This document shows, piece by piece, positions 1 through 64,000 of a DNA stretch of 64,000 nt. The notes under the pieces were generated by a model. It was given only the letters and a program-made list of their open reading frames with translations, was not told where the DNA came from and ran no database searches. The DNA comes from Thermaerobacter sp. FW80 (GTDB lineage: Bacteria > Bacillota > Sulfobacillia > Thermaerobacterales > Thermaerobacteraceae): positions 558,001 to 622,000 of the forward strand of contig NZ_CP037895.1 of assembly GCF_004634385.1 (NCBI RefSeq), given 5' to 3'. Numbering within the stretch: position 1 is the stretch's first letter; each line of letters starts with the position of its first letter. A program made the position numbers and the translations under genes.

Positions 1-291
1 CGCCGGCCCCCCAACGTCTCTGGCGGCACCTCGGTCCGATCCGGGTATCCGCGGCGGCCCGTTATGGCCCGGCCTGAATACCCCACAACGTCCCTGGTCC
101 GACCCGGGTCCCGCCGTGGTTCCCTGCAACCCCGACGGGGGGGTCCGCGAGGAGGCGGTCCCAACCCGTTCGGACCAGGACGGCGTCTCGGTCCGCCCCG
201 CCCGTGGGGATCGGCCTGTCCCACGGCCGCTCATCGGCTCGGGCGCGCTCACCGGCCCGGGCGGGGAGAGGCCGCGGCCCACCGGCTCGGC
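1..291. other. intergenic region at the window edge
   Basis: No convincing gene lies here. The open frames crossing it are long only because stop codons are rare in this G+C-rich DNA, and they give Arg/Gly/Pro-rich products without recognisable domains. Two loosely similar stretches (about 9-55 and 84-120), both containing CAACGTC, CTGG and CCGGGT, look like a degenerate direct repeat. The region lies downstream of the response regulator that ends at 292. Confidence 0.4.
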
Positions 292-1191
292 CTAGCCCCC
301 ACCCGCACCCGGCGGCCCACCGAGCCAACCCCGCGCGCGCAACACCGCCTCCACCCGGTCTCGCACTTCCAGGCGCGCGTAGATCTCGCTCACCACGTTC
401 TTCACCGTTCCCTCGGAGAGATGGAGGCGCGCGGCGATCTCCCGGTTCGTCAGCCCTTGCGCCAAGAGGGCCAGGATCTCCCGCTGGCGGGCCGTCAGAC
501 GTCCGAGGATCCCCGACGCGGGCGCGCCGGCACCCCACGGCGCCTGCGCGCCCGCGGCCGGCGGCGTCCCGCCCCGGGACGAGCCCCCCGTCGCCGCCGC
601 GGCCGACCCGTCGCCCGGCGCGGCGGGCGACGGTGCGACCCCACGTCCCCGGCACCGGTCGGCGGGGACCGTTTCCCCGCCCGCCGGGGCCGCCTCCAGG
701 GACCTTCCACCGTCCCGCGGCCATGGGCCCTGGCACCGCCCCTCCTCGGCGGGACGCCCTGGAGCCGTCCCGGCGCCGGCGTCCGCCCGGGCCACCAGAC
801 GACGAGCCAGGTCGCCCGGGATCAGCTGCCCGCCCAGGACGACCAGACGCACGGCGTTGGCCAGATCCTCCGCCGCCATGTCCTTCAGCAGGTACGCCGT
901 CGCCCCGGCGGCCAGACACTCTTGCACCAGCCGGTCGTCATCGAAGGTGGTCAGCATGAGCACCGGCAGGTCCGGCTGCAACGCGCGCAGCCGGCGCAGG
1001 CAGGTCACGCCGTCCACCCGCGGCATGCGCACGTCGAGCAGCGCCACGTCGAAGGCCTCGTGACGCGCCCGCTCCACCGCCTCCGCGCCGTCGGCGACGG
1101 CGGTCACCGCCAGGTCACCCTGCAGCTCCAGCAACAGGCGCAATCCCTCGCGGACCAGCGCCTGATCCTCCGCCAGCAGGACCTTGATCAT
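292..1191 (-). CDS. NarL/LuxR-family response regulator
   Basis: DNA-binding response regulator of 299 aa. The N-terminal receiver domain (about 1-120) has the acidic pair E8/D9, the phospho-acceptor Asp near residue 53 in LLDVRMP and the conserved Lys in LLKDM. The C-terminal LuxR-type helix-turn-helix (about 228-290) has LTARQREILALLAQGLTNREIA. Between them lies an Ala/Gly/Pro/Arg-rich insert of roughly 90 residues, which makes the protein longer than the usual 210-220 aa. The start overlaps the stop of the kinase gene by four bases (ATGA), so the two are translationally coupled. It probably controls the ABC exporter genes on the same strand (3.1-6.5 kb). Confidence 0.92.
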   Translation of the reverse strand: MIKVLLAEDQALVREGLRLLLELQGDLAVTAVADGAEAVERARHEAFDVALLDVRMPRVDGVTCLRRLRALQPDLPVLMLTTFDDDRLVQECLAAGATAYLLKDMAAEDLANAVRLVVLGGQLIPGDLARRLVARADAGAGTAPGRPAEEGRCQGPWPRDGGRSLEAAPAGGETVPADRCRGRGVAPSPAAPGDGSAAAATGGSSRGGTPPAAGAQAPWGAGAPASGILGRLTARQREILALLAQGLTNREIAARLHLSEGTVKNVVSEIYARLEVRDRVEAVLRARGWLGGPPGAGGG

Positions 1192-2552
1192 GCGCCCTCC
1201 GCCGGTCCCGGCCGACCGGCCTCCGTCCTGCCCGCCGGACGCGGCGCGGACCTCCTCGCCTGCCCTGCGACCGGCCCCGCCGGAGCCTGCGGTACCCCTG
1301 CGCCGGGATGGTCCGGCATGGGCCCGGACCCGCCACCGCGATCGGTGGCATGATGCGGCTGGGGAGGCAACCGGCGCGGCAGGCCGATCTCCACGCCGAA
1401 GCCACGCCCGGGCGCCGTCTCGAAGCGCACGGTGCCGCCCACGCGCTGCACCGCCGCGGCCATCCGCCCGAGGCCCATGCCGGGGACCAGGGTGGCCGCC
1501 CCCATCCCGTCGTCGCGGACGAACAAGCGCACCCGCGGCCCGGCCATCGCCAGGCTGACCTCCACCCGGCGGGCGCCGCCGTGCCGGGCGGCGTTGGTCA
1601 GGGCCTCCTGGACGGCGCGCAGGACGATGCCTGCCACCTCGTCGTCCACGTCGGACACGCCGGTGGCGTCGGGATCCAGAACGACCCGCACGGCGACGCC
1701 GGTGGCGGCGCTGAAGTCATCGGCCAGGCGCTCCAGGGCCGAGGCCAGCGGCAAGCGGGCGGGATGCAGGGAGCGACGCAGGAGCTGCCGCACCTGGTCC
1801 AGCCCTCCGCGCAGCCCGCGCTCCACCGCCTCGAGCCGGGCGCTCGCCGCCGCAGGGTCGACGCTCAGCAGGCGGCGGGCCAGGGCGACCTGGAGCAGCT
1901 GGGCGGTCAGGGTGTGCCCCAGGGCGTCGTGGAGGGCACCCAGCAGCTCTTCCCGCTCCCGCCGGGCCGCCACCTCGCGGCTGCGAGCCGCCAGCTCCGC
2001 GAGCCGCACCTGGGCCGTCGCGAGCTCGGCCACCGCCCGCTCCAGCCGGCGTCGCTCGGCCCGGTGCGCGGCGTGGAGGTCGCCGCTCCAGGCGGCGGCC
2101 AGCAGAGCGGCGCCGGCGAAGAGCGCCCCCCGCGGGCCGGCCACCGCGGCGGCCGTGGCGGCGCCGGCCGCCACGGCCGCCGCGCTGCACCAGGCCGCCC
2201 AGCGCCGGCCCACCACGGACGGCACACCCATGACCACGGCTGCCGCCGGCCCCACGAGCCCCACCTCGCCGCTGCGGTGGAGCGCCCAGAGTGCGCACGC
2301 CAGGCCGGCACCCAGGGCGGCGGCCGCCCGCCACGGGGCGGCCGCCGCCCTGGACCCGCTGGGCCATGGCGGGCTGGCCTGCGCCCCCGCGGCCAGCACC
2401 AGGGCTCCCGCCAGGGCCAGCGCCACCGCCGGAGCAGGTCGCGGCACGGCGAGCAACCACGCCCCGGCCCCCGCGGCGAACAGGACGAGCCGCGTCAGCT
2501 GATAGCCGGCTTCCTCCGGCGCCTGGGATCGCTCGAGCTTCCAGGGATCCAA
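1188..2552 (-). CDS. sensor histidine kinase, HisKA_3/DesK type
   Basis: Membrane sensor kinase of about 454 aa. The N-terminal half holds several hydrophobic Ala/Leu/Val-rich segments (about residues 15-150), then a coiled segment, then the HisKA_3 dimerisation helix with the phospho-acceptor His in ALHDALGHTL, and a HATPase_c domain with EALTNAARHG (N box) and VRDDGMGA (G1 box). I chose the TTG at 2552, reading LDPWKLERSQ, because a GAGGTGGGG ribosome site stands just before it. The longer open frame to 3056 is low-complexity and unlikely to be translated. It partners the response regulator at 292-1191. Confidence 0.85.
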   Translation of the reverse strand: MDPWKLERSQAPEEAGYQLTRLVLFAAGAGAWLLAVPRPAPAVALALAGALVLAAGAQASPPWPSGSRAAAAPWRAAAALGAGLACALWALHRSGEVGLVGPAAAVVMGVPSVVGRRWAAWCSAAAVAAGAATAAAVAGPRGALFAGAALLAAAWSGDLHAAHRAERRRLERAVAELATAQVRLAELAARSREVAARREREELLGALHDALGHTLTAQLLQVALARRLLSVDPAAASARLEAVERGLRGGLDQVRQLLRRSLHPARLPLASALERLADDFSAATGVAVRVVLDPDATGVSDVDDEVAGIVLRAVQEALTNAARHGGARRVEVSLAMAGPRVRLFVRDDGMGAATLVPGMGLGRMAAAVQRVGGTVRFETAPGRGFGVEIGLPRRLPPQPHHATDRGGGSGPMPDHPGAGVPQAPAGPVAGQARRSAPRPAGRTEAGRPGPAEGA

Positions 2553-3107
2553 GGCCCCACCTCGTCTCTCGCGGCGGCTCAGCCCGCCAACACCCGCGGC
2601 CTCACCGGCGGACGCCGTCGCGGCCCGTTGCCGACCCGTGGCCGGAACCCGCGCGGGTGTCCCAGGTAGAGCGCAGCTGCTTTCTGATCGCCTTCCAATG
2701 GACAGGGTGTTGCCAGGGTGGGCCTTCGACCAGCACCGGGCCGTTCCGAGTCCTTCGACTCCTTCGGCCAGCAACGGGCCGTCGTGCGTTCCTCGACCGG
2801 CACCGGGCTGTTGCGAGGCCCTCCACCAGCACCGGGCCCATCGCGAACCCATGGATGGCGGAGGGCGGTGGATCGCGGCCAGGACCGCCCCGGCCAGCGC
2901 CCGCGCCAGGCGGCGGCTTGGGCGGCGGCTTCCCTTCTCGCGCCGAGCCACGGCGCGGTGGAGCCGGGCCCGTCTCCGCGGTGGAGCCGGGCCCGTCTCT
3001 TCGACGACTTCGCAGCCACGGCCCGCGGCGCCACGCGGGATCGGTTCGGGACCCACCCGGCGGGACCGGCCCCGCCCCTCGACCGGCCACCGCGCGGGCG
3101 GGCTCCT
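2553..3107. repeat. intergenic region with degenerate tandem repeats
   Basis: No gene is supported. About 2727-2850 holds four imperfect units of roughly 30 bases built on TCGACCAGCACCGGGC. About 2958-3000 holds two near-perfect copies of a 22-base unit starting CGCGGTGGAGCC. The region separates the ABC permease from the kinase gene, both on the minus strand, and probably carries the promoter of the two-component operon, but I could not place its boxes. Confidence 0.45.
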
Positions 3108-4382
3108 TCACGGGGCCCAGCGCCGCAGTCCGGCGACGCCTGCCGTCCCCGCCACCAGTCCGAACAACAGCAGCACGGCCACGGCCGGCAGTTGGGGGGC
3201 GCCGGGGCCGCCGAAGACGAAGGCCTCCCGCAGGGCGTCAAGGGCCCAATACACCGGGCTGAGGCGCGCCACCTCCTGCAGGGTGGCGGGGACCACGTCC
3301 AGCGGCCAGAAGGCCCCTCCGAGCATGGCGGCGATGGTCCCCACCAGGATGCCGGCGGCCGTGATCTGGCGCGGCGTCTGGGTGAACCCCGCGACCGCCA
3401 GGGCGACGCCGCAGGCGGCCACCAGCGACGCGGCCACGGCCAGGGCCAGCGCAGGGACTCCGGCCGCCAGCCAGGGCGCCCCCAACAGCGCCGTGGCTCC
3501 CAGCATCGCCGCCGCCTGGAGGGCGCCGATCAGGAACAGCGCCACCGCGTGCCCGGCCACCACCTCGCCGTAGGTGGCCCCCGCCAGCAAGGAGCGGGGC
3601 AGGGTCCCCAAGCTGCGTTCGTGGTGCAGGGCCGCCCCGTGGGTGATCAGGGTGACGAGGGCGAACATCGCGTAGAAGCCGAACACCGCCCGCAGGAGCT
3701 CGTAGTCCTCGGGTCGAACCGACGGCCGCGGCGCCACCGCCTCCACCGGCAAAGGCCCGGCCGGGGTCCCCGTCACCAGCCCGGCCGCCACCGCCCGGAT
3801 GCGGGCGGCCTCCGCGCCGGGCTCCTGCCGCGGCCCGTACCAGAGCTCCACGCGCGGCCTGCCGGCCGCCACCGACTGCGAGAAGCCTGGGGGCACCCAG
3901 AGCACCACGCGCTCCCGGCCCTGGTGCAGCCGGGCCACCGCCTCCTCCCGGTCGAGCCGGCGCAAGGTCATCGGGGTCGCCTCCAGACCCTGCAGCAGCG
4001 GGCCGACCCACGGCCCGCGGTCCTCCACCACGACGGCCAGCACCGGCACGTCGTCCGACCGGACGAACAGGCCCGCCACGAGCACCCCGAAGAACAGGGG
4101 GACGAGCAGCAGCCAGAGCAGGTTCAGCGGCCGTCGGAGGGTGCGCCGCGTGCTGGTCGCGGCGATGGCCGCCACGCGCCCCAGGGTACCCGCCAGCGGA
4201 CCCACCGCGGGACGCACCCGGCCACGGCGGCCGGTGCCGCCACCCGGCACCGGGTGTCGCCGTTCCCCGCCTGCCGTCCCGGCGCTCCCGCTTCCCCCCG
4301 CGCCTTGCACCACCGCGCCGGCGCCTCCGGCGGGCGGTTGGGATGCTCGGTGCCGAGACGCCGGCATGGGACGTCCATCCAT
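3108..4382 (-). CDS. ABC-2 type permease, second subunit
   Basis: Integral membrane subunit of an ABC exporter, 424 aa. After a low-complexity N-terminal stretch of about 75 residues comes a first membrane helix (LLWLLLVPLFFGVLVAGLF), an extracytoplasmic domain, then about five more helices in the C-terminal half with the ABC-2 pattern, including LITHGAALHHERSLGT before the membrane core. The ATG at 4382 begins two bases after the stop of the upstream permease, with GAGG eight bases before it. With the permease at 4386-5552 and the ATPase at 5565-6530 it forms a transporter with two different permeases, as in LnrLMN/YfiLMN systems. The substrate is unknown. Confidence 0.82.
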   Translation of the reverse strand: MDGRPMPASRHRASQPPAGGAGAVVQGAGGSGSAGTAGGERRHPVPGGGTGRRGRVRPAVGPLAGTLGRVAAIAATSTRRTLRRPLNLLWLLLVPLFFGVLVAGLFVRSDDVPVLAVVVEDRGPWVGPLLQGLEATPMTLRRLDREEAVARLHQGRERVVLWVPPGFSQSVAAGRPRVELWYGPRQEPGAEAARIRAVAAGLVTGTPAGPLPVEAVAPRPSVRPEDYELLRAVFGFYAMFALVTLITHGAALHHERSLGTLPRSLLAGATYGEVVAGHAVALFLIGALQAAAMLGATALLGAPWLAAGVPALALAVAASLVAACGVALAVAGFTQTPRQITAAGILVGTIAAMLGGAFWPLDVVPATLQEVARLSPVYWALDALREAFVFGGPGAPQLPAVAVLLLFGLVAGTAGVAGLRRWAP

Positions 4383-4385
4383 GGC

Positions 4386-5552
4386 TCACGCCTCCCCCGC
4401 CGTACGGGCAGCCAGCTGGTCCAGGAACCAGCCCAGGATCAGGAGGACCGCGCCGGCCGCCACCAGGTGCAGGGCCTCGTCCCGAACAGCCGCCGGTGCC
4501 GCGCCGGCCATCAGCGCAAGATAGCCGTCCAGCATCCAACGGTTGGGCACCCACTGCGACACCCGCGCCAGGATGTCCGGGAAGATGAACAACGGCATCA
4601 TCGAGCCCCCCAAGAACCCCAGAACCTGGGCCAGGGCGGTGCTCACCCCCTCCTGGACCTCCGGCGATCGGGCGAAGGCCAGGAGCAGCGTGTTGACCCC
4701 CGCCGCCGCGAGGACGGAGGCCAGGGTGAGGAGCGCCCAGCCTCCCAGGTCTCCCCAGTGGACGCCGAAGAGGAGGCGCGTGGTGAGGGCCATCACCGTC
4801 ATGAAGACCAAGCCGACCGCCACGCTGCCGGCAAAGGTCCCGCCGAGGTAGGCCGCGCGGCCGGTGCCGGCCGCCCGCACCCGCAGGTAGACGCCGGTGG
4901 CCCGGTCCCGCAGGTAGCCCTGGGTGCCCTCGCGGGTGGCGAAGTACACCATCATCACCGCCATGCCGGCCGCGTAGTAGGCCATGGCGTCCACCGGTGG
5001 CGGCCCGGCGGAGCCTTCGCCACCGGCCGGTTCGTCCGGCAGGGGGGCGGGCCGGAGGGTCAGGTCCACGGGAACCGGCCCCGCAGGCTGGGCTCCGCCG
5101 GCCCCGGCGGTCGCTGCCGCGGCCGCCTCCCGGGCCAGCGACTCCACCAACGACGCCGGCACGGTGCCGGGCTCGGCCACCACCTGGAGCGGGTCTTCCG
5201 GGAAGTCCGGGGACATCACCACCGCCACCTCGACCACCCGCCGGCGCACCGCCGCGACGGCGGCGTCCGCGCCGGCGACCTCCTGCACCGTGATCCACCC
5301 GTCGGCCTCGGCCCCGGTCAAGACCCGTTGGAGGACGTCTGCAGCGGGGTGGGCAGGCGGGACGGCGACCGCCACCCGGTACGGCCGATCCGGGCGGAAG
5401 TCCGGCGCAAAGGCCTGCCGGAGGCTCACCCCCAGCACGAGGTTGAAGGCCAGGGGGATGAGGAACAGGATCAGGACGCCGCGCCAGTCGGCCGCGAAGC
5501 GCAGCAGCTGGTTCAGGGCAACGGCGCTCGCCTGCCGCAGCGAGTCGCGCAC
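4386..5552 (-). CDS. ABC-2 type permease, first subunit
   Basis: Membrane subunit of about 388 aa with the usual ABC-2 layout. One N-terminal helix (WRGVLILFLIPLAFNLVLGV) precedes a large extracytoplasmic domain (about 45-200), followed by five to six C-terminal helices. The GTG at 5552 lies eight bases after AGGAGG. The GTG at 5561 overlaps that ribosome site and is less likely. The periplasmic loop contains the segment PDEPAGG, encoded by a copy of the dispersed 13-mer at 5025-5037. It is the middle gene of the ATPase-permease-permease operon. Confidence 0.84.
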   Translation of the reverse strand: MRDSLRQASAVALNQLLRFAADWRGVLILFLIPLAFNLVLGVSLRQAFAPDFRPDRPYRVAVAVPPAHPAADVLQRVLTGAEADGWITVQEVAGADAAVAAVRRRVVEVAVVMSPDFPEDPLQVVAEPGTVPASLVESLAREAAAAATAGAGGAQPAGPVPVDLTLRPAPLPDEPAGGEGSAGPPPVDAMAYYAAGMAVMMVYFATREGTQGYLRDRATGVYLRVRAAGTGRAAYLGGTFAGSVAVGLVFMTVMALTTRLLFGVHWGDLGGWALLTLASVLAAAGVNTLLLAFARSPEVQEGVSTALAQVLGFLGGSMMPLFIFPDILARVSQWVPNRWMLDGYLALMAGAAPAAVRDEALHLVAAGAVLLILGWFLDQLAARTAGEA

Positions 5553-5564
5553 GAACGCCACCTC

Positions 5565-6530
<966 letters not shown>

Positions 6531-6659
6531 CGCCGCTCCTCCTCCCCCTCCACCGCGTTCCCGCGACGCCCACGGCACCGGACGGCGGCACGGCTTGCCT
6601 CCCACGGACCGCGTCCGCGCGACACCCGCGGCACCGCGGGGCGCCGCGGTTCGACTCCC

Positions 6660-6702
6660 ATGGTAGAGACCGCGCGGGAACCGCGGTAGTGACCGCAGTC
6701 AC
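6660..6702 (-). promoter_or_regulatory. candidate promoter and inverted repeat before the ABC exporter operon
   Basis: On the minus strand a TACCAT -10-like hexamer lies at 6665-6660. A short inverted repeat, GTGAC-CGCA-GTCAC, lies at 6689-6702, about where a response regulator would bind upstream of the -35 region. No good -35 hexamer was seen. It may be the site for the NarL-type regulator encoded at 292-1191, but this is inference. Confidence 0.3.
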
Positions 6703-6797
6703 CCGTTGGCCCGCCGGCACGCAGCGGTCGGCCCCCTGGGGCGCCCGTCGCCCCGTCTCCCGGGCGCGACGGGGTACCATCGCCCCCGGTGCTGGGG

Positions 6798-6829
6798 TAT
6801 ACTCGGGTTGTGCTCAACCTTGTGCACAA
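6798..6829 (+). promoter_or_regulatory. -10 element and palindromic operator before the HTH regulator
   Basis: TATACT at 6798-6803 is a near-consensus -10 element; the -35 position is not consensus, suggesting a controlled promoter. Just downstream, TTGTGC (6808-6813) is followed by the perfect 10-base palindrome TTGTGCACAA (6820-6829), so the start of the transcript lies within a repeated TTGTGC sequence. This is where a repressor such as the regulator encoded immediately downstream would bind. Confidence 0.45.
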
Positions 6830-6854
6830 ACCCGGCGGTGCGGGGGTCGGCGGC

Positions 6855-7505
6855 GTGAACCTGGTGCGGATCGGCGAGAAGGTCATCGACCGGCAGCGCA
6901 TCCACCGGATGGTCGACCGCATCCTGGAGCTGCGCGCCTCCGGCCTCTCCCAGCAGGACGTCGCCCACGCGCTGGGCGTCGACCGCACCCTGGTCTCGCG
7001 GCTGGAGAGCCTGGGCGAGGTGCGGCGCGGCCAGAGGCTAGGGCTGGTCGGGTTCCCCGTCGGCAATCGCCAGGAACTGGAAGAGGTGGCGCGCAGCGAG
7101 GGCGTCGACCTCGTCTGGCTGCTCACGGAGGACGAACGCCGCCGCTTCATCGGCGAGCGCAGCGGGGCGGCCCTGCTCAACGACGTGATGGCGCTGATCG
7201 CGCGTGCCCGGGAGCTGGACCACCTGATCTTCCTCGGTTCCGACATGCGGATTCGGCTCGTCGAGGCGTTGCTGGGCCCCGATCGGGTGACGGGCATCCA
7301 GATCGGCACCTCGCCCATCACCGAGGACCGCTACCTGGACCCCGAGGCGATCCGCCAGGTGATCCGCCAACTGCGCAACGCCCGGGACCGGGACGACGGG
7401 CGGCCGTCCCGCCACGGGGTGGCGAGCGGGGTCGGGTCCCTCGGCGCCGTGAGCGGGACCGGCACCGACGGCACCGCCGGTGCCGACGCGCCCCGCGGCG
7501 GGTGA
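6855..7505 (+). CDS. helix-turn-helix transcriptional regulator
   Basis: Predicted regulator of 216 aa. Near the N-terminus (about 13-55) is an HTH of the XRE/sigma-like sort, with LRASGLSQQDVAHALGVDRTLVSRLESLG. The following domain (about 60-195) has a conserved look with VDLVWLLTEDERRRFIGERSG and ELDHLIFLGSDMRIRL, but I do not recognise a named ligand-binding family. The GTG at 6855 (VNLVRIGEKV) is preferred because the earlier GTG at 6789 overlaps the putative promoter. It is in the same direction as, and 221 bases before, the aminotransferase/reductase fusion, and so probably regulates it as well as itself. Confidence 0.7.
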   Translation: MNLVRIGEKVIDRQRIHRMVDRILELRASGLSQQDVAHALGVDRTLVSRLESLGEVRRGQRLGLVGFPVGNRQELEEVARSEGVDLVWLLTEDERRRFIGERSGAALLNDVMALIARARELDHLIFLGSDMRIRLVEALLGPDRVTGIQIGTSPITEDRYLDPEAIRQVIRQLRNARDRDDGRPSRHGVASGVGSLGAVSGTGTDGTAGADAPRGG

Positions 7506-7726
7506 GTCCGACCCACCCGCCGCGGGGGAATCCCCTGGGTGCCTGCCACGGAGCGAGGGCTCCCGCGGTGGCACGGCCCCGGCATCGGGAGGGGGATCCC
7601 GCGAGCCCACCGGCCGTCGGACGAACCGGCCCGGCCGCGGGGTCGCGGCGCATCGGTCCCGACGAACCTGCGGGCTCGACGAGCGGAGAACAGTTCCAAC
7701 GGGCGAAGCGGATTGGAGGGCACCGG

Positions 7727-10639
7727 ATGCATCCGTTCCGGCAGTACGTCAACCCCCACCTGGGCGAGCTCCTCGAACAGATCCAGATGGATAAGCGCTT
7801 CGTGCGCGGCGAGGGTTGCTGGCTCTGGGACGACGAGGGCCGGCGCTACCTGGACTTCGTCGCGGCCTACGGCGCCCTGCCCTTCGGCTTCAACCCGCCG
7901 ACGATCTGGGAAGCGCTGGAGGCGGTGCGACGCGCGGGCGAGCCGTCCTTCGTCCAGCCCTCCTTCTTGGAGGCGGCGGGCGAGTTGGCCCGGCGCCTCA
8001 TCGAGGTGGCACCCCCGGGTCTGCGTTACGTGACCTTCGCCAACAGCGGCGCCGAGGCGGTGGAGGCCGCCATCAAGCTGGCGCGGGCCGCCACCGGCCG
8101 CCAGCGGATCCTCTCCACCGAGAACGCCTTCCACGGCAAGACCCTGGGGGCCCTCTCGGCGACCCACCGCTCTGCCTACCAGGACGCCTTCTTCGCCCCG
8201 GTCGAGGGGTTCGACAGGGTGCCCTACGGGGACGCCGAGGCCCTCGAGCGCGCCCTGGCCGCCCGCCCCGGCGAGTACGCCGCCTTCCTGGTCGAGCCGA
8301 TCCAAGGCGAGGGCGGCATCGTCGTGCCGCCGCCGGGCTACCTGCGGGAGGCCCAGGCGATCTGCCGCCGTCACGGCGTGGTGTTCATCGTCGACGAGGT
8401 GCAGACCGGCCTCGGGCGCACGGGGACGCTGTTCGCCTGCCAAGCGGAGGGCGTGACGCCCGACGCCATGACCCTGGCCAAGGCCCTGGGCGGCGGGCTG
8501 GTGCCCATCGGCGCCGTGCTCTGTACGGAAGCGGTCTACAGCGAGGCGTTCGCCACCAAGCACTCCTCGACCTTCGCCGGCAACGCCCTGGCCTGCCGGG
8601 CCGGCCTGGCCGCGCTGGAGCTCTTGACCCGGGACGACCAGGCCCTGGTCCGCCACGTGGCCGAGACGGGCGAGTACCTGCGCCAGGGCTTGCTGGCCAT
8701 CCAGCGGCGCCACCCCCGGGTGATCCGGGAGGTGCGGGGCCGCGGCTTCATGCTGGGCATCCGGTTCGGCGTCACCCGCGAGACCTTCCCCGGCAACCTG
8801 CTGGGGGTCCTGGGCGAGCAAGAGCTGCTCACGCCCGTCATCGCGTCGTATCTGCTCAACGTCGAGGGGCTGCGCGTGGCGCCGACCCTCAACGGCGCCG
8901 ACGTAATCCGCATCGAGCCGCCCCTGATCGCCACCCGCGAGGAGTGCGACTACGCCCTCGAAGCCATCGAGCGGGCGGTGGCCATCATCGACCGGGACGA
9001 CACCGCCGCCCTGCTGCGCCACCTGGTCGGTCGGCGGGGTACCCCGCCGAGAGGGGGAACCGGACCGGCAGCCGGGACGGCTCCGGCCGTCGGGCGGGTG
9101 GTGACGGGTCGCTCGGCCTGGGCCGCGCCCGCGGCGGCTTCGAGCCGCAACGGCCACCCGGCTCGCGGTCCGGAGACCCCGCCGGCGCCGGGGGCATCGG
9201 ATCGCTGGATCCGCACGGGGGAACCGCTCCGCTCCGGCCCATGCCGCGCGGACGAACCGGCCGCCCCCAGCGGCGATCCCCGGGAGGGCCGCTTCGCCTT
9301 CCTGGTCCATCCCCTGGACCTGGAGAACTATGCCGAGTTCGACCCCAGCCTGGCCGCCTTCACCCGGGAGGAGCTGGCGGAGCTGGCGGGGCGGTGGAAC
9401 CACCTGCTGGAGCCCTTCCGCATCGGTCAGACGCGGGTGGTCTCCGCCACCGGGGCCACGGCCTACGGTGAGTTCTACGTGGTGCCGCGGACGGCGGACG
9501 AGCTCCTGGCCATGCCCCAGGCGGAGGCGGTCGCCGCGGTGGAGGCGGCCCTGGCGCTGGCGCGGGACGGCGGGGCGAAGATCGTCGGCCTCGGCGCGTA
9601 CACCTCGGTGGTGACGCGGGGGGGCCTGCACCTGCGCGACGCCGGCGTGGCGCTGACCACGGGCAACAGCTTCACCGTCGTGGCGGCGGTGGAGGCCATC
9701 GCCGAGGCCACCCGGCGCCTGGGGTTCCCGCTGGCGCAGGGCACCGTCGCGGTGGTCGGCGCCACGGGGGCCATCGGCCGCGCCATCGCCCTCCTGCTAG
9801 GCCCCGAGGTGCGGCGCCTGGTGCTGGTCGGCAACCCGGCCCGGCCGGAGCAGAGCCGGCGCCGGCTGCTGCGGGTGGCCGCCGACCTCTGCCGCCACGT
9901 GGTGAGCCTGGCGGCAGGCGAGCGGCCCGGCGGCGGTTCGCAGGCCCGCCGCGCATCCCCGGGCCCCGCGGGTGGCGCCCCTCCGACCCCGGCCCTGGCG
10001 CACGGCGCCGGGCGGTCCCGCGGGGAGCAGCTCCTCGCCGGCCTAGGCCCCCTGGGCCGCGCCTTGCTGGACTTCGGCGGTTGGCCCGCGCCGGAGGAGG
10101 GTCCCGATGCCTTCCTCCCCCGCCTCCAGGACTGGCTGGCGACCGGGCGTTGCCCGCTGGTGATCACGACGGACCTGGACGCGGCGCTCCCCCAGGCCGA
10201 CGTGGTGGTGACGGCCACCAGCAGCACCGCCCATCTGGTGACGCCGGCCAACGTGAAGCTCGGCGCCGTGGTGTGCGACCTCAGCCGGCCGCCCAACGTC
10301 AGCCGCGAGGTGCGGGACGCCCGGCCCGACGTGCTGGTCATCGACGGCGGCGTGGTCGAGGTGCCCGGCCGGCCGTCCATGGGATGGAACTTCGGCTTCG
10401 AGCGAGGATTGGTCTACGCCTGCATGGCCGAGACGATGATGCTGGCCCTCGAGCACCACTACGAGCACACCAGCCTGGGGGCCGACCTCAACCTGCAGAC
10501 CATCCTCTGGCTGCAGGAGCTGGCGCGCAAGCACGGCTTCCGGCTGGCGGAGCTGCGCAGCTTCGACCGGCCGCTGCGGGCCGAGGCGTGGAAGCGCGTC
10601 CTGGCAGCCCGTTCCGAACTGGGCCTGGCGGCGCGGTAG
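7727..10639 (+). CDS. class III aminotransferase fused to acyl-ACP reductase-like domain
   Basis: A 970-aa fusion. Residues about 1-425 are a fold-type I, class III PLP aminotransferase: NSGAEAVEAAIKLAR, ENAFHGKTLGALS, the cofactor motif FIVDEVQTGLGRTG and the Schiff-base Lys near 252 in LAKALGGG. A Pro/Gly/Ala-rich linker (about 435-520) follows, containing ADEPAAP. Residues about 523-970 resemble cyanobacterial-type long-chain acyl-ACP reductase: LVHPLDLENY, GLGAYTSVVTRGG, TTGNSFTVVAAV, the nucleotide motif VVGATGAIGRA near 677, a Cys near 850 in VVCDLSRPPN, and CMAETMMLALE with KHGF near the end. The natural inference is reduction of an acyl thioester to an aldehyde followed by, or reversed from, transamination; the true substrate is unknown. 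The ATG follows GGAGGG. Confidence 0.82.
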   Translation: MHPFRQYVNPHLGELLEQIQMDKRFVRGEGCWLWDDEGRRYLDFVAAYGALPFGFNPPTIWEALEAVRRAGEPSFVQPSFLEAAGELARRLIEVAPPGLRYVTFANSGAEAVEAAIKLARAATGRQRILSTENAFHGKTLGALSATHRSAYQDAFFAPVEGFDRVPYGDAEALERALAARPGEYAAFLVEPIQGEGGIVVPPPGYLREAQAICRRHGVVFIVDEVQTGLGRTGTLFACQAEGVTPDAMTLAKALGGGLVPIGAVLCTEAVYSEAFATKHSSTFAGNALACRAGLAALELLTRDDQALVRHVAETGEYLRQGLLAIQRRHPRVIREVRGRGFMLGIRFGVTRETFPGNLLGVLGEQELLTPVIASYLLNVEGLRVAPTLNGADVIRIEPPLIATREECDYALEAIERAVAIIDRDDTAALLRHLVGRRGTPPRGGTGPAAGTAPAVGRVVTGRSAWAAPAAASSRNGHPARGPETPPAPGASDRWIRTGEPLRSGPCRADEPAAPSGDPREGRFAFLVHPLDLENYAEFDPSLAAFTREELAELAGRWNHLLEPFRIGQTRVVSATGATAYGEFYVVPRTADELLAMPQAEAVAAVEAALALARDGGAKIVGLGAYTSVVTRGGLHLRDAGVALTTGNSFTVVAAVEAIAEATRRLGFPLAQGTVAVVGATGAIGRAIALLLGPEVRRLVLVGNPARPEQSRRRLLRVAADLCRHVVSLAAGERPGGGSQARRASPGPAGGAPPTPALAHGAGRSRGEQLLAGLGPLGRALLDFGGWPAPEEGPDAFLPRLQDWLATGRCPLVITTDLDAALPQADVVVTATSSTAHLVTPANVKLGAVVCDLSRPPNVSREVRDARPDVLVIDGGVVEVPGRPSMGWNFGFERGLVYACMAETMMLALEHHYEHTSLGADLNLQTILWLQELARKHGFRLAELRSFDRPLRAEAWKRVLAARSELGLAAR

Positions 10640-10672
10640 CCGTCACCCGCGGTCGCCGTCGCCGGGGACGGT

Positions 10673-10713
10673 GCTGGCCCGAGCCGGGGCCGACGGCCCC
10701 GGGTCGGGCCAGC
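10673..10713. terminator. bidirectional hairpin between convergent genes
   Basis: GCTGGCCCGA and CCGGGGCC pair with GGCCCCGG and TCGGGCCAGC around a GAC loop, giving about 18 base pairs with one mismatch. It lies between the fusion gene (plus) and the MBL-fold gene (minus). There is no T-run, as for other hairpins in this window. Confidence 0.6.
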
Positions 10714-10802
10714 CCCCGCACGGCCGCCCTGAGCAGCCTGAGGGAACGCGGCCTGGGTGCGCGGCCTGGGTGAAAGCGTCCGGGCTCGGCGATGGATCGA
10801 CC

Positions 10803-11894
10803 TCAGGCCCGGCGATAGACGATGACCGCCCGTTGCGGGGCGGACCGGCTGAGCCCCGGCGCCTGCCCCGGGTCGGCCGCCGCGACCGCCGGGGGGATCG
10901 CGTCCGTCCCGGGGGTCCGGGTCCGTTCCCTCCACGTCGCCTGCAGTCGCCCCCGCCGCACCATGTAGTCCAGGTGGGCGACGGTCTCCCCCAACGCGAA
11001 CTCCACGTTGGCCGGCGTGTCCATGACGCGCCCGAACAGCTCCGTCGCCACCTGCCAGGCAGTCACCTCGCCGCCCCGGTCCACGATGGCCTCGATCGCC
11101 TCCAACCGGCGCCGATGGTGCTCCTCCAGCTCGGCGCAGCGGGCGGCCAGATCCGTGAAGGGCGCCCGGTGCCCGGGAAGGACCAGCCGTGCCGGGAGCC
11201 GCGCCACGCGCCGGAGCGACTCCAGGTAGCGCCCCAGCGGGTCGGGCGCCGCCTGGGGCCCCGCGGAGATGTTGGGAGAGATGCCGGGGAGGACCATGTC
11301 GTCCGCCAGCAGCCAGCCTTCCTCGGGTTGCCAGAGGACCACCAAGCCGTCGGTGTGGCCCGGCGCCCAGACCACCTCCCACCGCCGTCCTCCCAGCGGC
11401 AACGCCTCGCCCGGCCGGATCGGCGTCGGCCGCGGCGGCGGGGCGACCCAGTCCAGCACCTTGCGACGTCGCGCCGTCAGCGTGGGGCCGAGTTCGTCCG
11501 GGACACCGTGGCGGTCCGCGAAGGCGGCGTAGCCGTCCAGGGCCGCCGGTTGCCAGACCCGCCGGGCCACGTCGATCTCCCGTTCGTGCATGTAGACCGG
11601 TGCGCCCGTCAGCGTCTGGAGCCATCCCGCCGCGCCGAGGTGGTCGGGATGGAAGTGGGTGACCACGATGGCCTCCACGTCCCGGGGGGCGATCCCCAAC
11701 TGTCGGAACGCCTGGTGCCAGGCGGCCTCCGCCTCGGGCGTGTGGAAGCCGGCGTCGACCAGCGTCCAACCGCCGGGGCCGCGCAGGGCGTAGGCGTTGA
11801 CGTCCCGAAGCGGGGCGGGGATGGGGATGGCGATCCGGTAGACCCCCGGCACGACCTCCTCGACGGCGATGGGTACATCCGACGGCGCGGGCAT
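10803..11894 (-). CDS. MBL-fold metallo-hydrolase
   Basis: Metallo-beta-lactamase-fold hydrolase of 363 aa. The di-metal motif THFHPDHLG stands near residue 80, with further ligands in the GHTDGLV and PGHRAPF segments. A C-terminal winged-helix-like tail (about 255-330) contains HLDYMVRRGRLQ, as in the LACTB2-like group of MBL proteins. The ATG at 11894 follows AAGGGAG. The natural substrate cannot be told from sequence; hydrolysis of a thioester or ester is possible. The gene is next to a zinc alcohol dehydrogenase on the same strand, separated by 185 bases, so they may be co-transcribed. Confidence 0.85.
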   Translation of the reverse strand: MPAPSDVPIAVEEVVPGVYRIAIPIPAPLRDVNAYALRGPGGWTLVDAGFHTPEAEAAWHQAFRQLGIAPRDVEAIVVTHFHPDHLGAAGWLQTLTGAPVYMHEREIDVARRVWQPAALDGYAAFADRHGVPDELGPTLTARRRKVLDWVAPPPRPTPIRPGEALPLGGRRWEVVWAPGHTDGLVVLWQPEEGWLLADDMVLPGISPNISAGPQAAPDPLGRYLESLRRVARLPARLVLPGHRAPFTDLAARCAELEEHHRRRLEAIEAIVDRGGEVTAWQVATELFGRVMDTPANVEFALGETVAHLDYMVRRGRLQATWRERTRTPGTDAIPPAVAAADPGQAPGLSRSAPQRAVIVYRRA

Positions 11895-12079
11895 CGCGAC
11901 CGACTCCCTTCGTGGACCGCGGACCGGCGGGGCCGCCCCGACGCGCTCGGGCAGCCCACGACGCCTGAATCCGCAGGGACCCATGGATCCCGCGTAGCGC
12001 GACGGGCCGCCGGCCGACATCGCGAACCTGGCGCGCCGCGGCCGGCCCGCCAGCGCCTGGGCGGATGTTCGACGACGGA

Positions 12080-13243
12080 TCACGGCTGCCTCCCCGCATG
12101 CGGCCGCCTGCGCGGCGCCTCGCCCACCACCAGCACCGCCGCGCCGTTCACCCGGCTCTCCTTGACGTCGGCCAAGGCACGGTTCGCCTGGTCGAACGGA
12201 TACCGCTGCACCGCCACCTGCAGCGGGAGCGCAGCCGCCAGCGCCATGAACTCCTCGGCGTCGCGCCGGGTGACGTGGGCCACGGATCGCAGCACCCGCT
12301 CGCCGTGGAGCAACCGGTACGGGAAGGACGGGATGTCCGACATGTGGACGGCGTTGATCACCACCGTCCCGCCGGGCCGCACGGCGCGCAGCGCCAGGGG
12401 GACCAGCTCCCCGGCAGGGGCGAACACGATGGCCCGATCGCAGGGGAGGGGGATCTCGGCTCGGGCCGGGGTCGGATGGGTCCTGCCGTTGGCGGCGGCG
12501 CCCCCGAGCCCGGGTTCGGATGGCCCGTCCCCCGCGGCGGCCGGCGTGCCCGGGACGGCCGGTTCGTCCCGGCGTAGCACCTCCGCGCCGCCCGCCCAGG
12601 CGGCGCCCAGCCGGCGGGCCAACTCCCGGTGGGCCGGGCTGCGGGTGAAGACCACCACCTGGCAACCCTGGTGCCGGGCCACCTGGAGGACGAGGTGCGC
12701 CGAGGAGCCGAAGCCGAACAGGGCCAGCCGCTCCCCGGCCCGCAAGCCGCTCAGCCGCAAGGCACGGTAACCGATGACGCCGGCGCACAGCAGCGGCGCC
12801 GCGGTGGCGTCGTCGAAGGCGGGCGGGACGGGCACGGTGTACGCGGCCGGCACCACCATCGCCTCGGCGTAACCGCCCGGGACGTGCAGCCCGGTGAAGC
12901 GGGCGTGGGGGCACAGGTTCTCCTCGCCCCGCCGGCACGCCTCGCAGCGCCCGCACGCCTGGTGCAGCCAGTAGGCGCCGCGCCGCTCCCCGGGCCGGAT
13001 GCCCTCGACACCGGGACCCACGGCATCGACGACCCCCACCACCTGGTGGCCGGGGGTCACCGGGTATTCCGGCGGAACCAGATCGCCTTCGGCGATGTGG
13101 ACGTCCGTCAGGCACACGCCGCAGGCCCGCACCCGCAGGCGGATCTCCCCCGGTCCCGGTTCGGGCTCGTCCACCTCCGAGAGGCGCAGGGGAGCCGTGC
13201 GGGCATCGGCGGGCCGCATCAGCTGCCAGGCCTTCATCGCCAT
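12080..13243 (-). CDS. zinc-dependent alcohol dehydrogenase family protein
   Basis: Medium-chain dehydrogenase of 387 aa. The catalytic zinc site is suggested by GVCLTDVH and PGHQVVGVV, and the structural zinc by the four-Cys loop CGRCEACRRGEENLC. A glycine-rich nucleotide-binding motif is seen in LALFGFGSSAHLVLQVAR. An extra segment of about 45 residues, Ala/Pro/Gly-rich and containing RRDEPAVPG (13-mer at 12557-12569), interrupts the cofactor-binding domain before CDRAIVFAPAGEL. The ATG at 13243 follows GAGGAGGGG. It probably oxidises alcohols or reduces aldehydes with NAD(P); its substrate is not evident. Confidence 0.85.
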   Translation of the reverse strand: MAMKAWQLMRPADARTAPLRLSEVDEPEPGPGEIRLRVRACGVCLTDVHIAEGDLVPPEYPVTPGHQVVGVVDAVGPGVEGIRPGERRGAYWLHQACGRCEACRRGEENLCPHARFTGLHVPGGYAEAMVVPAAYTVPVPPAFDDATAAPLLCAGVIGYRALRLSGLRAGERLALFGFGSSAHLVLQVARHQGCQVVVFTRSPAHRELARRLGAAWAGGAEVLRRDEPAVPGTPAAAGDGPSEPGLGGAAANGRTHPTPARAEIPLPCDRAIVFAPAGELVPLALRAVRPGGTVVINAVHMSDIPSFPYRLLHGERVLRSVAHVTRRDAEEFMALAAALPLQVAVQRYPFDQANRALADVKESRVNGAAVLVVGEAPRRRPHAGRQP

Positions 13244-13349
13244 CGCGTCCCACCCCTCCTCGCCCCTTGCCGATGTCTCCTCCCGCCGCGGCCCGCGGCC
13301 AGGCCCGCGGGCCGCGGCGGGGGCAGGCACCAGAGCATCTCTCTACGGG

Positions 13350-13420
13350 TCCGACAGCGCGCCGGGAGTCCGACAGCGTGCTGCGGCTCCCGCAGCGTGC
13401 TGCGGTCCGGCAGCGCAACC
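13350..13420. repeat. four imperfect 19-base tandem repeats
   Basis: Units beginning TCCGACAGCG at about 13350, TCCGACAGCGTGCTG at about 13369, TCCCGCAGCGTGCTG at about 13388 and TCCGGCAGCG at about 13406 follow one another at 18-19-base spacing. They lie between the divergent alcohol dehydrogenase (minus) and GNAT (plus) genes, upstream of both. The rest of the 13244-13680 gap holds the promoter at 13610-13638 and no gene that I can support. Confidence 0.55.
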
Positions 13421-13609
13421 CCTCCGTCCTGTTTTCCCCTCTTCGTCGAACGGCCCCTTCCAGGACATCCCCGCCCCCCAACGCCCCACCCCAGCAGCCC
13501 ACCCGGCCCCATCGCTGGGACCCGTCGGTCCCGCCCGTCGCACGCGGGCCCGGGGCCCCGGTGGGTGCCGCTCGCCGACCCACAGGCGGATCGGCGCGGC
13601 TCGGCAGCG

Positions 13610-13638
13610 TTGCCACCTCCCCGCAGCCGTGGGATACT
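13610..13638 (+). promoter_or_regulatory. sigma-A type promoter of the GNAT gene
   Basis: TTGCCA (13610-13615) and GATACT (13633-13638) are separated by 17 bases, close to the consensus. The predicted leader before the GTG at 13681 is about 36 bases and contains GGAGCGGGAGG. Confidence 0.65.
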
Positions 13639-13680
13639 GGCGTCGCATCGCGGGATTGGGGGAGCGGGAGGGTTTCGGCG

Positions 13681-14145
13681 GTGGAACCAGGACCCGGCGT
13701 CGAATACCGGCAGTTCGAGGGCCTCCCCGACGGCAAGGTCCTCGCCGATCTTCTGCGGCTGCACGAGCTCGTCTTCGGCGCTGGCGAAGCGGATCGCATG
13801 CTCCGCGAAGCGCGCAACCGGCACCGCCTTCTGACGCTGGTGGCGCTGGCGGGACAGCAGGTGGTGGGCTACAAGATCGGCTACGAGCGGAAACCCGGTC
13901 ACTTCTACAGCTGGGTGGGGGCGGTGGCGCCCGGCTTTCGCCGGCGGGGAATCGCCAGCGAGCTCATGCGCCGCCAGCACGCGTGGTGTCGCGAGCAGGG
14001 CTACGGTACCATCCGCACCGCCACGAAGAACAAGTGGCGCGACATGCTGATCCTCAACCTGCGCCACGGATTCGACATCATCGGCGTCTACGTGGACCAG
14101 CAGGGCGAGCCCAAGCTGATCCTGGAGAAGCGGCTACCCCGTTGA
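13681..14145 (+). CDS. GNAT family N-acetyltransferase
   Basis: Acetyl-CoA-dependent acyltransferase of 154 aa. The acetyl-CoA-binding motif is seen in VGAVAPGFRRRGIASELMRRQ (about 80-100), where the R-R-G-I-A core binds the pyrophosphate. The C-terminal IIGVYVDQQGEPKLILEKRL ends the fold. The start is a GTG directly after GGAGCGGGAGGG. The acceptor substrate is unknown. The gene stands alone with its own promoter and ends at a strong hairpin. Confidence 0.82.
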   Translation: MEPGPGVEYRQFEGLPDGKVLADLLRLHELVFGAGEADRMLREARNRHRLLTLVALAGQQVVGYKIGYERKPGHFYSWVGAVAPGFRRRGIASELMRRQHAWCREQGYGTIRTATKNKWRDMLILNLRHGFDIIGVYVDQQGEPKLILEKRLPR

Positions 14146-14155
14146 AGGGCCGGGA

Positions 14156-14196
14156 AGCCATTCGGGGGGCGCCCACAGGGCGCCCCCCGACTGGCT
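14156..14196. terminator. bidirectional hairpin between GNAT gene and rpoD
   Basis: CGGGGGGCGCCC pairs with GGGCGCCCCCCG around ACA, extended outward by AGCCA/TGGCT past a two-base mismatch. It lies between convergent genes and can terminate both. There is no obvious T-run. Confidence 0.65.
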
Positions 14197-14286
14197 GCGT
14201 GTGCGCTCCCCCTACCCGGCTGCCGGTGCGGCGATGCGGCGGCGACGCCTCCCGGCGCAGGGGGCCGGGGTGGGCATCGCGCCGCC

Positions 14287-15588
<1,302 letters not shown>

Positions 15589-15719
15589 CGGACTTCCCCC
15601 CTTTCCGCCGTGGCCCCATCCGACACCGTGGGGCGTTGGCCGCATGACTCGGGTCAGAAAAGGATTCGCCGGTCCCCGTCCCTTCCGGTACTGGACCGGC
15701 GAGGGCGATGGCGGCGGGT

Positions 15720-17702
15720 TCATCCCCCCGCCCGACCCTTCAGCTGCGCCGAGAGCAGCTGAAACCGTGCCACCAGCTCGACAGGTACGGCCTGGCCGCT
15801 CGCCTCCAGCTGGGCGATGCGGCGCTGGATTCTCCATAGGCTATGTCGCTTCAAGGTTTTGATATAATCTTCTAAAATCCTCTCCATCCCACCGGGCTCG
15901 TCCGGCCCGGGTGCGGGCCGTTGCATCAGGCTGGCCAGCACGGCGATGGCCTGCTCGACCACCCGCCTGTCGGGTGGAGGAACCAGCGCATCGCCGGGCG
16001 TGACCGCAGCGACCCGATCTTTCCTTGATTCATCACCGGCATCGGGTTTTCCTTCTTCCCTCGCCGTCGGGGCCACGCCGGCCGCATCCGCCGGCCGCTC
16101 CCGGGCCGCCGCGGCCAAGGCGTGCAGCCTCGACAAGAGGCGACCCGGATCGGACGCCTGCGCTTGCCCCGCCAGCTCGAAGAGCAACCGGTGGGCCGGT
16201 GTCACCCAATCCCCCGGTTCGAGACGCGAGGCGACGAACTCCCGCCACTCGGGGTGGAAGAGGCTGACGGACAGCAAGCCCCGCTCGGCCCGGACCACGC
16301 CGGCAGGGATCCCCTCCGCCGGGACCCGACGGTTAGTATGCCGGCCCGCCTGGACGTTATTCCCACCGGTGCGTCCGCCCGCCCAGGGGGACGCACGGCG
16401 CCGGATGCGGACCGACCGTCGCACCTCCTGCCACAGGACCCCCTCCTCGAGGCCCAGGGCGACGGCGTAGCGCCGCACGTACTCGGCGCGTTCCACGGGG
16501 TGCCGCACCCGCGCCAGCCAGGGCGCCAGGGCGGAGGCCGCCTCGGCGCGTCCCCGCGGCGTGGCGGTGTCGAACTCCGCCATGATCTGCCGGAACCGGT
16601 ACTCCACCACCGGCACGGCGGCGTCCAGCAGCCGCCGGAGCGCATCCGGTCCCTCGCGCCGCACCACCTCGTCCGGATCGCGACCGGGCGGCAGTTGAGC
16701 GACGCGGACGTCCACCCCGGCGTCGGCGAAGAGCTCGAGGCCGCGCAGGGTGGCCCGCTGGCCCGCGGCGTCGGCGTCGTAGGCGATGATCACCTGCTCG
16801 ACGTACCGCGCCAGCAGCTCCACCTGTTCCGCGCTCAGCGAGGTACCCAGGGAGGCCACCGCCGCGTAGCCCACGCCGGCCCGGTCGACGGCGATGGCGT
16901 CCAGGTAGCCCTCGACCACCACCGCCGTCCCCGTCTCCCGCAGCCGCGGCCGCGCCCAGTCGAGCCCGTACCACAGGCGGCGCTTGTTGAAGACCGGCGT
17001 CTCCGGCGAGTTCAGGTACTTGGGCTCCTGCCCATCCAGGGAACGCCCGCCGAACCCGACCACCCGGCCCCGCGGATCGCTGATGGGGAACATCAGCCGA
17101 TGGCGAAAGCGGTCGTAGTACCCGCCGCCCGGCCGCGCCTGGGCGAGACCCGCCTCGACCAGCAGGGCGGGCGGCACCCCGCGCTCCTGCAGGGCCCGCA
17201 CCAGCCCGTCCCAGCCGGCGGGCGCGTACCCCAGGCCGTAACGGTCCCACAGGGCCGGCGGCAGGCCGCGTTCCTCCAGATGGCGCCGGGCGGCCTCGCC
17301 GCCGGGCGACCGCAGCGCCTGACGGAAGAACGCATCCGCCAGGCGCAGCACCCGCAGCAGCTGCTCCTGGCGGTCCCGCAGCCTACGCTGGGCGGGCGAC
17401 AGCGGCCGCTCGGGCAGGGGCACGCCGGCGCGGCGCGCCAGTTCGGCCACCGCTTCGGGGAAGGTCCAGCCCTCCTTCTTCATCACGAAGGTGAAGACGT
17501 CGCCGCCCACCTGGCAACCGAAGCAGTAGAACATCTGCTTGGCGGGCGACACGGTGAAGGAGGGCGTGCGCTCCTGGTGGAACGGGCAGAGGGCCACGTA
17601 CTCGCGGCCCGCCCGGCGCAAGGGCACGTACTCGCCGATCACCTCGACGATGTCGAGGCGCTGGCGGATCTCGTCGACGATCCGCTCGTCCAGGCGGTAC
17701 AA
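15720..17702 (-). CDS. dnaG: DNA primase
   Basis: Primase for lagging-strand synthesis, about 660 aa. The N-terminal CHC2 zinc finger shows CPFH near residue 37 and CFGC about 20 residues later. The central TOPRIM domain contains [16 protein letters not shown] and the acidic motif [13 protein letters not shown]. The C-terminal third, which binds DnaB helicase in the family, is poorly conserved. I favour the TTG at 17702 ([11 protein letters not shown]) because GGGGAGGG stands seven bases before it. The GTG at 17759 has only AT-rich sequence upstream and no ribosome site. Confidence 0.95.
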
Positions 17703-17759
17703 GCCGCGACCCTCCCCGTCCCGTTCCCCTTCGCGCCGGATCGCCGGCTTCCTGCCCAC

Positions 17760-17785
17760 GATCTATTTTAATAACAAATCTTAAT
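17760..17785 (-). promoter_or_regulatory. AT-rich promoter-like block before dnaG
   Basis: A 26-base block composed almost wholly of A and T stands out in this G+C-rich sequence immediately upstream of dnaG. On the minus strand it offers TTATTA and TAAAAT/TAGATC hexamers, but no pair has both good spacing and good match, so the exact boxes are unresolved. Confidence 0.4.
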
Positions 17786-17849
17786 AAGGGCGGCAGGGCC
17801 TGTAAGACGTGGCGGAAGCCGCGACCCCGCCGGACCGCGGCAGGCGCCG

Positions 17850-19052
17850 TCAGTCCACGGCCTCGACCAGGGCGGCGATCCCCTGGCCCACGCCGATGCA
17901 CATGGTGGCCAGGCCACGCCGCGCCCCGCGCCGCCGCATCTCGTGCACCAGGGTGGTGAGGATGCGGGCACCGCTGCACCCCAAGGGGTGGCCGAGGGCG
18001 ATGGCCCCGCCGTTGACGTTGACCCGCTCCTCGGGCAGGCCCAGCTCGCGGATGCACGCCAGGCACTGGGAGGCGAAGGCCTCGTTGAGCTCGATCAGAT
18101 CCAGGTCGGCGATGTGCCAGCCGGCCCGACCCAGCACCTTGCGGGTGGCGGGCACCGGTCCGATCCCCATGTACCGCGGGTCGACGCCGACCACGGCGCC
18201 GGCCACCACCCGCGCCAGGGGCCGGAGGCCGAGGGCCCGGGCCCGCCCCTCGGCCATGATCACCAGCGCCGCGGCGCCGTCGTTGATCCCCGACGAGTTG
18301 CCCGCGGTGACCGTCCCGCCAGGGCGGAAGGCCGGGGGCAGGCTGGCCAGCTTCTCCAGGGTGGTGTCGGGGCGCGGGTGCTCGTCCACCGCCACCACCG
18401 TGCGTCGGCCGCGGCGGTCGGTCACCTCCACGGGGACCACCTCGTCCCGCCACTTGCCCGCCTCCTGGGCGGCGGCCCACTTGCGCTGGCTCTCCAGGGC
18501 GAAGCGATCCTGGTCCTCGCGGGCGATACCGTAGCGCTCGGCCACGTTCTCCGCCGTCTCGCCCATGGACTCCGGGGGGAACATGGCGGCCAGCCGCGGG
18601 TTGACGAAGCGCCAGCCCAGGGTGGTGTCGTACACCTGGACGTTGCCGCGGGGGTAGCCGTGCTCGGGCTTGGGCATGACCCAGGGCGCCCGGCTCATGC
18701 TCTCCACGCCGCCGGCGACGAAGACCTCGCCCTCGCCGCTCCGGATCGCCCGCGCCGCCTGCAGCACCGCCTCGAGTCCGGATCCGCACAGGCGGTTGAC
18801 CGTCACCCCGGCCACGTGCTGGGGCAGCCCGGCCAGCAAGGCGGCCATGCGCGCCACGTTGCGATTGTCCTCGCCGGCCTGGTTGGCGCAACCGAGGATC
18901 ACGTCCTCCACGGCATCCGGGTCGATGCCCGCCCGCTCCACCGCGGCGCGGATCACCAGCGCCGCCAGGTCATCGGGACGAACCGGCGCCAGGGCGCCGC
19001 CGTGCCGACCGATGGGCGTGCGCACCGCCGCGACGATCACCGGCTCTGCCAC
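17850..19052 (-). CDS. paaJ: 3-oxoadipyl-CoA/acetyl-CoA C-acyltransferase (thiolase)
   Basis: Thiolase of 400 aa. The active-site Cys is in [11 protein letters not shown] (about 90), the C-terminal catalytic residues are in [16 protein letters not shown] and CIGVGQG. The segment [22 protein letters not shown] is characteristic of 3-oxoadipyl-CoA thiolases (PcaF/PaaJ). The GTG at 19052 follows GGGAGGGGA. As the last gene of a phenylacetate cluster it would split 3-oxoadipyl-CoA into succinyl-CoA and acetyl-CoA. A general fatty-acid thiolase remains possible. Confidence 0.88.
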
Positions 19053-19379
19053 CGCCGTCCCCTCCCTCGCCCAAGGCTGCTCGCTGGACCGGACCGCGCC
19101 GTCCGCCAGGCCACCCCGGCCCCGGCGACCGTCAGCCCGTACAACCGGGCAAGCCCGATCGTCCATCCCGGCAAGCCCGCGCGCCCGTGGCCCGACGGCG
19201 CCGGGACCCCCTGGTGGAGCGCGGGGTGCGGAAACCCCTCCCGTCCGCGGCGCTCCCGGGCGCCGAGAGGGATGCCTCGGCACCACCGGCTCCCGGGCGG
19301 GCCAGGGTTGCGCCGCCGTGGGGCCGAGGTCGCACCGCAACCCGGCGCCTGCGCCGGCCCGCTGCGGGCGGCGTGCGGG
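19053..19379. other. gap between thiolase and 3-hydroxyacyl-CoA dehydrogenase genes
   Basis: About 330 bases with no supported gene. The flanking genes are both on the minus strand, so the thiolase may have its own promoter here; I saw no convincing boxes or strong hairpin. Confidence 0.4.
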
Positions 19380-21590
19380 TCACGCATCCCCCGCCCGGCG
19401 GCGAACGGCGGGCGCCGGCCGGTAGCGCTCCTCGCGATAGTGGCGCCACAACCCCTCCAGCACCGCCAGCACCCGCCGCCAGCCCCACAGGGCCCCCCAC
19501 TCCAGGGGACCCCGCGGATACCCCGTTCCCAGGCGCATCGCCCGGTCGACGGCCGGGCCGGCGGCGATGCCCTCGGCCTCGGCCACGGCCGCCTCCTGCG
19601 CCAGCATGGCGACCACCCGCGCCGCGACGCCGGCGGGCGCGTCGCCGACCGCGAAGACCTGGAGGCCGGCCGCCCCCAGCCAGCGCCGGGCCGCCTGCCG
19701 CGTCGCCTCGGCGGTCGCCGGGCCCCCGGCCAGTTCCACCGCCGATCCCAGCGGCGGCACCGCAGCCCATCCCACCAGCCGCTGCGGGTTCGCCACGGCC
19801 CGGGCCTGCTCCGCTGCGGAGCCGGGCAGGATGCTCACGAGGATCGGCACCTCGGCGGGCAGCGCACGCGCCAGCCGGCCCAACCGGGAGAGGGCCGCGG
19901 ACCAGTGGCCGGGATCCAGGGGATCGAGCTCCTCCCAGGTGACCGCGACGGCGGCGGGCGTCCGCACGTCGGCTGCGGCGCGCGTCGCGGCGGGTCCGGG
20001 GGCGCATCCTCGGGCGGGTGCGGGGGCCGGCGCCGCAGCCGCGGCACCGTCCGCGCCCTCTGCCATGGCGGCGGCCACGGCGGTGCTGGCCAGCTGAATG
20101 ACGCCGATCCCCGCCTCCGTCCAGCGGCGCGCCAGCTCCGAGGCCAGCGGGCCGTCACCGACCACCCAGAGGGGCCGGGGGTCGCGCTCCCGCCCAGGGG
20201 CCTCGGCGGTCGCCGGAGCCGCCGCAGCCGGCCCGCCATCGCCCGCGCCGCCCGTCCCGGCCGGGGCCGCGGCGCGGTTGGGGGCGGTCGGGACCGGCTC
20301 CGCCGGGGCGGTGCCCCCGCCTGCCGGTTCGTCCGCCAGGGCTACCGCCTGCCGCCAGCCCCGCCAGGCCACGCCGCGAGGCCGCCCCGCCTCGTCGTAG
20401 TGGTAGAAGCCGCGGCCGGTCTTGCGCCCCAGCCAGCCCGCCGCCACCAGCTGCTGCTGGATCGGATGGGGGCGGTAGCGGGGCTCGCCGCCGAATCCCT
20501 CGAACACCGAGCGGGTCACGGCCAGGTTGACGTCGATGCCGACGAGGTCCATCAGCTGGAACGGCCCCATGGGGAACCCGGCCGCCCGCACCAGGGCGTC
20601 GATGGTCGCCACGTCGGCCAGCCCCTCGCCCAGGAGGCGCAGGGCCTCGCCATAGAAGGGGCGGGCCACCCGATTGACCACGAACCCCGGCGTGTCGGCG
20701 CAGAGCACGGGCTCCTTGCCCAGCCGCCGTGCCACCTCGATGCCGCGGGCGACGGCCGCGGGGGCGCTGAGGGCGCCGGCCACCACCTCCACCAGCCGCA
20801 TGGCGGGCACCGGGTTGAAGAAGTGCAGGCCGATGACCCGCGCCGGCTCCGGCACCGGCTGGGCGAGGGCGGTGATGGACAGGGACGAGGTGTTGCTGGC
20901 GATGAGGGCATCGCTCGCCACCCGGCGGCCCACGGCGGCCAGCAGCTCCCGCTTGAGCCCGAGGTCCTCCGGCACCGCCTCGATCACCACGGCGGCCGGG
21001 GCCAGGGCGTCCAGGTCCGTGACGGGACGCAGCCGCCCGAGGCGCGCGGCCGCCGTGCCGGGAGGAACCCGGCCCTCCCGCTCGTGCCGCTCCCAGGCGG
21101 CGGCCAGGCGCTCGCGCGTCCGCTCCAGGGCGGCCGGAGCGACGTCGTAGAGGACCACTTCGTAGCCGGCTTCGACCGCCACCCGGGCGATGCCGCTGCC
21201 CATGGTGCCGGCGCCGAGGACGGCGAGGACCGCGGCGGGGCCGGTCCGTCCCGCCGGAGGTGCTGCCGCCCTGCCGGGCGCGCGGTCGGAGCCGGAGCCA
21301 CCGGGACCGTCGCCCCCGGCGGGCCGCGGGCCCGGGGGCGGCTCCCCATCGCCGCCGTCGTTGGGCGTGCGGCGGCGCGCCGCCGGTTCGTCGGCGAAGG
21401 AACGCAGCATCGCGAGCCAGTCCTCCTCGATCCCCTGCCCCGATCCCGACCGGCTTCCCGCCCTGCCGCGACCGGACCGCTCTGCCCGCCCCACGCCCTG
21501 GGGGCCTTGCGCGAGCGAGCCGGGGCGTCCGGTGCCCGCCGCCCGGCCAGGGGGGCGGTGCCGTGCGCCTGGCGGGTGGCGCCGTGCCAT
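19380..21590 (-). CDS. 3-hydroxyacyl-CoA dehydrogenase, PaaH-like, two-part
   Basis: Protein of 736 aa. After a low-complexity N-terminal region of about 110 residues comes an NAD-binding domain (VLAVLGAGTMGSGIARVA), the catalytic region with ASNTSSLSITALA and LHFFNPVPAMRLVEVV, then the C-terminal dimerisation domain (DTPGFVVNRVARPFYGEAL and WLGRKTGRGFYHYDE). A long Ala/Pro/Gly-rich linker with ALADEPAGGG leads to a second, degenerate Rossmann-like part (LWVVGDGPLASELARRW) and another dehydrogenase C-terminal domain ending LEWGALWGWRRVLAVLEGL. This resembles PaaH-type double-domain enzymes. The ATG lies directly after the hydratase stop. Confidence 0.85.
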   Translation of the reverse strand: MARRHPPGARHRPPGRAAGTGRPGSLAQGPQGVGRAERSGRGRAGSRSGSGQGIEEDWLAMLRSFADEPAARRRTPNDGGDGEPPPGPRPAGGDGPGGSGSDRAPGRAAAPPAGRTGPAAVLAVLGAGTMGSGIARVAVEAGYEVVLYDVAPAALERTRERLAAAWERHEREGRVPPGTAAARLGRLRPVTDLDALAPAAVVIEAVPEDLGLKRELLAAVGRRVASDALIASNTSSLSITALAQPVPEPARVIGLHFFNPVPAMRLVEVVAGALSAPAAVARGIEVARRLGKEPVLCADTPGFVVNRVARPFYGEALRLLGEGLADVATIDALVRAAGFPMGPFQLMDLVGIDVNLAVTRSVFEGFGGEPRYRPHPIQQQLVAAGWLGRKTGRGFYHYDEAGRPRGVAWRGWRQAVALADEPAGGGTAPAEPVPTAPNRAAAPAGTGGAGDGGPAAAAPATAEAPGRERDPRPLWVVGDGPLASELARRWTEAGIGVIQLASTAVAAAMAEGADGAAAAAPAPAPARGCAPGPAATRAAADVRTPAAVAVTWEELDPLDPGHWSAALSRLGRLARALPAEVPILVSILPGSAAEQARAVANPQRLVGWAAVPPLGSAVELAGGPATAEATRQAARRWLGAAGLQVFAVGDAPAGVAARVVAMLAQEAAVAEAEGIAAGPAVDRAMRLGTGYPRGPLEWGALWGWRRVLAVLEGLWRHYREERYRPAPAVRRRAGDA

Positions 21591-21591
21591 G

Positions 21592-22398
21592 CTATCGCCC
21601 CTGGAAGCGGGGCTCCCGCTTCTCCAAGAAGGCCCGGACGCCCTCGCGGTGATCCTCGGTGTGGCCGGCGATCTCCTGCAGGTAGGCCTCGTACTCCAGC
21701 ACCTGGGCGAGGGCGGCCCCGGCGGCGAAGTTGAAGGCCCGCTTGGCCAGGCCCATGGCCCGGGTGGCGCCCGCCGCCAGCCGCTGGGCCCACTCGCGGG
21801 TGGCGGCCGCCAGCTCCTCGTGGGGCACCACCCGGTTGACCAGGCCGAGGCGCAGGGCCTCGTCGGCGGGGACCAGGTCGCCGAAGAAGGCCATCTCCAG
21901 GGCTTTGCCAAGGCCGACGAGCTGCAGGAGGAAGAGGCTCGTCCCCGAGTCGGGGGCCAGGCCCACCTTGACGAACACCTGCCCGAAGCGGGCCTGCTCG
22001 GAGGCGATGCGCAGGTCGCAGGCCAGGGCCAGGCCGAGGCCGGCCCCCGCCGCCACCCCGTTGACGGCCGCGATGACGGGCTTCTCCATGGTCCGCAGGC
22101 GCAAGATCAGGGGGTTGTACCGTTCCCGCAGCGATGCGATGAACGACCGCTCGCCGCCCTCCTGACGGCTCTTGAGGTCTTCCCCGGCGGAGAAGGCTCG
22201 CCCGGCGCCGGTGATCACCACGCAGCGGACCTCGGGATCCCGCTCCGCCTGGCGCAGGGCATCCAAAAGCTCCGACGTCATCGTCCGGTTGAAGGCGTTG
22301 AGCACCTCGGGCCGGTTCAGGGTGAGGGTGAGGACGCCCCCCTCCCGCGCGGCCAGAATGGTGGTGTAGCGCCCGTCGCCGCTGGCCATGTCGGCCAT
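21592..22398 (-). CDS. enoyl-CoA hydratase/isomerase
   Basis: Crotonase-fold protein of about 268 aa. The oxyanion-hole segments are GAGRAFSAGEDLKSR and AAVNGVAAGAGLGLALACD. The residue pattern LAPDSGTSLFLLQLVG is close to PaaG/PaaB-type 1,2-epoxyphenylacetyl-CoA isomerases and 2-(cyclohexenyl)acetyl-CoA hydratases, so a ring-epoxide isomerase or hydratase role in phenylacetate degradation is plausible. Two ATG codons compete: 22398 lies very close to GGGAGGGG, and 22389 lies about eleven bases after it. The downstream dehydrogenase starts right at its stop, so the two are coupled. Confidence 0.85.
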   Translation of the reverse strand: MADMASGDGRYTTILAAREGGVLTLTLNRPEVLNAFNRTMTSELLDALRQAERDPEVRCVVITGAGRAFSAGEDLKSRQEGGERSFIASLRERYNPLILRLRTMEKPVIAAVNGVAAGAGLGLALACDLRIASEQARFGQVFVKVGLAPDSGTSLFLLQLVGLGKALEMAFFGDLVPADEALRLGLVNRVVPHEELAAATREWAQRLAAGATRAMGLAKRAFNFAAGAALAQVLEYEAYLQEIAGHTEDHREGVRAFLEKREPRFQGR

Positions 22399-23013
22399 CC
22401 CCTCCCGATGGGTCCCGCACCGGCCGCTGCGCTGCAAGCGCGGCCGCGCTGTAAGGCATTGGCCGGCGGGGGCCCCGATTCCTTGCACCCTGGTCCCGGC
22501 CGTCCCGGTCCCTCCGGGCTTCCGCGGCATCGGGGGGCCTCCGCGACGCCCCGGGCACGCCCGCAGTCCCGCGGCCACTGGCGATCCCGGGCCGCCCGGC
22601 CAGCCCGTCCGCCCCGGGGTGGCCGGGCGGCCCGGGCAGCCCGCTTCGGCGGTGCATCCGCGGCACGGGGCCCGATGGCACCAGCTGGTGGAAGGGGCGG
22701 GAGCCCGGCTTCCAGCCCCTCCCGGGATGGGTCAAACTGGGGATGCCGCGCATCGGCCGACGTTTCGCTTCCGCCGGGCGCAGGGCGTCGCAGGCTGCGG
22801 CGGGGGCGCCCCGTTCTGCCGGCCTGGGCTGCCGGGGGTGGCGCGCCATGGACGGCCGTGAGGGGTGGGGTCGGGATCGACGTCGTTGGTGGGACGAACC
22901 CGTGCTGGAAGGCCCCTGGCCCAACCGCCGGGTCGCCGGCCTCGTCGGCGTGGCCGGGGCCGCTACCCGGAGGGGCTCCGCGGTCCCGCGTGGCCGCCTT
23001 CCCCGAGCCTCGC
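22399..23013. other. 615-base gap inside the paa cluster
   Basis: No gene with recognisable domains was found on either strand. The sequence is rich in short G/C runs and gives Arg/Pro/Gly-rich translations. On the minus strand GCGCGGCCGCGC (about 22438-22449) forms a short palindrome. It separates the paaABCD genes from the beta-oxidation genes and may hold a terminator and a second promoter. Confidence 0.4.
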
Positions 23014-23640
23014 TCAGAGGGCCTTCATCTGCTCGAAGGGATTCCGGCAATCCAGGCAGTACCACAGGCTGCGACACGGCGTCGGGCCGAAGGCGTTCTC
23101 CATGCGGGTGCGGCGGGAGCCGCAGAGGGGACAGGGCACGCCGTCGACCCCGGTCCGCGGCGCACCGCCGGGCGCAGAGCGCCCCTCCCCCAGCGCGGCA
23201 AGGCTGCCGCCGGGCACGGGCGGCGGGACCGGGGCTGCGATGCGCTGCGCCGCCCGGCACGCGCCGCCGGCGGCCGCGGGTGCGGCCGCCGGCGGCGCGA
23301 TGCCGAAGGCGGCCAGCTTGCGCCGGCCTGCAGGAGTGATTCGATCCGTCGACCAGGGCGGGCTGTACGCGACGCGCACCTCCACCCGGTGCACGCCCGG
23401 GACCGCCGCCAGCCGCCGCGCCACGCCCTGGCGGATCAGCTCGAGCGCCGGACAGCCGACGAAGGTCGGAAGCAGCGTGACCCGCACCGTGCCATTCCCA
23501 TCGGCCTCGAGCCGCTCCACCATGCCCAGGTCGACCACGCTGACCACGGGGATCTCGGGGTCCGGCACCTCGGCCAGCGCCGCCCAGAGCGCCTCCACGA
23601 GTCCTCCGCCCTTCGCCGGCGAAGGCGCCCCCGTCGCCAT
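23014..23640 (-). CDS. paaD: phenylacetyl-CoA epoxidase accessory subunit PaaD
   Basis: Protein of 208 aa. The N-terminal MIP18/DUF59 domain has EVPDPEIPVVSVVDLGMV and TFVGCPALELI, and WSTDRITPAGRRKL follows. After an Ala/Pro-rich stretch of about 60 residues the C-terminus has a zinc or Fe-S binding CPLCG...CLDC pair, as in PaaD (formerly PaaJ). In the family it helps mature the iron centre of the PaaABC oxygenase. The ATG at 23640 is at good distance from GGGAGGGGG; a GTG nine bases earlier is also possible. It is the last of four paa genes in series. Confidence 0.92.
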   Translation of the reverse strand: MATGAPSPAKGGGLVEALWAALAEVPDPEIPVVSVVDLGMVERLEADGNGTVRVTLLPTFVGCPALELIRQGVARRLAAVPGVHRVEVRVAYSPPWSTDRITPAGRRKLAAFGIAPPAAAPAAAGGACRAAQRIAAPVPPPVPGGSLAALGEGRSAPGGAPRTGVDGVPCPLCGSRRTRMENAFGPTPCRSLWYCLDCRNPFEQMKAL

Positions 23641-23674
23641 CCCGTCCACCCCCTCCCGACGCCGCGTCCGCCGC

Positions 23675-24715
23675 CTACCATGCCGCGCCCGGCTCCGACC
23701 GGTAGACGGAAGTCATCTCCTCCAGCAGCTGCGCCAGGGCCGGCGAATGCTGGCCTCGGCGGCCGCCGAACCCGGGCCGACCCGCCCCCGGTCCGCCCCC
23801 CTCCGCCGCGCCGGCTGGCGGACCGGCCACCTTCCCGTCGGTAGCCTGCGGGACGGGCGCCCCCTCCGATGTTGCGGCCCCAGGACCCGCGAGGCCGCCC
23901 GCGGACCCCGGTCCGGCACCCACCGGTTCGGTCCCCGGGCCGCGGCGCCCATCGGACCCGTCGGAGCCGTCCTCCGCGAGGCCGGCCTGCTTCAGCACCT
24001 GGTGGACCCCCGCCCGCCATCGCGCCTCCAGCTCGGCCAGGGTGATGCCCCGCCAGTAGGCCGCCCGGTCCTCGTCTTCCAGCGGCTCGAAGAAGCCGGC
24101 CGCCAGGGGCAGGGCCCGGGCCAGCGCCCTGCGGAGCCGGTCCCGCGCCTCCCCGCCCGCCCGCCCCAGCGCCACCACCCACTGCCGGAAGTGGGCGCAA
24201 TGGTACGCCTCCTCGCGGGCGATGCGGGTCGCGGCCGCCGCCAACGGCGGATAGGGGGAGTCCGCCAGGGCGGGCCAGAGCACGGCTTCGTACTCGCTGT
24301 ACAGGAAGTGGCGGGCGATCTCCGCCGCCCAGTCGCCGTTGGGAGCCTCCAGCAGGACCGCGTTGCGGAAGGCCTCGGGCCCGCGGCCGAAGGCCAGGGC
24401 GTCGGGGTCGCCGCCGCCGTGGCCGAGATCGGCCAGCAGCCGGTACAGCAGGGCGGCGTGGCCCACCTCGTCCTGGGCGATGGACGAGAAGGCCACGTCC
24501 TCTTCGAGGAAGGGCGCGACCCCCGTCCACTCCGACGCCCGATGGCCCGCGATGAGCTCGTCGTCGGCCAGGGCCAGGAGCAGGGCAGAGAGGGCGGCAT
24601 CGGTCGCGGGTGGTTGCGGCACCGGCCCACCCCCGGCGGCGACGGTCGCCCTGGACGGCTCGGCCCCGGCCGGCGGCGATGGCGGAGACGCCTTGGCGTC
24701 GCCCGGCTCCCTCAT
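23675..24715 (-). CDS. paaC: phenylacetyl-CoA epoxidase structural subunit PaaC
   Basis: Ferritin-like helical subunit of 346 aa. The core (about 40-250) shows LALADDELIAGHRASEWTG, SIAQDEVGHAALLYRLL, HFLYSEYEAVLW and REEAYHCAHFRQWV, typical of PaaC. It is scaffold for the catalytic PaaA rather than the oxygenase itself. A Gly/Ala/Pro-rich insert of about 75 residues follows before the C-terminal helix SPALAQLLEEMTSVYR. The start ATG overlaps the stop of paaB by four bases. Confidence 0.93.
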   Translation of the reverse strand: MREPGDAKASPPSPPAGAEPSRATVAAGGGPVPQPPATDAALSALLLALADDELIAGHRASEWTGVAPFLEEDVAFSSIAQDEVGHAALLYRLLADLGHGGGDPDALAFGRGPEAFRNAVLLEAPNGDWAAEIARHFLYSEYEAVLWPALADSPYPPLAAAATRIAREEAYHCAHFRQWVVALGRAGGEARDRLRRALARALPLAAGFFEPLEDEDRAAYWRGITLAELEARWRAGVHQVLKQAGLAEDGSDGSDGRRGPGTEPVGAGPGSAGGLAGPGAATSEGAPVPQATDGKVAGPPAGAAEGGGPGAGRPGFGGRRGQHSPALAQLLEEMTSVYRSEPGAAW

Positions 24716-25263
24716 CGGCCACCCTTCCCTTCCGTGCCTCCCGTGCCTTCCATGCCCGCTCGCCGATCCTGCCGCCGCGGCCCCCGGCGCACCCGCACGT
24801 GGCCCCGGCGGTTGAGGCTGGCGCCGAGCCCGCCGGCAGCGGACGCCGCGCCGGGTTCGTCCGCCGCGGCGGCCGCCGTGGGGCCCGGGATGGTCTCCGG
24901 GCCGGAGGAACCGGCCCGCCCGCCCGGCGCCGCCGCGGCAGCCGGCCGCGGCGTCGGACCCCCGCCGCCGGCCCCGCGGCCGAAGCGCCGCCACAGCTCC
25001 CGCGTGCGGGCGAACCCCTCGCCGAGGCGGTAGGTCTTGTCGGTGGCAGGCTGCCACCAGTCGTCGTCGCCCTCGCCCACGGCCTCGATGCACGCCCGCG
25101 GGACGACCCACAGGCTCACGTACTCCTGCCGCCGGCAGAAGAGCTGCAGGGCCAGGAGCCGGGCGCTGCGGCGATCCCCCGCCAGCAGGCTGCCGCAGTG
25201 CAGGTAGGGCTCGCCGCGCCGCGGCTGGCCGAAGACCTCGTAGACCCGCATCGTGCCCTCCAT
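24712..25263 (-). CDS. paaB: phenylacetyl-CoA epoxidase subunit PaaB
   Basis: Small subunit of the ring-epoxidising complex, 183 aa. The conserved part is residues 1-95: YEVFGQPRRGEPYLHCGSLLAGD, RRQEYVSLWVVPR and a C-terminal DKTYR motif. Typical PaaB proteins are about 90-120 aa, so the Ala/Gly/Pro-rich tail of some 85 residues, including AADEPGAAS, is an extension. The ATG at 25263 follows GGGGAGG. The gene is coupled to paaC by a four-base overlap. Confidence 0.92.
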   Translation of the reverse strand: MEGTMRVYEVFGQPRRGEPYLHCGSLLAGDRRSARLLALQLFCRRQEYVSLWVVPRACIEAVGEGDDDWWQPATDKTYRLGEGFARTRELWRRFGRGAGGGGPTPRPAAAAAPGGRAGSSGPETIPGPTAAAAADEPGAASAAGGLGASLNRRGHVRVRRGPRRQDRRAGMEGTGGTEGKGGR

Positions 25264-25603
25264 GGCCGGTTCCTCCCCGTCACCCCGTCCCGGACCCGTC
25301 GCCCACGGGCCCGCCGCGCACCCCGGACCGCCCCCGGCCCGCGACCCCCACCGGGCTGGGAGGCGCCGTCCATGGTACCCCGTGGCAACGCGCCCCCGTC
25401 GGACCCCGCCCGCGGCCCCCCCGCGGCGCCTCCCCGGCGCCCGGGGTGCCGGGGGTGGCCGGTCCCCGCGGCTCCCCGGCCGCGGGTCGCCGACCGCCGC
25501 CATTCCCCGGCTGCGGCCCGACCGCGCCGCCGGCCGCCCGCGTCGGACGGCGCGCCACCGGCGGCTCCCGGCGGTGGGTGCGCCGGCGGGTCCGCGGGAG
25601 CGG
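25264..25603. other. 340-base gap between paaA and paaB
   Basis: No gene is supported; short open frames give only Arg/Gly/Pro-rich translations. Both neighbours are on the minus strand and belong to the same complex, so transcription probably reads through. Long spacers like this between subunit genes are unusual in a compact paa operon. Confidence 0.4.
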
Positions 25604-26599
25604 TCATGCCGCCGCGGCCGCCCGGGCCAGGGCCTCCCGCACCCAGCGGCCCTCCTCGTGGGACAGCCGGCGGATCGCCAGGCGGGCCGCGGTCCTCGGC
25701 CCCTTGCCCTTGACCACGCGCCAGAACTCGTCCCAGTCGGGGTCGCCGTAGACCCAGCGGCCCCGCTCCTCGTCGTAGCGCAGCTCGGGATCGGGGATCT
25801 CGAGGCCCAGGGCGCGGATCTGGGGCACGTACTTGCTGAGGAACTCCTGGCGCAGCTCCTCGTTGGTGCGCACCTTGATGCGCCACCGCATGGCCTGCTC
25901 CAGGTTGGGCGACATCTCGTCGGGCGGGCCGAAGAAGTGCAGCAGCGGGCGCCACCAGCGGTTCAGGGCGTCCTGGACCATCCGCTGCTGGGCCCGGGTG
26001 CCGCTCATCAGCGTCAGGATGATGTCCTCGCCATGCTTGAGGTGGATGGCCTCTTCCGCGCAGATGCGGCGCAGGATGCGGGCGTAGGGGGCGTAGCTGG
26101 TCTGCAGCAGGGCCGCCTGGGTGATCAGCGCCGCCCCGTCGACCAGCCAGGCGATGATCCCCGCGTCGGCCCACGTGGGCGCCGGATAGCTGAAGACGTT
26201 GTGGAACTTGGCCTTGCCCGCCACCAGGGCGTCCATCATGTCCTCGCGGGTGACGCCCAGGGGCGCGGCCAGGTCTTCCGCCACGCGGTAGATCAGCTGG
26301 GCGTGGCCCACCTCGTCCTGGACCTTGGCCATCAGCGCCAGCTTGCGACGCAGGGTGGGCGCCCGCGGGATCCACTCCCGCTCGGGCAGGGCGCCCATGA
26401 TCTCGCTGTTGGCGTGGGTCTGGATGAGCCGCAGGCACTGGCGCCGGTATGCGTCGGGCATCCAGTCGTCGGCCTCGACCTTCTCCCCCCGCTCGATGCG
26501 GGCGGTGAACTCGGCCAGGCGCTCCTCCTCGCGCCAGTCGCGGGGGCCATCGGCTCGCGCCGACGCCATCCCCGCGCCGCGCAGCCCGCCATCGGCCAT
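25604..26599 (-). CDS. paaA: phenylacetyl-CoA epoxidase catalytic subunit PaaA
   Basis: Catalytic di-iron subunit of 331 aa. Ligand-bearing helices are recognisable in KVQDEVGHAQLIYRVAEDL and RRICAEEAIHLKHGED, with flanking motifs THANSEIMGALPEREWI and WWRPLLHFFGPPDEMS, all characteristic of PaaA. It inserts one oxygen atom into the ring of phenylacetyl-CoA to form the epoxide. The ATG at 26599 follows GGGAGGGGAG. It lies first of the structural genes, about 250 bases downstream of the tetR-type regulator on the same strand. Confidence 0.95.
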   Translation of the reverse strand: MADGGLRGAGMASARADGPRDWREEERLAEFTARIERGEKVEADDWMPDAYRRQCLRLIQTHANSEIMGALPEREWIPRAPTLRRKLALMAKVQDEVGHAQLIYRVAEDLAAPLGVTREDMMDALVAGKAKFHNVFSYPAPTWADAGIIAWLVDGAALITQAALLQTSYAPYARILRRICAEEAIHLKHGEDIILTLMSGTRAQQRMVQDALNRWWRPLLHFFGPPDEMSPNLEQAMRWRIKVRTNEELRQEFLSKYVPQIRALGLEIPDPELRYDEERGRWVYGDPDWDEFWRVVKGKGPRTAARLAIRRLSHEEGRWVREALARAAAAA

Positions 26600-26847
26600 G
26601 ATCTCCCCTCCCTGGGCGGCCGGCACCGCACCCGCTGGCGGCCGACGCTCGATTCGCTCCCCCGGGTGACGCGTCCCCAAGAACGCAAACCCGCCAAAAC
26701 CGACCTGAAGAGCGTCGAAACCCTGGTCCAACCCTGCATGCCGTCGATGCCGTCGCGGCGCCGATCGAACCCTGGACCCCTGGCCGGGGTCGGAAGCGGA
26801 CGGGGTCCGGACGCCCTCCGCGCCGCTTCGGCGGACGAACCGGCCGG

Positions 26848-27531
26848 CTACCGGCTGCCGGCACCGTCGTCGGCCCCCGCGGCGCCGGGGGGCGCGGATC
26901 CCGGACTCGCCGCAGCCCCGGCCCTCGCCGCCAGCTCCGCCGTCGCCGGGGCCCCGCGCCCCTCAAGCCCCTGCAGGATCAGGTCGGCGAAGGCCTCCGC
27001 GACCTCGGCGGGGCTCAGCGGACCCTCGGGCGAGTACCACTGGTACGCCCAGTTGACGGCGGAAAGGGCCAGCAGCGCCGCGAACCGGGGATCGACGGCG
27101 CGGAACTCGCCCCGCCGCACGCCGTCGGCGATGAGCTCGCGCCAGCGGGCTTCGTAGCGGTCCCGCTTGACCTGGATCCGCCGGCGCAGGTCGTCCCGCA
27201 GGAACCGCCACTCGTGGAAGAAGACGCTGGCGGTGTCCCGGTGGTCCGCGATGACGGACATGTGGGCCGCCAGCGCCCGCCGCAGCCGCTCCCGCGCCGT
27301 CCGCCCCTCCCGCCACGCCCGCTCGATGCCCTCCAGGAACCGGTCCGCCGCCCGGTCGACGATCTCGAACAGCAGCTCCTCCTTGCTGTCGATGTGGGCG
27401 TAGAGGCTCCCCCGCTGGAGCTGCAGCCGGTCGGCGATGTCCTGCATGGAGGTGGCGTGGTAGCCCTTCTGGCGGAAGAGCTCGCCGGCCACGGTCAGGA
27501 TCTCTTCGCGGCGGGCGGTGGAGCGGGGCAT
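26848..27531 (-). CDS. TetR-family regulator of the paa cluster
   Basis: Repressor-type protein of 227 aa. The N-terminal HTH (about 8-52) reads REEILTVAGELFRQKGYHATSMQDIADRL and LQRGSLYAHIDSKEELLF. The ligand-binding domain has FFHEWRFL and WAYQWYSPEGPLSP, as in FadR/PaaR-like TetR proteins. The ATG at 27531 follows GGAGGAACC. It is the promoter-proximal gene of the cluster and has a palindromic operator inside its own promoter. By family it would sense phenylacetyl-CoA or another acyl-CoA, which is inference. Confidence 0.88.
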   Translation of the reverse strand: MPRSTARREEILTVAGELFRQKGYHATSMQDIADRLQLQRGSLYAHIDSKEELLFEIVDRAADRFLEGIERAWREGRTARERLRRALAAHMSVIADHRDTASVFFHEWRFLRDDLRRRIQVKRDRYEARWRELIADGVRRGEFRAVDPRFAALLALSAVNWAYQWYSPEGPLSPAEVAEAFADLILQGLEGRGAPATAELAARAGAAASPGSAPPGAAGADDGAGSR

Positions 27532-27551
27532 GGTTCCTCCTGGTAAACCAA

Positions 27552-27565
27552 CAAACGGTCGTTTG
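27552..27565. promoter_or_regulatory. TetR-type palindromic operator
   Basis: CAAACG-GT-CGTTTG is a perfect inverted repeat with a two-base centre, lying just downstream of the -10 element of the tetR promoter, where a bound repressor would block transcription. The AACG-N2-CGTT core matches the type of site described for TetR-family regulators of phenylacetate and fatty-acid genes. Confidence 0.75.
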
Positions 27566-27570
27566 GTTTC

Positions 27571-27600
27571 AGCATAGCAGGGGCCCCGCGGCGCCGTCAA
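27571..27600 (-). promoter_or_regulatory. sigma-A promoter of the tetR-paa genes
   Basis: On the minus strand TTGACG (27600-27595) and TATGCT (27576-27571) are separated by 18 bases. The predicted transcript start falls in the palindromic operator at 27552-27565. Confidence 0.72.
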
Positions 27601-27659
27601 CGCGCCTCGAGACGTCGACCTGGGGGTCGGGAACGCGCCTCGAGGCGTCGACCTGGGGG
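27601..27659. repeat. 26-base direct repeat, 33-base period
   Basis: Two copies beginning CGCGCCTCGAG at 27601 and 27634 differ at a single base over 26 bases. They lie immediately upstream of the tetR promoter, in the position of an activator-binding region. Confidence 0.7.
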
Positions 27660-27711
27660 CGTCGAGTCCGGAGGACGGGCAGGGGCCGGGCCCCAGCTGG
27701 GCGACGCCGCC

Positions 27712-28833
27712 TCATGGGGTCCGCTCGATCCGCACCCCCCGCGACTCCAGCTCCCGGAAGAAGGCCTCCGGCTCCGGTCCGCCGGGCGCCTCGGGAGCCA
27801 GGACGCCCGGGCCCTGGATCTTCCCCTGGGCCATCCACAGCGCGCCGACGGCCAGGGGCACCGCCGTCAGGCGGGCCATGGGCGCCGCCGCCCGGTAGAC
27901 CCGCTCCACCGGCCGCCCCTCCCGCCGCCCCCGCACCCGGACCACGAGGCCCGAGGCCGGCTGGGACGGCGCCCCGACCCGCTCCAGCAGCGGAAGCAGC
28001 GGTCTGAGCACCGCGCCCACCAGCCTCCGCCGGCGATGGGTGGCCATGAGTCCCCAGCGGCCGAACGCCACCGCCAGGCGGTTCAGGACCGGCTCCGTCA
28101 GCCCGCCCTTGAGCCGCACCTCCTGGAGATCGGGGAGGAACCGCGGCAGGGTCACGGGCTCGGGGTGGCCGACGTGGAACACCGTGACCAGGCCCAACGG
28201 CGGGGGGAAGCGCACCGGCTCCGCGCCGCTGCCGGCGGGGACCTCCTCCCACCGGCCCGCGGCGAAGCTGGTCACCTTGCCGCTGAAGATGTGCATGGTG
28301 TGCAGGACCACCGCCCACCCGCGGGCGTCGGCGGAGCTGCCCGCCCAGGCGATGTGGGCGGCCTCCACCCGTTCCATGCGGTCGGCGGCGTGCCGGACGC
28401 ACAGGTTCGTCAGGCCCGGCGTCCAGCCGAGGCCGGTGAGGACGGTGACCCCCGCGGCCCGGGCCCGTTCGTCCAGGTCGAGGACGCGGCGGGCGGCGTC
28501 GTGGTCGTCGCACAGGCTGACGTAGGGCCGGCGCGCCTCGATGGCCGCCCGCACCAGCGGCTCTTCCAGCAGGTAGAAGGGGCCCGCCGCGCCGACGGCC
28601 ACGTCGTGCTGCGCCATCTGCGCCGCCGCGGCACCGGGCCGCAGCACGTCCACCGCCACCGCCTCGACCCGGCAGCCGGGGACGGCGACGGCGCCCGCCC
28701 TGTTGGCCGCCCCCCGCGCGGCCTCGAGGTCCCGATCGGCGACGGTGACCCGGGTCACCCCGGGCGTGCGCGCCAGTTCCTCCACCGCGCGGCGACCCAT
28801 GTCGCCGCCCCCGCCGAAGACCACGAAGCGCAT
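27712..28833 (-). CDS. saccharopine dehydrogenase-like NAD(P)-binding protein
   Basis: Oxidoreductase-like protein of 373 aa. The N-terminal Rossmann motif is VVFGGGGDMGRRAVEELA, followed by VTVADRDLEAARG and the saccharopine dehydrogenase pattern DVAVGAAGPFYLLEEPLVRAAIE with YVSLCDD. The middle and C-terminal parts (GWTPGLTNLC, VRLKGGLTEPVLNR) fit homospermidine-synthase/saccharopine dehydrogenase-like proteins of unknown substrate. The ATG at 28833 is preferred; one at 28848 is possible. It ends just before the repeated sequence upstream of tetR and follows an ABC permease gene by 32 bases, so it is probably in that operon. Confidence 0.8.
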   Translation of the reverse strand: MRFVVFGGGGDMGRRAVEELARTPGVTRVTVADRDLEAARGAANRAGAVAVPGCRVEAVAVDVLRPGAAAAQMAQHDVAVGAAGPFYLLEEPLVRAAIEARRPYVSLCDDHDAARRVLDLDERARAAGVTVLTGLGWTPGLTNLCVRHAADRMERVEAAHIAWAGSSADARGWAVVLHTMHIFSGKVTSFAAGRWEEVPAGSGAEPVRFPPPLGLVTVFHVGHPEPVTLPRFLPDLQEVRLKGGLTEPVLNRLAVAFGRWGLMATHRRRRLVGAVLRPLLPLLERVGAPSQPASGLVVRVRGRREGRPVERVYRAAAPMARLTAVPLAVGALWMAQGKIQGPGVLAPEAPGGPEPEAFFRELESRGVRIERTP

Positions 28834-28865
28834 CCCCCATCCCCCCATGCCGCGCCGCGGCGGCG

Positions 28866-29639
28866 CTACGCCAAGCCCCGCCGCAACACCCGGGCGGCCA
28901 CCGCCAGGGCCAGCAGGTCGAAGGCCAGCAGGGCGGCCAGCATCGACGTCACCCCCGCCGGATCCCACCCCCGCAGCACCAGGACCCGCGTCGCCTCGAT
29001 GGCGTAGGTCATGGGGTTGACCCGGGCGAGGACCTGCATCCAGCCCGGCATCAACTCCAGCGGCGCCAGGGCGGAGCTCAAGAACAGCAGGGGCAGGCTC
29101 AAGAAGCCGGTGATGGTGAAGAACTCCGGGTGGCGCGGGACCGCGAAGGCCAGGGCGATGGACAGGGTGGCCACCCCGGCGCCGAACAGGGCGCCGATGG
29201 CCAGGGCCGCCACCACCCCGCCCAGGCCCGTGGCGAAGCGAACGCCCATCAGGAACGCGGTCAGGGTGATCAGCAGGTTCTGGACCGCCGTCACCGCCAC
29301 GATGTAGGCGAACCGGCTGGTGACGATGGACAGCCGCCGGATCGGCGCCGCCAGCAGGCGCTGCAGGAAGCCGGTCTCCCGGTCGAAGAGCAGCTCGACG
29401 CCGCCGTTGACGGCGCCGTTGAAGACCGTCATCACCATGGCGCCGGCCGTCATGAACCGGAGGTAGTCGCCCCCGGGCACCTCCCCCGCGGCCATGCGCG
29501 CCAGCAGGTGGCCGAAGAGCAGGAGCCAGAGCACCGGCTGCGCCAAGGTGGAGAGCAGGGTCAGGGGCTCGCGCCGCAGGCGGAACCACCACCGCAGCAG
29601 GAGGATCCGGTTCTCCAGCCAGAACGCGCCCACCCTCAC
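28866..29639 (-). CDS. ABC-2 type permease
   Basis: Membrane protein of about 257 aa with six predicted helices and the ABC-2 signature, including LMTAGAMVMTVFNG-like and NPMTYAIEATRVLVLRG motifs (the latter conserved in drug/polysaccharide exporters). The start is GTG at 29639 or 29633 after GAAGGGGGTGG. The ATPase gene ends 45 bases upstream. Together they form a two-component ABC exporter of unknown substrate. Confidence 0.85.
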   Translation of the reverse strand: MRVGAFWLENRILLLRWWFRLRREPLTLLSTLAQPVLWLLLFGHLLARMAAGEVPGGDYLRFMTAGAMVMTVFNGAVNGGVELLFDRETGFLQRLLAAPIRRLSIVTSRFAYIVAVTAVQNLLITLTAFLMGVRFATGLGGVVAALAIGALFGAGVATLSIALAFAVPRHPEFFTITGFLSLPLLFLSSALAPLELMPGWMQVLARVNPMTYAIEATRVLVLRGWDPAGVTSMLAALLAFDLLALAVAARVLRRGLA

Positions 29640-29684
29640 CCACCCCCTTCCCCGCCGCCGGCGGCCGCCCACGCCTGCCGTTCG

Positions 29685-30692
29685 TCATGCCATCGCCGCC
29701 TCCGGCGCGTCCCGCAGCGCCCGGCCCGTCAACTGGATGAACACGTCGTCCAGGGTGGCGCGGCGGGCCTCCAGGGACTCCACGGCGACCGCCTCGGCGC
29801 GGCATGCCGCCAGCACCGGCTCGAGGGCCGCCACCGGGTCGCGCACCGTCAGCCAGAGCTGCGGATCCGGGCCGCCCGCCCCACCGGCGCCGGCCCCTTC
29901 GACCGCGACCACCTGGGGCAACGCCTCGAGGCGCCGCACGAGCCGCGCCACCGCCTGGGGGGCCAGGCCCGGGGCAAGCCGCAGCTCCAGCCGCTCCCGG
30001 CCGTACCGGGCCTTGAGCCGCGCGGGCGTGTCCAGCGCCCGGATCCGGCCGGCGTCGATGATCGCCACCCGGTCGCAGAGGCGATCGGCCTCCTCCAGGT
30101 AGTGGGTGGTGAGCAGGATCGTCGTGCCCTGTTCGCGAAAGGCGCGGATGTACTCCCACAGCCGCCGGCGCGTGTGGATGTCCAGGCCCAGGGTGGGCTC
30201 GTCCAGGAACAGCACCGCCGGCCGGTGGACCAGGCCCATGGCCAGGTCCAGCCGCTTGCGCATGCCGCCGGAGTACTCCCGCACCACCCGGTCCGCGGCA
30301 CCGGCCAGTTCGACCCGCTCCAGCAGCTCCTGCGCCCGGCGGGCCGCCGCGGCTGGCGGCAGGTGGTACATCCCGGCGACCAGCAGCAGGTTCTCCCGCC
30401 CCGTCAACAGCGGGTCGACGGCCGTCTCCTGGGGCACCCACCCGATGTGGCGGCGCGCCCGGTCGGGATCCCGCGCCACGTCGACGCCCAGGATGCGGAC
30501 CCGGCCGGCCGACGGCTTGAGCAGCGACAGCAGCACCTTGATGGTCGTGGTCTTGCCCGCCCCGTTGGGGCCCAGCAGCCCGAAGATCTCCCCCCGCTCC
30601 ACGCGGAAGCTGACGTCGCGCACGGCCTCCACCGCCCCGAAGCGGCGGGAGAGGTGCTCGACCTCGATGGCCGGCGGGCTCGCCGCGTTCAT
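29685..30692 (-). CDS. ABC transporter ATP-binding protein
   Basis: ATPase of 335 aa. Walker A is GPNGAGKTT, signature YSGGMRKRL, Walker B AVLFLDEPTLGLD, and switch His in LTTHYLEE, all in the first 220 residues. The C-terminal part (about 220-325) resembles the DUF4162-type extension of exporter ATPases. The ATG overlaps the stop of the upstream DUF420 gene by four bases, so the three genes are coupled. Confidence 0.92.
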   Translation of the reverse strand: MNAASPPAIEVEHLSRRFGAVEAVRDVSFRVERGEIFGLLGPNGAGKTTTIKVLLSLLKPSAGRVRILGVDVARDPDRARRHIGWVPQETAVDPLLTGRENLLLVAGMYHLPPAAAARRAQELLERVELAGAADRVVREYSGGMRKRLDLAMGLVHRPAVLFLDEPTLGLDIHTRRRLWEYIRAFREQGTTILLTTHYLEEADRLCDRVAIIDAGRIRALDTPARLKARYGRERLELRLAPGLAPQAVARLVRRLEALPQVVAVEGAGAGGAGGPDPQLWLTVRDPVAALEPVLAACRAEAVAVESLEARRATLDDVFIQLTGRALRDAPEAAMA

Positions 30693-31213
30693 CCGACCAT
30701 CCCCAGGGCACCCGCCTGCGCCGCCAGCTGGACCGCCGCCGCCCCTCCGCCCCAGGCGCCGAAGGCCTGGATGCCGTAGCCCGGACGGCCGAAGCCGTAT
30801 AGCATCAAGAAGGTCAGCGGGCCGGTGACCGAGGTGAAGAACCAGATGGGATAGGCCCAGCGGGCCACCCGCCGATGCCGGTCGTAGCGCCCGCGCAGCC
30901 CCCACACCAGGGCCACCAGGACCAGGGGGGCCGTCAGGGTGGCCGCCAGGCTGTGGGCCCCCAGCAGCACCAGGTACGTCGCCCGGATCACCGGGTCCCC
31001 GACGAAGGGCGTGGTGCCGTAGAGCGTGGCCTTGGTCAGGTACAGCACGAGGAACGCGGCCTGCAGGCCCGTGGCCAGCAGCATGCCGCGGCGGTGGCCG
31101 GCCACGTCGCCGCGGCGGATGCGCCGGTAGGCCCGGGCGATCACCACGGCGCTCGTCGCGTTGATGGCGGCGTTGACGGCGGCGATGACGAAGACGGGGT
31201 CGATGGTCCTCAC
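30689..31213 (-). CDS. DUF420 family membrane protein
   Basis: Membrane protein of about 174 aa with four to five helices. Features of DUF420 (YozB/CtaM-like) are VIAAVNAAINATSAVVIARAYRRIR with HRRGMLLATG and a conserved His/Tyr/Thr segment HSLAATLTAPLVLVAL. CtaM of this family is needed for maturation of haem-copper oxidase; whether that applies here is unknown. The GTG at 31213 follows GGGAAGG. It is the first gene of an operon with an ABC ATPase and permease. Confidence 0.75.
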   Translation of the reverse strand: MRTIDPVFVIAAVNAAINATSAVVIARAYRRIRRGDVAGHRRGMLLATGLQAAFLVLYLTKATLYGTTPFVGDPVIRATYLVLLGAHSLAATLTAPLVLVALVWGLRGRYDRHRRVARWAYPIWFFTSVTGPLTFLMLYGFGRPGYGIQAFGAWGGGAAAVQLAAQAGALGMVG

Positions 31214-31271
31214 GCCTTCCCGTCCGGGCAGCGGGGCGCGGCCCGCGCCCACCGATCACCGATCCGATGCG

Positions 31272-31300
31272 ATGGTATTGCACCCATCCCAACGCGACAA
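31272..31300 (-). promoter_or_regulatory. sigma-A promoter of the DUF420/ABC operon
   Basis: On the minus strand TTGTCG (31300-31295) and TACCAT (31277-31272) are separated by 17 bases. The leader before the GTG at 31213 is about 50 bases. Confidence 0.55.
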
Positions 31301-31468
31301 GGCCCCGGCGGGCCGGCACTCGCGGCCGCCCCGGCCCGCCGGGAGCGCCGCCCCGCCGCCCGGGACGGGGCCGCGGGGAGCGGAGGGGATCGCAGGCCGC
31401 CGCCGGCGCAAGGGGCTGCAGGCCGGCGGCGCAAGGGACTAAAGGGACTGCGGACCGCCGCCGGGCCC

Positions 31469-32572
31469 TCAGCCGGCGTCCGGCCAGAAGTGGCGCTTGA
31501 GCTCCGGCACCCGGCTGCGGGCGACGGGGATGGTCACCGGCTGCCCCGCGTGGATCACGGTGAGGTTGTAGGTCCCGTTGAAGAACGGGCTGATCTCCCG
31601 CACCTTGCGCAGGTTCACGATGTAGCCGCGGTGGCAGCGGAAGAAGCGGTCCGGCGGCAGCAGCTCCTCCAGCTCCCGCAGCGTGTGGCGGGTGGGGTAC
31701 CGCTGGCTGGCGGTGTAGACGAAGACCTGATCGTCGTCCGCCTCGGCGTACACCACCTCTTCCACCGGGATGGGGACCGCCGCCTCGTCGCGCACGCCCA
31801 TGACCCACCGGGGCCGGGGTCGGGTCCGGCCGCCTCCCGCAATGCCTGTTCCCGCGCGGTCGCCGCCCGCGGGGCCGGCCGCCGATGTCGCCGCGGGCGG
31901 GGCAGCCACCCCTCCAGAGGCTGCTGGGGCCGCGTTCCCGGACCCTGCCGCGGCCGCGTTCGTCCCGGGTGCGGCGCCACCGCCCCCCGCCATAGCCAGG
32001 CGCTCTCGCACCCGGCTCAGGGCTTCCCGCAGGCGCTCGTCGCTGTAGGGCTTGAGCAGGTAGTCCAGGGCCCGCGCCTCGAAGGCTTTGACCGCGTACT
32101 CGTCGTATGCGGTGGTGAAGACCACGTAGGGGGCGCTGGGCCGCTGCTTGAGTCGCTCGGCCAACTCCAGGCCCGACAGCCCCGGCATGGCGATGTCGAG
32201 GAACACCACGTCGTACTCCAGGGCCTCGATCAGCCGCAGGGCCTCCCGGGCGGTGGCCGCCTCGCCGGTGATCTCCACCCCCGGCTCGCGACTCAGGCGG
32301 TAGCGCAACTCGGCGCGCGCCGGGTACTCGTCGTCGACGATGAGCACCCGGATCGGTCGACCCAGGGCAGGGTCGCCCTCTCCATCCCAGGAGGGCTCCC
32401 CGCCACCACCGCCCCCGGCCCGGGTCTCGGGACCCGCGTCGACCGCCCCCGGGGAACCGGACGTCGGCTCCGCCCCGGCCCCGCGTCGGCTTGGCGAACC
32501 GCCCGGGCCCGCCGGGGTGCCGGGGTCGCCCCCGTGGCCCTCTCGTTCCCTTTCCCTGAGGGATCCCGTCAT
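31469..32572 (-). CDS. LytTR-family response regulator
   Basis: Response regulator of 367 aa. A Gly/Pro-rich N-terminal extension of about 73 residues precedes the receiver (IRVLIVDDEYPAR, phospho-acceptor Asp in VVFLDIAMPG, Lys in LLKPYSDE). A second Ala/Gly-rich linker (about 195-245) leads to a LytTR DNA-binding domain with VVYAEADDDQVFVYTA, LPPDRFFRCHRGYIVNL and the end ELKRHFWP. The ATG at 32572 follows GAGGAGCC and is preferred in spite of the extension. It is co-transcribed with the sensor kinase 47 bases upstream. Confidence 0.92.
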   Translation of the reverse strand: MTGSLREREREGHGGDPGTPAGPGGSPSRRGAGAEPTSGSPGAVDAGPETRAGGGGGGEPSWDGEGDPALGRPIRVLIVDDEYPARAELRYRLSREPGVEITGEAATAREALRLIEALEYDVVFLDIAMPGLSGLELAERLKQRPSAPYVVFTTAYDEYAVKAFEARALDYLLKPYSDERLREALSRVRERLAMAGGGGAAPGTNAAAAGSGNAAPAASGGVAAPPAATSAAGPAGGDRAGTGIAGGGRTRPRPRWVMGVRDEAAVPIPVEEVVYAEADDDQVFVYTASQRYPTRHTLRELEELLPPDRFFRCHRGYIVNLRKVREISPFFNGTYNLTVIHAGQPVTIPVARSRVPELKRHFWPDAG

Positions 32573-32619
32573 GACACCGGCTCCTCCTTCACGCCCCCTC
32601 GTCGCGCCCCGGTCGACCG

Positions 32620-33927
32620 TCAACCCGCCCCGACGCCCCGCGCCGCTGGGGAGGCGCCGTCGCTCCCCCATCCCGCCGGGGAGGCGCCGCCCGCCGGCGG
32701 ATCGCCCCGGCCCCGCCCGTGCCCGGCGGCCGTCCCATCCCCCGCCTCCCCGGCGACCGGGCGAGCGGGAGCCCCGCCGGTTCCCTCGGCCGCCGGGGTG
32801 GGCGTGCCGGTGGCCCCGGCCGCCTGGCGCTGCACCGGCACCACCAGCCGCACCAGCGTCCCCCGCCCCGGCCGGCTCCGCACCCGCAGCCCGTACGCCT
32901 CCCCGTACAGCCCCACCAGGCGCTGGTTGACGTTGGAGAGCCCCAGCCCCATGCCCTTGCCGACCCCCGGCCGGAAGATCTCCTGGCGGACCTCGGGCGG
33001 GATCCCCACCCCCGAGTCCGCCACCACCACGTGCAGGTGCCCGCCCCGGACCCGGGCGGCGACGGTCAGGCGGCCGCCGCCCTCCCGCGGGGCCAGCCCG
33101 TGCACCACGGCGTTCTCCACCAGGGGCTGGATGGTCAGCACGGGCACCAGACAGCCGAAGGCCCGCGGGTCGATGCGCACGCGGAAGCGCAGGTTCTCCC
33201 CGAAGCGGGCCTGCTCGATCTCCAGGTACATCTGCACGTACTCCAGCTCGTCCTCCAGCCGGATGAACTCGTCCCGCACCGTCAGCGCCCGCCGGAGGAA
33301 CTCGGCCAGCTTGACCAGCAGGCCGCGGGCCCGGTCGGGGTCGGTGCGGCTGAACATCAGCACCGTGTTCAGGGTGTTGAAGAGGAAGTGGGGCCGGATC
33401 TGGGCCTGCAGCGCCTCCAGCCGCGCCCTCGCCGCCAGCTCCCGCAGCCGCTCGGCCTCGGCCAGCTCCATCTGCAGGCTGAGCAGCTGGGCGATCCCCG
33501 CCCCCAGCCGGTGGATCAGCCCGGGGATGTCGTTGCGATCCGTGCGGTAGAGCTTCAGCGTCCCCACCACCTGGTCCCGCACCTTCAGCGGCGCGATGAC
33601 CGCCGCCTGCAGCGGGCACGGACAGCTGGCGATGGGGCACTCGAAGTCGGCCTTGGAGGTCACCAGCCGCAGCTGCCCGGTGGCCAGCACGTTGCGCGTG
33701 GCCTGGGTGAGGATGGGCTGGTGGCGCACCATGAAGGGGCAACCCAGCCCCGCGTAGCCCAGGATGGTCTGCCGGTCCGTGACGGCCACGGCGTCGACCT
33801 CGGCGATGTCGCGGATGATCTCGCAGATCTTCTGGGCCGTCTCCTCGTTCAGCCCCTGCCGCACGTAGGGCAGGGTCTCCTCGCCGATGCGGAAGGTGTG
33901 GTCGAGGAAGGTCCACTCGGCCGTCAC
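32620..33927 (-). CDS. LytS-type sensor histidine kinase with GAF-like domain
   Basis: Sensor kinase of 435 aa without obvious membrane helices. The N-terminal GAF-like domain (about 20-140) carries an unusual cysteine cluster ECPIASCPCPL plus a Cys in GLGCPFMVRH, then AAVIAPLKVRDQVVGTLKLY. The His_kinase domain has the phospho-acceptor in IRPHFLFNTLNTVL, then the ATPase motifs LVENAVVHGL, DSGVGIP and GLGLSNVNQRL. The C-terminus is an Ala/Pro/Gly-rich tail. The start is GTG after GGAGGGGG. The cysteines suggest a soluble redox, oxygen or metal sensor, which is inference. Confidence 0.88.
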   Translation of the reverse strand: MTAEWTFLDHTFRIGEETLPYVRQGLNEETAQKICEIIRDIAEVDAVAVTDRQTILGYAGLGCPFMVRHQPILTQATRNVLATGQLRLVTSKADFECPIASCPCPLQAAVIAPLKVRDQVVGTLKLYRTDRNDIPGLIHRLGAGIAQLLSLQMELAEAERLRELAARARLEALQAQIRPHFLFNTLNTVLMFSRTDPDRARGLLVKLAEFLRRALTVRDEFIRLEDELEYVQMYLEIEQARFGENLRFRVRIDPRAFGCLVPVLTIQPLVENAVVHGLAPREGGGRLTVAARVRGGHLHVVVADSGVGIPPEVRQEIFRPGVGKGMGLGLSNVNQRLVGLYGEAYGLRVRSRPGRGTLVRLVVPVQRQAAGATGTPTPAAEGTGGAPARPVAGEAGDGTAAGHGRGRGDPPAGGASPAGWGSDGASPAARGVGAG

Positions 33928-34020
33928 GGCGACACCCCCTCCGACGCCCGCCGATGGGCACCCCCACCCGCCTCGCCCGTCCCCGCTTCCCCTTTCTGTT
34001 CGCCCTTTTCCTGCTTTTCA

Positions 34021-34036
34021 TGTGAAGTTCGTCACA
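34021..34036. promoter_or_regulatory. perfect CRP/FNR-type operator
   Basis: TGTGA-AGTTCG-TCACA matches the TGTGA-N6-TCACA site of CRP/FNR-family regulators exactly. It lies between the divergent LytS-like kinase (minus) and aminotransferase (plus) genes. Its centre is about 61.5 bases upstream of the transcript start predicted from the promoter at 34055-34083, the position of class I activation. Confidence 0.7.
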
Positions 34037-34054
34037 AGGGGTGCCCCTTCTTGC

Positions 34055-34083
34055 TTGACCGCGGTGGCGATGCGTGGTAATTT
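34055..34083 (+). promoter_or_regulatory. sigma-A promoter of the aminotransferase gene
   Basis: TTGACC (34055-34060) and TAATTT (34078-34083) are separated by 17 bases. The leader of about 44 bases contains GGAGGGGG before the ATG at 34134. Confidence 0.7.
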
Positions 34084-34133
34084 CGACGCTAACATATTCG
34101 AGGCGCCCGCGGTACGGAGGGGGTCCGAACGGT

Positions 34134-35087
34134 ATGCTGGTGTACGTGAACGGTCGCTTCGTCCCCAAGGAGGAGGCGACCGTGTCCGTCTTCGACCACG
34201 GCTACCTCTACGGCGACGGCGTGTTCGAGGGCATCCGCGCCTACAACGGCCGGGTCTTCAAGTTGGACGAGCACATCACGCGCCTCTACGAGTCCGCCCA
34301 CGCGATCCTGCTCCAGATCCCCCTGTCCCCCGAGGAGATGGCCGCCGCCGTGGTCGAGACCTGCCGGCGCAACCAGCTGTCGGAGGCCTACATCCGCGTG
34401 GTGGTCTCCCGCGGTCCCGGCGACCTGGGCATCGACCCGCGCAAGTGCCCCCGGCCCACGGTGGTGATCATCGCGGACCGCCTGGCCCTGTACCCCGCCG
34501 AGCTCTACGAGCAGGGCATGCGGGTGATGACCGTGGCCACCCGCCGCACCTCGCCGGCCGCCCTCAACCCGCGGGTCAAGTCCCTGAACTACCTGAACAA
34601 CATCCTGGCGCGGCTGGAGGCCAACCTGGCCGGCTTCGCCGAGGTGGTCTTGCTCAACGACGAGGGCTACGTGGCGGAGTGCACCGGCGACAACATCTTC
34701 ATCGTCCGCCACGGGCGGCTGCTCACCCCGCCGCCGCACCTCGGCATCCTCCAGGGCATCACCCGCGACACGGTGATGGAGCTGGCCCGGCGCCGGGGCA
34801 TCCCGGTGGAGGAGGCCGTCTTCACCCGCCACGACCTCTACGTGGCGGAGGAGTGCTTCATCACCGGCACGGCCGCCGAGGTGTGCCCGGTGGTGGAGGT
34901 GGACGGCCGCAAGGTGGGGGACGGCCGGCCCGGGCCCATCACCCGCCAGCTGATGGCCGACTTCCGCGAGTACGCCCGCACCCACGGCACGCCGATCTGG
35001 GACGAACCGGCCCAGCAGGCGGCGGACCTCACCCCTCGTACTCGCGCCGGAGGAACCACCACAGCCCCACGCCGAGCACCAGCATGA
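34134..35087 (+). CDS. ilvE: branched-chain/D-amino acid aminotransferase, fold type IV
   Basis: PLP enzyme of 317 aa. Fold-type IV features are MLVYVNGRFVPKEEATVSVFDHGYLYGDGVFEG, the Schiff-base Lys in RVKSLNYLNN (about 158), EAFLLNDEGYV-like VVLLNDEGYVAECTGDNIF and the phosphate-binding ITRDTVMELA with FITGTAAEV. This pattern fits branched-chain aminotransferase best; a D-amino acid transaminase is possible. The last 30 residues, beginning WDEPAQQ, are a non-conserved tail encoded over the 13-mer at 35000-35012, and the gene overlaps the 3' end of corA by 59 bases tail to tail. Confidence 0.9.
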   Translation: MLVYVNGRFVPKEEATVSVFDHGYLYGDGVFEGIRAYNGRVFKLDEHITRLYESAHAILLQIPLSPEEMAAAVVETCRRNQLSEAYIRVVVSRGPGDLGIDPRKCPRPTVVIIADRLALYPAELYEQGMRVMTVATRRTSPAALNPRVKSLNYLNNILARLEANLAGFAEVVLLNDEGYVAECTGDNIFIVRHGRLLTPPPHLGILQGITRDTVMELARRRGIPVEEAVFTRHDLYVAEECFITGTAAEVCPVVEVDGRKVGDGRPGPITRQLMADFREYARTHGTPIWDEPAQQAADLTPRTRAGGTTTAPRRAPA

Positions 35088-36207
35088 AGACCAGCAGCGC
35101 GGGGTACGCCCAGGGCAGCTTCAGCTCGGGCATGTGCTCGAAGTTCATGCCGTAGATGCCGGTCAGGAACGTCAGCGGCAGGAAGATGGTGGAGAGCACC
35201 GTCAGGCGCAGGATCAGCCGGTTCGTCCGCTCCGCCGCCAGGGCGAGGCGCAGGTTCATCAGGGTGGCCACCAGCTCCCGGACGTTCTCCAGGCGGCTGC
35301 TGAGGCGGCCGGCGTGGTCGCGGAGGACCCGCAGGTACGGGCGCAGCGGTCGCCCCCCCAGCCCCTCGCCCGATCCCTCGTAGCCGCTCTCCAGCAGGCG
35401 GTCGAGGACCTCGCTCAGGCCGTTGAGCCGCCGCTGGAGCTGTCCCGCCCGCCGGTGGAGCATGCTGAGGAGCGCCACCCCGTCGGGGTCGCGGCTGCGG
35501 CGCCGGCCGCGGCCGTCGGGGCCCTCGCCCGCCCGCGGGGCGCCTTCGGGCCGGGCGCGGCCCGGCCCGAAGGCGCCCTCGCGCGGGCCGGGTTCGTCCC
35601 GCAGGAAGCGCGCCTCCACGGGCTCCAGGCGGTGCTCCAGGCGCTGCACGTGATCGCCATAGGCATGGAGGACGTCCTCCAGCAGGAAGTAGAGCAACCA
35701 CGGCGCCGTGCGCGGCACGGTGGCGGGCCCGGTCGCCAGCCGCTCCCGCAGCCGCTGCCACTCGTCCGCCTCGCCGTCGCAGACGGTGGTCACCTCGCCG
35801 GGGGCCAGCATCACCAGGCAGGGTCGCCCGCTGGGCAGCAGCGCCTGGAAGACCAGGGTGCCGCCGGCGGCCTCGACGCCGTAGGGTGCGGCGCCAGCCT
35901 GGAGGCGACTCCACAGGAAGGGGGCCAGCGCCCGCCGCCGACGGAGCACGGCCCAGTCGTCGTCGGTGGGGGCTCGCACGTCGAGCCACAAGACGGCGGA
36001 CGCCGAGGCGGTCCCCTCCGACGGAGGGGCCGCGACAGCCGCCGGATCCGGCCCGGCTTCGGACGGCGGCTCCTCGCCCGGGTCCGGAACCGGGGCGTCC
36101 CCGGCCGCCCCCTTGCCCTGCGATCCCGGCGCGGCCTGGCCCGCGGCGCCGTCGGGCAAGGGCACCGCCACCAGACCGCGCTCGGACCATCGCCACGCCC
36201 GGATCAA
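35029..36207 (-). CDS. corA: CorA-family magnesium/cobalt transporter
   Basis: Divalent cation channel of 392 aa. The soluble N-terminal domain is followed by a long coiled region and two C-terminal membrane helices. The CorA signature YGMNFEHMPELKLPW lies between them, with GMN intact. A Gly/Arg/Pro-rich insert in the coiled region (near 200-225) contains a 41-base perfect inverted repeat in the DNA (35538-35578). The start is TTG after GGAGGTGGGGGGG. A short tail-to-tail overlap with the aminotransferase gene exists at the 3' end. Confidence 0.92.
   Translation of the reverse strand: MIRAWRWSERGLVAVPLPDGAAGQAAPGSQGKGAAGDAPVPDPGEEPPSEAGPDPAAVAAPPSEGTASASAVLWLDVRAPTDDDWAVLRRRRALAPFLWSRLQAGAAPYGVEAAGGTLVFQALLPSGRPCLVMLAPGEVTTVCDGEADEWQRLRERLATGPATVPRTAPWLLYFLLEDVLHAYGDHVQRLEHRLEPVEARFLRDEPGPREGAFGPGRARPEGAPRAGEGPDGRGRRRSRDPDGVALLSMLHRRAGQLQRRLNGLSEVLDRLLESGYEGSGEGLGGRPLRPYLRVLRDHAGRLSSRLENVRELVATLMNLRLALAAERTNRLILRLTVLSTIFLPLTFLTGIYGMNFEHMPELKLPWAYPALLVFMLVLGVGLWWFLRREYEG
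35538..35578. repeat. 41-base perfect inverted repeat inside corA
   Basis: Two 19-base arms around GCG; the left arm begins GGGCGCCTTCGG and the right arm ends CCGAAGGCGCCC. It lies in the coding sequence of the non-conserved insert of corA, in the frame that gives an Arg/Gly/Pro-rich peptide. Confidence 0.85.
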
Positions 36208-36231
36208 CCCTGCCCCCCACCTCCGTGTCCG

Positions 36232-36256
36232 CCGCCGCCCGCCCGGCGGGCGGCGG
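36232..36256. terminator. G+C hairpin before corA
   Basis: CCGCCGCCCGCC and GGCGGGCGGCGG form a 12-base-pair inverted repeat around a single C. It lies between the EthD-like gene and corA, both on the minus strand, so it could terminate the former or shape the corA leader. Confidence 0.45.
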
Positions 36257-36357
36257 GGACCGCCGCGCCCGCGGCCGCGCGGCCGTGCGACGGCCTCCCA
36301 GCGGCGGGGCGCCCGTTGCTGGCCTTCGGATTCCAGGCCCCCAACCGATGCACCGGA

Positions 36358-36666
36358 TTAGCTTTCTTGGACCACCTCGGCGATATGCAGGCTGACGATC
36401 TCGCCGGCGAAACCCATGAGGTCCTTGCCGGCGGCCCGTCCCTCCGGCGACCGCAGGGCCGCCTCGAGGCTGGCGGCGTCGTCGAAGTACATCTCCGCCA
36501 TCAGGTAGTAGGGCGACGAGCCGCCGGGGGCGCCGGTGATGCGCGCCACCTCGACCCGGCGCAGACCGGGCATGCGCCGGGCCAGGGGCAGGTGAACCTC
36601 GCGGTAGTGGCGGTCGAAGGCCTCCCGGTCCTGGGGCTGCCGATAGAGGGCGACCAACTTGACCAC
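36358..36666 (-). CDS. EthD-family ferredoxin-like protein
   Basis: Small protein of 102 aa with the EthD/dimeric alpha-beta barrel pattern: FDRHYREVHLPLARRMPGLRRVEVARI at the N-terminus and SPEGRAAGKDLMGFAGE near the C-terminus. EthD proteins assist various ring-cleavage or ether-degradation systems, and related stand-alone members have unknown roles. The start is GTG with GAGAGGGGG upstream. It is divergent from the glycosidase-like gene. Confidence 0.75.
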   Translation of the reverse strand: MVKLVALYRQPQDREAFDRHYREVHLPLARRMPGLRRVEVARITGAPGGSSPYYLMAEMYFDDAASLEAALRSPEGRAAGKDLMGFAGEIVSLHIAEVVQES

Positions 36667-36979
36667 GCCCCATCCCCCTCTCGCGGACTGGCCCGCCCAT
36701 CGGGCTGCCTCTCGGTTCGCCGCGGACCGGCCGACCTCCTGTGCCGCGAACCCCCGCCGTCCCGGTCCCCCGGCCGGCCCGCCCCCGCGGTGGGGAGGAC
36801 GCGCCCCGGGCGAGGCGAACTTGGGTCACGACGGGCTCGACCCGGACCTGGCGGCGGCGCGTTCCCGCCCCCGTCGCGGATGCGGCGGGAGGCCGCGGGG
36901 ACGGGGCAGAAGCGGGCGGGACCGGGCAGGACGCCGGGCCGGCTCCGGCGCCGGGTCCCGCCAGCGGGAGGCAGAAGCG
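36667..36979. other. gap between the EthD-like gene and the glycosidase-like gene
   Basis: About 310 bases between divergent genes. It should hold promoters for both, but no clear -35/-10 pair or palindrome was recognised. Confidence 0.35.
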
Positions 36980-39640
36980 GTGGAGCGCGACATCGCGGAG
37001 GCATCCGTCCCGACCCGTGGATCCCCTGAACCCCAGGGTCCCCATGGGCGCGTGGCGCCGGGGCGACGCCATGCACCCATCCTCACCGTGCCGGACGAGC
37101 TGGCCGACGTCGAGCCCGTGGCCCTCACGGGCAACTTCTGGGTCTCGCTGCCCGACCTCGATCCCGCCACCGGCGCGGCCCGCTCCGTGGGGATCGTCAG
37201 CGAGACGGCCCGGGGACTGATCGAGTTCACCGGCGCCCCCGAACCGGAGTCGACGACCGACCGCGCCACCCATGGTGAGGGACCCCATGCCCGACCGCGC
37301 GGCGACCGCCCCAGCGGCCCACCCGTCGGCGAGCCCGACGGGCCGACGGGACCGTTGCTGGTCCCCGTGGTCACGTGGGAGGGTCGGCGGATCTGGCCGC
37401 CCGAGCCCGCCCCCTCGCCGGGGACCCCGACGCGCCCCCCGGCGGAGGCCGAGGGGCCGGGAGTCCGCCCACCGCGACGGGCGCCCCACTACATGGCCGG
37501 CTGGATCCCGCGCTGGTTCATCCCCTTGCCCGTCATGCCCGGGTTGCTTCTCGAGCTGACCTGGCTGGCCCCGGTGGACCAGCGGGGGTTTGCCGTCCGT
37601 GCGCGGCTGATCCTCCATCCCGCGTCGCCGCCCGGCGCGTCGCAGGCATCCCGCGGCGCGCAGCGCGGGCCCGAGGCGCCACTGGCACCGCCGGGGGCCG
37701 GCGACCGCCCCCCGGCGCCGGCTCTCATCGGCCTGCGACCTGCGGCGGCAGAACCCGTGCCGCCGGCGCTGCGACTGGGCCTGCTGGTTCGTCCGGGTGC
37801 GGTGTTCCGGACGGTCTACCATCGGCGGCCCCTGCCCGGATCGCAGGGACCCCGTCCGCACCGGTGGACCCGCACCCTGGTCTGGGAGGCACCCGGAGCG
37901 GCCCCCCTGGGCGCCCTGGCGTTGCGGTCGGGGCCGGGGGACGAACCGGCGGCCGGCGGCGCCGCGGGGACATGGGTCTTCTGGGCGCGGCCGGGCGACG
38001 GCGAGCTGGTGGTGTATGGCGGCGTCGCGCCCGAGGGCGACGGCGCCGCGGCCACGGCCGTCCACCTCGCCCGGGTGGGGTGGGACGTGCTCTTCGGCCA
38101 GACCGTGGGATGGCTGGCGGCCCGGGACCCGTTCCGGTCCCAGGCCGTCCCCGAGGCCGGCAGCGGGCCGCACGCCCCCCTCGCCCATTGGCCGGGGGCG
38201 CCCCCGGCCACACCGTCCCCGCGCCATCGACCGCCGGGAGCACCCCTTCCATCCCTTGCCCGTCCCGCGGCGGTGCCCCCGACCACGCCCTACGCCCCGG
38301 CCGTCCCCGGCGCGACCCCGGCCGCGGATGCGCCGCCCGCCGGCGACGCCACCGAGCGGGCCGCCCGCCGACGGTCCGGCCTGGCGCGGGCCGTGGCGGC
38401 AGGCCTGCTGGACGAGGGGGAGGCCGACGAGCTGGCCGAGCGCGTGCGCCGCAACCTGTGGTTCGCCGTCTTCTTCGCCCACGCCCGCACCGTGGACCGG
38501 GAGGGCTGGGTCCACCTGACCTCTCGCAGTCCCCGGTACTACGTCAGCGGCGCCCACTGGACCCGCGACAGCCTGCTCTGGGCGTTCCCCGCCGTGCTGG
38601 CGGCGGATCGCCAGCTGGCCCGCCAGCTCCTGGTGGCGGCCTTCGACCGCTACACCCTCTACCCCGGCGAGCACAGCCAGTACCTGGACGGCACGGTGCT
38701 CTACCCGGGCTGGGAGCTCGACCAGGCGGCCGCGTGGCCCTTGAGCCTGGCCCGCTACGTGCGGGCCACCGGTGACGCCTCCGTCCTGGACGAACCGGCC
38801 GTGGCCCGCGGGGTCGCCGCCGCCCTCCAGGCCGCCGAGGCGCGGCGGGATCCGGCCACGGGGCTCGTCGCCACGTTCCTCATGCCGTCCGACGACCCGG
38901 CCCCGCGGCCCTTCCTCACCTACGCCAACGCCCTGTACGCCCAGGCCCTGGCCGAACTCGCCCGGGTCCTCTCGACGTCGACGGCCCAGCGCCCTGCGGC
39001 TGCCGAGGCCACCCCCCACCCCGCCCCGGCCGCGGTCCGGTGCGACCCCTCCTGGGCCGCGTGGCTCGAGGCGCGGGCCCGGCTGACCCGGCATGCCGTC
39101 CTGCGCCATTGCGTGGTCCCGGGTCCCTGGGGGCCGCAGTTCGCCTGGGCGGTGGCGGGGCCCGAGGGGGCGGACGCGGTCCTGTACGACGAGCCGCCGG
39201 GCACCCTGGAGCTCCTGGGGCCCTACGGCTTCGCCCGCCGCCAGCCCGACGACCCGGTGGACGTGGAGGCGGTGTACGCCAACACGGTGCGGTGGATCTA
39301 CTCGCAGCACAATCCCTTTGGGCCGCCGCCCGGGCCCTTTGCGACGCCCACCTGCCCCCACGCCCGCCACCCCTGGTTGCTCAGCGTCGCCGCAGGGTTG
39401 CTGGCGGGCCGACCCGAGTACCTGGCCTGGCTTGCCCGGGCGCCCATGGACGGCGGCTGGGCGTGCGAAACCGTGGACGCCGCGACGGGCGAAGTCCGGA
39501 CGGGGCCGGCCTTCGCCACCTGCGCCGGGTTCGTCAGCTGGGCGGCGCTGGTGGCGCTGGAGTCCCTGGGCCGGGAGCCCGACCGCGGCGAAGGATCGCC
39601 GCACGGCCGCGGGCAGGACACCGGCACCCCCGGACCCTGA
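36980..39640 (+). CDS. six-hairpin glycosidase-like protein
   Basis: Large protein of 886 aa without a signal peptide. The N-terminal half (about 25-400) looks beta-rich (ALTGNFWVSLPDLDPATG, HYMAGWIPRWFIPLP) and holds several Pro/Ala-rich inserts. The C-terminal half (about 465-870) resembles an (alpha/alpha)6 barrel of debranching-enzyme or GH125-like glycosidases: GAHWTRDSLLWAFPAVL near 525, DGTVLYPGWELDQAAAWPLSL and WIYSQHNPFGPPPGPF. An acidic residue in WTRDS could be catalytic. The GTG at 36980 follows CGGGAGG; no substrate can be proposed. Two copies or near-copies of the dispersed 13-mer occur in it (37939, 38788). Confidence 0.62.
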   Translation: MERDIAEASVPTRGSPEPQGPHGRVAPGRRHAPILTVPDELADVEPVALTGNFWVSLPDLDPATGAARSVGIVSETARGLIEFTGAPEPESTTDRATHGEGPHARPRGDRPSGPPVGEPDGPTGPLLVPVVTWEGRRIWPPEPAPSPGTPTRPPAEAEGPGVRPPRRAPHYMAGWIPRWFIPLPVMPGLLLELTWLAPVDQRGFAVRARLILHPASPPGASQASRGAQRGPEAPLAPPGAGDRPPAPALIGLRPAAAEPVPPALRLGLLVRPGAVFRTVYHRRPLPGSQGPRPHRWTRTLVWEAPGAAPLGALALRSGPGDEPAAGGAAGTWVFWARPGDGELVVYGGVAPEGDGAAATAVHLARVGWDVLFGQTVGWLAARDPFRSQAVPEAGSGPHAPLAHWPGAPPATPSPRHRPPGAPLPSLARPAAVPPTTPYAPAVPGATPAADAPPAGDATERAARRRSGLARAVAAGLLDEGEADELAERVRRNLWFAVFFAHARTVDREGWVHLTSRSPRYYVSGAHWTRDSLLWAFPAVLAADRQLARQLLVAAFDRYTLYPGEHSQYLDGTVLYPGWELDQAAAWPLSLARYVRATGDASVLDEPAVARGVAAALQAAEARRDPATGLVATFLMPSDDPAPRPFLTYANALYAQALAELARVLSTSTAQRPAAAEATPHPAPAAVRCDPSWAAWLEARARLTRHAVLRHCVVPGPWGPQFAWAVAGPEGADAVLYDEPPGTLELLGPYGFARRQPDDPVDVEAVYANTVRWIYSQHNPFGPPPGPFATPTCPHARHPWLLSVAAGLLAGRPEYLAWLARAPMDGGWACETVDAATGEVRTGPAFATCAGFVSWAALVALESLGREPDRGEGSPHGRGQDTGTPGP

Positions 39641-39931
39641 CGGCTTGCCCGGCCGGGGCGCCCCGGCCCTGCGGGCCACGCGGGTCTCGCCTCGGCCCCT
39701 GGCGGACGAACCGGCTCCGTCCGGCCCGCCCTGTCGAGGCGGGCGCCTGCACAGGGTCCGGTGCCGCGGCCCGTCGGGCCGCCCGCCCCGCCCGGACAGC
39801 GTGCGCCGGTGGCGGCGCGGGTCGGCCTGGGCGAGGCCGCCCTGGCGGCGGGCGGCGCATGGACCGCCGCACCGGGGCACGGCCGCGGGAGTCCGTCGCA
39901 AGGCCTTGGAGGACGGAGGAGGCTGGAGGAC
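39641..39931. other. gap between the glycosidase-like and deacetylase genes
   Basis: About 290 bases, no gene supported. A near-copy of the 13-mer (GGACGAACCGGCT at about 39704) stands here. Both neighbours are on the plus strand. Confidence 0.4.
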
Positions 39932-40801
39932 GTGAAGGAGATCGAGCCGACCCGAGGCGATGGCGAGCGCGAAGGCGGACGGCCTCACCCTGGCACCGGC
40001 CCGACGGGGTCCCCCCTGCCCGGGCGTCCCGGAGCGACCGGGGGCCGGCCGGCGGCGACCCCGGCTGCCGTCCCCACCGCCGAAGGGGAGCTGGAACCCG
40101 TCGACGTGCTGGTCATCGGCGCCCACCCCGACGACGCCGAGATCGGCATGGGCGGCACCCTGGTCAAGCTGCACCGGTTGGGGTACCGCATCGGGGTGAT
40201 CGACCTCACCCGCGGCGAGCTGGGCAGCAAGGGGACCCCGGAGCGGCGGGCCCAGGAGGCAGCCCTCGCCGCCCGGGTGTACGGTGCGCGGTTCCGGTTC
40301 AACCTCAACCTGGGCGACAACCGCGTCGAGGACTCGCCTGCCCTGGGGCGCAAGGTGGCCGCCCTGATCCGCCGCTGTCGGCCGCGGGTCGTGTTCACCC
40401 ACCACGGCGACGACCGCCACCCCGATCATCGGGGCGCCTCGGCGCTGGTCCGCCGCGCGGTGTTCCAGGCCGCCCTGCGCAACCTGGACCTGGGCGAACC
40501 GCACCACGTGGTGGACGCCCTGCTGTTCTTCCCCGTCAACGAGTGGGTCGAACCCAGCTTCGTGGTGGACGTCACCGCGACCTTCGACGCCAAGCTCGAG
40601 GCGATGCGCGCCTTCGCCAGCCAGTTCGTCGAGCCCACCGCCCCCATCGACCACAAGTACTTCGGCGTCGAGGACTACCTCGAGGCCACGGTGGTCCGGG
40701 CGCGGCACTACGGCCTGCGCATCGGCGTCCGCTACGGCGAGGCCTTCCTGGCCGATGCGGTCCCGGTGGCCGACCCGGTGGCCGCCTTCCGCCGCGGGTG
40801 A
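39932..40801 (+). CDS. PIG-L/LmbE-family deacetylase, BshB1-like
   Basis: Zinc-dependent N-acetyl-sugar deacetylase of 289 aa. After an N-terminal Pro/Gly-rich extension of about 50 residues comes AHPDDAEIGMGGTLVKL (metal ligands His, Asp, Asp), DLTRGELGSKGTPERRAQEA, NLNLGDNRVED and the third ligand region HHGDDRHPDHRGAS. The pattern DLTRGEL..GT is that of BshB1, which removes acetate from GlcNAc-malate in bacillithiol synthesis; this precise role is inference. The GTG at 39932 follows GGAGGAGGCTGGAGG. It is 291 bases downstream of the glycosidase-like gene. Confidence 0.85.
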   Translation: MKEIEPTRGDGEREGGRPHPGTGPTGSPLPGRPGATGGRPAATPAAVPTAEGELEPVDVLVIGAHPDDAEIGMGGTLVKLHRLGYRIGVIDLTRGELGSKGTPERRAQEAALAARVYGARFRFNLNLGDNRVEDSPALGRKVAALIRRCRPRVVFTHHGDDRHPDHRGASALVRRAVFQAALRNLDLGEPHHVVDALLFFPVNEWVEPSFVVDVTATFDAKLEAMRAFASQFVEPTAPIDHKYFGVEDYLEATVVRARHYGLRIGVRYGEAFLADAVPVADPVAAFRRG

Positions 40802-40919
40802 GGCGGGGGGCCCCGCAGGCTACGGAGGCGCCGCGGCGCGGAGCGGGGCGACCCGGGAGCCGGGCGCGACCCGGGAGCCGGGCGCCTGTGGCGAACCCCG
40901 ATCGGCGGCTCCACTACGA

Positions 40920-41243
40920 CTACTCGGACCCGGCTGAGGATCCCGCTGTCCCGCGGCCCGGATTCGCCCGCCGGGGAGCAGGCGAGCCGGTGGCGGACCG
41001 GGGCCGCTGGGCCGCCCCCAGCATGCGGAGCAGGCGGCGTTCGGCCTCCTGCAGCCGCCGCGCCATGGCGATGGGTGGAATCCCCTCCTGGCGCGCCAGC
41101 TCGGCGATGGATTGGGGCGGGCGACCCGCCAGCCCCCAGCGGCGTGCCAAGAGACGCGCGTCTTCCGGGGGAAGCAGAGCCAACCCCCGCTGCACCCACT
41201 CCACGTCCCGAAGACTGGCGAAGCTCCCCAGGTCCACGAACAC
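40920..41243 (-). CDS. small protein with sigma-70 region 4-like HTH
   Basis: Protein of about 107 aa. The N-terminus VFVDLGSFASLRDVEWVQRGL is followed by LPPEDARLLARRWGLAGRPPQSIAELARQEGIPPIAMARRL, which looks like sigma region 4 (DARLL.RR.GL, then a helix-turn-helix). The GTG at 41243 has GGAGGGGAGGG upstream; ATG codons at 41264 and 41273 are alternatives. No sigma region 2 is present, so it is either a DNA-binding sigma-like regulator or an anti-sigma partner. It is a lone gene, divergent from nhaA. Confidence 0.6.
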   Translation of the reverse strand: MFVDLGSFASLRDVEWVQRGLALLPPEDARLLARRWGLAGRPPQSIAELARQEGIPPIAMARRLQEAERRLLRMLGAAQRPRSATGSPAPRRANPGRGTAGSSAGSE

Positions 41244-41421
41244 GGGTGGTCCCTCCCCTCCCATCCGTGCCATGGCCGCGCCGGAGGTGCTGGACGGATG
41301 TCCCGGCGTCCCCGCCGGCACGGCGGCGTGACGGGCGGGCGTGGCGGCCCGCGGGGTGGAGGACGGTCGGTCCGCGTGGTGGGGGCAGGGCCGGCCCGGG
41401 TCTCCCGCGGGCCGGGACGTC

Positions 41422-41436
41422 CGTCACCCTGTGACG
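41422..41436. promoter_or_regulatory. inverted repeat before nhaA
   Basis: CGTCAC-CCT-GTGACG is a perfect inverted repeat with a three-base centre. It lies in the 380-base gap between the sigma-4-like gene (minus) and nhaA (plus). A possible -10, TATCCT, lies about 25 bases downstream. No gene was found in the rest of the gap. Confidence 0.4.
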
Positions 41437-41626
41437 CGCCTGCCGCGGGGATGCCGCCTGTGGTATCCTGCGGGGGGCGACCCCCGCCGCGCCGGTTGTA
41501 GAGGCCGGTCGTGGCGCTTCCGGGGAGGTCGTCCGCCCTGCCAGCCGGCAACGGGGGCTTCCAGCGCCACCGCGCCCGCCAGCCCCTCGGTCCCCACCGC
41601 AAACCCGCCCGGAGGTGAGGGCCTCG

Positions 41627-42871
41627 ATGCCGACCAGCAGCCGCGAGACCGCGTCCCGCCGCCGGCCGTGGCGAGCGTTCCTGGCCAGCGAGGCGGGAGC
41701 CGGGACCCTGCTCATCGCCTGTGCGGTCCTGGCCATGGCATGGGCCAACTCCCCCGCCCGCCACGGCTACGAGACGCTCAAGAAGCTGCCGCTGGCCGTG
41801 ACCGTCGGCCCCGTGGCGCTCGCCATGCCGCTGGCCGACTGGGTCAAGCACGGCCTGATGTCCGTGTTCTTCCTCTTGGTTGGGCTCGAGATCAAGCGGG
41901 AGCTGCGGGCAGGCGAACTGGCGGATCCCCGGCGCGCCGCCCTGGCGATCTTCGCCGCCGTCGGGGGAATGGTGGCCCCGGCGGTCATCTACGCCCTGCT
42001 CAACGCCGGCGGGCCCGGCGCGCCCGGCTGGGGCATCCCCATGGCCACCGACATCGCCTTCGCCCTGGGCGTCCTGAGCCTGCTGGGCCGCCGGGTCCCC
42101 GTCGGGCTGAAGGTGTTCCTCACCGCGGTGGCCATCGTCGACGACCTCGGGGCGGTCCTGGTCATCGCCTTGTTCTACAGCGGCGGCCTGCAGGCCGGGC
42201 CGTTGCTCCTGATGGGCATCGCCTTGGCTGCCGCGCTGGCCTACGGGACCCTGGGGGGCGGCCGCCACCTGCTCGTCTATGCCGTCCTCGGCCTGGTCGC
42301 CTGGTACGGGTCCCTCGAGGGCGGCATCAGCCCGTCGGTGGCCGCCGTGTTGCTGGCCTTCACCGTGCCCATGACCCCTCGGGCCGGCGGCCCCCACCAC
42401 GGCCCCTCCGCCGGGACGGAGCGGTCCGACAGCCCGCTCCATCGGCTGGAGCACCTGCTCCAGCCCTGGGTGACCTACGCCATCCTGCCGTTGTTCGCCC
42501 TCCTCACGGCGGGCGTGTCCTTGGACGCCGCCGTCCCCAACCGGGTGACCGCCGGGGTTGGCTTGGGTCTCCTGTTGGGGAAGCCGACGGGCTTGTTGGC
42601 GGCCAGCGCGCTGGCCGTACGCCTGGGCTGGGCCTCGCTGCCCGCGGGGGTGAACTGGGCCGCCATGGCCGGCGTCGGCCTGCTGGCGGGGATCGGTTTC
42701 ACCATGTCGCTGTTCATCGCCGGTCTGGCCTTCGAAGGGACGCCGCACCTGGACCAGGCCAAGATCGGCGTGCTCTCCGCCTCGACCCTGGCGGGGCTCA
42801 GCGGTCTCGCGGTGTTGCGCCGGGCGACCGCCGCAACCACGGCCGGTCCCGCCGGCGTCCCCGGCCGCTGA
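41627..42871 (+). CDS. nhaA: Na+/H+ antiporter NhaA
   Basis: Membrane antiporter of 414 aa with about 12 helices. NhaA hallmarks are MSVFFLLVGLEIKRELRAGEL, MATDIAFALGVLSLLG and the paired transport Asp residues in VAIVDDLGAVLVIALFY. GKPTGLLAAS and GIGFTMSLFIAGLAF in the C-terminal half also fit. It exchanges internal Na+ (or Li+) for external H+. The ATG follows GGAGGTGAGG. Confidence 0.95.
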   Translation: MPTSSRETASRRRPWRAFLASEAGAGTLLIACAVLAMAWANSPARHGYETLKKLPLAVTVGPVALAMPLADWVKHGLMSVFFLLVGLEIKRELRAGELADPRRAALAIFAAVGGMVAPAVIYALLNAGGPGAPGWGIPMATDIAFALGVLSLLGRRVPVGLKVFLTAVAIVDDLGAVLVIALFYSGGLQAGPLLLMGIALAAALAYGTLGGGRHLLVYAVLGLVAWYGSLEGGISPSVAAVLLAFTVPMTPRAGGPHHGPSAGTERSDSPLHRLEHLLQPWVTYAILPLFALLTAGVSLDAAVPNRVTAGVGLGLLLGKPTGLLAASALAVRLGWASLPAGVNWAAMAGVGLLAGIGFTMSLFIAGLAFEGTPHLDQAKIGVLSASTLAGLSGLAVLRRATAATTAGPAGVPGR

Positions 42872-42886
42872 GGGCGACGGCGCGGC

Positions 42887-42931
42887 CCCGGCGGTGACCG
42901 CCCCGGCGGCGACCGTCCCGGCGGCGACCGA
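42887..42931. repeat. three tandem 15-base repeats
   Basis: Units CCCGGCGGTGACCGC, CCCGGCGGCGACCGT and CCCGGCGGCGACCGA follow directly one after another, just after the nhaA stop codon. Confidence 0.75.
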
Positions 42932-42932
42932 C

Positions 42933-42953
42933 GAGGAGGGATCGGACCTCCTC
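42933..42953 (+). terminator. hairpin after nhaA
   Basis: GAGGAGG and CCTCCTC form a perfect seven-base-pair stem around GATCGGA. No T-run follows, so its termination role is uncertain. Confidence 0.4.
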
Positions 42954-43029
42954 CGGCCCTGACGCAACTTGACGAAAGCGGGGTCCAAACCGCCTTGGAC
43001 GATAACCCAGGAGCGAGGGGTGATCCCGG

Positions 43030-43350
43030 GTGGCCTGGACGTTCCTCGTCATCGCGGGCTTGCTGGAGGTGGTCTGGGCCGTCAGCATGAAGCTGTCGGA
43101 GGGCTTCACGCGCCTCTGGCCCAGCGTCACCACCGTGGCTTTCATGATCGCCAGCTTCCTGTGCCTCGCCTTGGCCCTCCGGGAGCTCCCGGTGGGAACG
43201 GCCTATGCCGTGTGGACGGGGATCGGCGCCGTGGGAACGGCGGTGCTGGGCATGGTGCTGTTCGGGGAATCCCGCGACGCGATCCGCCTCGGGTGCATCC
43301 TGTTGATCGTGGCGGGGATCGTGGGCCTGAAGGTGACCTCGCCCTCCTGA
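43030..43350 (+). CDS. small multidrug resistance (SMR) family transporter, SugE-like
   Basis: Four-helix transporter of 106 aa. The first helix has [22 protein letters not shown] with the proton-coupling Glu of the [11 protein letters not shown] motif, and the segment [23 protein letters not shown] is typical. The SugE-type features (GFTR..PS) suggest guanidinium export rather than broad drug export. The GTG lies 22 bases downstream of GGAGCGAGGGG. It is a single-gene SMR, probably a homodimer. Confidence 0.88.
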
Positions 43351-43384
43351 GCCACCGCGCCCCCCGGCGCGGCCGCGACCCCGC

Positions 43385-43415
43385 GCCCTCGGCGCGCCGC
43401 GGCCGGGCCGAGGGC
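43385..43415. terminator. bidirectional hairpin between convergent genes
   Basis: GCCCTCGGC pairs with GCCGAGGGC around a G+C-rich loop, between the SMR gene (plus) and khtU (minus). TCTTT follows on the plus strand. Confidence 0.55.
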
Positions 43416-43454
43416 GAGGGTCTTTGGGGGCGGGCGACGGATCCGCCAGGGACG

Positions 43455-44798
43455 TCACGTCCCCGGATCGTGCCCGTCCCCCCGGTGGCCCCTTCCGTCC
43501 GCCGGGCGCGCCACCGGCGATCCGCCCGGTTCCGCGGTCCGGGCGGGCCTGGCGGGCGACGGCGAGGCCTCGCCCGCGAGGGCCCGCCGGGAGCGGCCGG
43601 GCTGGACCGGCTCCCACTTGAACACGGCGTTGAGCGCCCGGTATACCGCGCGGGACTCTCGGGTCAGCAGGGGACCGAGGATCGCCAGGACCAGCACGTA
43701 GAGGGCGGTGAAGGACTGCACCGCCGGCGAGAGCCCGCCGGCCTTGGCCACGTTGGCGATGACGATGGACAGCTCGCCGCGGGCCGTGATGGTCACGCCG
43801 ATGTTGGTCGCGGCCCGCGGGGAGAGGCCGGCGGTGCGACCGGCCAATTGGCCGGCCACCATGTTGCCGACCAGCGTCAGCAACACGGCGCCCAGGACGA
43901 TCCCGACGGCGCCGCCCAGGGCCGTGGGGTCGAGTCCCAACCCGAAGCTGAAGAAGAAGACGGATCCGAAGAAGTCCCGGAAGGGGACGACGACGTGCTC
44001 GATCCGCTGGCGGTGCTCGGTGTCGGCCAGGACCAGGCCCAACAGCAGGGCACACACCGCCTCGGCGACGTGCACCGTCTCGCCGAAGCCCGCCAGGAGG
44101 AACAGCGCCGTGAACACCACCAGCCGGAACACGTCGGCGGACGGGATGTCCAGGAGGCGGTTCAGCCAGGGCCGAACCAGCCGACCCAGCACCAGCACCA
44201 CCGCGATGAAGCCGACGGCGGTCAAGCCGGCCAGCACCACCCCGCCCACGGACGTGGCGCCGCTGAGGACCAGGCCCGACAACACCGCCAGGTACACCGC
44301 CAGGAACACGTCGTCGAACATGATCATGCCGAGGATCATCTCGGTCTCGGGGTTGGCGGTGCGCTTCAAGTCCACCAGCACCTTGGCCACGATGGCCGTC
44401 GAGGTGATGGTGGTGATGCCGGCGATGGCCAGCGCCTCCCGCGGGGGGAAGCCGGCCAGCCACCCGTAGAGAAGGCCCAGCGTGAAGTTGATCCCGATGT
44501 AGATGCTGCCGCCCACCAGGATCTTGCGGCCGGCCCGGATCAGGCGGTTCAACGAGAACTCCAGGCCCAGGTAGAACAGCAGGAAGAGGACCCCGATGCG
44601 CCCCATGAAGTCGATCAGGGGCTTGCTCGCCTCGAAGCGGAGGTCGAGGAACCCGGTGTCCGGGAGGTGCGGGCCCACGGCCATACCGGCCAGGATGAGG
44701 AGGGGGACGATGGGCACATGGAGTCGGTTGGCGACGTAGCCGGCCAGGGCCATGATGGCGAGGGCGAGGCCGATCTCCCACACCACGTGCTCCATCAC
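43455..44798 (-). CDS. khtU: K+/H+ antiporter membrane subunit KhtU
   Basis: CPA2 monovalent cation/proton antiporter of 447 aa with about 12 helices, e.g. LLILAGMAVGPHLPDTG, GVLFLLFYLGLEF, ITTITSTAIVAKVLVDLK and FFGSVFFFSFGLGLDP. The C-terminal 70 residues form a non-membrane, Arg/Pro-rich tail. The GTG at 44798 overlaps the stop of khtT (GTGA) and an ATG lies one codon later. Its pairing with KhtT identifies it as the K+ efflux antiporter KhtU. Confidence 0.92.
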   Translation of the reverse strand: MMEHVVWEIGLALAIMALAGYVANRLHVPIVPLLILAGMAVGPHLPDTGFLDLRFEASKPLIDFMGRIGVLFLLFYLGLEFSLNRLIRAGRKILVGGSIYIGINFTLGLLYGWLAGFPPREALAIAGITTITSTAIVAKVLVDLKRTANPETEMILGMIMFDDVFLAVYLAVLSGLVLSGATSVGGVVLAGLTAVGFIAVVLVLGRLVRPWLNRLLDIPSADVFRLVVFTALFLLAGFGETVHVAEAVCALLLGLVLADTEHRQRIEHVVVPFRDFFGSVFFFSFGLGLDPTALGGAVGIVLGAVLLTLVGNMVAGQLAGRTAGLSPRAATNIGVTITARGELSIVIANVAKAGGLSPAVQSFTALYVLVLAILGPLLTRESRAVYRALNAVFKWEPVQPGRSRRALAGEASPSPARPARTAEPGGSPVARPADGRGHRGDGHDPGT

Positions 44799-45313
44799 CG
44801 ACCCCCCTCGGCCGCCGGGCCCGTCCCACCCTCCACCAGCTCCCGGAAGGCGCGGATCTGCTGCCGGTCACCCATCACCACCAAGGTGGCCTCCGCGGGG
44901 ATGCGGTAGTCCGGCCCGGGGTTGATCACCCGCCTCTGGTCCTTCTCGATGACCGCGATGACCGTCGCCCCCGAACGGCGCCGGATCTCCAGCTCGCCGA
45001 TGGTGCGGCCGACGCAGGGGGCGCCGCGTTCGACCTTGTACCACTCGATCACGAGGCGGTTCAACACCACCTCGACGGATTCCAGGCCCTTGGGCCGGTA
45101 CGCGAGGCCCCCGATGATCCCGGCCACCTGGCGCGCCTCGTCGTCGTCCAGGGTCACCACGGACACCCAGTTGTCCGGATCGTCGGGATCCACGTGGAAG
45201 ATCTCCCGTCGGCCGTCGTCGTGGACGATGATGGCCAGCCGGTCCCCTGCCCGGGTCTCGATCTGGAACTTGCGCCCGATGCCCGGCAGGTCCGACTCCC
45301 GGATGTCGGACAT
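44795..45313 (-). CDS. khtT: KhtT regulator of K+/H+ antiporter (RCK_C domain)
   Basis: Soluble regulator of 172 aa. The N-terminal DLPGIGRKFQIETRAGDRLAIIVHDDGRREI segment is the KhtT signature, with SLDDDEARQVAGIIGGL-like TLDDDEARQVAGIIGG after it. The C-terminal RCK_C (TrkA-C) domain is VGRTIGELEIRRRSGATVIAVIE to EATLVVMGD. In Bacillus KhtT the RCK_C domain binds c-di-AMP. The ATG at 45313 follows GAGGGGG. It is coupled to khtU by an overlap. Confidence 0.92.
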   Translation of the reverse strand: MSDIRESDLPGIGRKFQIETRAGDRLAIIVHDDGRREIFHVDPDDPDNWVSVVTLDDDEARQVAGIIGGLAYRPKGLESVEVVLNRLVIEWYKVERGAPCVGRTIGELEIRRRSGATVIAVIEKDQRRVINPGPDYRIPAEATLVVMGDRQQIRAFRELVEGGTGPAAEGGR

Positions 45314-45522
45314 GGTCGACCCCCTCGAGCCCACGGATTGACGGTGGGAGAGGGCATGGCAACCGCCGCGCAGGTCGCGACGCGACCGACGCCCCATCCC
45401 CCTCCCTCCCACCCCCGTGCGCCACCGTACCACGGTGGCGCGTCGGCGCCAACCCCGGTGTCGACCGAGGGCCCTGGGGCAGCTTACGAACCCTTCCCCG
45501 GCGCGACGGGTCTTCCGGCCGC

Positions 45523-48193
<2,671 letters not shown>

Positions 48194-48213
<20 letters not shown>

Positions 48214-49024
48214 GGCGCTCCCCCCTCGCCAGGATCTCCAGCACCTGGTTGGCCGTCTCCTCCACGGCCTTGTTGGTCACGTCGATGACGGGGCAGCCCA
48301 GCTCCCGGAAGATCCGCTGGGCGTAGGCCAGCTCCTCCTGGATGCGTTGCATGCTGCCGTAGCTGGCGTCTTCGTCGAGGCCGATGGCCTTGAGCCGCTC
48401 GCGGCGGATGCGCTGCAGGGCCTCCGGCCGGATGATCAGGCCGACCAACCGGTTCCGCGGCACCTTGTACAGTTCGGGGGGCGGCTCCACCTCCGGGATC
48501 AGCGGCACGTTGGCCACCTTGTACATGCGGTGGGCCAGGTACATGCTGACGGGCGTCTTGGAGGTCCGGGAGACGCCCAGGAGGACGATGTCCGCCTGCA
48601 GCAGGCCGCGGGGGTCCTTGCCGTCGTCGTACTTGACCGCGAACTCGACGGCCTCGACCCGCCGGAAGTACTCCTCGTCCAGGCGGTGGCGCAGGCCGGG
48701 CTGCAGCCGCGGCGGGCGCTCCGCCACCCGCATCCACGCGGCCATCATCGGCCCCATGATGTCGACCACGGGGATCCCCGCCGCCTGGGCCTTCTCGTTC
48801 AGGGCCCGGCGCAGGTCCTCCAGGATCAGGGTGTGGACGATCAGGCTGCGGGGCTCCTCGCGCGCCCGCCGGACGATGGTCTCGATGGTCTCCATCCGGT
48901 CGACGTAGGGAAACCGGTGGAAGGTGGCGCGGTGGCCGTTGAACTGGCTGGCCGCCGCCCGCGCCACCAGCTCGGCGGTCTCGCCCAGGGAGTCGGAGAC
49001 GATGAAGACGACCGGTTCACCCAC
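48194..49024 (-). CDS. PPDK regulatory protein (bifunctional kinase/pyrophosphorylase)
   Basis: DUF299/PSRP-family protein of 276 aa. It starts VVFIVSDSLGETAELVARA and has the P-loop-like motif GVSRTSKTPVSMYLA near residue 150 and CPVIDVTNKAVEETANQVLE at the end. Proteins of this family phosphorylate the regulatory Thr of PPDK with ADP and remove it with phosphate. The GTG at 49024 follows GAGGGGG. It directly precedes and overlaps ppdK, its target. Confidence 0.95.
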
Positions 49025-49044
49025 CCCGCTATGACCCCCTCACC

Positions 49045-49875
49045 CTACCGCTGCGGCACCATGTCCCAGCGGCCGATGTCGCGGAAGCCGAGGCGCTTGT
49101 AGATGGCGCCGGCCTCCGGGTTGTCGTAGAACAGGCAGAGCCGCTTCCCCTCGGCCAGCACCTCGGAGCACAGCCGCACCATGAGCTGCGTGGCGAAGCC
49201 CCGGCGCCGGAAGCCGGGGTCGGTGGCCACACCCACGATCATGGCGGAAAACGGGTTCTCCGCCGCTGTCTTGACGGCGGCCACGGCGCGGCCGTCGTAT
49301 TCCAGCCAGTAGCCGCGGGCGGCCCCCGTCTCCAGCGAGTGCCGCAGCTCCCGCTTCCGCTGGTCGTCGAAGCTGTGAAACTCAACGATTCGACTGTACA
49401 GCGCGGCGATTACGGGTGCGTCGGCCGGTGTCATCCGGTGTGGGCGGACGTCGACAGGCAGATTCCCGCTCAGGGCGGCGAGCCGCCCGGCATCACTCAA
49501 CTCCGCGAAGTGAAGGGACCGCCTTCGTGACCAGTCCAGGACGGCCTGGGTGTACGGTCGCAGCCGGGCCACCACCTCGCCTTTTCCTGCGAGCTCGGCT
49601 CCGCCCCGGGCGGGCTCGGCGGCATGGCGGGCGATGATGCGGGCCAGACCCTCGGCGTCGAAGTCACCCCGCCCGTAAGGGATGAAGCTGCGAAAGTAGC
49701 GCAGCAACACGGCCCGGAGCCGGCCGCATTCATCAAAGTCTCCCCAGACGGCCTGGAAGTCGGTTTCGAAGCCGTAGTTCTGGATGTCCGCCAGGATGAA
49801 CAGGTTAAAGGCGCTCTCCTCGGCCAGGAAGTCGAACACCGGCTGGCGATCTGCTTCGTTCAGGCGGCGGATCAA
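49045..49875 (-). CDS. GNAT family acetyltransferase with N-terminal extension
   Basis: Protein of 276 aa. The N-terminal half starts LIRRLNEADRQPVFDFLAEE and NLFILADIQNYGF; the C-terminal GNAT domain (about 140-276) has VRPHRMTPADAPVIAAL, GVATDPGFRRRGFATQL (acetyl-CoA binding) and FYDNPEAGAIYKRLGFRDIG. The start is TTG after GGAGAGGAG. It lies 20 bases before the PPDK regulator on the same strand. A diverged, internally deleted copy of pieces of this gene occurs at 50737-50840. Confidence 0.85.
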   Translation of the reverse strand: MIRRLNEADRQPVFDFLAEESAFNLFILADIQNYGFETDFQAVWGDFDECGRLRAVLLRYFRSFIPYGRGDFDAEGLARIIARHAAEPARGGAELAGKGEVVARLRPYTQAVLDWSRRRSLHFAELSDAGRLAALSGNLPVDVRPHRMTPADAPVIAALYSRIVEFHSFDDQRKRELRHSLETGAARGYWLEYDGRAVAAVKTAAENPFSAMIVGVATDPGFRRRGFATQLMVRLCSEVLAEGKRLCLFYDNPEAGAIYKRLGFRDIGRWDMVPQR

Positions 49876-50322
49876 GGTTCCCGGCTCCTCTCCCGGCGGA
49901 CCCCTCGTTGTGGATGATTCGAACTGCCGCCGCTGCGATCGTCCCCGATAAACACGCGCCTGCAATGGCGCCGTTCGCCGGGTGCAATGGGGCTCCTTGG
50001 AAACTTTTCGACATGGAAGGCGAAACCCCTGGCCGTGTCCCCTGACGACCCGTAGCCGGGCTACCCGGGCCGCGGTCTGCGAGCAGGAATGGCGTCAGGA
50101 AGTCCTGGACGGCCGGCGCCGGCGGGAAGTCACTTAGTGCCCCGCAATGCCAGGGCAGGTAACCTGTTTACGATCCACTTCATCCGGGACGAACAACGCG
50201 TAAGCCGGATCGCCCCATCCTTAAACACCGGCTGCAATCCGAATCAGGTAGGTAGGCCTGGACCGCTAGGTAGGCCTGGCCCGCCCGGGACCAAGGACGG
50301 TGGGTAGCCCTTGAGGCGGATG
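49876..50322. other. gap between the GNAT gene and the glyS-fragment terminator
   Basis: No gene is supported. At 50249-50261 and 50267-50279 the 13-mer TAGGTAGGCCTGG is directly repeated with a five-base spacer. The part from about 50150 to 50260 is less G+C-rich than its surroundings and may be a leftover of foreign DNA. Confidence 0.45.
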
Positions 50323-50357
50323 GCAAGAGGGGCCGGGATAAGCCCGGCCCCTCTTGC
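50323..50357. terminator. 15-base-pair terminator hairpin
   Basis: GCAAGAGGGGCCGGG and CCCGGCCCCTCTTGC form a perfect stem around ATAAG. It lies exactly at the stop codon of the glyS fragment (minus strand), so it is probably the original terminator of the glyS transcript. No T-run is present. Confidence 0.7.
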
Positions 50358-50736
50358 TACACGTTGCTGTTCAGCTCACCGAGGGCAGCTACCTGGCCTG
50401 CCAGGTCCGCCACACCCTTGAGCAGAGCGAGGCGGTTGGCCCGCAGGGCCGGTTCCTCCGCCATGACCAGCACCCGGTCCAGGAACGCGTCGACAGCGGG
50501 ACGCAGGCGGGCGACGGCCTGGAAATAGGCCGTGTAGTCCCCGGCGGCCAGCGCCCGCCCGGCGGCCTCGGCCGCGGACTGCAGCGCCGCGTGGAGCTCG
50601 CCCTCCTCGGGTTCCCGGAACAGGGCCGGATCGATGCGACCACCTTCGGCCCGTCCGGCCAGGTTGGCCGCCCGCCTGTGGACGGTGAGGACGTCGGCTG
50701 CCAGCGGCGACGCCAGTAAGTTCGCCACCGCCCGGT
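50357..50736 (-). pseudogene. duplicated 3' fragment of glyS
   Basis: The last about 120 codons of glyS are repeated here with roughly 94% nucleotide identity to 52304-52672 (about 22 differences counted by eye over some 360 bases). The fragment keeps an open frame (NLLASPLAADVL to AALGELNSNV) and ends at a terminator hairpin, but has no 5' part and no start. Sequence identity stops sharply at 50736, where the frame passes into acetyltransferase-like sequence. Confidence 0.9.
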
Positions 50737-50840
50737 CCTAGTCCATAGCGCCGCAATTACAGGCGCATCTGCTGGTGGCCTCATGTTTACGCGGACGTCC
50801 CGAGGCAGATGCCGGTGGTCTGCTTCATTCAGGCAGTGCA
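50737..50840 (-). pseudogene. rearranged remnant of a GNAT gene
   Basis: Translating the minus strand gives CLNEADHRHLPRDVRV followed by PPADAPVIAALWTR, which matches two separate parts of the acetyltransferase at 49045-49875 (its N-terminus and residues about 145-165) with everything between deleted. It is less similar to that gene (about 75% by eye) than the glyS copy is to glyS, so it probably came from a related strain. It lies directly between the methyltransferase stop and the glyS fragment. Confidence 0.7.
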
Positions 50841-51632
50841 TCAATACCGTACCCACGAATCCTTCCCCTCTCTGTCTTTGCAACCTCTACGGTCCCGGAC
50901 AAGCGGAAGCGCAATCTGTTGCCGCTCATCACCCGATCTACGGGTATACGCCGGGTAATCAGGGGGCTGGTAGCGACCTAGCTCATCTCCGAATTGATAC
51001 CACCCTGGACGCTCTGTACGAGCAAATAACTCCAAATACGGGCCAGGGCTACAGGCTTCAATGATGTCGTATAATTCATCGGGCTTACGTGAATGTTCAC
51101 GCTTACGAGCCACAATAATGTTTTCTTGGCGTCGCCCTGGCTTGAACGTACGAAGCCCACCCCGAACCCCAAAGAGTACCATTTCTGTCACGTTGCGAAA
51201 GTAAAATCCAACACCACGGCGGTCGGGGCCACCATCCTTTCTGACTTTGTACCAGATAATATTTGTCTTATAGGTAAACCCCCACCGTCGCATAACCTCA
51301 AGCCCTTCTGCTAGCAAAGCGTTTGGTACCCAAAGATAAAGATGACTTTGAGGTAGAGCTAACTGTGCTATAGGAAGCTCCAATATCTCTTGCAGGTCCA
51401 TTGTATGATAGCGGGATAAGCGGCGGTGTTCAGGCGCCACCTTGCCCGTCCGATTCGAAAATCGCCACGGAGGATCAGCCAATATGGTTCCAAACTTCTG
51501 ACCACCAAATCGTTCTAAGAGTTCTTCACCAACAGACTTCAAGGGCCGGTTTTCTAGGAAGAACTCATGGGCAGGTCTTATCGATTGTCTATAAACCGGC
51601 TCTTGCGAATCCCGATTACGAGGATCGGACAT
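50841..51632 (-). CDS. MT-A70 family DNA N6-adenine methyltransferase
   Basis: Methylase of 263 aa. The catalytic motif DPPW is in GTILADPPWRFSNR near residue 50, and LYLWVPNALLAEGLEVMRRWGF and the end CSPGPYLELFARTERPGW (S-adenosylmethionine pocket) fit the MT-A70 family. It is expected to put a methyl group on adenine to protect sites of the adjacent nuclease. The ATG follows GGGGGAGGTGG. It overlaps the 3' end of the nuclease gene by 55 bases. Base composition is visibly AT-richer than the flanks. Confidence 0.9.
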   Translation of the reverse strand: MSDPRNRDSQEPVYRQSIRPAHEFFLENRPLKSVGEELLERFGGQKFGTILADPPWRFSNRTGKVAPEHRRLSRYHTMDLQEILELPIAQLALPQSHLYLWVPNALLAEGLEVMRRWGFTYKTNIIWYKVRKDGGPDRRGVGFYFRNVTEMVLFGVRGGLRTFKPGRRQENIIVARKREHSRKPDELYDIIEACSPGPYLELFARTERPGWYQFGDELGRYQPPDYPAYTRRSGDERQQIALPLVRDRRGCKDREGKDSWVRY

Positions 51633-52171
51633 CCCCCGCCACCTCCCCCATTAAGACGTGGCAGTAATTTTCTCATCCACGTAGTAGACCATCCATACTT
51701 ATCCCAGACGTCGAGTTCTCTAAATATCTCTGCTAGTTCGTCTGATTTTGTGATAATTATGCCGACATCGATTGCCCTTAAGTCGAACAGCAACCTGAAG
51801 TTATTAAGGTCTCGATCAAAGAACGGATCCTTGTTGGACCATTCAACCTCTACAGCGACGCGATTCTTGTAAAAGTCCACTTTATGAGTGGGTGCTTCGT
51901 ATACCTTGCCATCCACCATTATCTGTACATCGAAGGACTTCTCCTTCCAGCCACGAGCACCGAATCCCTCATCGAGTCGCCTAGCCATTTTTGACTTGCT
52001 GCCGCCACCCTCTAAGACTTCTTTCGCTGTGAAATGGAATTCCCTCAGCACTTCAAGGAGATCGTTCCACTCCGTTTCATGAGCTCCTCGAAGTACGGCC
52101 AGAGCATTTCGCCATTCATGGATCTCATAGTCCTGACGAATGTCATCAGGTACGAGATGCAGGCTCAACAC
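51578..52171 (-). CDS. BglII/BstYI-family type II restriction endonuclease
   Basis: Predicted nuclease of about 197 aa. Motifs typical of the BglII/BstYI family are FHFTAKEVLEGGGSKSKMARRL, the catalytic segment KVDFYKNRVAVEVEWSNKDPFFDRDLNNFRLL (an E.E/D pattern with nearby acidic residues) and IDVGIIITKSDEL. By family the target would be of the RGATCY type, which is inference. The GTG at 52171 follows GAGGGG; upstream ATG starts are weaker. AT-rich composition and unlike codon use show it was acquired. Confidence 0.85.
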   Translation of the reverse strand: MLSLHLVPDDIRQDYEIHEWRNALAVLRGAHETEWNDLLEVLREFHFTAKEVLEGGGSKSKMARRLDEGFGARGWKEKSFDVQIMVDGKVYEAPTHKVDFYKNRVAVEVEWSNKDPFFDRDLNNFRLLFDLRAIDVGIIITKSDELAEIFRELDVWDKYGWSTTWMRKLLPRLNGGGGGGCPILVIGIRKSRFIDNR

Positions 52172-52290
52172 AAAAGACCCCTCGCGAACAGACTTTCTGT
52201 AAATATTTTTCGCGCAGGTTCCACCTCTTCCTGCACGACCACCCACGGGTCGAGACGGACAGCCAGGTTCCGTCACAGGCTTCCCGAAAG

Positions 52291-54636
52291 CTAAGAACGG
52301 GTCACCGCCAGCTCCCCGAGAGCGGCTACCCGGCCTGCCAGGTCCGCCACACCCTTGAGCAGAGCGAGGCGGTTGGCCCGCAGGGCCGGTTCCTCCGCCA
52401 TGACCAGCACCCGGTCCAGGAACGCGTCCACCGCTGGACGCAGGCGGGCGACGGCCTGGAAATAGGCCGTGTAGTCGCCGGCGTCCAGCGCCCGCCCGGC
52501 GGCCTCGGCCGCGGACTGCAACGCCGCGTGCAGCTCGCCCTCCTCGGGTTCCCGGAACAGGGCCGGATCGATGGGACCACCTTCGGCCCGCCCGGCCAGG
52601 TTGGCCGCCCGCCGGTGTACGGTCAGCACGTCGGCGGCCAGGGGCGACGCCAGGAGCTCCGTCACCGCCCGGGCCCGCGCCCAGACGCCGGCCACGTCGG
52701 TGCGGTCCACCGCCAGCACCGCTTGGATCACGTCATGGGCATAGCCCGCCTCGGCGAGCAAGACCCGCAGCCGCGCCGCCAGGAAGTCCAGCAACCGGTC
52801 CCGGACCGCCGCCGGGTCGAACCGGACCTCCACCGTGGGCGGCGCCACGGGCGGCCGGTAACCGGCCAGGGCCTCGTCCAGCACGGCGTCCAGCGCCGGC
52901 ATGGCGGCCCCCGGCGGCAAGACGAGCCCTCGCCCCACCCCCATGGCAGCGGTGCGGTCCGGGCCACCGCGACCGGTCCCTGGGACGCCGCGAGACGCCA
53001 CCGGTTCGTCGCGCGACGGGGCGTGCCGCACCGGATCCGACCCGGGCGCGGGGTCGCCGGCCGGCGCCTGCCCGCCCGCCGGGTCCACGGCCTGCGCGCC
53101 GCCCTGCTGCGGGGCATCCGCGCCCCGGGCGGCGTCTCCGGCCAGCAGCCGGAGCAGGCCGACGGCCGCCCGGCGCAGGCCGTAGGGGTCCTGGGAGCCC
53201 GTGGGCTCGAGGCCCGCGGCGAAGCAGCCGGCCAGGGTGTCCGCCCGGTCGGCGATGGCCAGCAACAGGCCCGGCCAGGTGGACGGCAGCTCGTCGTCGT
53301 CCCCGCCCCGCGGCAGGTACTGCTCGGCCAGGGCCTCGGCCACCGCCGGCGGCTCGCCGTCGCGGAGCGCGTACTCCCGGCCCATCCGGCCCGCCAGCTC
53401 GGGGAACTCGTAGACCATGGCGGTGACCAGGTCGGCCTTGGCCAGCCGGGCCGCCCGGACGGCGTGCTCGCGCTCCGCCGCCGGCAGGCCGAGCCGCTCC
53501 GCCAGCCAGGCGACCAGCCGCTCAAGGCGCCGCGTCTTGTCGAGCAGGGTGCCGAGGTCGGGCAGGAAGGAGACCCGCTCCAGGTCGGGCACCCGATCCG
53601 CCAGGCGCCGCCGCAGGTCCTGCTGGAAGAAGAACCGGGCGTCGGCCAGGCGGGCGCCGATCACCCGCTCGTTGCCCCGCCGGACGGTGTCCAGGTGCCG
53701 CTCGTCCCCGTTGCGGACGGCGACGAAGTGGGGCAGCAGCCGGCTCTCGCCAGGCCGGCGCACGGGGAAGTAGCGCTGGTGGACCTTCATGGTGGTCACC
53801 AGCACGTCCCGCGGCAGCTCCAGCATCCCCTCGGCGAAGGATCCGACGAAGGCCGTCGGGTACTCCACCAGGTCGACCACCTCGGCCAGGAGCTCCGGGT
53901 CGACCTCCACCTCGCCGCCCACGGCCGCGGCCGCCGCCCGGGCCTGCTCGACGATGCGCTCCCGACGCTCCTCCGGGTCGACCACCACGTAGGCGTCGGC
54001 CAGGCGGCGCCGGTACTCCTCCTCCGAGGCCGAGGCCAGCTCCACCGGCCCGGGGTGGAGGAAGCGGTGCCCGTAGCTCACCCGGCCCGCCTGCACCCCG
54101 GCGAAGGCGAAGGGCAGGACCTCCTCGCCCAGCAGGGCCACGAGCCAGTGGACCGGCCGGACGAACCGGTGCTCCCCCGCCCCCCAGCGCATGGTGCGGC
54201 GGAACTCCAGGCCGCCGAGGATGCCGGGCAGCGTCTCCGCCAGCACCGCCGCCGCGGGCCGCCCCTCCTCCACCTTGCGCGCGAACACGTACTCGCCCTG
54301 CGGCGTCTCCCGGACGACCAGGTCGTCGACCGCCACGCCCTGGGCCCGGGCGAAGCCCAGGGCGGCGCGGGTGGGCTGCCCATCGGGTCCGTAGGCGACG
54401 GCCCGCGCCGGGCCCCGGACCCACGACTCCCGCGACGCCTGGCGCGCGGCCAGCCCCTTGACCACCAGGGTCAGCCGGCGCGGCGTGCCCAGCGCCCGCA
54501 CCAGCTCGTAGGGCAGGCCGGCCTCCGCCAGCACGGTGCCCGCCCGCTCCGCCAGCTGGCGGCGGGCCTCGGCGCAGTCGGCCGCCGGGATCTCCTCGCA
54601 ACCGACCTCCACCAGCAGATCCAGCCGCTCCTCCAT
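52291..54636 (-). CDS. glyS: glycyl-tRNA synthetase beta subunit
   Basis: Beta chain of the tetrameric enzyme, 781 aa. It starts MEERLDLLVEVGCEEIPA and has the conserved EHRFVRPVHWLVAL, TMKVHQRYFPV and GNERVIGARLADARFF segments, with the C-terminal anticodon-binding part at about 610-770. A non-conserved insert of about 80 residues (Pro/Gly/Ala-rich, with SRDEPVASRG) interrupts the region before LDAVLDEALAGY. The ATG follows GGAAGGAG. Its last codons differ from the duplicated fragment: AALGELAVTRS here, AALGELNSNV there. Confidence 0.95.
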   Translation of the reverse strand: MEERLDLLVEVGCEEIPAADCAEARRQLAERAGTVLAEAGLPYELVRALGTPRRLTLVVKGLAARQASRESWVRGPARAVAYGPDGQPTRAALGFARAQGVAVDDLVVRETPQGEYVFARKVEEGRPAAAVLAETLPGILGGLEFRRTMRWGAGEHRFVRPVHWLVALLGEEVLPFAFAGVQAGRVSYGHRFLHPGPVELASASEEEYRRRLADAYVVVDPEERRERIVEQARAAAAAVGGEVEVDPELLAEVVDLVEYPTAFVGSFAEGMLELPRDVLVTTMKVHQRYFPVRRPGESRLLPHFVAVRNGDERHLDTVRRGNERVIGARLADARFFFQQDLRRRLADRVPDLERVSFLPDLGTLLDKTRRLERLVAWLAERLGLPAAEREHAVRAARLAKADLVTAMVYEFPELAGRMGREYALRDGEPPAVAEALAEQYLPRGGDDDELPSTWPGLLLAIADRADTLAGCFAAGLEPTGSQDPYGLRRAAVGLLRLLAGDAARGADAPQQGGAQAVDPAGGQAPAGDPAPGSDPVRHAPSRDEPVASRGVPGTGRGGPDRTAAMGVGRGLVLPPGAAMPALDAVLDEALAGYRPPVAPPTVEVRFDPAAVRDRLLDFLAARLRVLLAEAGYAHDVIQAVLAVDRTDVAGVWARARAVTELLASPLAADVLTVHRRAANLAGRAEGGPIDPALFREPEEGELHAALQSAAEAAGRALDAGDYTAYFQAVARLRPAVDAFLDRVLVMAEEPALRANRLALLKGVADLAGRVAALGELAVTRS
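52304..52672. repeat. glyS 3' end: direct repeat copy inside the intact gene
   Basis: This is the copy that belongs to the complete glyS gene. It matches 50380-50736 in the same orientation, with about 94% identity counted by eye. The differences are mostly synonymous or conservative, so both copies were translated until recently or diverged in separate lineages. Confidence 0.85.
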
Positions 54637-54902
54637 GGCTTCCGCTCCTTCCCGGGATGGGGCGAGACCCGCGGCCCGCCCCGGCGCCGTCGGGCCGGGG
54701 CCGCCCGGCCCCGGGACCCCATCCCCTCCGATCCCGTCCCTCCCGTCCCGATCCCGTCGGGGCGCGGAGGCGCCCATCGGGAGGGCCGTCGGCCGCATCC
54801 CGCCCGGTGGCCCGGGGCCGCTCGGCCGGGCCCACCGTGGGTGGGCCGCCCGATCGTCGTCCCACCCCGGCCGCGGGGTGGGACGCCGGCCGGCCGCGCG
54901 GG
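54637..54902. other. 266-base spacer between glyQ and glyS
   Basis: In most genomes glyQ and glyS are adjacent. Here the spacer holds no supported gene, only G+C-rich sequence with GGGCCCGGC-type runs. Co-transcription from the T-box is still likely. Confidence 0.4.
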
Positions 54903-55832
<930 letters not shown>

Positions 55833-55876
55833 GGGGCTCGTCCCTCCTCGTGACGGACCGCCTGCGCGGGCCACAA

Positions 55877-56195
55877 CGGCACGGGCCGCCCGTCCCCTCA
55901 GGGACGGGCGGCCCGTGCCGCCCGCGGTTCCACCCTGCTTGGTCCCCCGCCGGGGTGGCGGGAGGACCCACCTCGTCCACGTGGGCTTTACTCGGTCGGA
56001 CCGGCCACCGCCCGGCGGCCCCATGGCCCGCCTCGGCCCCCCGGTGGGGGACGCTCGGGGCTGTCGCAGCCGGCCCGCCTTTCCTCCCACCGGCTCCGGG
56101 GCGCCTTCGCCCGGCTCCCGGGCCGGCCTCCCACCGCCGCCGGCTCGCTGATCCGGGTGCACCGGGGTACTCCTCCCCATCCTCGCCGCCTTCGG
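55877..56195 (-). ncRNA. T-box riboswitch of glyQS
   Basis: On the minus strand the leader holds the stem I apical pieces AGCGAGCCGG and GGTGGGAG (56150-56129), GAGTAAAGCCCACG (about 55993-55980), the T-box sequence AGGGTGGAACCGCG (55936-55923) and a terminator of 20 base pairs with a four-base loop (55920-55877). Such leaders sense uncharged tRNA, here tRNA-Gly, and let transcription continue when glycyl-tRNA is low. The exact specifier codon (a glycine codon is expected) was not resolved. The region runs directly up to glyQ. Confidence 0.9.
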
Positions 56196-56197
56196 AC

Positions 56198-56223
56198 GGC
56201 GGGCCGGGCGCGCCCGGCCCGCC
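56198..56223. terminator. 26-base perfect palindrome before the T-box
   Basis: GGCGGGCCGGGCG is followed at once by its reverse complement. It lies between the DUF4342-like gene and the T-box leader on the minus strand, so it probably ends the upstream transcript. Confidence 0.5.
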
Positions 56224-56355
56224 GCTGCCGTTGTCAAGGTCACCCTGGGCCGTCGTGCGCCGACGCGTGCCGTGCGCCGGCGCGCCGCCTCGTCCGCCGA
56301 CCCGTCGCCGCCCGCGCCCGCCTGCGGCCGCCGTCGCCGACCGGTGGGGCGCGGC

Positions 56356-56865
56356 CTACCCGAGGGCGCCCTCGTCGTCGCCACCGCGCCCGGGCTCCGC
56401 CCCCGAGCCCCCGGCCGCGCCGCCCGACGGCGGTTGGCCGGCGCCGCCGGCGGCGGCGCCGGTGCCCTGACCCGGCCCCTGCCCGTCGCTGTCGCTGCGG
56501 CGTTCGACCACGATGGTCGCCCGCGTGACCAGGGCCGCGATGACGCCGACCACGGCGAGCATCGGCGCCAGCAGGGCGCCGAGCGCCCCCACGGTGACCG
56601 GCAGCTCCACCAGGGTCTGGCCGTCCTGGTTGCGGATCACGATGCGCCGCACGTTGCCCTCGTTGATCAGCTGCCGCACCCGGTCGACCAGCTCGGCCCC
56701 CTGCACCTGGATGCGCTCCTGCCAGGTGTTGCGACGGGCCTCGTCCTCGAGCCGGATCAGCGCCTGGACCACGTCGCCGCCGCACGCATCCAGGATCTCC
56801 TTGGCGCGCCGGTAGCTGACCCCCGCCCGTTCCCGCAGGATGTCGATCTTCTCCAGCTCCGTCAC
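56356..56865 (-). CDS. DUF4342-like membrane-associated protein
   Basis: Protein of about 169 aa. The N-terminal part (about 1-45) looks like a UBA-type helical domain: [37 protein letters not shown]. The middle has [23 protein letters not shown], followed by a hydrophobic segment [19 protein letters not shown], then a Gly/Ala-rich tail. This fits DUF4342 proteins that neighbour recO in Clostridia. The GTG at 56865 has the best spacing from GGAGGG; the one at 56874 is possible. Confidence 0.72.
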
Positions 56866-57016
56866 CCGCTTCACCCCCTCCGGCCCGGCCGCCGGATCCG
56901 GCACGGGGTCGCCGACGCCCGCCCATGGGAGCCACGGCGCCGGCGTCCCGTCCCGCTGGACGCCGCCGCGGGCGCCCCACCCGCTCCGGGCCCGTCCCCC
57001 GCCTTGGGCGAGCGAG

Positions 57017-57856
57017 CTAGCGCGGCGCCCCCGACGACCACCGTGCTTCCTCCAGTATGGCCAGAAAGCCGTGGGACCGAAAGGGCCGACCGAGGTGGTA
57101 GACCAGGTGGGTCTGCACCACCTCCGCCGCCCGGGCCAGGACCGTGTCGCCCGGCCGCAGGCGGGCGGCCAGGGTCGGCGTCAGGCGGCGCACCCGCCGC
57201 AGCACCTGCCAGGTGGCCGGGTCCAGGGGGAGGGCCGCCGGGCGCTCCGGGGCGCATCGCTCACAGAGGACGCCCCCCGCCTCGGCGCTGTAGGCCGCCG
57301 GGCGGCCCGCGCCGGGGAGCGGCCGCGGGTCGCCCGCCGCCGCGGTCGGGGCCGCTTCCGCCGCCAGCGGTCGCCCGCAGCCCTGGCAGGCGTCCAGCTG
57401 CATGCCCAACCCGGCCAGGTCCAGGAGCCTGAGCTCGGCGTGGCGCAGCCACAGGGCGTGGACACGGCCGTCGGCGGGCGCCGCGTCCAGCCGGCGCAGG
57501 ACCGCCAGCACCACCGGGAAGACGCCGGGGCTGGCGGCCCCCTCCTGGGTGAAGGCCTCGGCCAGCTCGGCCACGTAGGCCGCGGCGGCCAGGGCCTCGA
57601 GGCTCGCCCGCAGCCCGGTCAGCGCCTCCAGCACCTGGACCTGGCTGACGCCGTCCAGCGAGCGCCCCTTCCAGAGGAGGAACCGGCTGTGGGTGTAGGG
57701 CTGGACCCCGGCGGCCAGGGAGCTCTTGGGACGCCGCACCCCCTTGGCCAGGACGGTGCGGCGCACCCCCTCCCGGTCCAGCAGCGTGACCAGGCGATCC
57801 CGCTCCCCGTATTCCCGGGTTCGCAGCACGACGCCCTCGACGGTGTACAGCGGCAC
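57017..57856 (-). CDS. recO: DNA repair protein RecO
   Basis: Recombination mediator of 279 aa. The N-terminal OB domain reads LYTVEGVVLRTREYGERDRLVTLLDREG with GVRRPKSSL. The C-terminal zinc site is formed by CQGC and CERC. It helps RecF and RecR load RecA on gapped DNA. The start is GTG after GGGAGG. It lies between mgtE and the DUF4342-like gene, in the conserved era-recO neighbourhood. Confidence 0.95.
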   Translation of the reverse strand: MPLYTVEGVVLRTREYGERDRLVTLLDREGVRRTVLAKGVRRPKSSLAAGVQPYTHSRFLLWKGRSLDGVSQVQVLEALTGLRASLEALAAAAYVAELAEAFTQEGAASPGVFPVVLAVLRRLDAAPADGRVHALWLRHAELRLLDLAGLGMQLDACQGCGRPLAAEAAPTAAAGDPRPLPGAGRPAAYSAEAGGVLCERCAPERPAALPLDPATWQVLRRVRRLTPTLAARLRPGDTVLARAAEVVQTHLVYHLGRPFRSHGFLAILEEARWSSGAPR

Positions 57857-57902
57857 GGGCCGACCTCCCGGTCACCCCTCGGTCTTGCCGCCCGGCGCCG
57901 GT

Positions 57903-59384
57903 TCACCCCGCCGCCCGGAACAGCAGCCACGTCGCGGTCAGAAAGTACACCAGCGTCCCCACCACGTCCAGGGTGGTGGTGACGAAGGGTCCCGACGCCA
58001 CCGCCGGGTCCACCCGGAGCCAGTGGAGGGCCAGGGGCACCAGCACGCCGATGGCCGCCGCCACCAGCGTGTTGACGCCCATGGCCACCCCCACCGTCAC
58101 GGCCACCGGCCCGTCGCCCAGCACGGCGTAGACCAGCACGGCGCTGGTGGCCGCCAGGGCCACGGCCAGCAGCAGCCCCACCTGCAGCTCCCGCAGCAGC
58201 ACCCGCGGCGCCTGCCCGCGGGCGATCTCCCCGGTGGCCAGGCCCCGCACCGCCGTGGCCAGCGACTGGGTGCCCACGTTGCCGGCGGTCGCCGCCAGCA
58301 GGGGGATGAAGTAGGCCAGCTGCGCCACCCGCTCCAGCGTCCCCTCGAAGCCCTGGATCACCTTGGCCACCACCAGCTCGCCCAGGAGCAGGCCCACCAG
58401 CCAGGGCAGCCGCAGCCGGGCCCGCAGCCAGGGGCTCCCCGCCGCCGCGACGCCGTGGGGGGTGGCCGTCAAGCGGTAGATGTCCTCGCTGGCCTCCTCC
58501 TCCAGGACGTCCACCACGTCGTCGACGGTGACGATGCCGAGGATGCGGCCCGCGCCGTCGACCACGGGCACCGCCAGCAGGTCGTACTTGGCCACCACCC
58601 GGGCCACCTCTTCCTGGTCCATGTCGGGCGGCACCGTCACCACCCGGGTGCGCATGATCTGGCGGATCGGCGTCTCGGGCGGCGCCACGATGAGCTCCCG
58701 CAGGGAGAGGACCCCCTGCAGCCGCTCCTCGCGGTCCACCACGTAGACGTAGTAGATGGTCTCGGCGTCGGGAGCCAGCCGGCGGAGGGCGTCGATGGCC
58801 TCGGCGGCCGTCAGGTCGTCCTGCAGGGCGACGAACTCGGTGGTCATGAGGCCGCCGGCGGTGTCGTCCAGGTACGCAAGCAGCGACCGCACGTCGGCGG
58901 CCTCGTCCTCCTGCAGCAGGCCCAGCAGGTCCACGGCCCGTTGCGGCGGCAGCTCGCCCAGCAGGTCGGCCACCTCGTCGCTGGACATCTCCTCCAGCAC
59001 GGCGCCCGCCCGGCGGCGACCGAGGACGGCCAGGACCTCGGACTGGACGGCCGCGGGTAGCTCCTCCACCACCTGGGCCGCCTGCTCGGGCGGAAGCCAC
59101 GCGAGCAGGCGGGAGCGAGCCTCGGCTGGCATCTTCAGGACGAACTCGGCCAGGTCGGCGGGATGGACCTCGGCGGCCAGGCGCACCGCGGCCTCGGCTT
59201 CCCCGGCCGCCACCGCCCGCGCTAGCTGCTCCTCCCATCCCTTGGCCGCTGCCGCGCCGTGGGCGGGCGCGGCCTCGGAGCCGGAGCCGGCCGGGGCCGG
59301 TTCGTCCCCCCGGGCCCCACCGGCCCCCGGGCCGACGGGCCCCGGGGACCCGCCGGTGCGCTCCCTCTCCATCCCGCCGGCCAT
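57903..59384 (-). CDS. mgtE: magnesium transporter MgtE
   Basis: Mg2+ channel of 493 aa. After an N-terminal Gly/Ala/Pro-rich extension of about 45 residues (with GDEPAPAG) come the MgtE N domain (EVHPADLAEFVLKMP, SSDEVADLLGELP), two CBS domains (QIMRTRVVTVPPD, YDLLAVPVVDGAGRILGIVTVDDVVDVL) and five helices containing FIPLLAATAGNVGTQSLA. The CBS domains bind Mg2+ and close the pore. The ATG follows GGGGTGGGACC. It stands between era and recO, an unusual place in an otherwise conserved order. Confidence 0.95.
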   Translation of the reverse strand: MAGGMERERTGGSPGPVGPGAGGARGDEPAPAGSGSEAAPAHGAAAAKGWEEQLARAVAAGEAEAAVRLAAEVHPADLAEFVLKMPAEARSRLLAWLPPEQAAQVVEELPAAVQSEVLAVLGRRRAGAVLEEMSSDEVADLLGELPPQRAVDLLGLLQEDEAADVRSLLAYLDDTAGGLMTTEFVALQDDLTAAEAIDALRRLAPDAETIYYVYVVDREERLQGVLSLRELIVAPPETPIRQIMRTRVVTVPPDMDQEEVARVVAKYDLLAVPVVDGAGRILGIVTVDDVVDVLEEEASEDIYRLTATPHGVAAAGSPWLRARLRLPWLVGLLLGELVVAKVIQGFEGTLERVAQLAYFIPLLAATAGNVGTQSLATAVRGLATGEIARGQAPRVLLRELQVGLLLAVALAATSAVLVYAVLGDGPVAVTVGVAMGVNTLVAAAIGVLVPLALHWLRVDPAVASGPFVTTTLDVVGTLVYFLTATWLLFRAAG

Positions 59385-59475
59385 GGTCCCACCCCCTCGG
59401 CCCGGGTGGCCCCCGGACCCGCTCCGGGGCCCGGGGCCGCGGCACCGCGAGGCCCTGCCCGCGGCGACGGCCCCG

Positions 59476-60468
59476 TCAGTCCCGGAAGCCGAAGTTGCTC
59501 AGCGCGCCCTGCTTGTTGCGCCAGTCCGGCTTGACCTTGACCCACAGGTCGAGGTAGATCTTCGAGCCCAGCAGCGCCTCCATCTCCATCCGCGCCCGCC
59601 GCCCGATCTCCTTGAGCATGCGGCCCCGCTCCCCGATCAGGATGCGCTTCTGCCCCTCCCGCTCGACGTAGATCGTCGCCGGGACGTAGACCACGCCGTT
59701 GGGGCGGCGCTCGACCCGCTCGATCTGCACCGCCACCGCGTGGGGCACCTCCTCCCGGGTCAGGTGGAGGATCTGCTCCCGGATCAGCTCCGCCATGATC
59801 TGGGCCTCGGGCTGGTCGGTGATCATGTCCTCCGGGAAGAACCGCGGCCCCTCGGGCAGCAGCCCCTCGATGGCCGCCACCAGCTCCGGGACGCCGACGC
59901 CCTGGAGGGCGGAGATGCAGTGGACGGCGACGAAGGCGCCCAGCTGGCGGAAGCGCTCCGCGATGGCCGACACCTCGCCCGGGGCCACCTGGTCGATCTT
60001 GTTGACCACCAGGATCTTGGGCGTCGCCACCTCCGCCAGCTGCTCGGCGATGTAGCGGTCGCCGGGGCCGGGCTCCCGGTCCGACGCCTCCACCAGCCAG
60101 CAGATCACCTCCACCTCCTGGAGGGTGCGGCGGGCGATGCGCACCATGTGCTGGCCCAGCAGGTGCTGGGGCTTGTGGATGCCCGGCGTGTCGACGAAGA
60201 TCAGCTGGGCGCCGGGCCGGTTCAGCACCCCGAGGATGCGGGTGCGGGTGGTCTGCGGCTTGTCGGACATGATGGCGATCTTGCGCCCGATCAGCTGGTT
60301 GAGCAGCGTCGACTTGCCGACGTTGGGCCGGCCGATCAGGGCGACGAACCCCGAGCGGAAGGGCGTCTCGCCCTCCCCGCCCCCCGCCGCGGCGCCGGCG
60401 GCCCGTCCGCCGGCCTCCGCCCCGGATCGTGCCGGCTCGCCGCCGGGATGCGGCCCGGTCCCCGTCAT
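59476..60468 (-). CDS. era: GTPase Era
   Basis: Ribosome-assembly GTPase of 330 aa. G1 is GRPNVGKSTLLN, G3 DTPGIHKP, G4 NKID and the C-terminal KH domain has GQKRILIGERGRMLKEIGRRARMEME. It binds 16S rRNA near its 3' end. A Gly/Ala-rich extension of about 35 residues precedes the GTPase domain; the ATG at 60468 follows GGAGGGGAGGAG. It keeps the ybeY-dgkA-era order, apart from the DUF3048 lipoprotein gene inserted between. Confidence 0.97.
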   Translation of the reverse strand: MTGTGPHPGGEPARSGAEAGGRAAGAAAGGGEGETPFRSGFVALIGRPNVGKSTLLNQLIGRKIAIMSDKPQTTRTRILGVLNRPGAQLIFVDTPGIHKPQHLLGQHMVRIARRTLQEVEVICWLVEASDREPGPGDRYIAEQLAEVATPKILVVNKIDQVAPGEVSAIAERFRQLGAFVAVHCISALQGVGVPELVAAIEGLLPEGPRFFPEDMITDQPEAQIMAELIREQILHLTREEVPHAVAVQIERVERRPNGVVYVPATIYVEREGQKRILIGERGRMLKEIGRRARMEMEALLGSKIYLDLWVKVKPDWRNKQGALSNFGFRD

Positions 60469-60578
60469 CGCACCGCTCCTCCCCTCCTCCGCGCCTTCGG
60501 CGCACCCGCAGGCCGCGGCCCCGGCCGCGCCCGCGGTCCGGAGGCCTGCCGTCCCCCGGCCGGCCGGCGGCGCCCCCG

Positions 60579-61886
60579 TCACCGCCCCCCGGTCCCCTCG
60601 AGACCCTCCGCCCCCTCCGCCGGTTCCTCCCCCGAGCCCTGGGACGACGGCGGGCCCGACGCCTCGATGCGGGCCGACGCCGGCACCAGGTGCACCCAGG
60701 TTGGGCCCGACGCCAGGCGGACCGGCCGGCCGTCGGCCTCCAGCCACCGGGTCGGCGCCGTCGGGCTCGCCTTCTGCCAGCGGCCCTCCCGCAGCCGGCC
60801 GCCGCTGGCGATGAGCAGGCGGCCCTCCCCCGCGAGCTCGACCTCCAGGCGTCCCTCGGCGTCGCCGGCGATGGTCCGGGCGGGCACCAGCTGGATCAGC
60901 AGGTTGGCCGGCGTCAGGGGGTCGCCGGTCTCCTCGGCCACGTGGGGGCCGAAGGCGGTCTCCCGCAGGTAACCGGCGCCCGTCCAACGATAGCGAACCC
61001 AGCCCCGGCGCCACCCGGGCCAGTGGATCACCAAGCGGTCCACCCGTTCGCCCGTCGGCTCCTCGCCCGCGCTGCGGAATGCGAAGGGGGACGGACGGGG
61101 CGGCGCGGTGAGCGCCCAGCCCCGCTCCTCCGCCGCCGTCAGGGCGACGGGCAGCGACGCATAAAGATTATGGGGCATCTTCCGCCGCGCGTCGCGGGTG
61201 AAGACCCGGCGCCCCCCGCCCCGGGGATCGGCCCGGACCCCGTCCAGGTCGTCGAGGCCGGTGCGGACGATGCGGGCGTAGTGCTGGGGACTGCCGCCGG
61301 CGTGCACGTAGATCGCGTCCCACTCCAGGGCGAGGTCGAGGAAGTAGTGGCGCGAGCTGCGCACGGGGCCGACCCGCTCGGGGCGCTGGGTGACGAACAG
61401 CGCCAGCAGCCGGGTGATGCCGCCCTCGGCGGGCACCTCGTAGACCAGGTCGGCGGCGGTCAGCCCCGCCTGGGGCCGCGCGTCGGGATGGTTGTCGATG
61501 CTGACCAGCACGGGACGCTGTCGGAGCAGGTCGGGGCGGGACATCGGCAGGCCAGTCAGCGGATTCACCGGCGGCGGGGCGGGCGCCGGCGGTTCCGCCG
61601 GGGGCGCGCCGCTCCCGGGCGTTGGGGCCGGGGCCGTCGCGGGGCCGAAGGGGCCGCAGGCCCCCAGTAGCGCCGACGCGGCCAGCAGCGCGGCGACGAC
61701 CAGGCGCCGGGCGCTGCGGGGGCGGGACGTCGGGTCCGCGACGGATGGGGTGAGGGCCGCAGGCCGCGGGGACCGGCCGGCGCCCGGGCCGGAGCTCGGG
61801 GCGGGACCGGGCCGCCGGGCGGGGCCGGGGCCAGCGCCCCGCGTCACCGCTGGGGGTGGGGAGGTCGCCGGGGTCGGGGTCGTCAA
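60579..61886 (-). CDS. DUF3048 lipoprotein
   Basis: Predicted lipoprotein of 435 aa. After a long Pro/Arg-rich start of about 60 residues comes RRLVVAALLAASALLGACG, a hydrophobic segment ending in a lipobox with Cys near 79. The mature part matches DUF3048 (YerB-like): NPLTGLPM, RPVLVSIDNHPDARPQAGLTAADLVYE, VGPVRSSRHYFLDLA and a C-terminal part with GPTWVHLVP. The role is unknown; YerB-type proteins sit at the cell envelope. The TTG at 61886 follows GAGGAGGGAG and overlaps the dgkA stop. Confidence 0.85.
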   Translation of the reverse strand: MTTPTPATSPPPAVTRGAGPGPARRPGPAPSSGPGAGRSPRPAALTPSVADPTSRPRSARRLVVAALLAASALLGACGPFGPATAPAPTPGSGAPPAEPPAPAPPPVNPLTGLPMSRPDLLRQRPVLVSIDNHPDARPQAGLTAADLVYEVPAEGGITRLLALFVTQRPERVGPVRSSRHYFLDLALEWDAIYVHAGGSPQHYARIVRTGLDDLDGVRADPRGGGRRVFTRDARRKMPHNLYASLPVALTAAEERGWALTAPPRPSPFAFRSAGEEPTGERVDRLVIHWPGWRRGWVRYRWTGAGYLRETAFGPHVAEETGDPLTPANLLIQLVPARTIAGDAEGRLEVELAGEGRLLIASGGRLREGRWQKASPTAPTRWLEADGRPVRLASGPTWVHLVPASARIEASGPPSSQGSGEEPAEGAEGLEGTGGR

Positions 61887-62521
61887 CCTTCTCCCTCCTC
61901 GTTGCGGGGCCGGGGACCGCGGCCGCCGGCCGGTTCGTCCCCGCTGGCGGGTCCCTGGCGGGCGGCCTGGCGCACCGCGCGCGAACTTATGACGAGGTAC
62001 AGGGCCACCAGCAGGGGCCCGAGCCGCCAGGGCTGGTCCCTGGCGTGGACCAGGAGGAGGCCCGGTAGCCGGCGCAGCTCCGCGCCGAGCACCACCAGAC
62101 CGGTGACGGTGGCCAGCAGCGCCGCCACCAGGACGGCGCCGGCCGCCACGTCCTTGACCCGGCCGGCCAAGGGGCGGAACCCCTCGGTCGCCAGGTCGAC
62201 CGCCCCCTCGATGGCCGTGTTGATCCACTCCAGCAGCACCACCAGGCCCGCGGCCAGCAGCAGCAACGCCCACTCCTCCGGCGTGGCGCCCAGCCACCAG
62301 GCGGCCGTGAAGAGCAGCGTGGCGGCGGCGAGGTGCAGGCGCATGTTGGCCTCGGTGCGCCAGATCCAGAGGAAGCCCGCCCAGGCGCAGCGGAACGACT
62401 CGGCCAGGCTGCCCGCGCGGCCGGGTCCGGGGCGGGAGGGCGGGCGGGAGCCGGTGCGGCCGGCACCGGGGTGCGCCGCCTCGCCCGTGCCGCCGGCGGA
62501 TCCGTGGCCCCGGCGCCTCAT
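61883..62521 (-). CDS. dgkA: diacylglycerol/undecaprenol kinase family protein
   Basis: Membrane kinase of 212 aa, longer than the usual 120-140 because of N-terminal (about 45 residues) and C-terminal (about 55 residues) additions. The core has [15 protein letters not shown], three to four helices and the signature [35 protein letters not shown] with the conserved Glu and Asn. In Gram-positives the main substrate is undecaprenol. The ATG overlaps the ybeY stop by four bases. The C-terminal tail contains [10 protein letters not shown] over the 13-mer at 61928. Confidence 0.92.
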
Positions 62522-63069
62522 GGCCGGCTCAGGCCGCACGCGGCCAGGGCCGCCTCCGCCTTCCGGTGCATCAGCCGCTCGCCCTCCGCGTCAGGATGGT
62601 CGTAGCCCAGGAGGTGCAGGACACCGTGGGCCAGCAGGTAGCCCACCTCCCGGTCCAGCGAGTGGCCGTACGCCTGGGCCTGGGTCGCCGCCCGCTCCAG
62701 GGAGATCACCACGTCGCCCAGGGGCACGGGCTCGGGCTCGGGGGCCGGTTCGTCCCCGGCACCGGCGCCCCCGGACCCGCGGGCGCCGGCCTTGAGCCGT
62801 TGGATCTCCGCGGGTTCGAGCTGGGGAAAGGAGAGGACGTCCGTCGGCGCATCCTTGCCGCGGTAGCGCCGGTTGAGCTGGCGGATGGCCGCGTCGTCGA
62901 CGAAGGTCAGGGCGACCTCCACCGGGAGCGCGAGGCCCTCCGCCTCGAGGAGGCGCCGCACCAGCCCGGGCAGGAGCGTCTGCCAGTGGCCGGGAACCGC
63001 CAGGCGCTCCTGCCGGTTCCCGATGCTCAGCACGGGTTCCGGCCCTCGCCGTTCCCGGCTCCCTGCCAT
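62518..63069 (-). CDS. ybeY: endoribonuclease YbeY
   Basis: rRNA maturation factor of 183 aa. The metal site is in [21 protein letters not shown] (H-x3-H-x5-H pattern), with [18 protein letters not shown] upstream. An Ala/Gly/Pro-rich insert (about 95-115, with [12 protein letters not shown], over the 13-mer at 62743) lies before [12 protein letters not shown]. It is coupled to dgkA downstream and overlaps the end of the pgpH gene by 43 bases. Confidence 0.95.
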
Positions 63070-64000
63070 GGGCGTCCGTCGCCTCCTTCCCCGGGGGCGG
63101 ATGCGGCACCGGGATCGTCGTCCCCCGCGCCGCCCGCCCGGATGGCCGGCGGCGCCTCCGCCGCCCCAGCCGCCGTTCCCGCGCCGCCGCGTCCGTCGAC
63201 CGGGCCCCTGCCGGGGCCTTCAGCGGCCGGGCCGGCGCGGGCCGGCCGGCCCGGCCGGGCACCGCGCTCCCCCTGGCCGTCCTTCGGGCCGGCGCCCTTG
63301 CCGGCGCCGGCCCCGCCGCCCTCCCTGGCGGCCCCCTCCTTGCCCGCGCCCTCCTTGGCGGCGGCCTCCTTGCGGCGGGACCGCTCCATCTCCTTGAGCA
63401 CCGCCTCGGGGTACTCGATGCGGTGGTGGAACACACCGGTCAGCACCCGCACGAAGGTGTCGGCGATGCGGTCCAGGTCGCGCAGCGTCAGATCGGCGCG
63501 GTCGAGCTGGCCGTCGTTGAGGCGGTCCTTGATGATCTTGCGCACCACCTGCTCGATGCGGCCGGGGGTGAGGTGCCCCAGCGAGCGGATCGTCGCCTCG
63601 ACGGCGTCCGCCAGCATGACCACGGCGGTCTCCCGGGTGGTGGGCGGCGGCCCGTCGTAGCGGAAGTTGCCCTCCAGGACCTCGGGCTCGCCCCGTTCCT
63701 GGGCCCGGCGCAGGAAGTACTCGACCCGCGTCGTGCCGTGGTGCTCGCGGATGAAGCGGATGATCTCCTCCGGCAGGCCGTGCTGGCGCGCTAGCTCGAT
63801 GCCGTCCTTGACGTGGGCGGTGATGATCAACGCGCTGAGGTTCGGGGAGAGCTTGTCGTGGGGGTTCTCGCCGCCGAACTGGTTCTCGATGAAGAAGTAG
63901 GGCCGCTTCACCTTGCCGACGTCGTGGTAGTAGGCGCCCACCCGGGCCAGCAGCGAGTTGCCGCCCACCTCTTCGACGGCGGCCTCGGCCAGGTTGGCCA
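63027..64000 (-). CDS. pgpH: HD-domain c-di-AMP phosphodiesterase PgpH, C-terminal part
   Basis: The gene runs off the right edge; its 5' part is missing. The visible part has the HD-domain sequence [49 protein letters not shown], then [13 protein letters not shown] and [12 protein letters not shown], as in 7TMR-HD proteins (PgpH/YqfF) that cleave c-di-AMP. After [15 protein letters not shown] comes a non-conserved Gly/Ala/Arg-rich tail of about 110 residues. Its place before ybeY is conserved in Firmicutes. Confidence 0.9.

Follow-up and report, generated by a model that had tools for sequence, protein, structure and literature searches.

The island described here lies on the minus strand of the window (the whole stretch of DNA analysed, 64 kb). 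It consists of a restriction-modification (R-M) gene pair bracketed by two copies of the end of glyS, with the following features:

52291..54640, minus strand: glyS, glycyl-tRNA synthetase beta, complete (upstream end approximate)
52309-52675, minus strand: inner repeat copy, the last part of glyS (repeat alignment)
51578..52171, minus strand: BglII-family endonuclease gene (Pfam PF09195, 3.4e-45)
50841..51632, minus strand: MT-A70 (adenine) DNA methyltransferase gene (Pfam PF05063, 1.9e-32; PADLOC MTase_II, 5.5e-87)
50740..50860, minus strand: GNAT gene remnant with an internal deletion, from the methylase end to the outer glyS copy (homologous to 49045-49965)
50357..50738, minus strand: outer copy of the glyS 3′ end, with its own stop codon (repeat alignment)
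50319..50353, minus strand: strong hairpin directly behind the outer-copy stop, a probable transcription terminator (folding)
49045..49965, minus strand: intact GNAT acetyltransferase gene (the glyS downstream neighbour in the same-family genome G004)

Read along the minus strand, complete glyS is thus followed by the endonuclease, the methylase, the GNAT remnant, the outer glyS end with its hairpin, the intact GNAT gene and, 3′ of the latter, psrp, a kinase/pyrophosphorylase gene. An earlier note on this DNA had described a low-GC block between a complete glyS and a second, direct copy of its 3′ end, about 94% identical. Base-by-base alignment bears this out: the copies (50372-50738 and 52309-52675) align over 367 nt, ungapped, at 93.2% identity (E 1e-141), and the R-M block has a GC content of 47-55%, against 70-80% in its surroundings and about 73% for the host. 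glyS itself, said to have been left intact, does read through complete. No other direct repeat in the window, at a spacing of 0.3-10 kb, reaches both 80 bp and 80% identity, and the R-M block occurs once in its own genome. As also claimed, neither a transposase-like ORF nor a bracketing inverted repeat is seen near the island edges, among the window ORFs or in the repeat comparison. The proposed position of the terminator in the outer copy holds as well: the outer-copy stop codon is at its natural place, and the hairpin behind it has a perfect 15-bp stem (-34.9 kcal/mol, z -6.8); it is missed by a simple terminator scan because it has no T run. The terminal codons of glyS in the inner copy (AVTRS) are unlike those of the outer copy, and unlike those of relatives.

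The earlier identification of the two island genes was likewise correct. The endonuclease scores 154 bits against PF09195 (cut-off 26), and relatives on plasmids bear the annotation BglII/BstYI family. Its longest ORF begins at 52276, but alignment of relatives places the start probably at a GTG or TTG near 52171. The methylase and endonuclease genes overlap by 55 nt, and the same endonuclease-methylase order is found in 75 of the best 80 relatives. With both the family profile and an adjacent methyltransferase, the pair is, as judged from its sequence, a BglII-family type II R-M system, which may cleave and protect an AGATCT or RGATCY site. An E-x-E motif is invariant in 18 aligned members of the endonuclease family, at a position where BglII and BstYI have E-x-Q. 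No solved structure in the PDB matches the endonuclease by sequence, nor does any NCBIfam family. Endonuclease relatives are also found on 31 viral contigs (L113-L143), mostly with another methylase arrangement.

Close relatives offer empty sites for comparison. All four examined (G001-G004; three of the same genus and one of the same family) have a single glyS 3′ end and lack the R-M genes, and the methylase is unique to this genome among the five family genomes compared. No relative with an empty site carries two glyS 3′ ends, and the block is not fixed in relatives. The earlier note had predicted that the empty site would have one copy with the terminator just behind glyS; the single copy is there in all four, while the hairpin is clear by eye in G002 and less so in the others. 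In G004 the glyS-psrp interval contains an intact GNAT gene, and in G002 a short remnant of one; it is empty in G001 and G003, and here holds both the R-M pair and GNAT. Since these contents differ between relatives, the interval is a variable spot in the family, with GNAT its probable ancestral content. In close relatives (L022, L023, L024, L025) the GNAT gene of this interval (49045-49965 here) is intact, decayed or absent.

The layout and the empty sites both fit the explanation given in the earlier note, a true long target duplication, in which the R-M unit would have entered glyS with copying of about 370 bp of host target, and the two copies would then have drifted apart. The same pattern has been reported for Helicobacter R-M systems. 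Two further observations, on the insert and on the repeat, are difficult to accommodate.

The first is a feature which was overlooked before. The stretch of about 110 nt between the methylase and the outer glyS copy is a decayed, internally deleted piece of a GNAT gene. It matches two parts of the intact gene, collinear and similarly oriented (67 nt at 73% and 34 nt at 79% identity), with the middle missing. This match reaches 50.4 bits, while none of 132 other segments of the window exceeds 23.7, and searching the genome for GNAT at the protein level finds the intact gene and the remnant, and nothing else. A piece of the next gene would be unexpected in the insert if the cassette had merely copied its target, and therefore points to DNA from a homologous locus. 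Target duplication leaves it unexplained. The resulting order, glyS end - GNAT remnant - glyS end - GNAT, is also what would be left by a tandem duplication of the host segment from the glyS end to the GNAT start, followed by R-M insertion into the first copy's spacer, after which the duplicated GNAT piece would have decayed while gene conversion held the glyS copies alike. This requires two events and gene conversion besides, and gives no account of why this R-M family is laid out alike at unrelated genes, with a synonymous excess there too (see below). We regard it as quite improbable.

The second observation concerns how the two glyS ends differ. Of 25 mismatches over the 367 nt, 16 are at codon position 3; 17 are synonymous and 8 nonsynonymous, where about 30% synonymous would be expected without selection (P 8.5e-5). 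If one copy had been live and the other dead, the expected synonymous share would be 43-46% (P 0.01-0.02 for the window alone), and because of this the test on the window by itself is suggestive. The copy that target duplication supposes to be dead has neither an indel nor a stop in the copy alignment. By these comparisons the two glyS ends probably are separately evolving functional alleles, and not the recipient's copy of itself. With the synonymous excess, the GNAT remnant and the undamaged outer copy against it, a true target duplication seems unlikely here; what stands of the earlier interpretation is the arrangement of repeats and empty sites, while the origin of the second end as a self-copy probably does not.

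An import of the island from a related genome by RecA-type homologous recombination, anchored in the end of the host gene, is the reading we favor, at a probability of roughly 0.6. It draws on the layout, the empty sites, the GNAT remnant, the synonymous bias, and the recurrence described below, and is better than target copying because import of a donor allele explains both the synonymous bias and the remnant. The incoming DNA would have carried a donor glyS end, the endonuclease, the methylase and the GNAT remnant, and would have recombined with the recipient glyS. Its other end could have been joined inside the 3′ part of the recipient glyS by an illegitimate join (homology-facilitated illegitimate recombination); alternatively, a circle or a repeat-flanked unit already carrying a glyS end might have entered by a single crossover. 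The product here is identical whether linear DNA was joined illegitimately or a circle entered by one crossover. The result would be an intact glyS with a 3′ end at least partly donor-derived and the R-M pair behind it, the recipient's own glyS end being displaced outside with its hairpin and the downstream genes. We infer, in this sequence of steps, a donor, a direction of transfer, the involvement of RecA and a linear or circular form for the donor DNA. A donor genome with the order glyS-R-M-GNAT was not found among the genomes and loci compared. ComEC is present in the genome, which is weak support for transformation because ComEC is widespread.

The distribution of differences within the repeat may hold a trace of the crossover. 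Among 12 decided differences in the first 105 nt, relatives side with the inner copy 10:2; in the next 235 nt they side with the outer copy 6:0. This is a pattern that a crossover inside the repeat would leave, and may be taken as a hint (longest-run permutation P 0.015, with breakpoints picked after the data had been seen). Divergence is uneven, with 12 of the 25 mismatches within the first 62 nt, and a single simple donor/recipient boundary does not account for all of it, so later gene conversion must be assumed. Also counting against import, divergence is greater in the GNAT remnant (73-79% identity) than over most of the glyS end.

Similar arrangements recur around other members of the endonuclease family. 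An endonuclease scan of genome contigs was used, from which the best 80 relatives were taken; direct repeats were counted as bracketing from 50 bp and 80% identity upward, and brackets of equal length placed elsewhere in the same loci served as control. Bracketing repeats were found in 7 of the 76 testable loci, as against 2 of 234 control brackets (Fisher P 0.001), one of these two being another copy of a repeat that had been counted before. The repeats are copies of the topB 3′ end (L062, 170 bp), the 3′ end of an HD-domain gene (L049, 99 bp), the 3′ end of an asparaginase-like gene (L094, 132 bp), a gene start region (L079, 281 bp), and a mostly noncoding sequence (L096, 99 bp); in the other two loci, L054 and L080, they lie at contig ends. 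These last two are possibly assembly artefacts, since the second copy is at a contig end; leaving them out gives 5/76 against 2/234 (P 0.011). Forty genomes sampled from the family to which the L062 genome belongs matched topB without the R-M genes. The layout is shared, at unrelated gene ends, by close R-M relatives from other phyla.

Two further loci resemble these. In L026, whose R-M pair is the nearest to this one among those found in the class, a 73-bp copy of a tRNA-Ser 3′ end plus terminator lies beyond the R-M pair (the two copies, at 117-189 and 1898-1970, flank it). In L083 a 323-bp mutS end (88.5% identity) is found directly before the R-M genes, with full mutS further upstream, and is not a bracket; the copies of the mutS 3′ end are at 2603-2925 and 4428-4750. 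L094 has four copies of the end of one asparaginase-like gene within 6 kb (1-144, 1148-1279, 2639-2770 and 5683-5796), with a CopG-type antitoxin gene between the first and second and the R-M genes between the second and third, apparently from serial insertions at one gene end.

Not every sample showed the pattern. Sampling the endonuclease family a second time, in another phylum, yielded 9 new short loci, none of them bracketed by a repeat; bracketing repeats were found in 0 of 31 viral loci, and in 0 of 10 short loci of a PstI-type R-M control, a sample too small for a conclusion. A wider test, for sequence beside the R-M genes recurring anywhere in the locus, gave 8/78 and 10/73 against 24/237 in the control, with no separation, because ordinary paralogues dominate it; the bracketing test alone separates.

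Where the repeats are coding, the bias seen in glyS reappears. Synonymous and nonsynonymous differences are 17/8 for glyS, 25/12 for mutS, 9.5/7.5 for topB, 7/0 for the asparaginase-like gene and 3/0 for the HD gene, or 61.5 against 27.5 for the five cases pooled. A duplication within the same genome, leaving one dead and one live copy, is predicted to give at most 41% synonymous, and the pooled P is 1e-7 or lower across a range of selection strengths. This calculation uses an assumed, not computed, synonymous fraction of 0.25 for mutS, and assumes independent cases and mutation unbiased over base changes; the five cases come from four genomes, L083 and L094 being contigs of one metagenome-assembled genome.

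The position at gene 3′ ends invites comparison with site-specific elements. Phage-like elements at icd carry their own copy of the gene end and enter by integrase-type insertion. A cassette with its own gene-end copy, integrated at gene 3′ ends by an integrase supplied in trans, would similarly restore the gene and leave the native end outside, and a tRNA-Ser 3′ end is among the targets here. But the start of the outer copy holds no identical core (12 mismatches in the first 62 nt), no integrase-like gene is found among the ORFs adjoining the island, repeat lengths range from 73 to 367 bp at varying targets, and L079 duplicates a gene start rather than an end. Chiefly because of the missing core and the lack of an integrase gene beside the island, integration of this kind appears very unlikely.

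Homologous import might be carried one step further. Repeat-bounded R-M cassettes could be self-perpetuating mobile units needing no enzyme of their own: a circle set free by recombination between the repeats, with the R-M pair and one gene end, would re-enter related genomes at the same gene by a single crossover, keeping the gene intact every time. This is speculative, and we would not expect it to hold, though it deserves some consideration; if it did, "long target duplication" would be what allele-carrying circles leave behind.

It has long been asked how R-M systems that lack transposases spread to new genomes, and the mechanism of long target duplication is, as far as the literature searched shows, unsettled. 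The test by codon position distinguishes ends copied from the recipient from ends imported as alleles, and could be applied to published cases. In a limited search of the open-access literature, outside which the original Helicobacter paper lies, no earlier use of it on such repeats was seen. In the five coding cases, drawn from four genomes, it favors import; ordinary homologous recombination at gene ends would then be the vehicle.

Several categories of known systems have properties in common with this island. With the BglII/BstYI-family R-M systems its endonuclease shares a Pfam family, differing in the conserved E-x-E where BglII and BstYI themselves have E-x-Q. R-M insertion with long target duplication (Nobusato et al., 2000), to judge from the passages citing it in PMC1643837, PMC3874152 and PMC4978471, shares R-M genes between long direct host repeats (~100 bp and more), no transposase, and an empty site in relatives; here, however, the copies are like diverged alleles and the insert holds a remnant of the neighboring gene, pointing to import. 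In the minimal mobile element (Saunders and Snyder, 2002), as far as the citing passage in PMC3898611 describes it, a cassette lies between two conserved genes, homologous recombination in the flanks being the sole mobility proposed. The interval between glyS and psrp agrees with this in its varied contents among relatives and its lack of mobility genes, and exchange of the island by homologous recombination can be inferred; but a minimal mobile element is described as a swap between flanks, while this island has one flank end twice. Homology-facilitated illegitimate recombination (PMC3240628), which has been put forward for effector arrays of Vibrio (PMC5361080), shares one homologous anchor, one illegitimate join, and old 3′ parts left downstream; the case proposed here is that of an R-M pair lying behind genes that are essential or housekeeping, with the illegitimate join indistinguishable from that of a circle. 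The last three of these categories have thus been described before, and the allelic evidence is what this locus and its relatives add to them.
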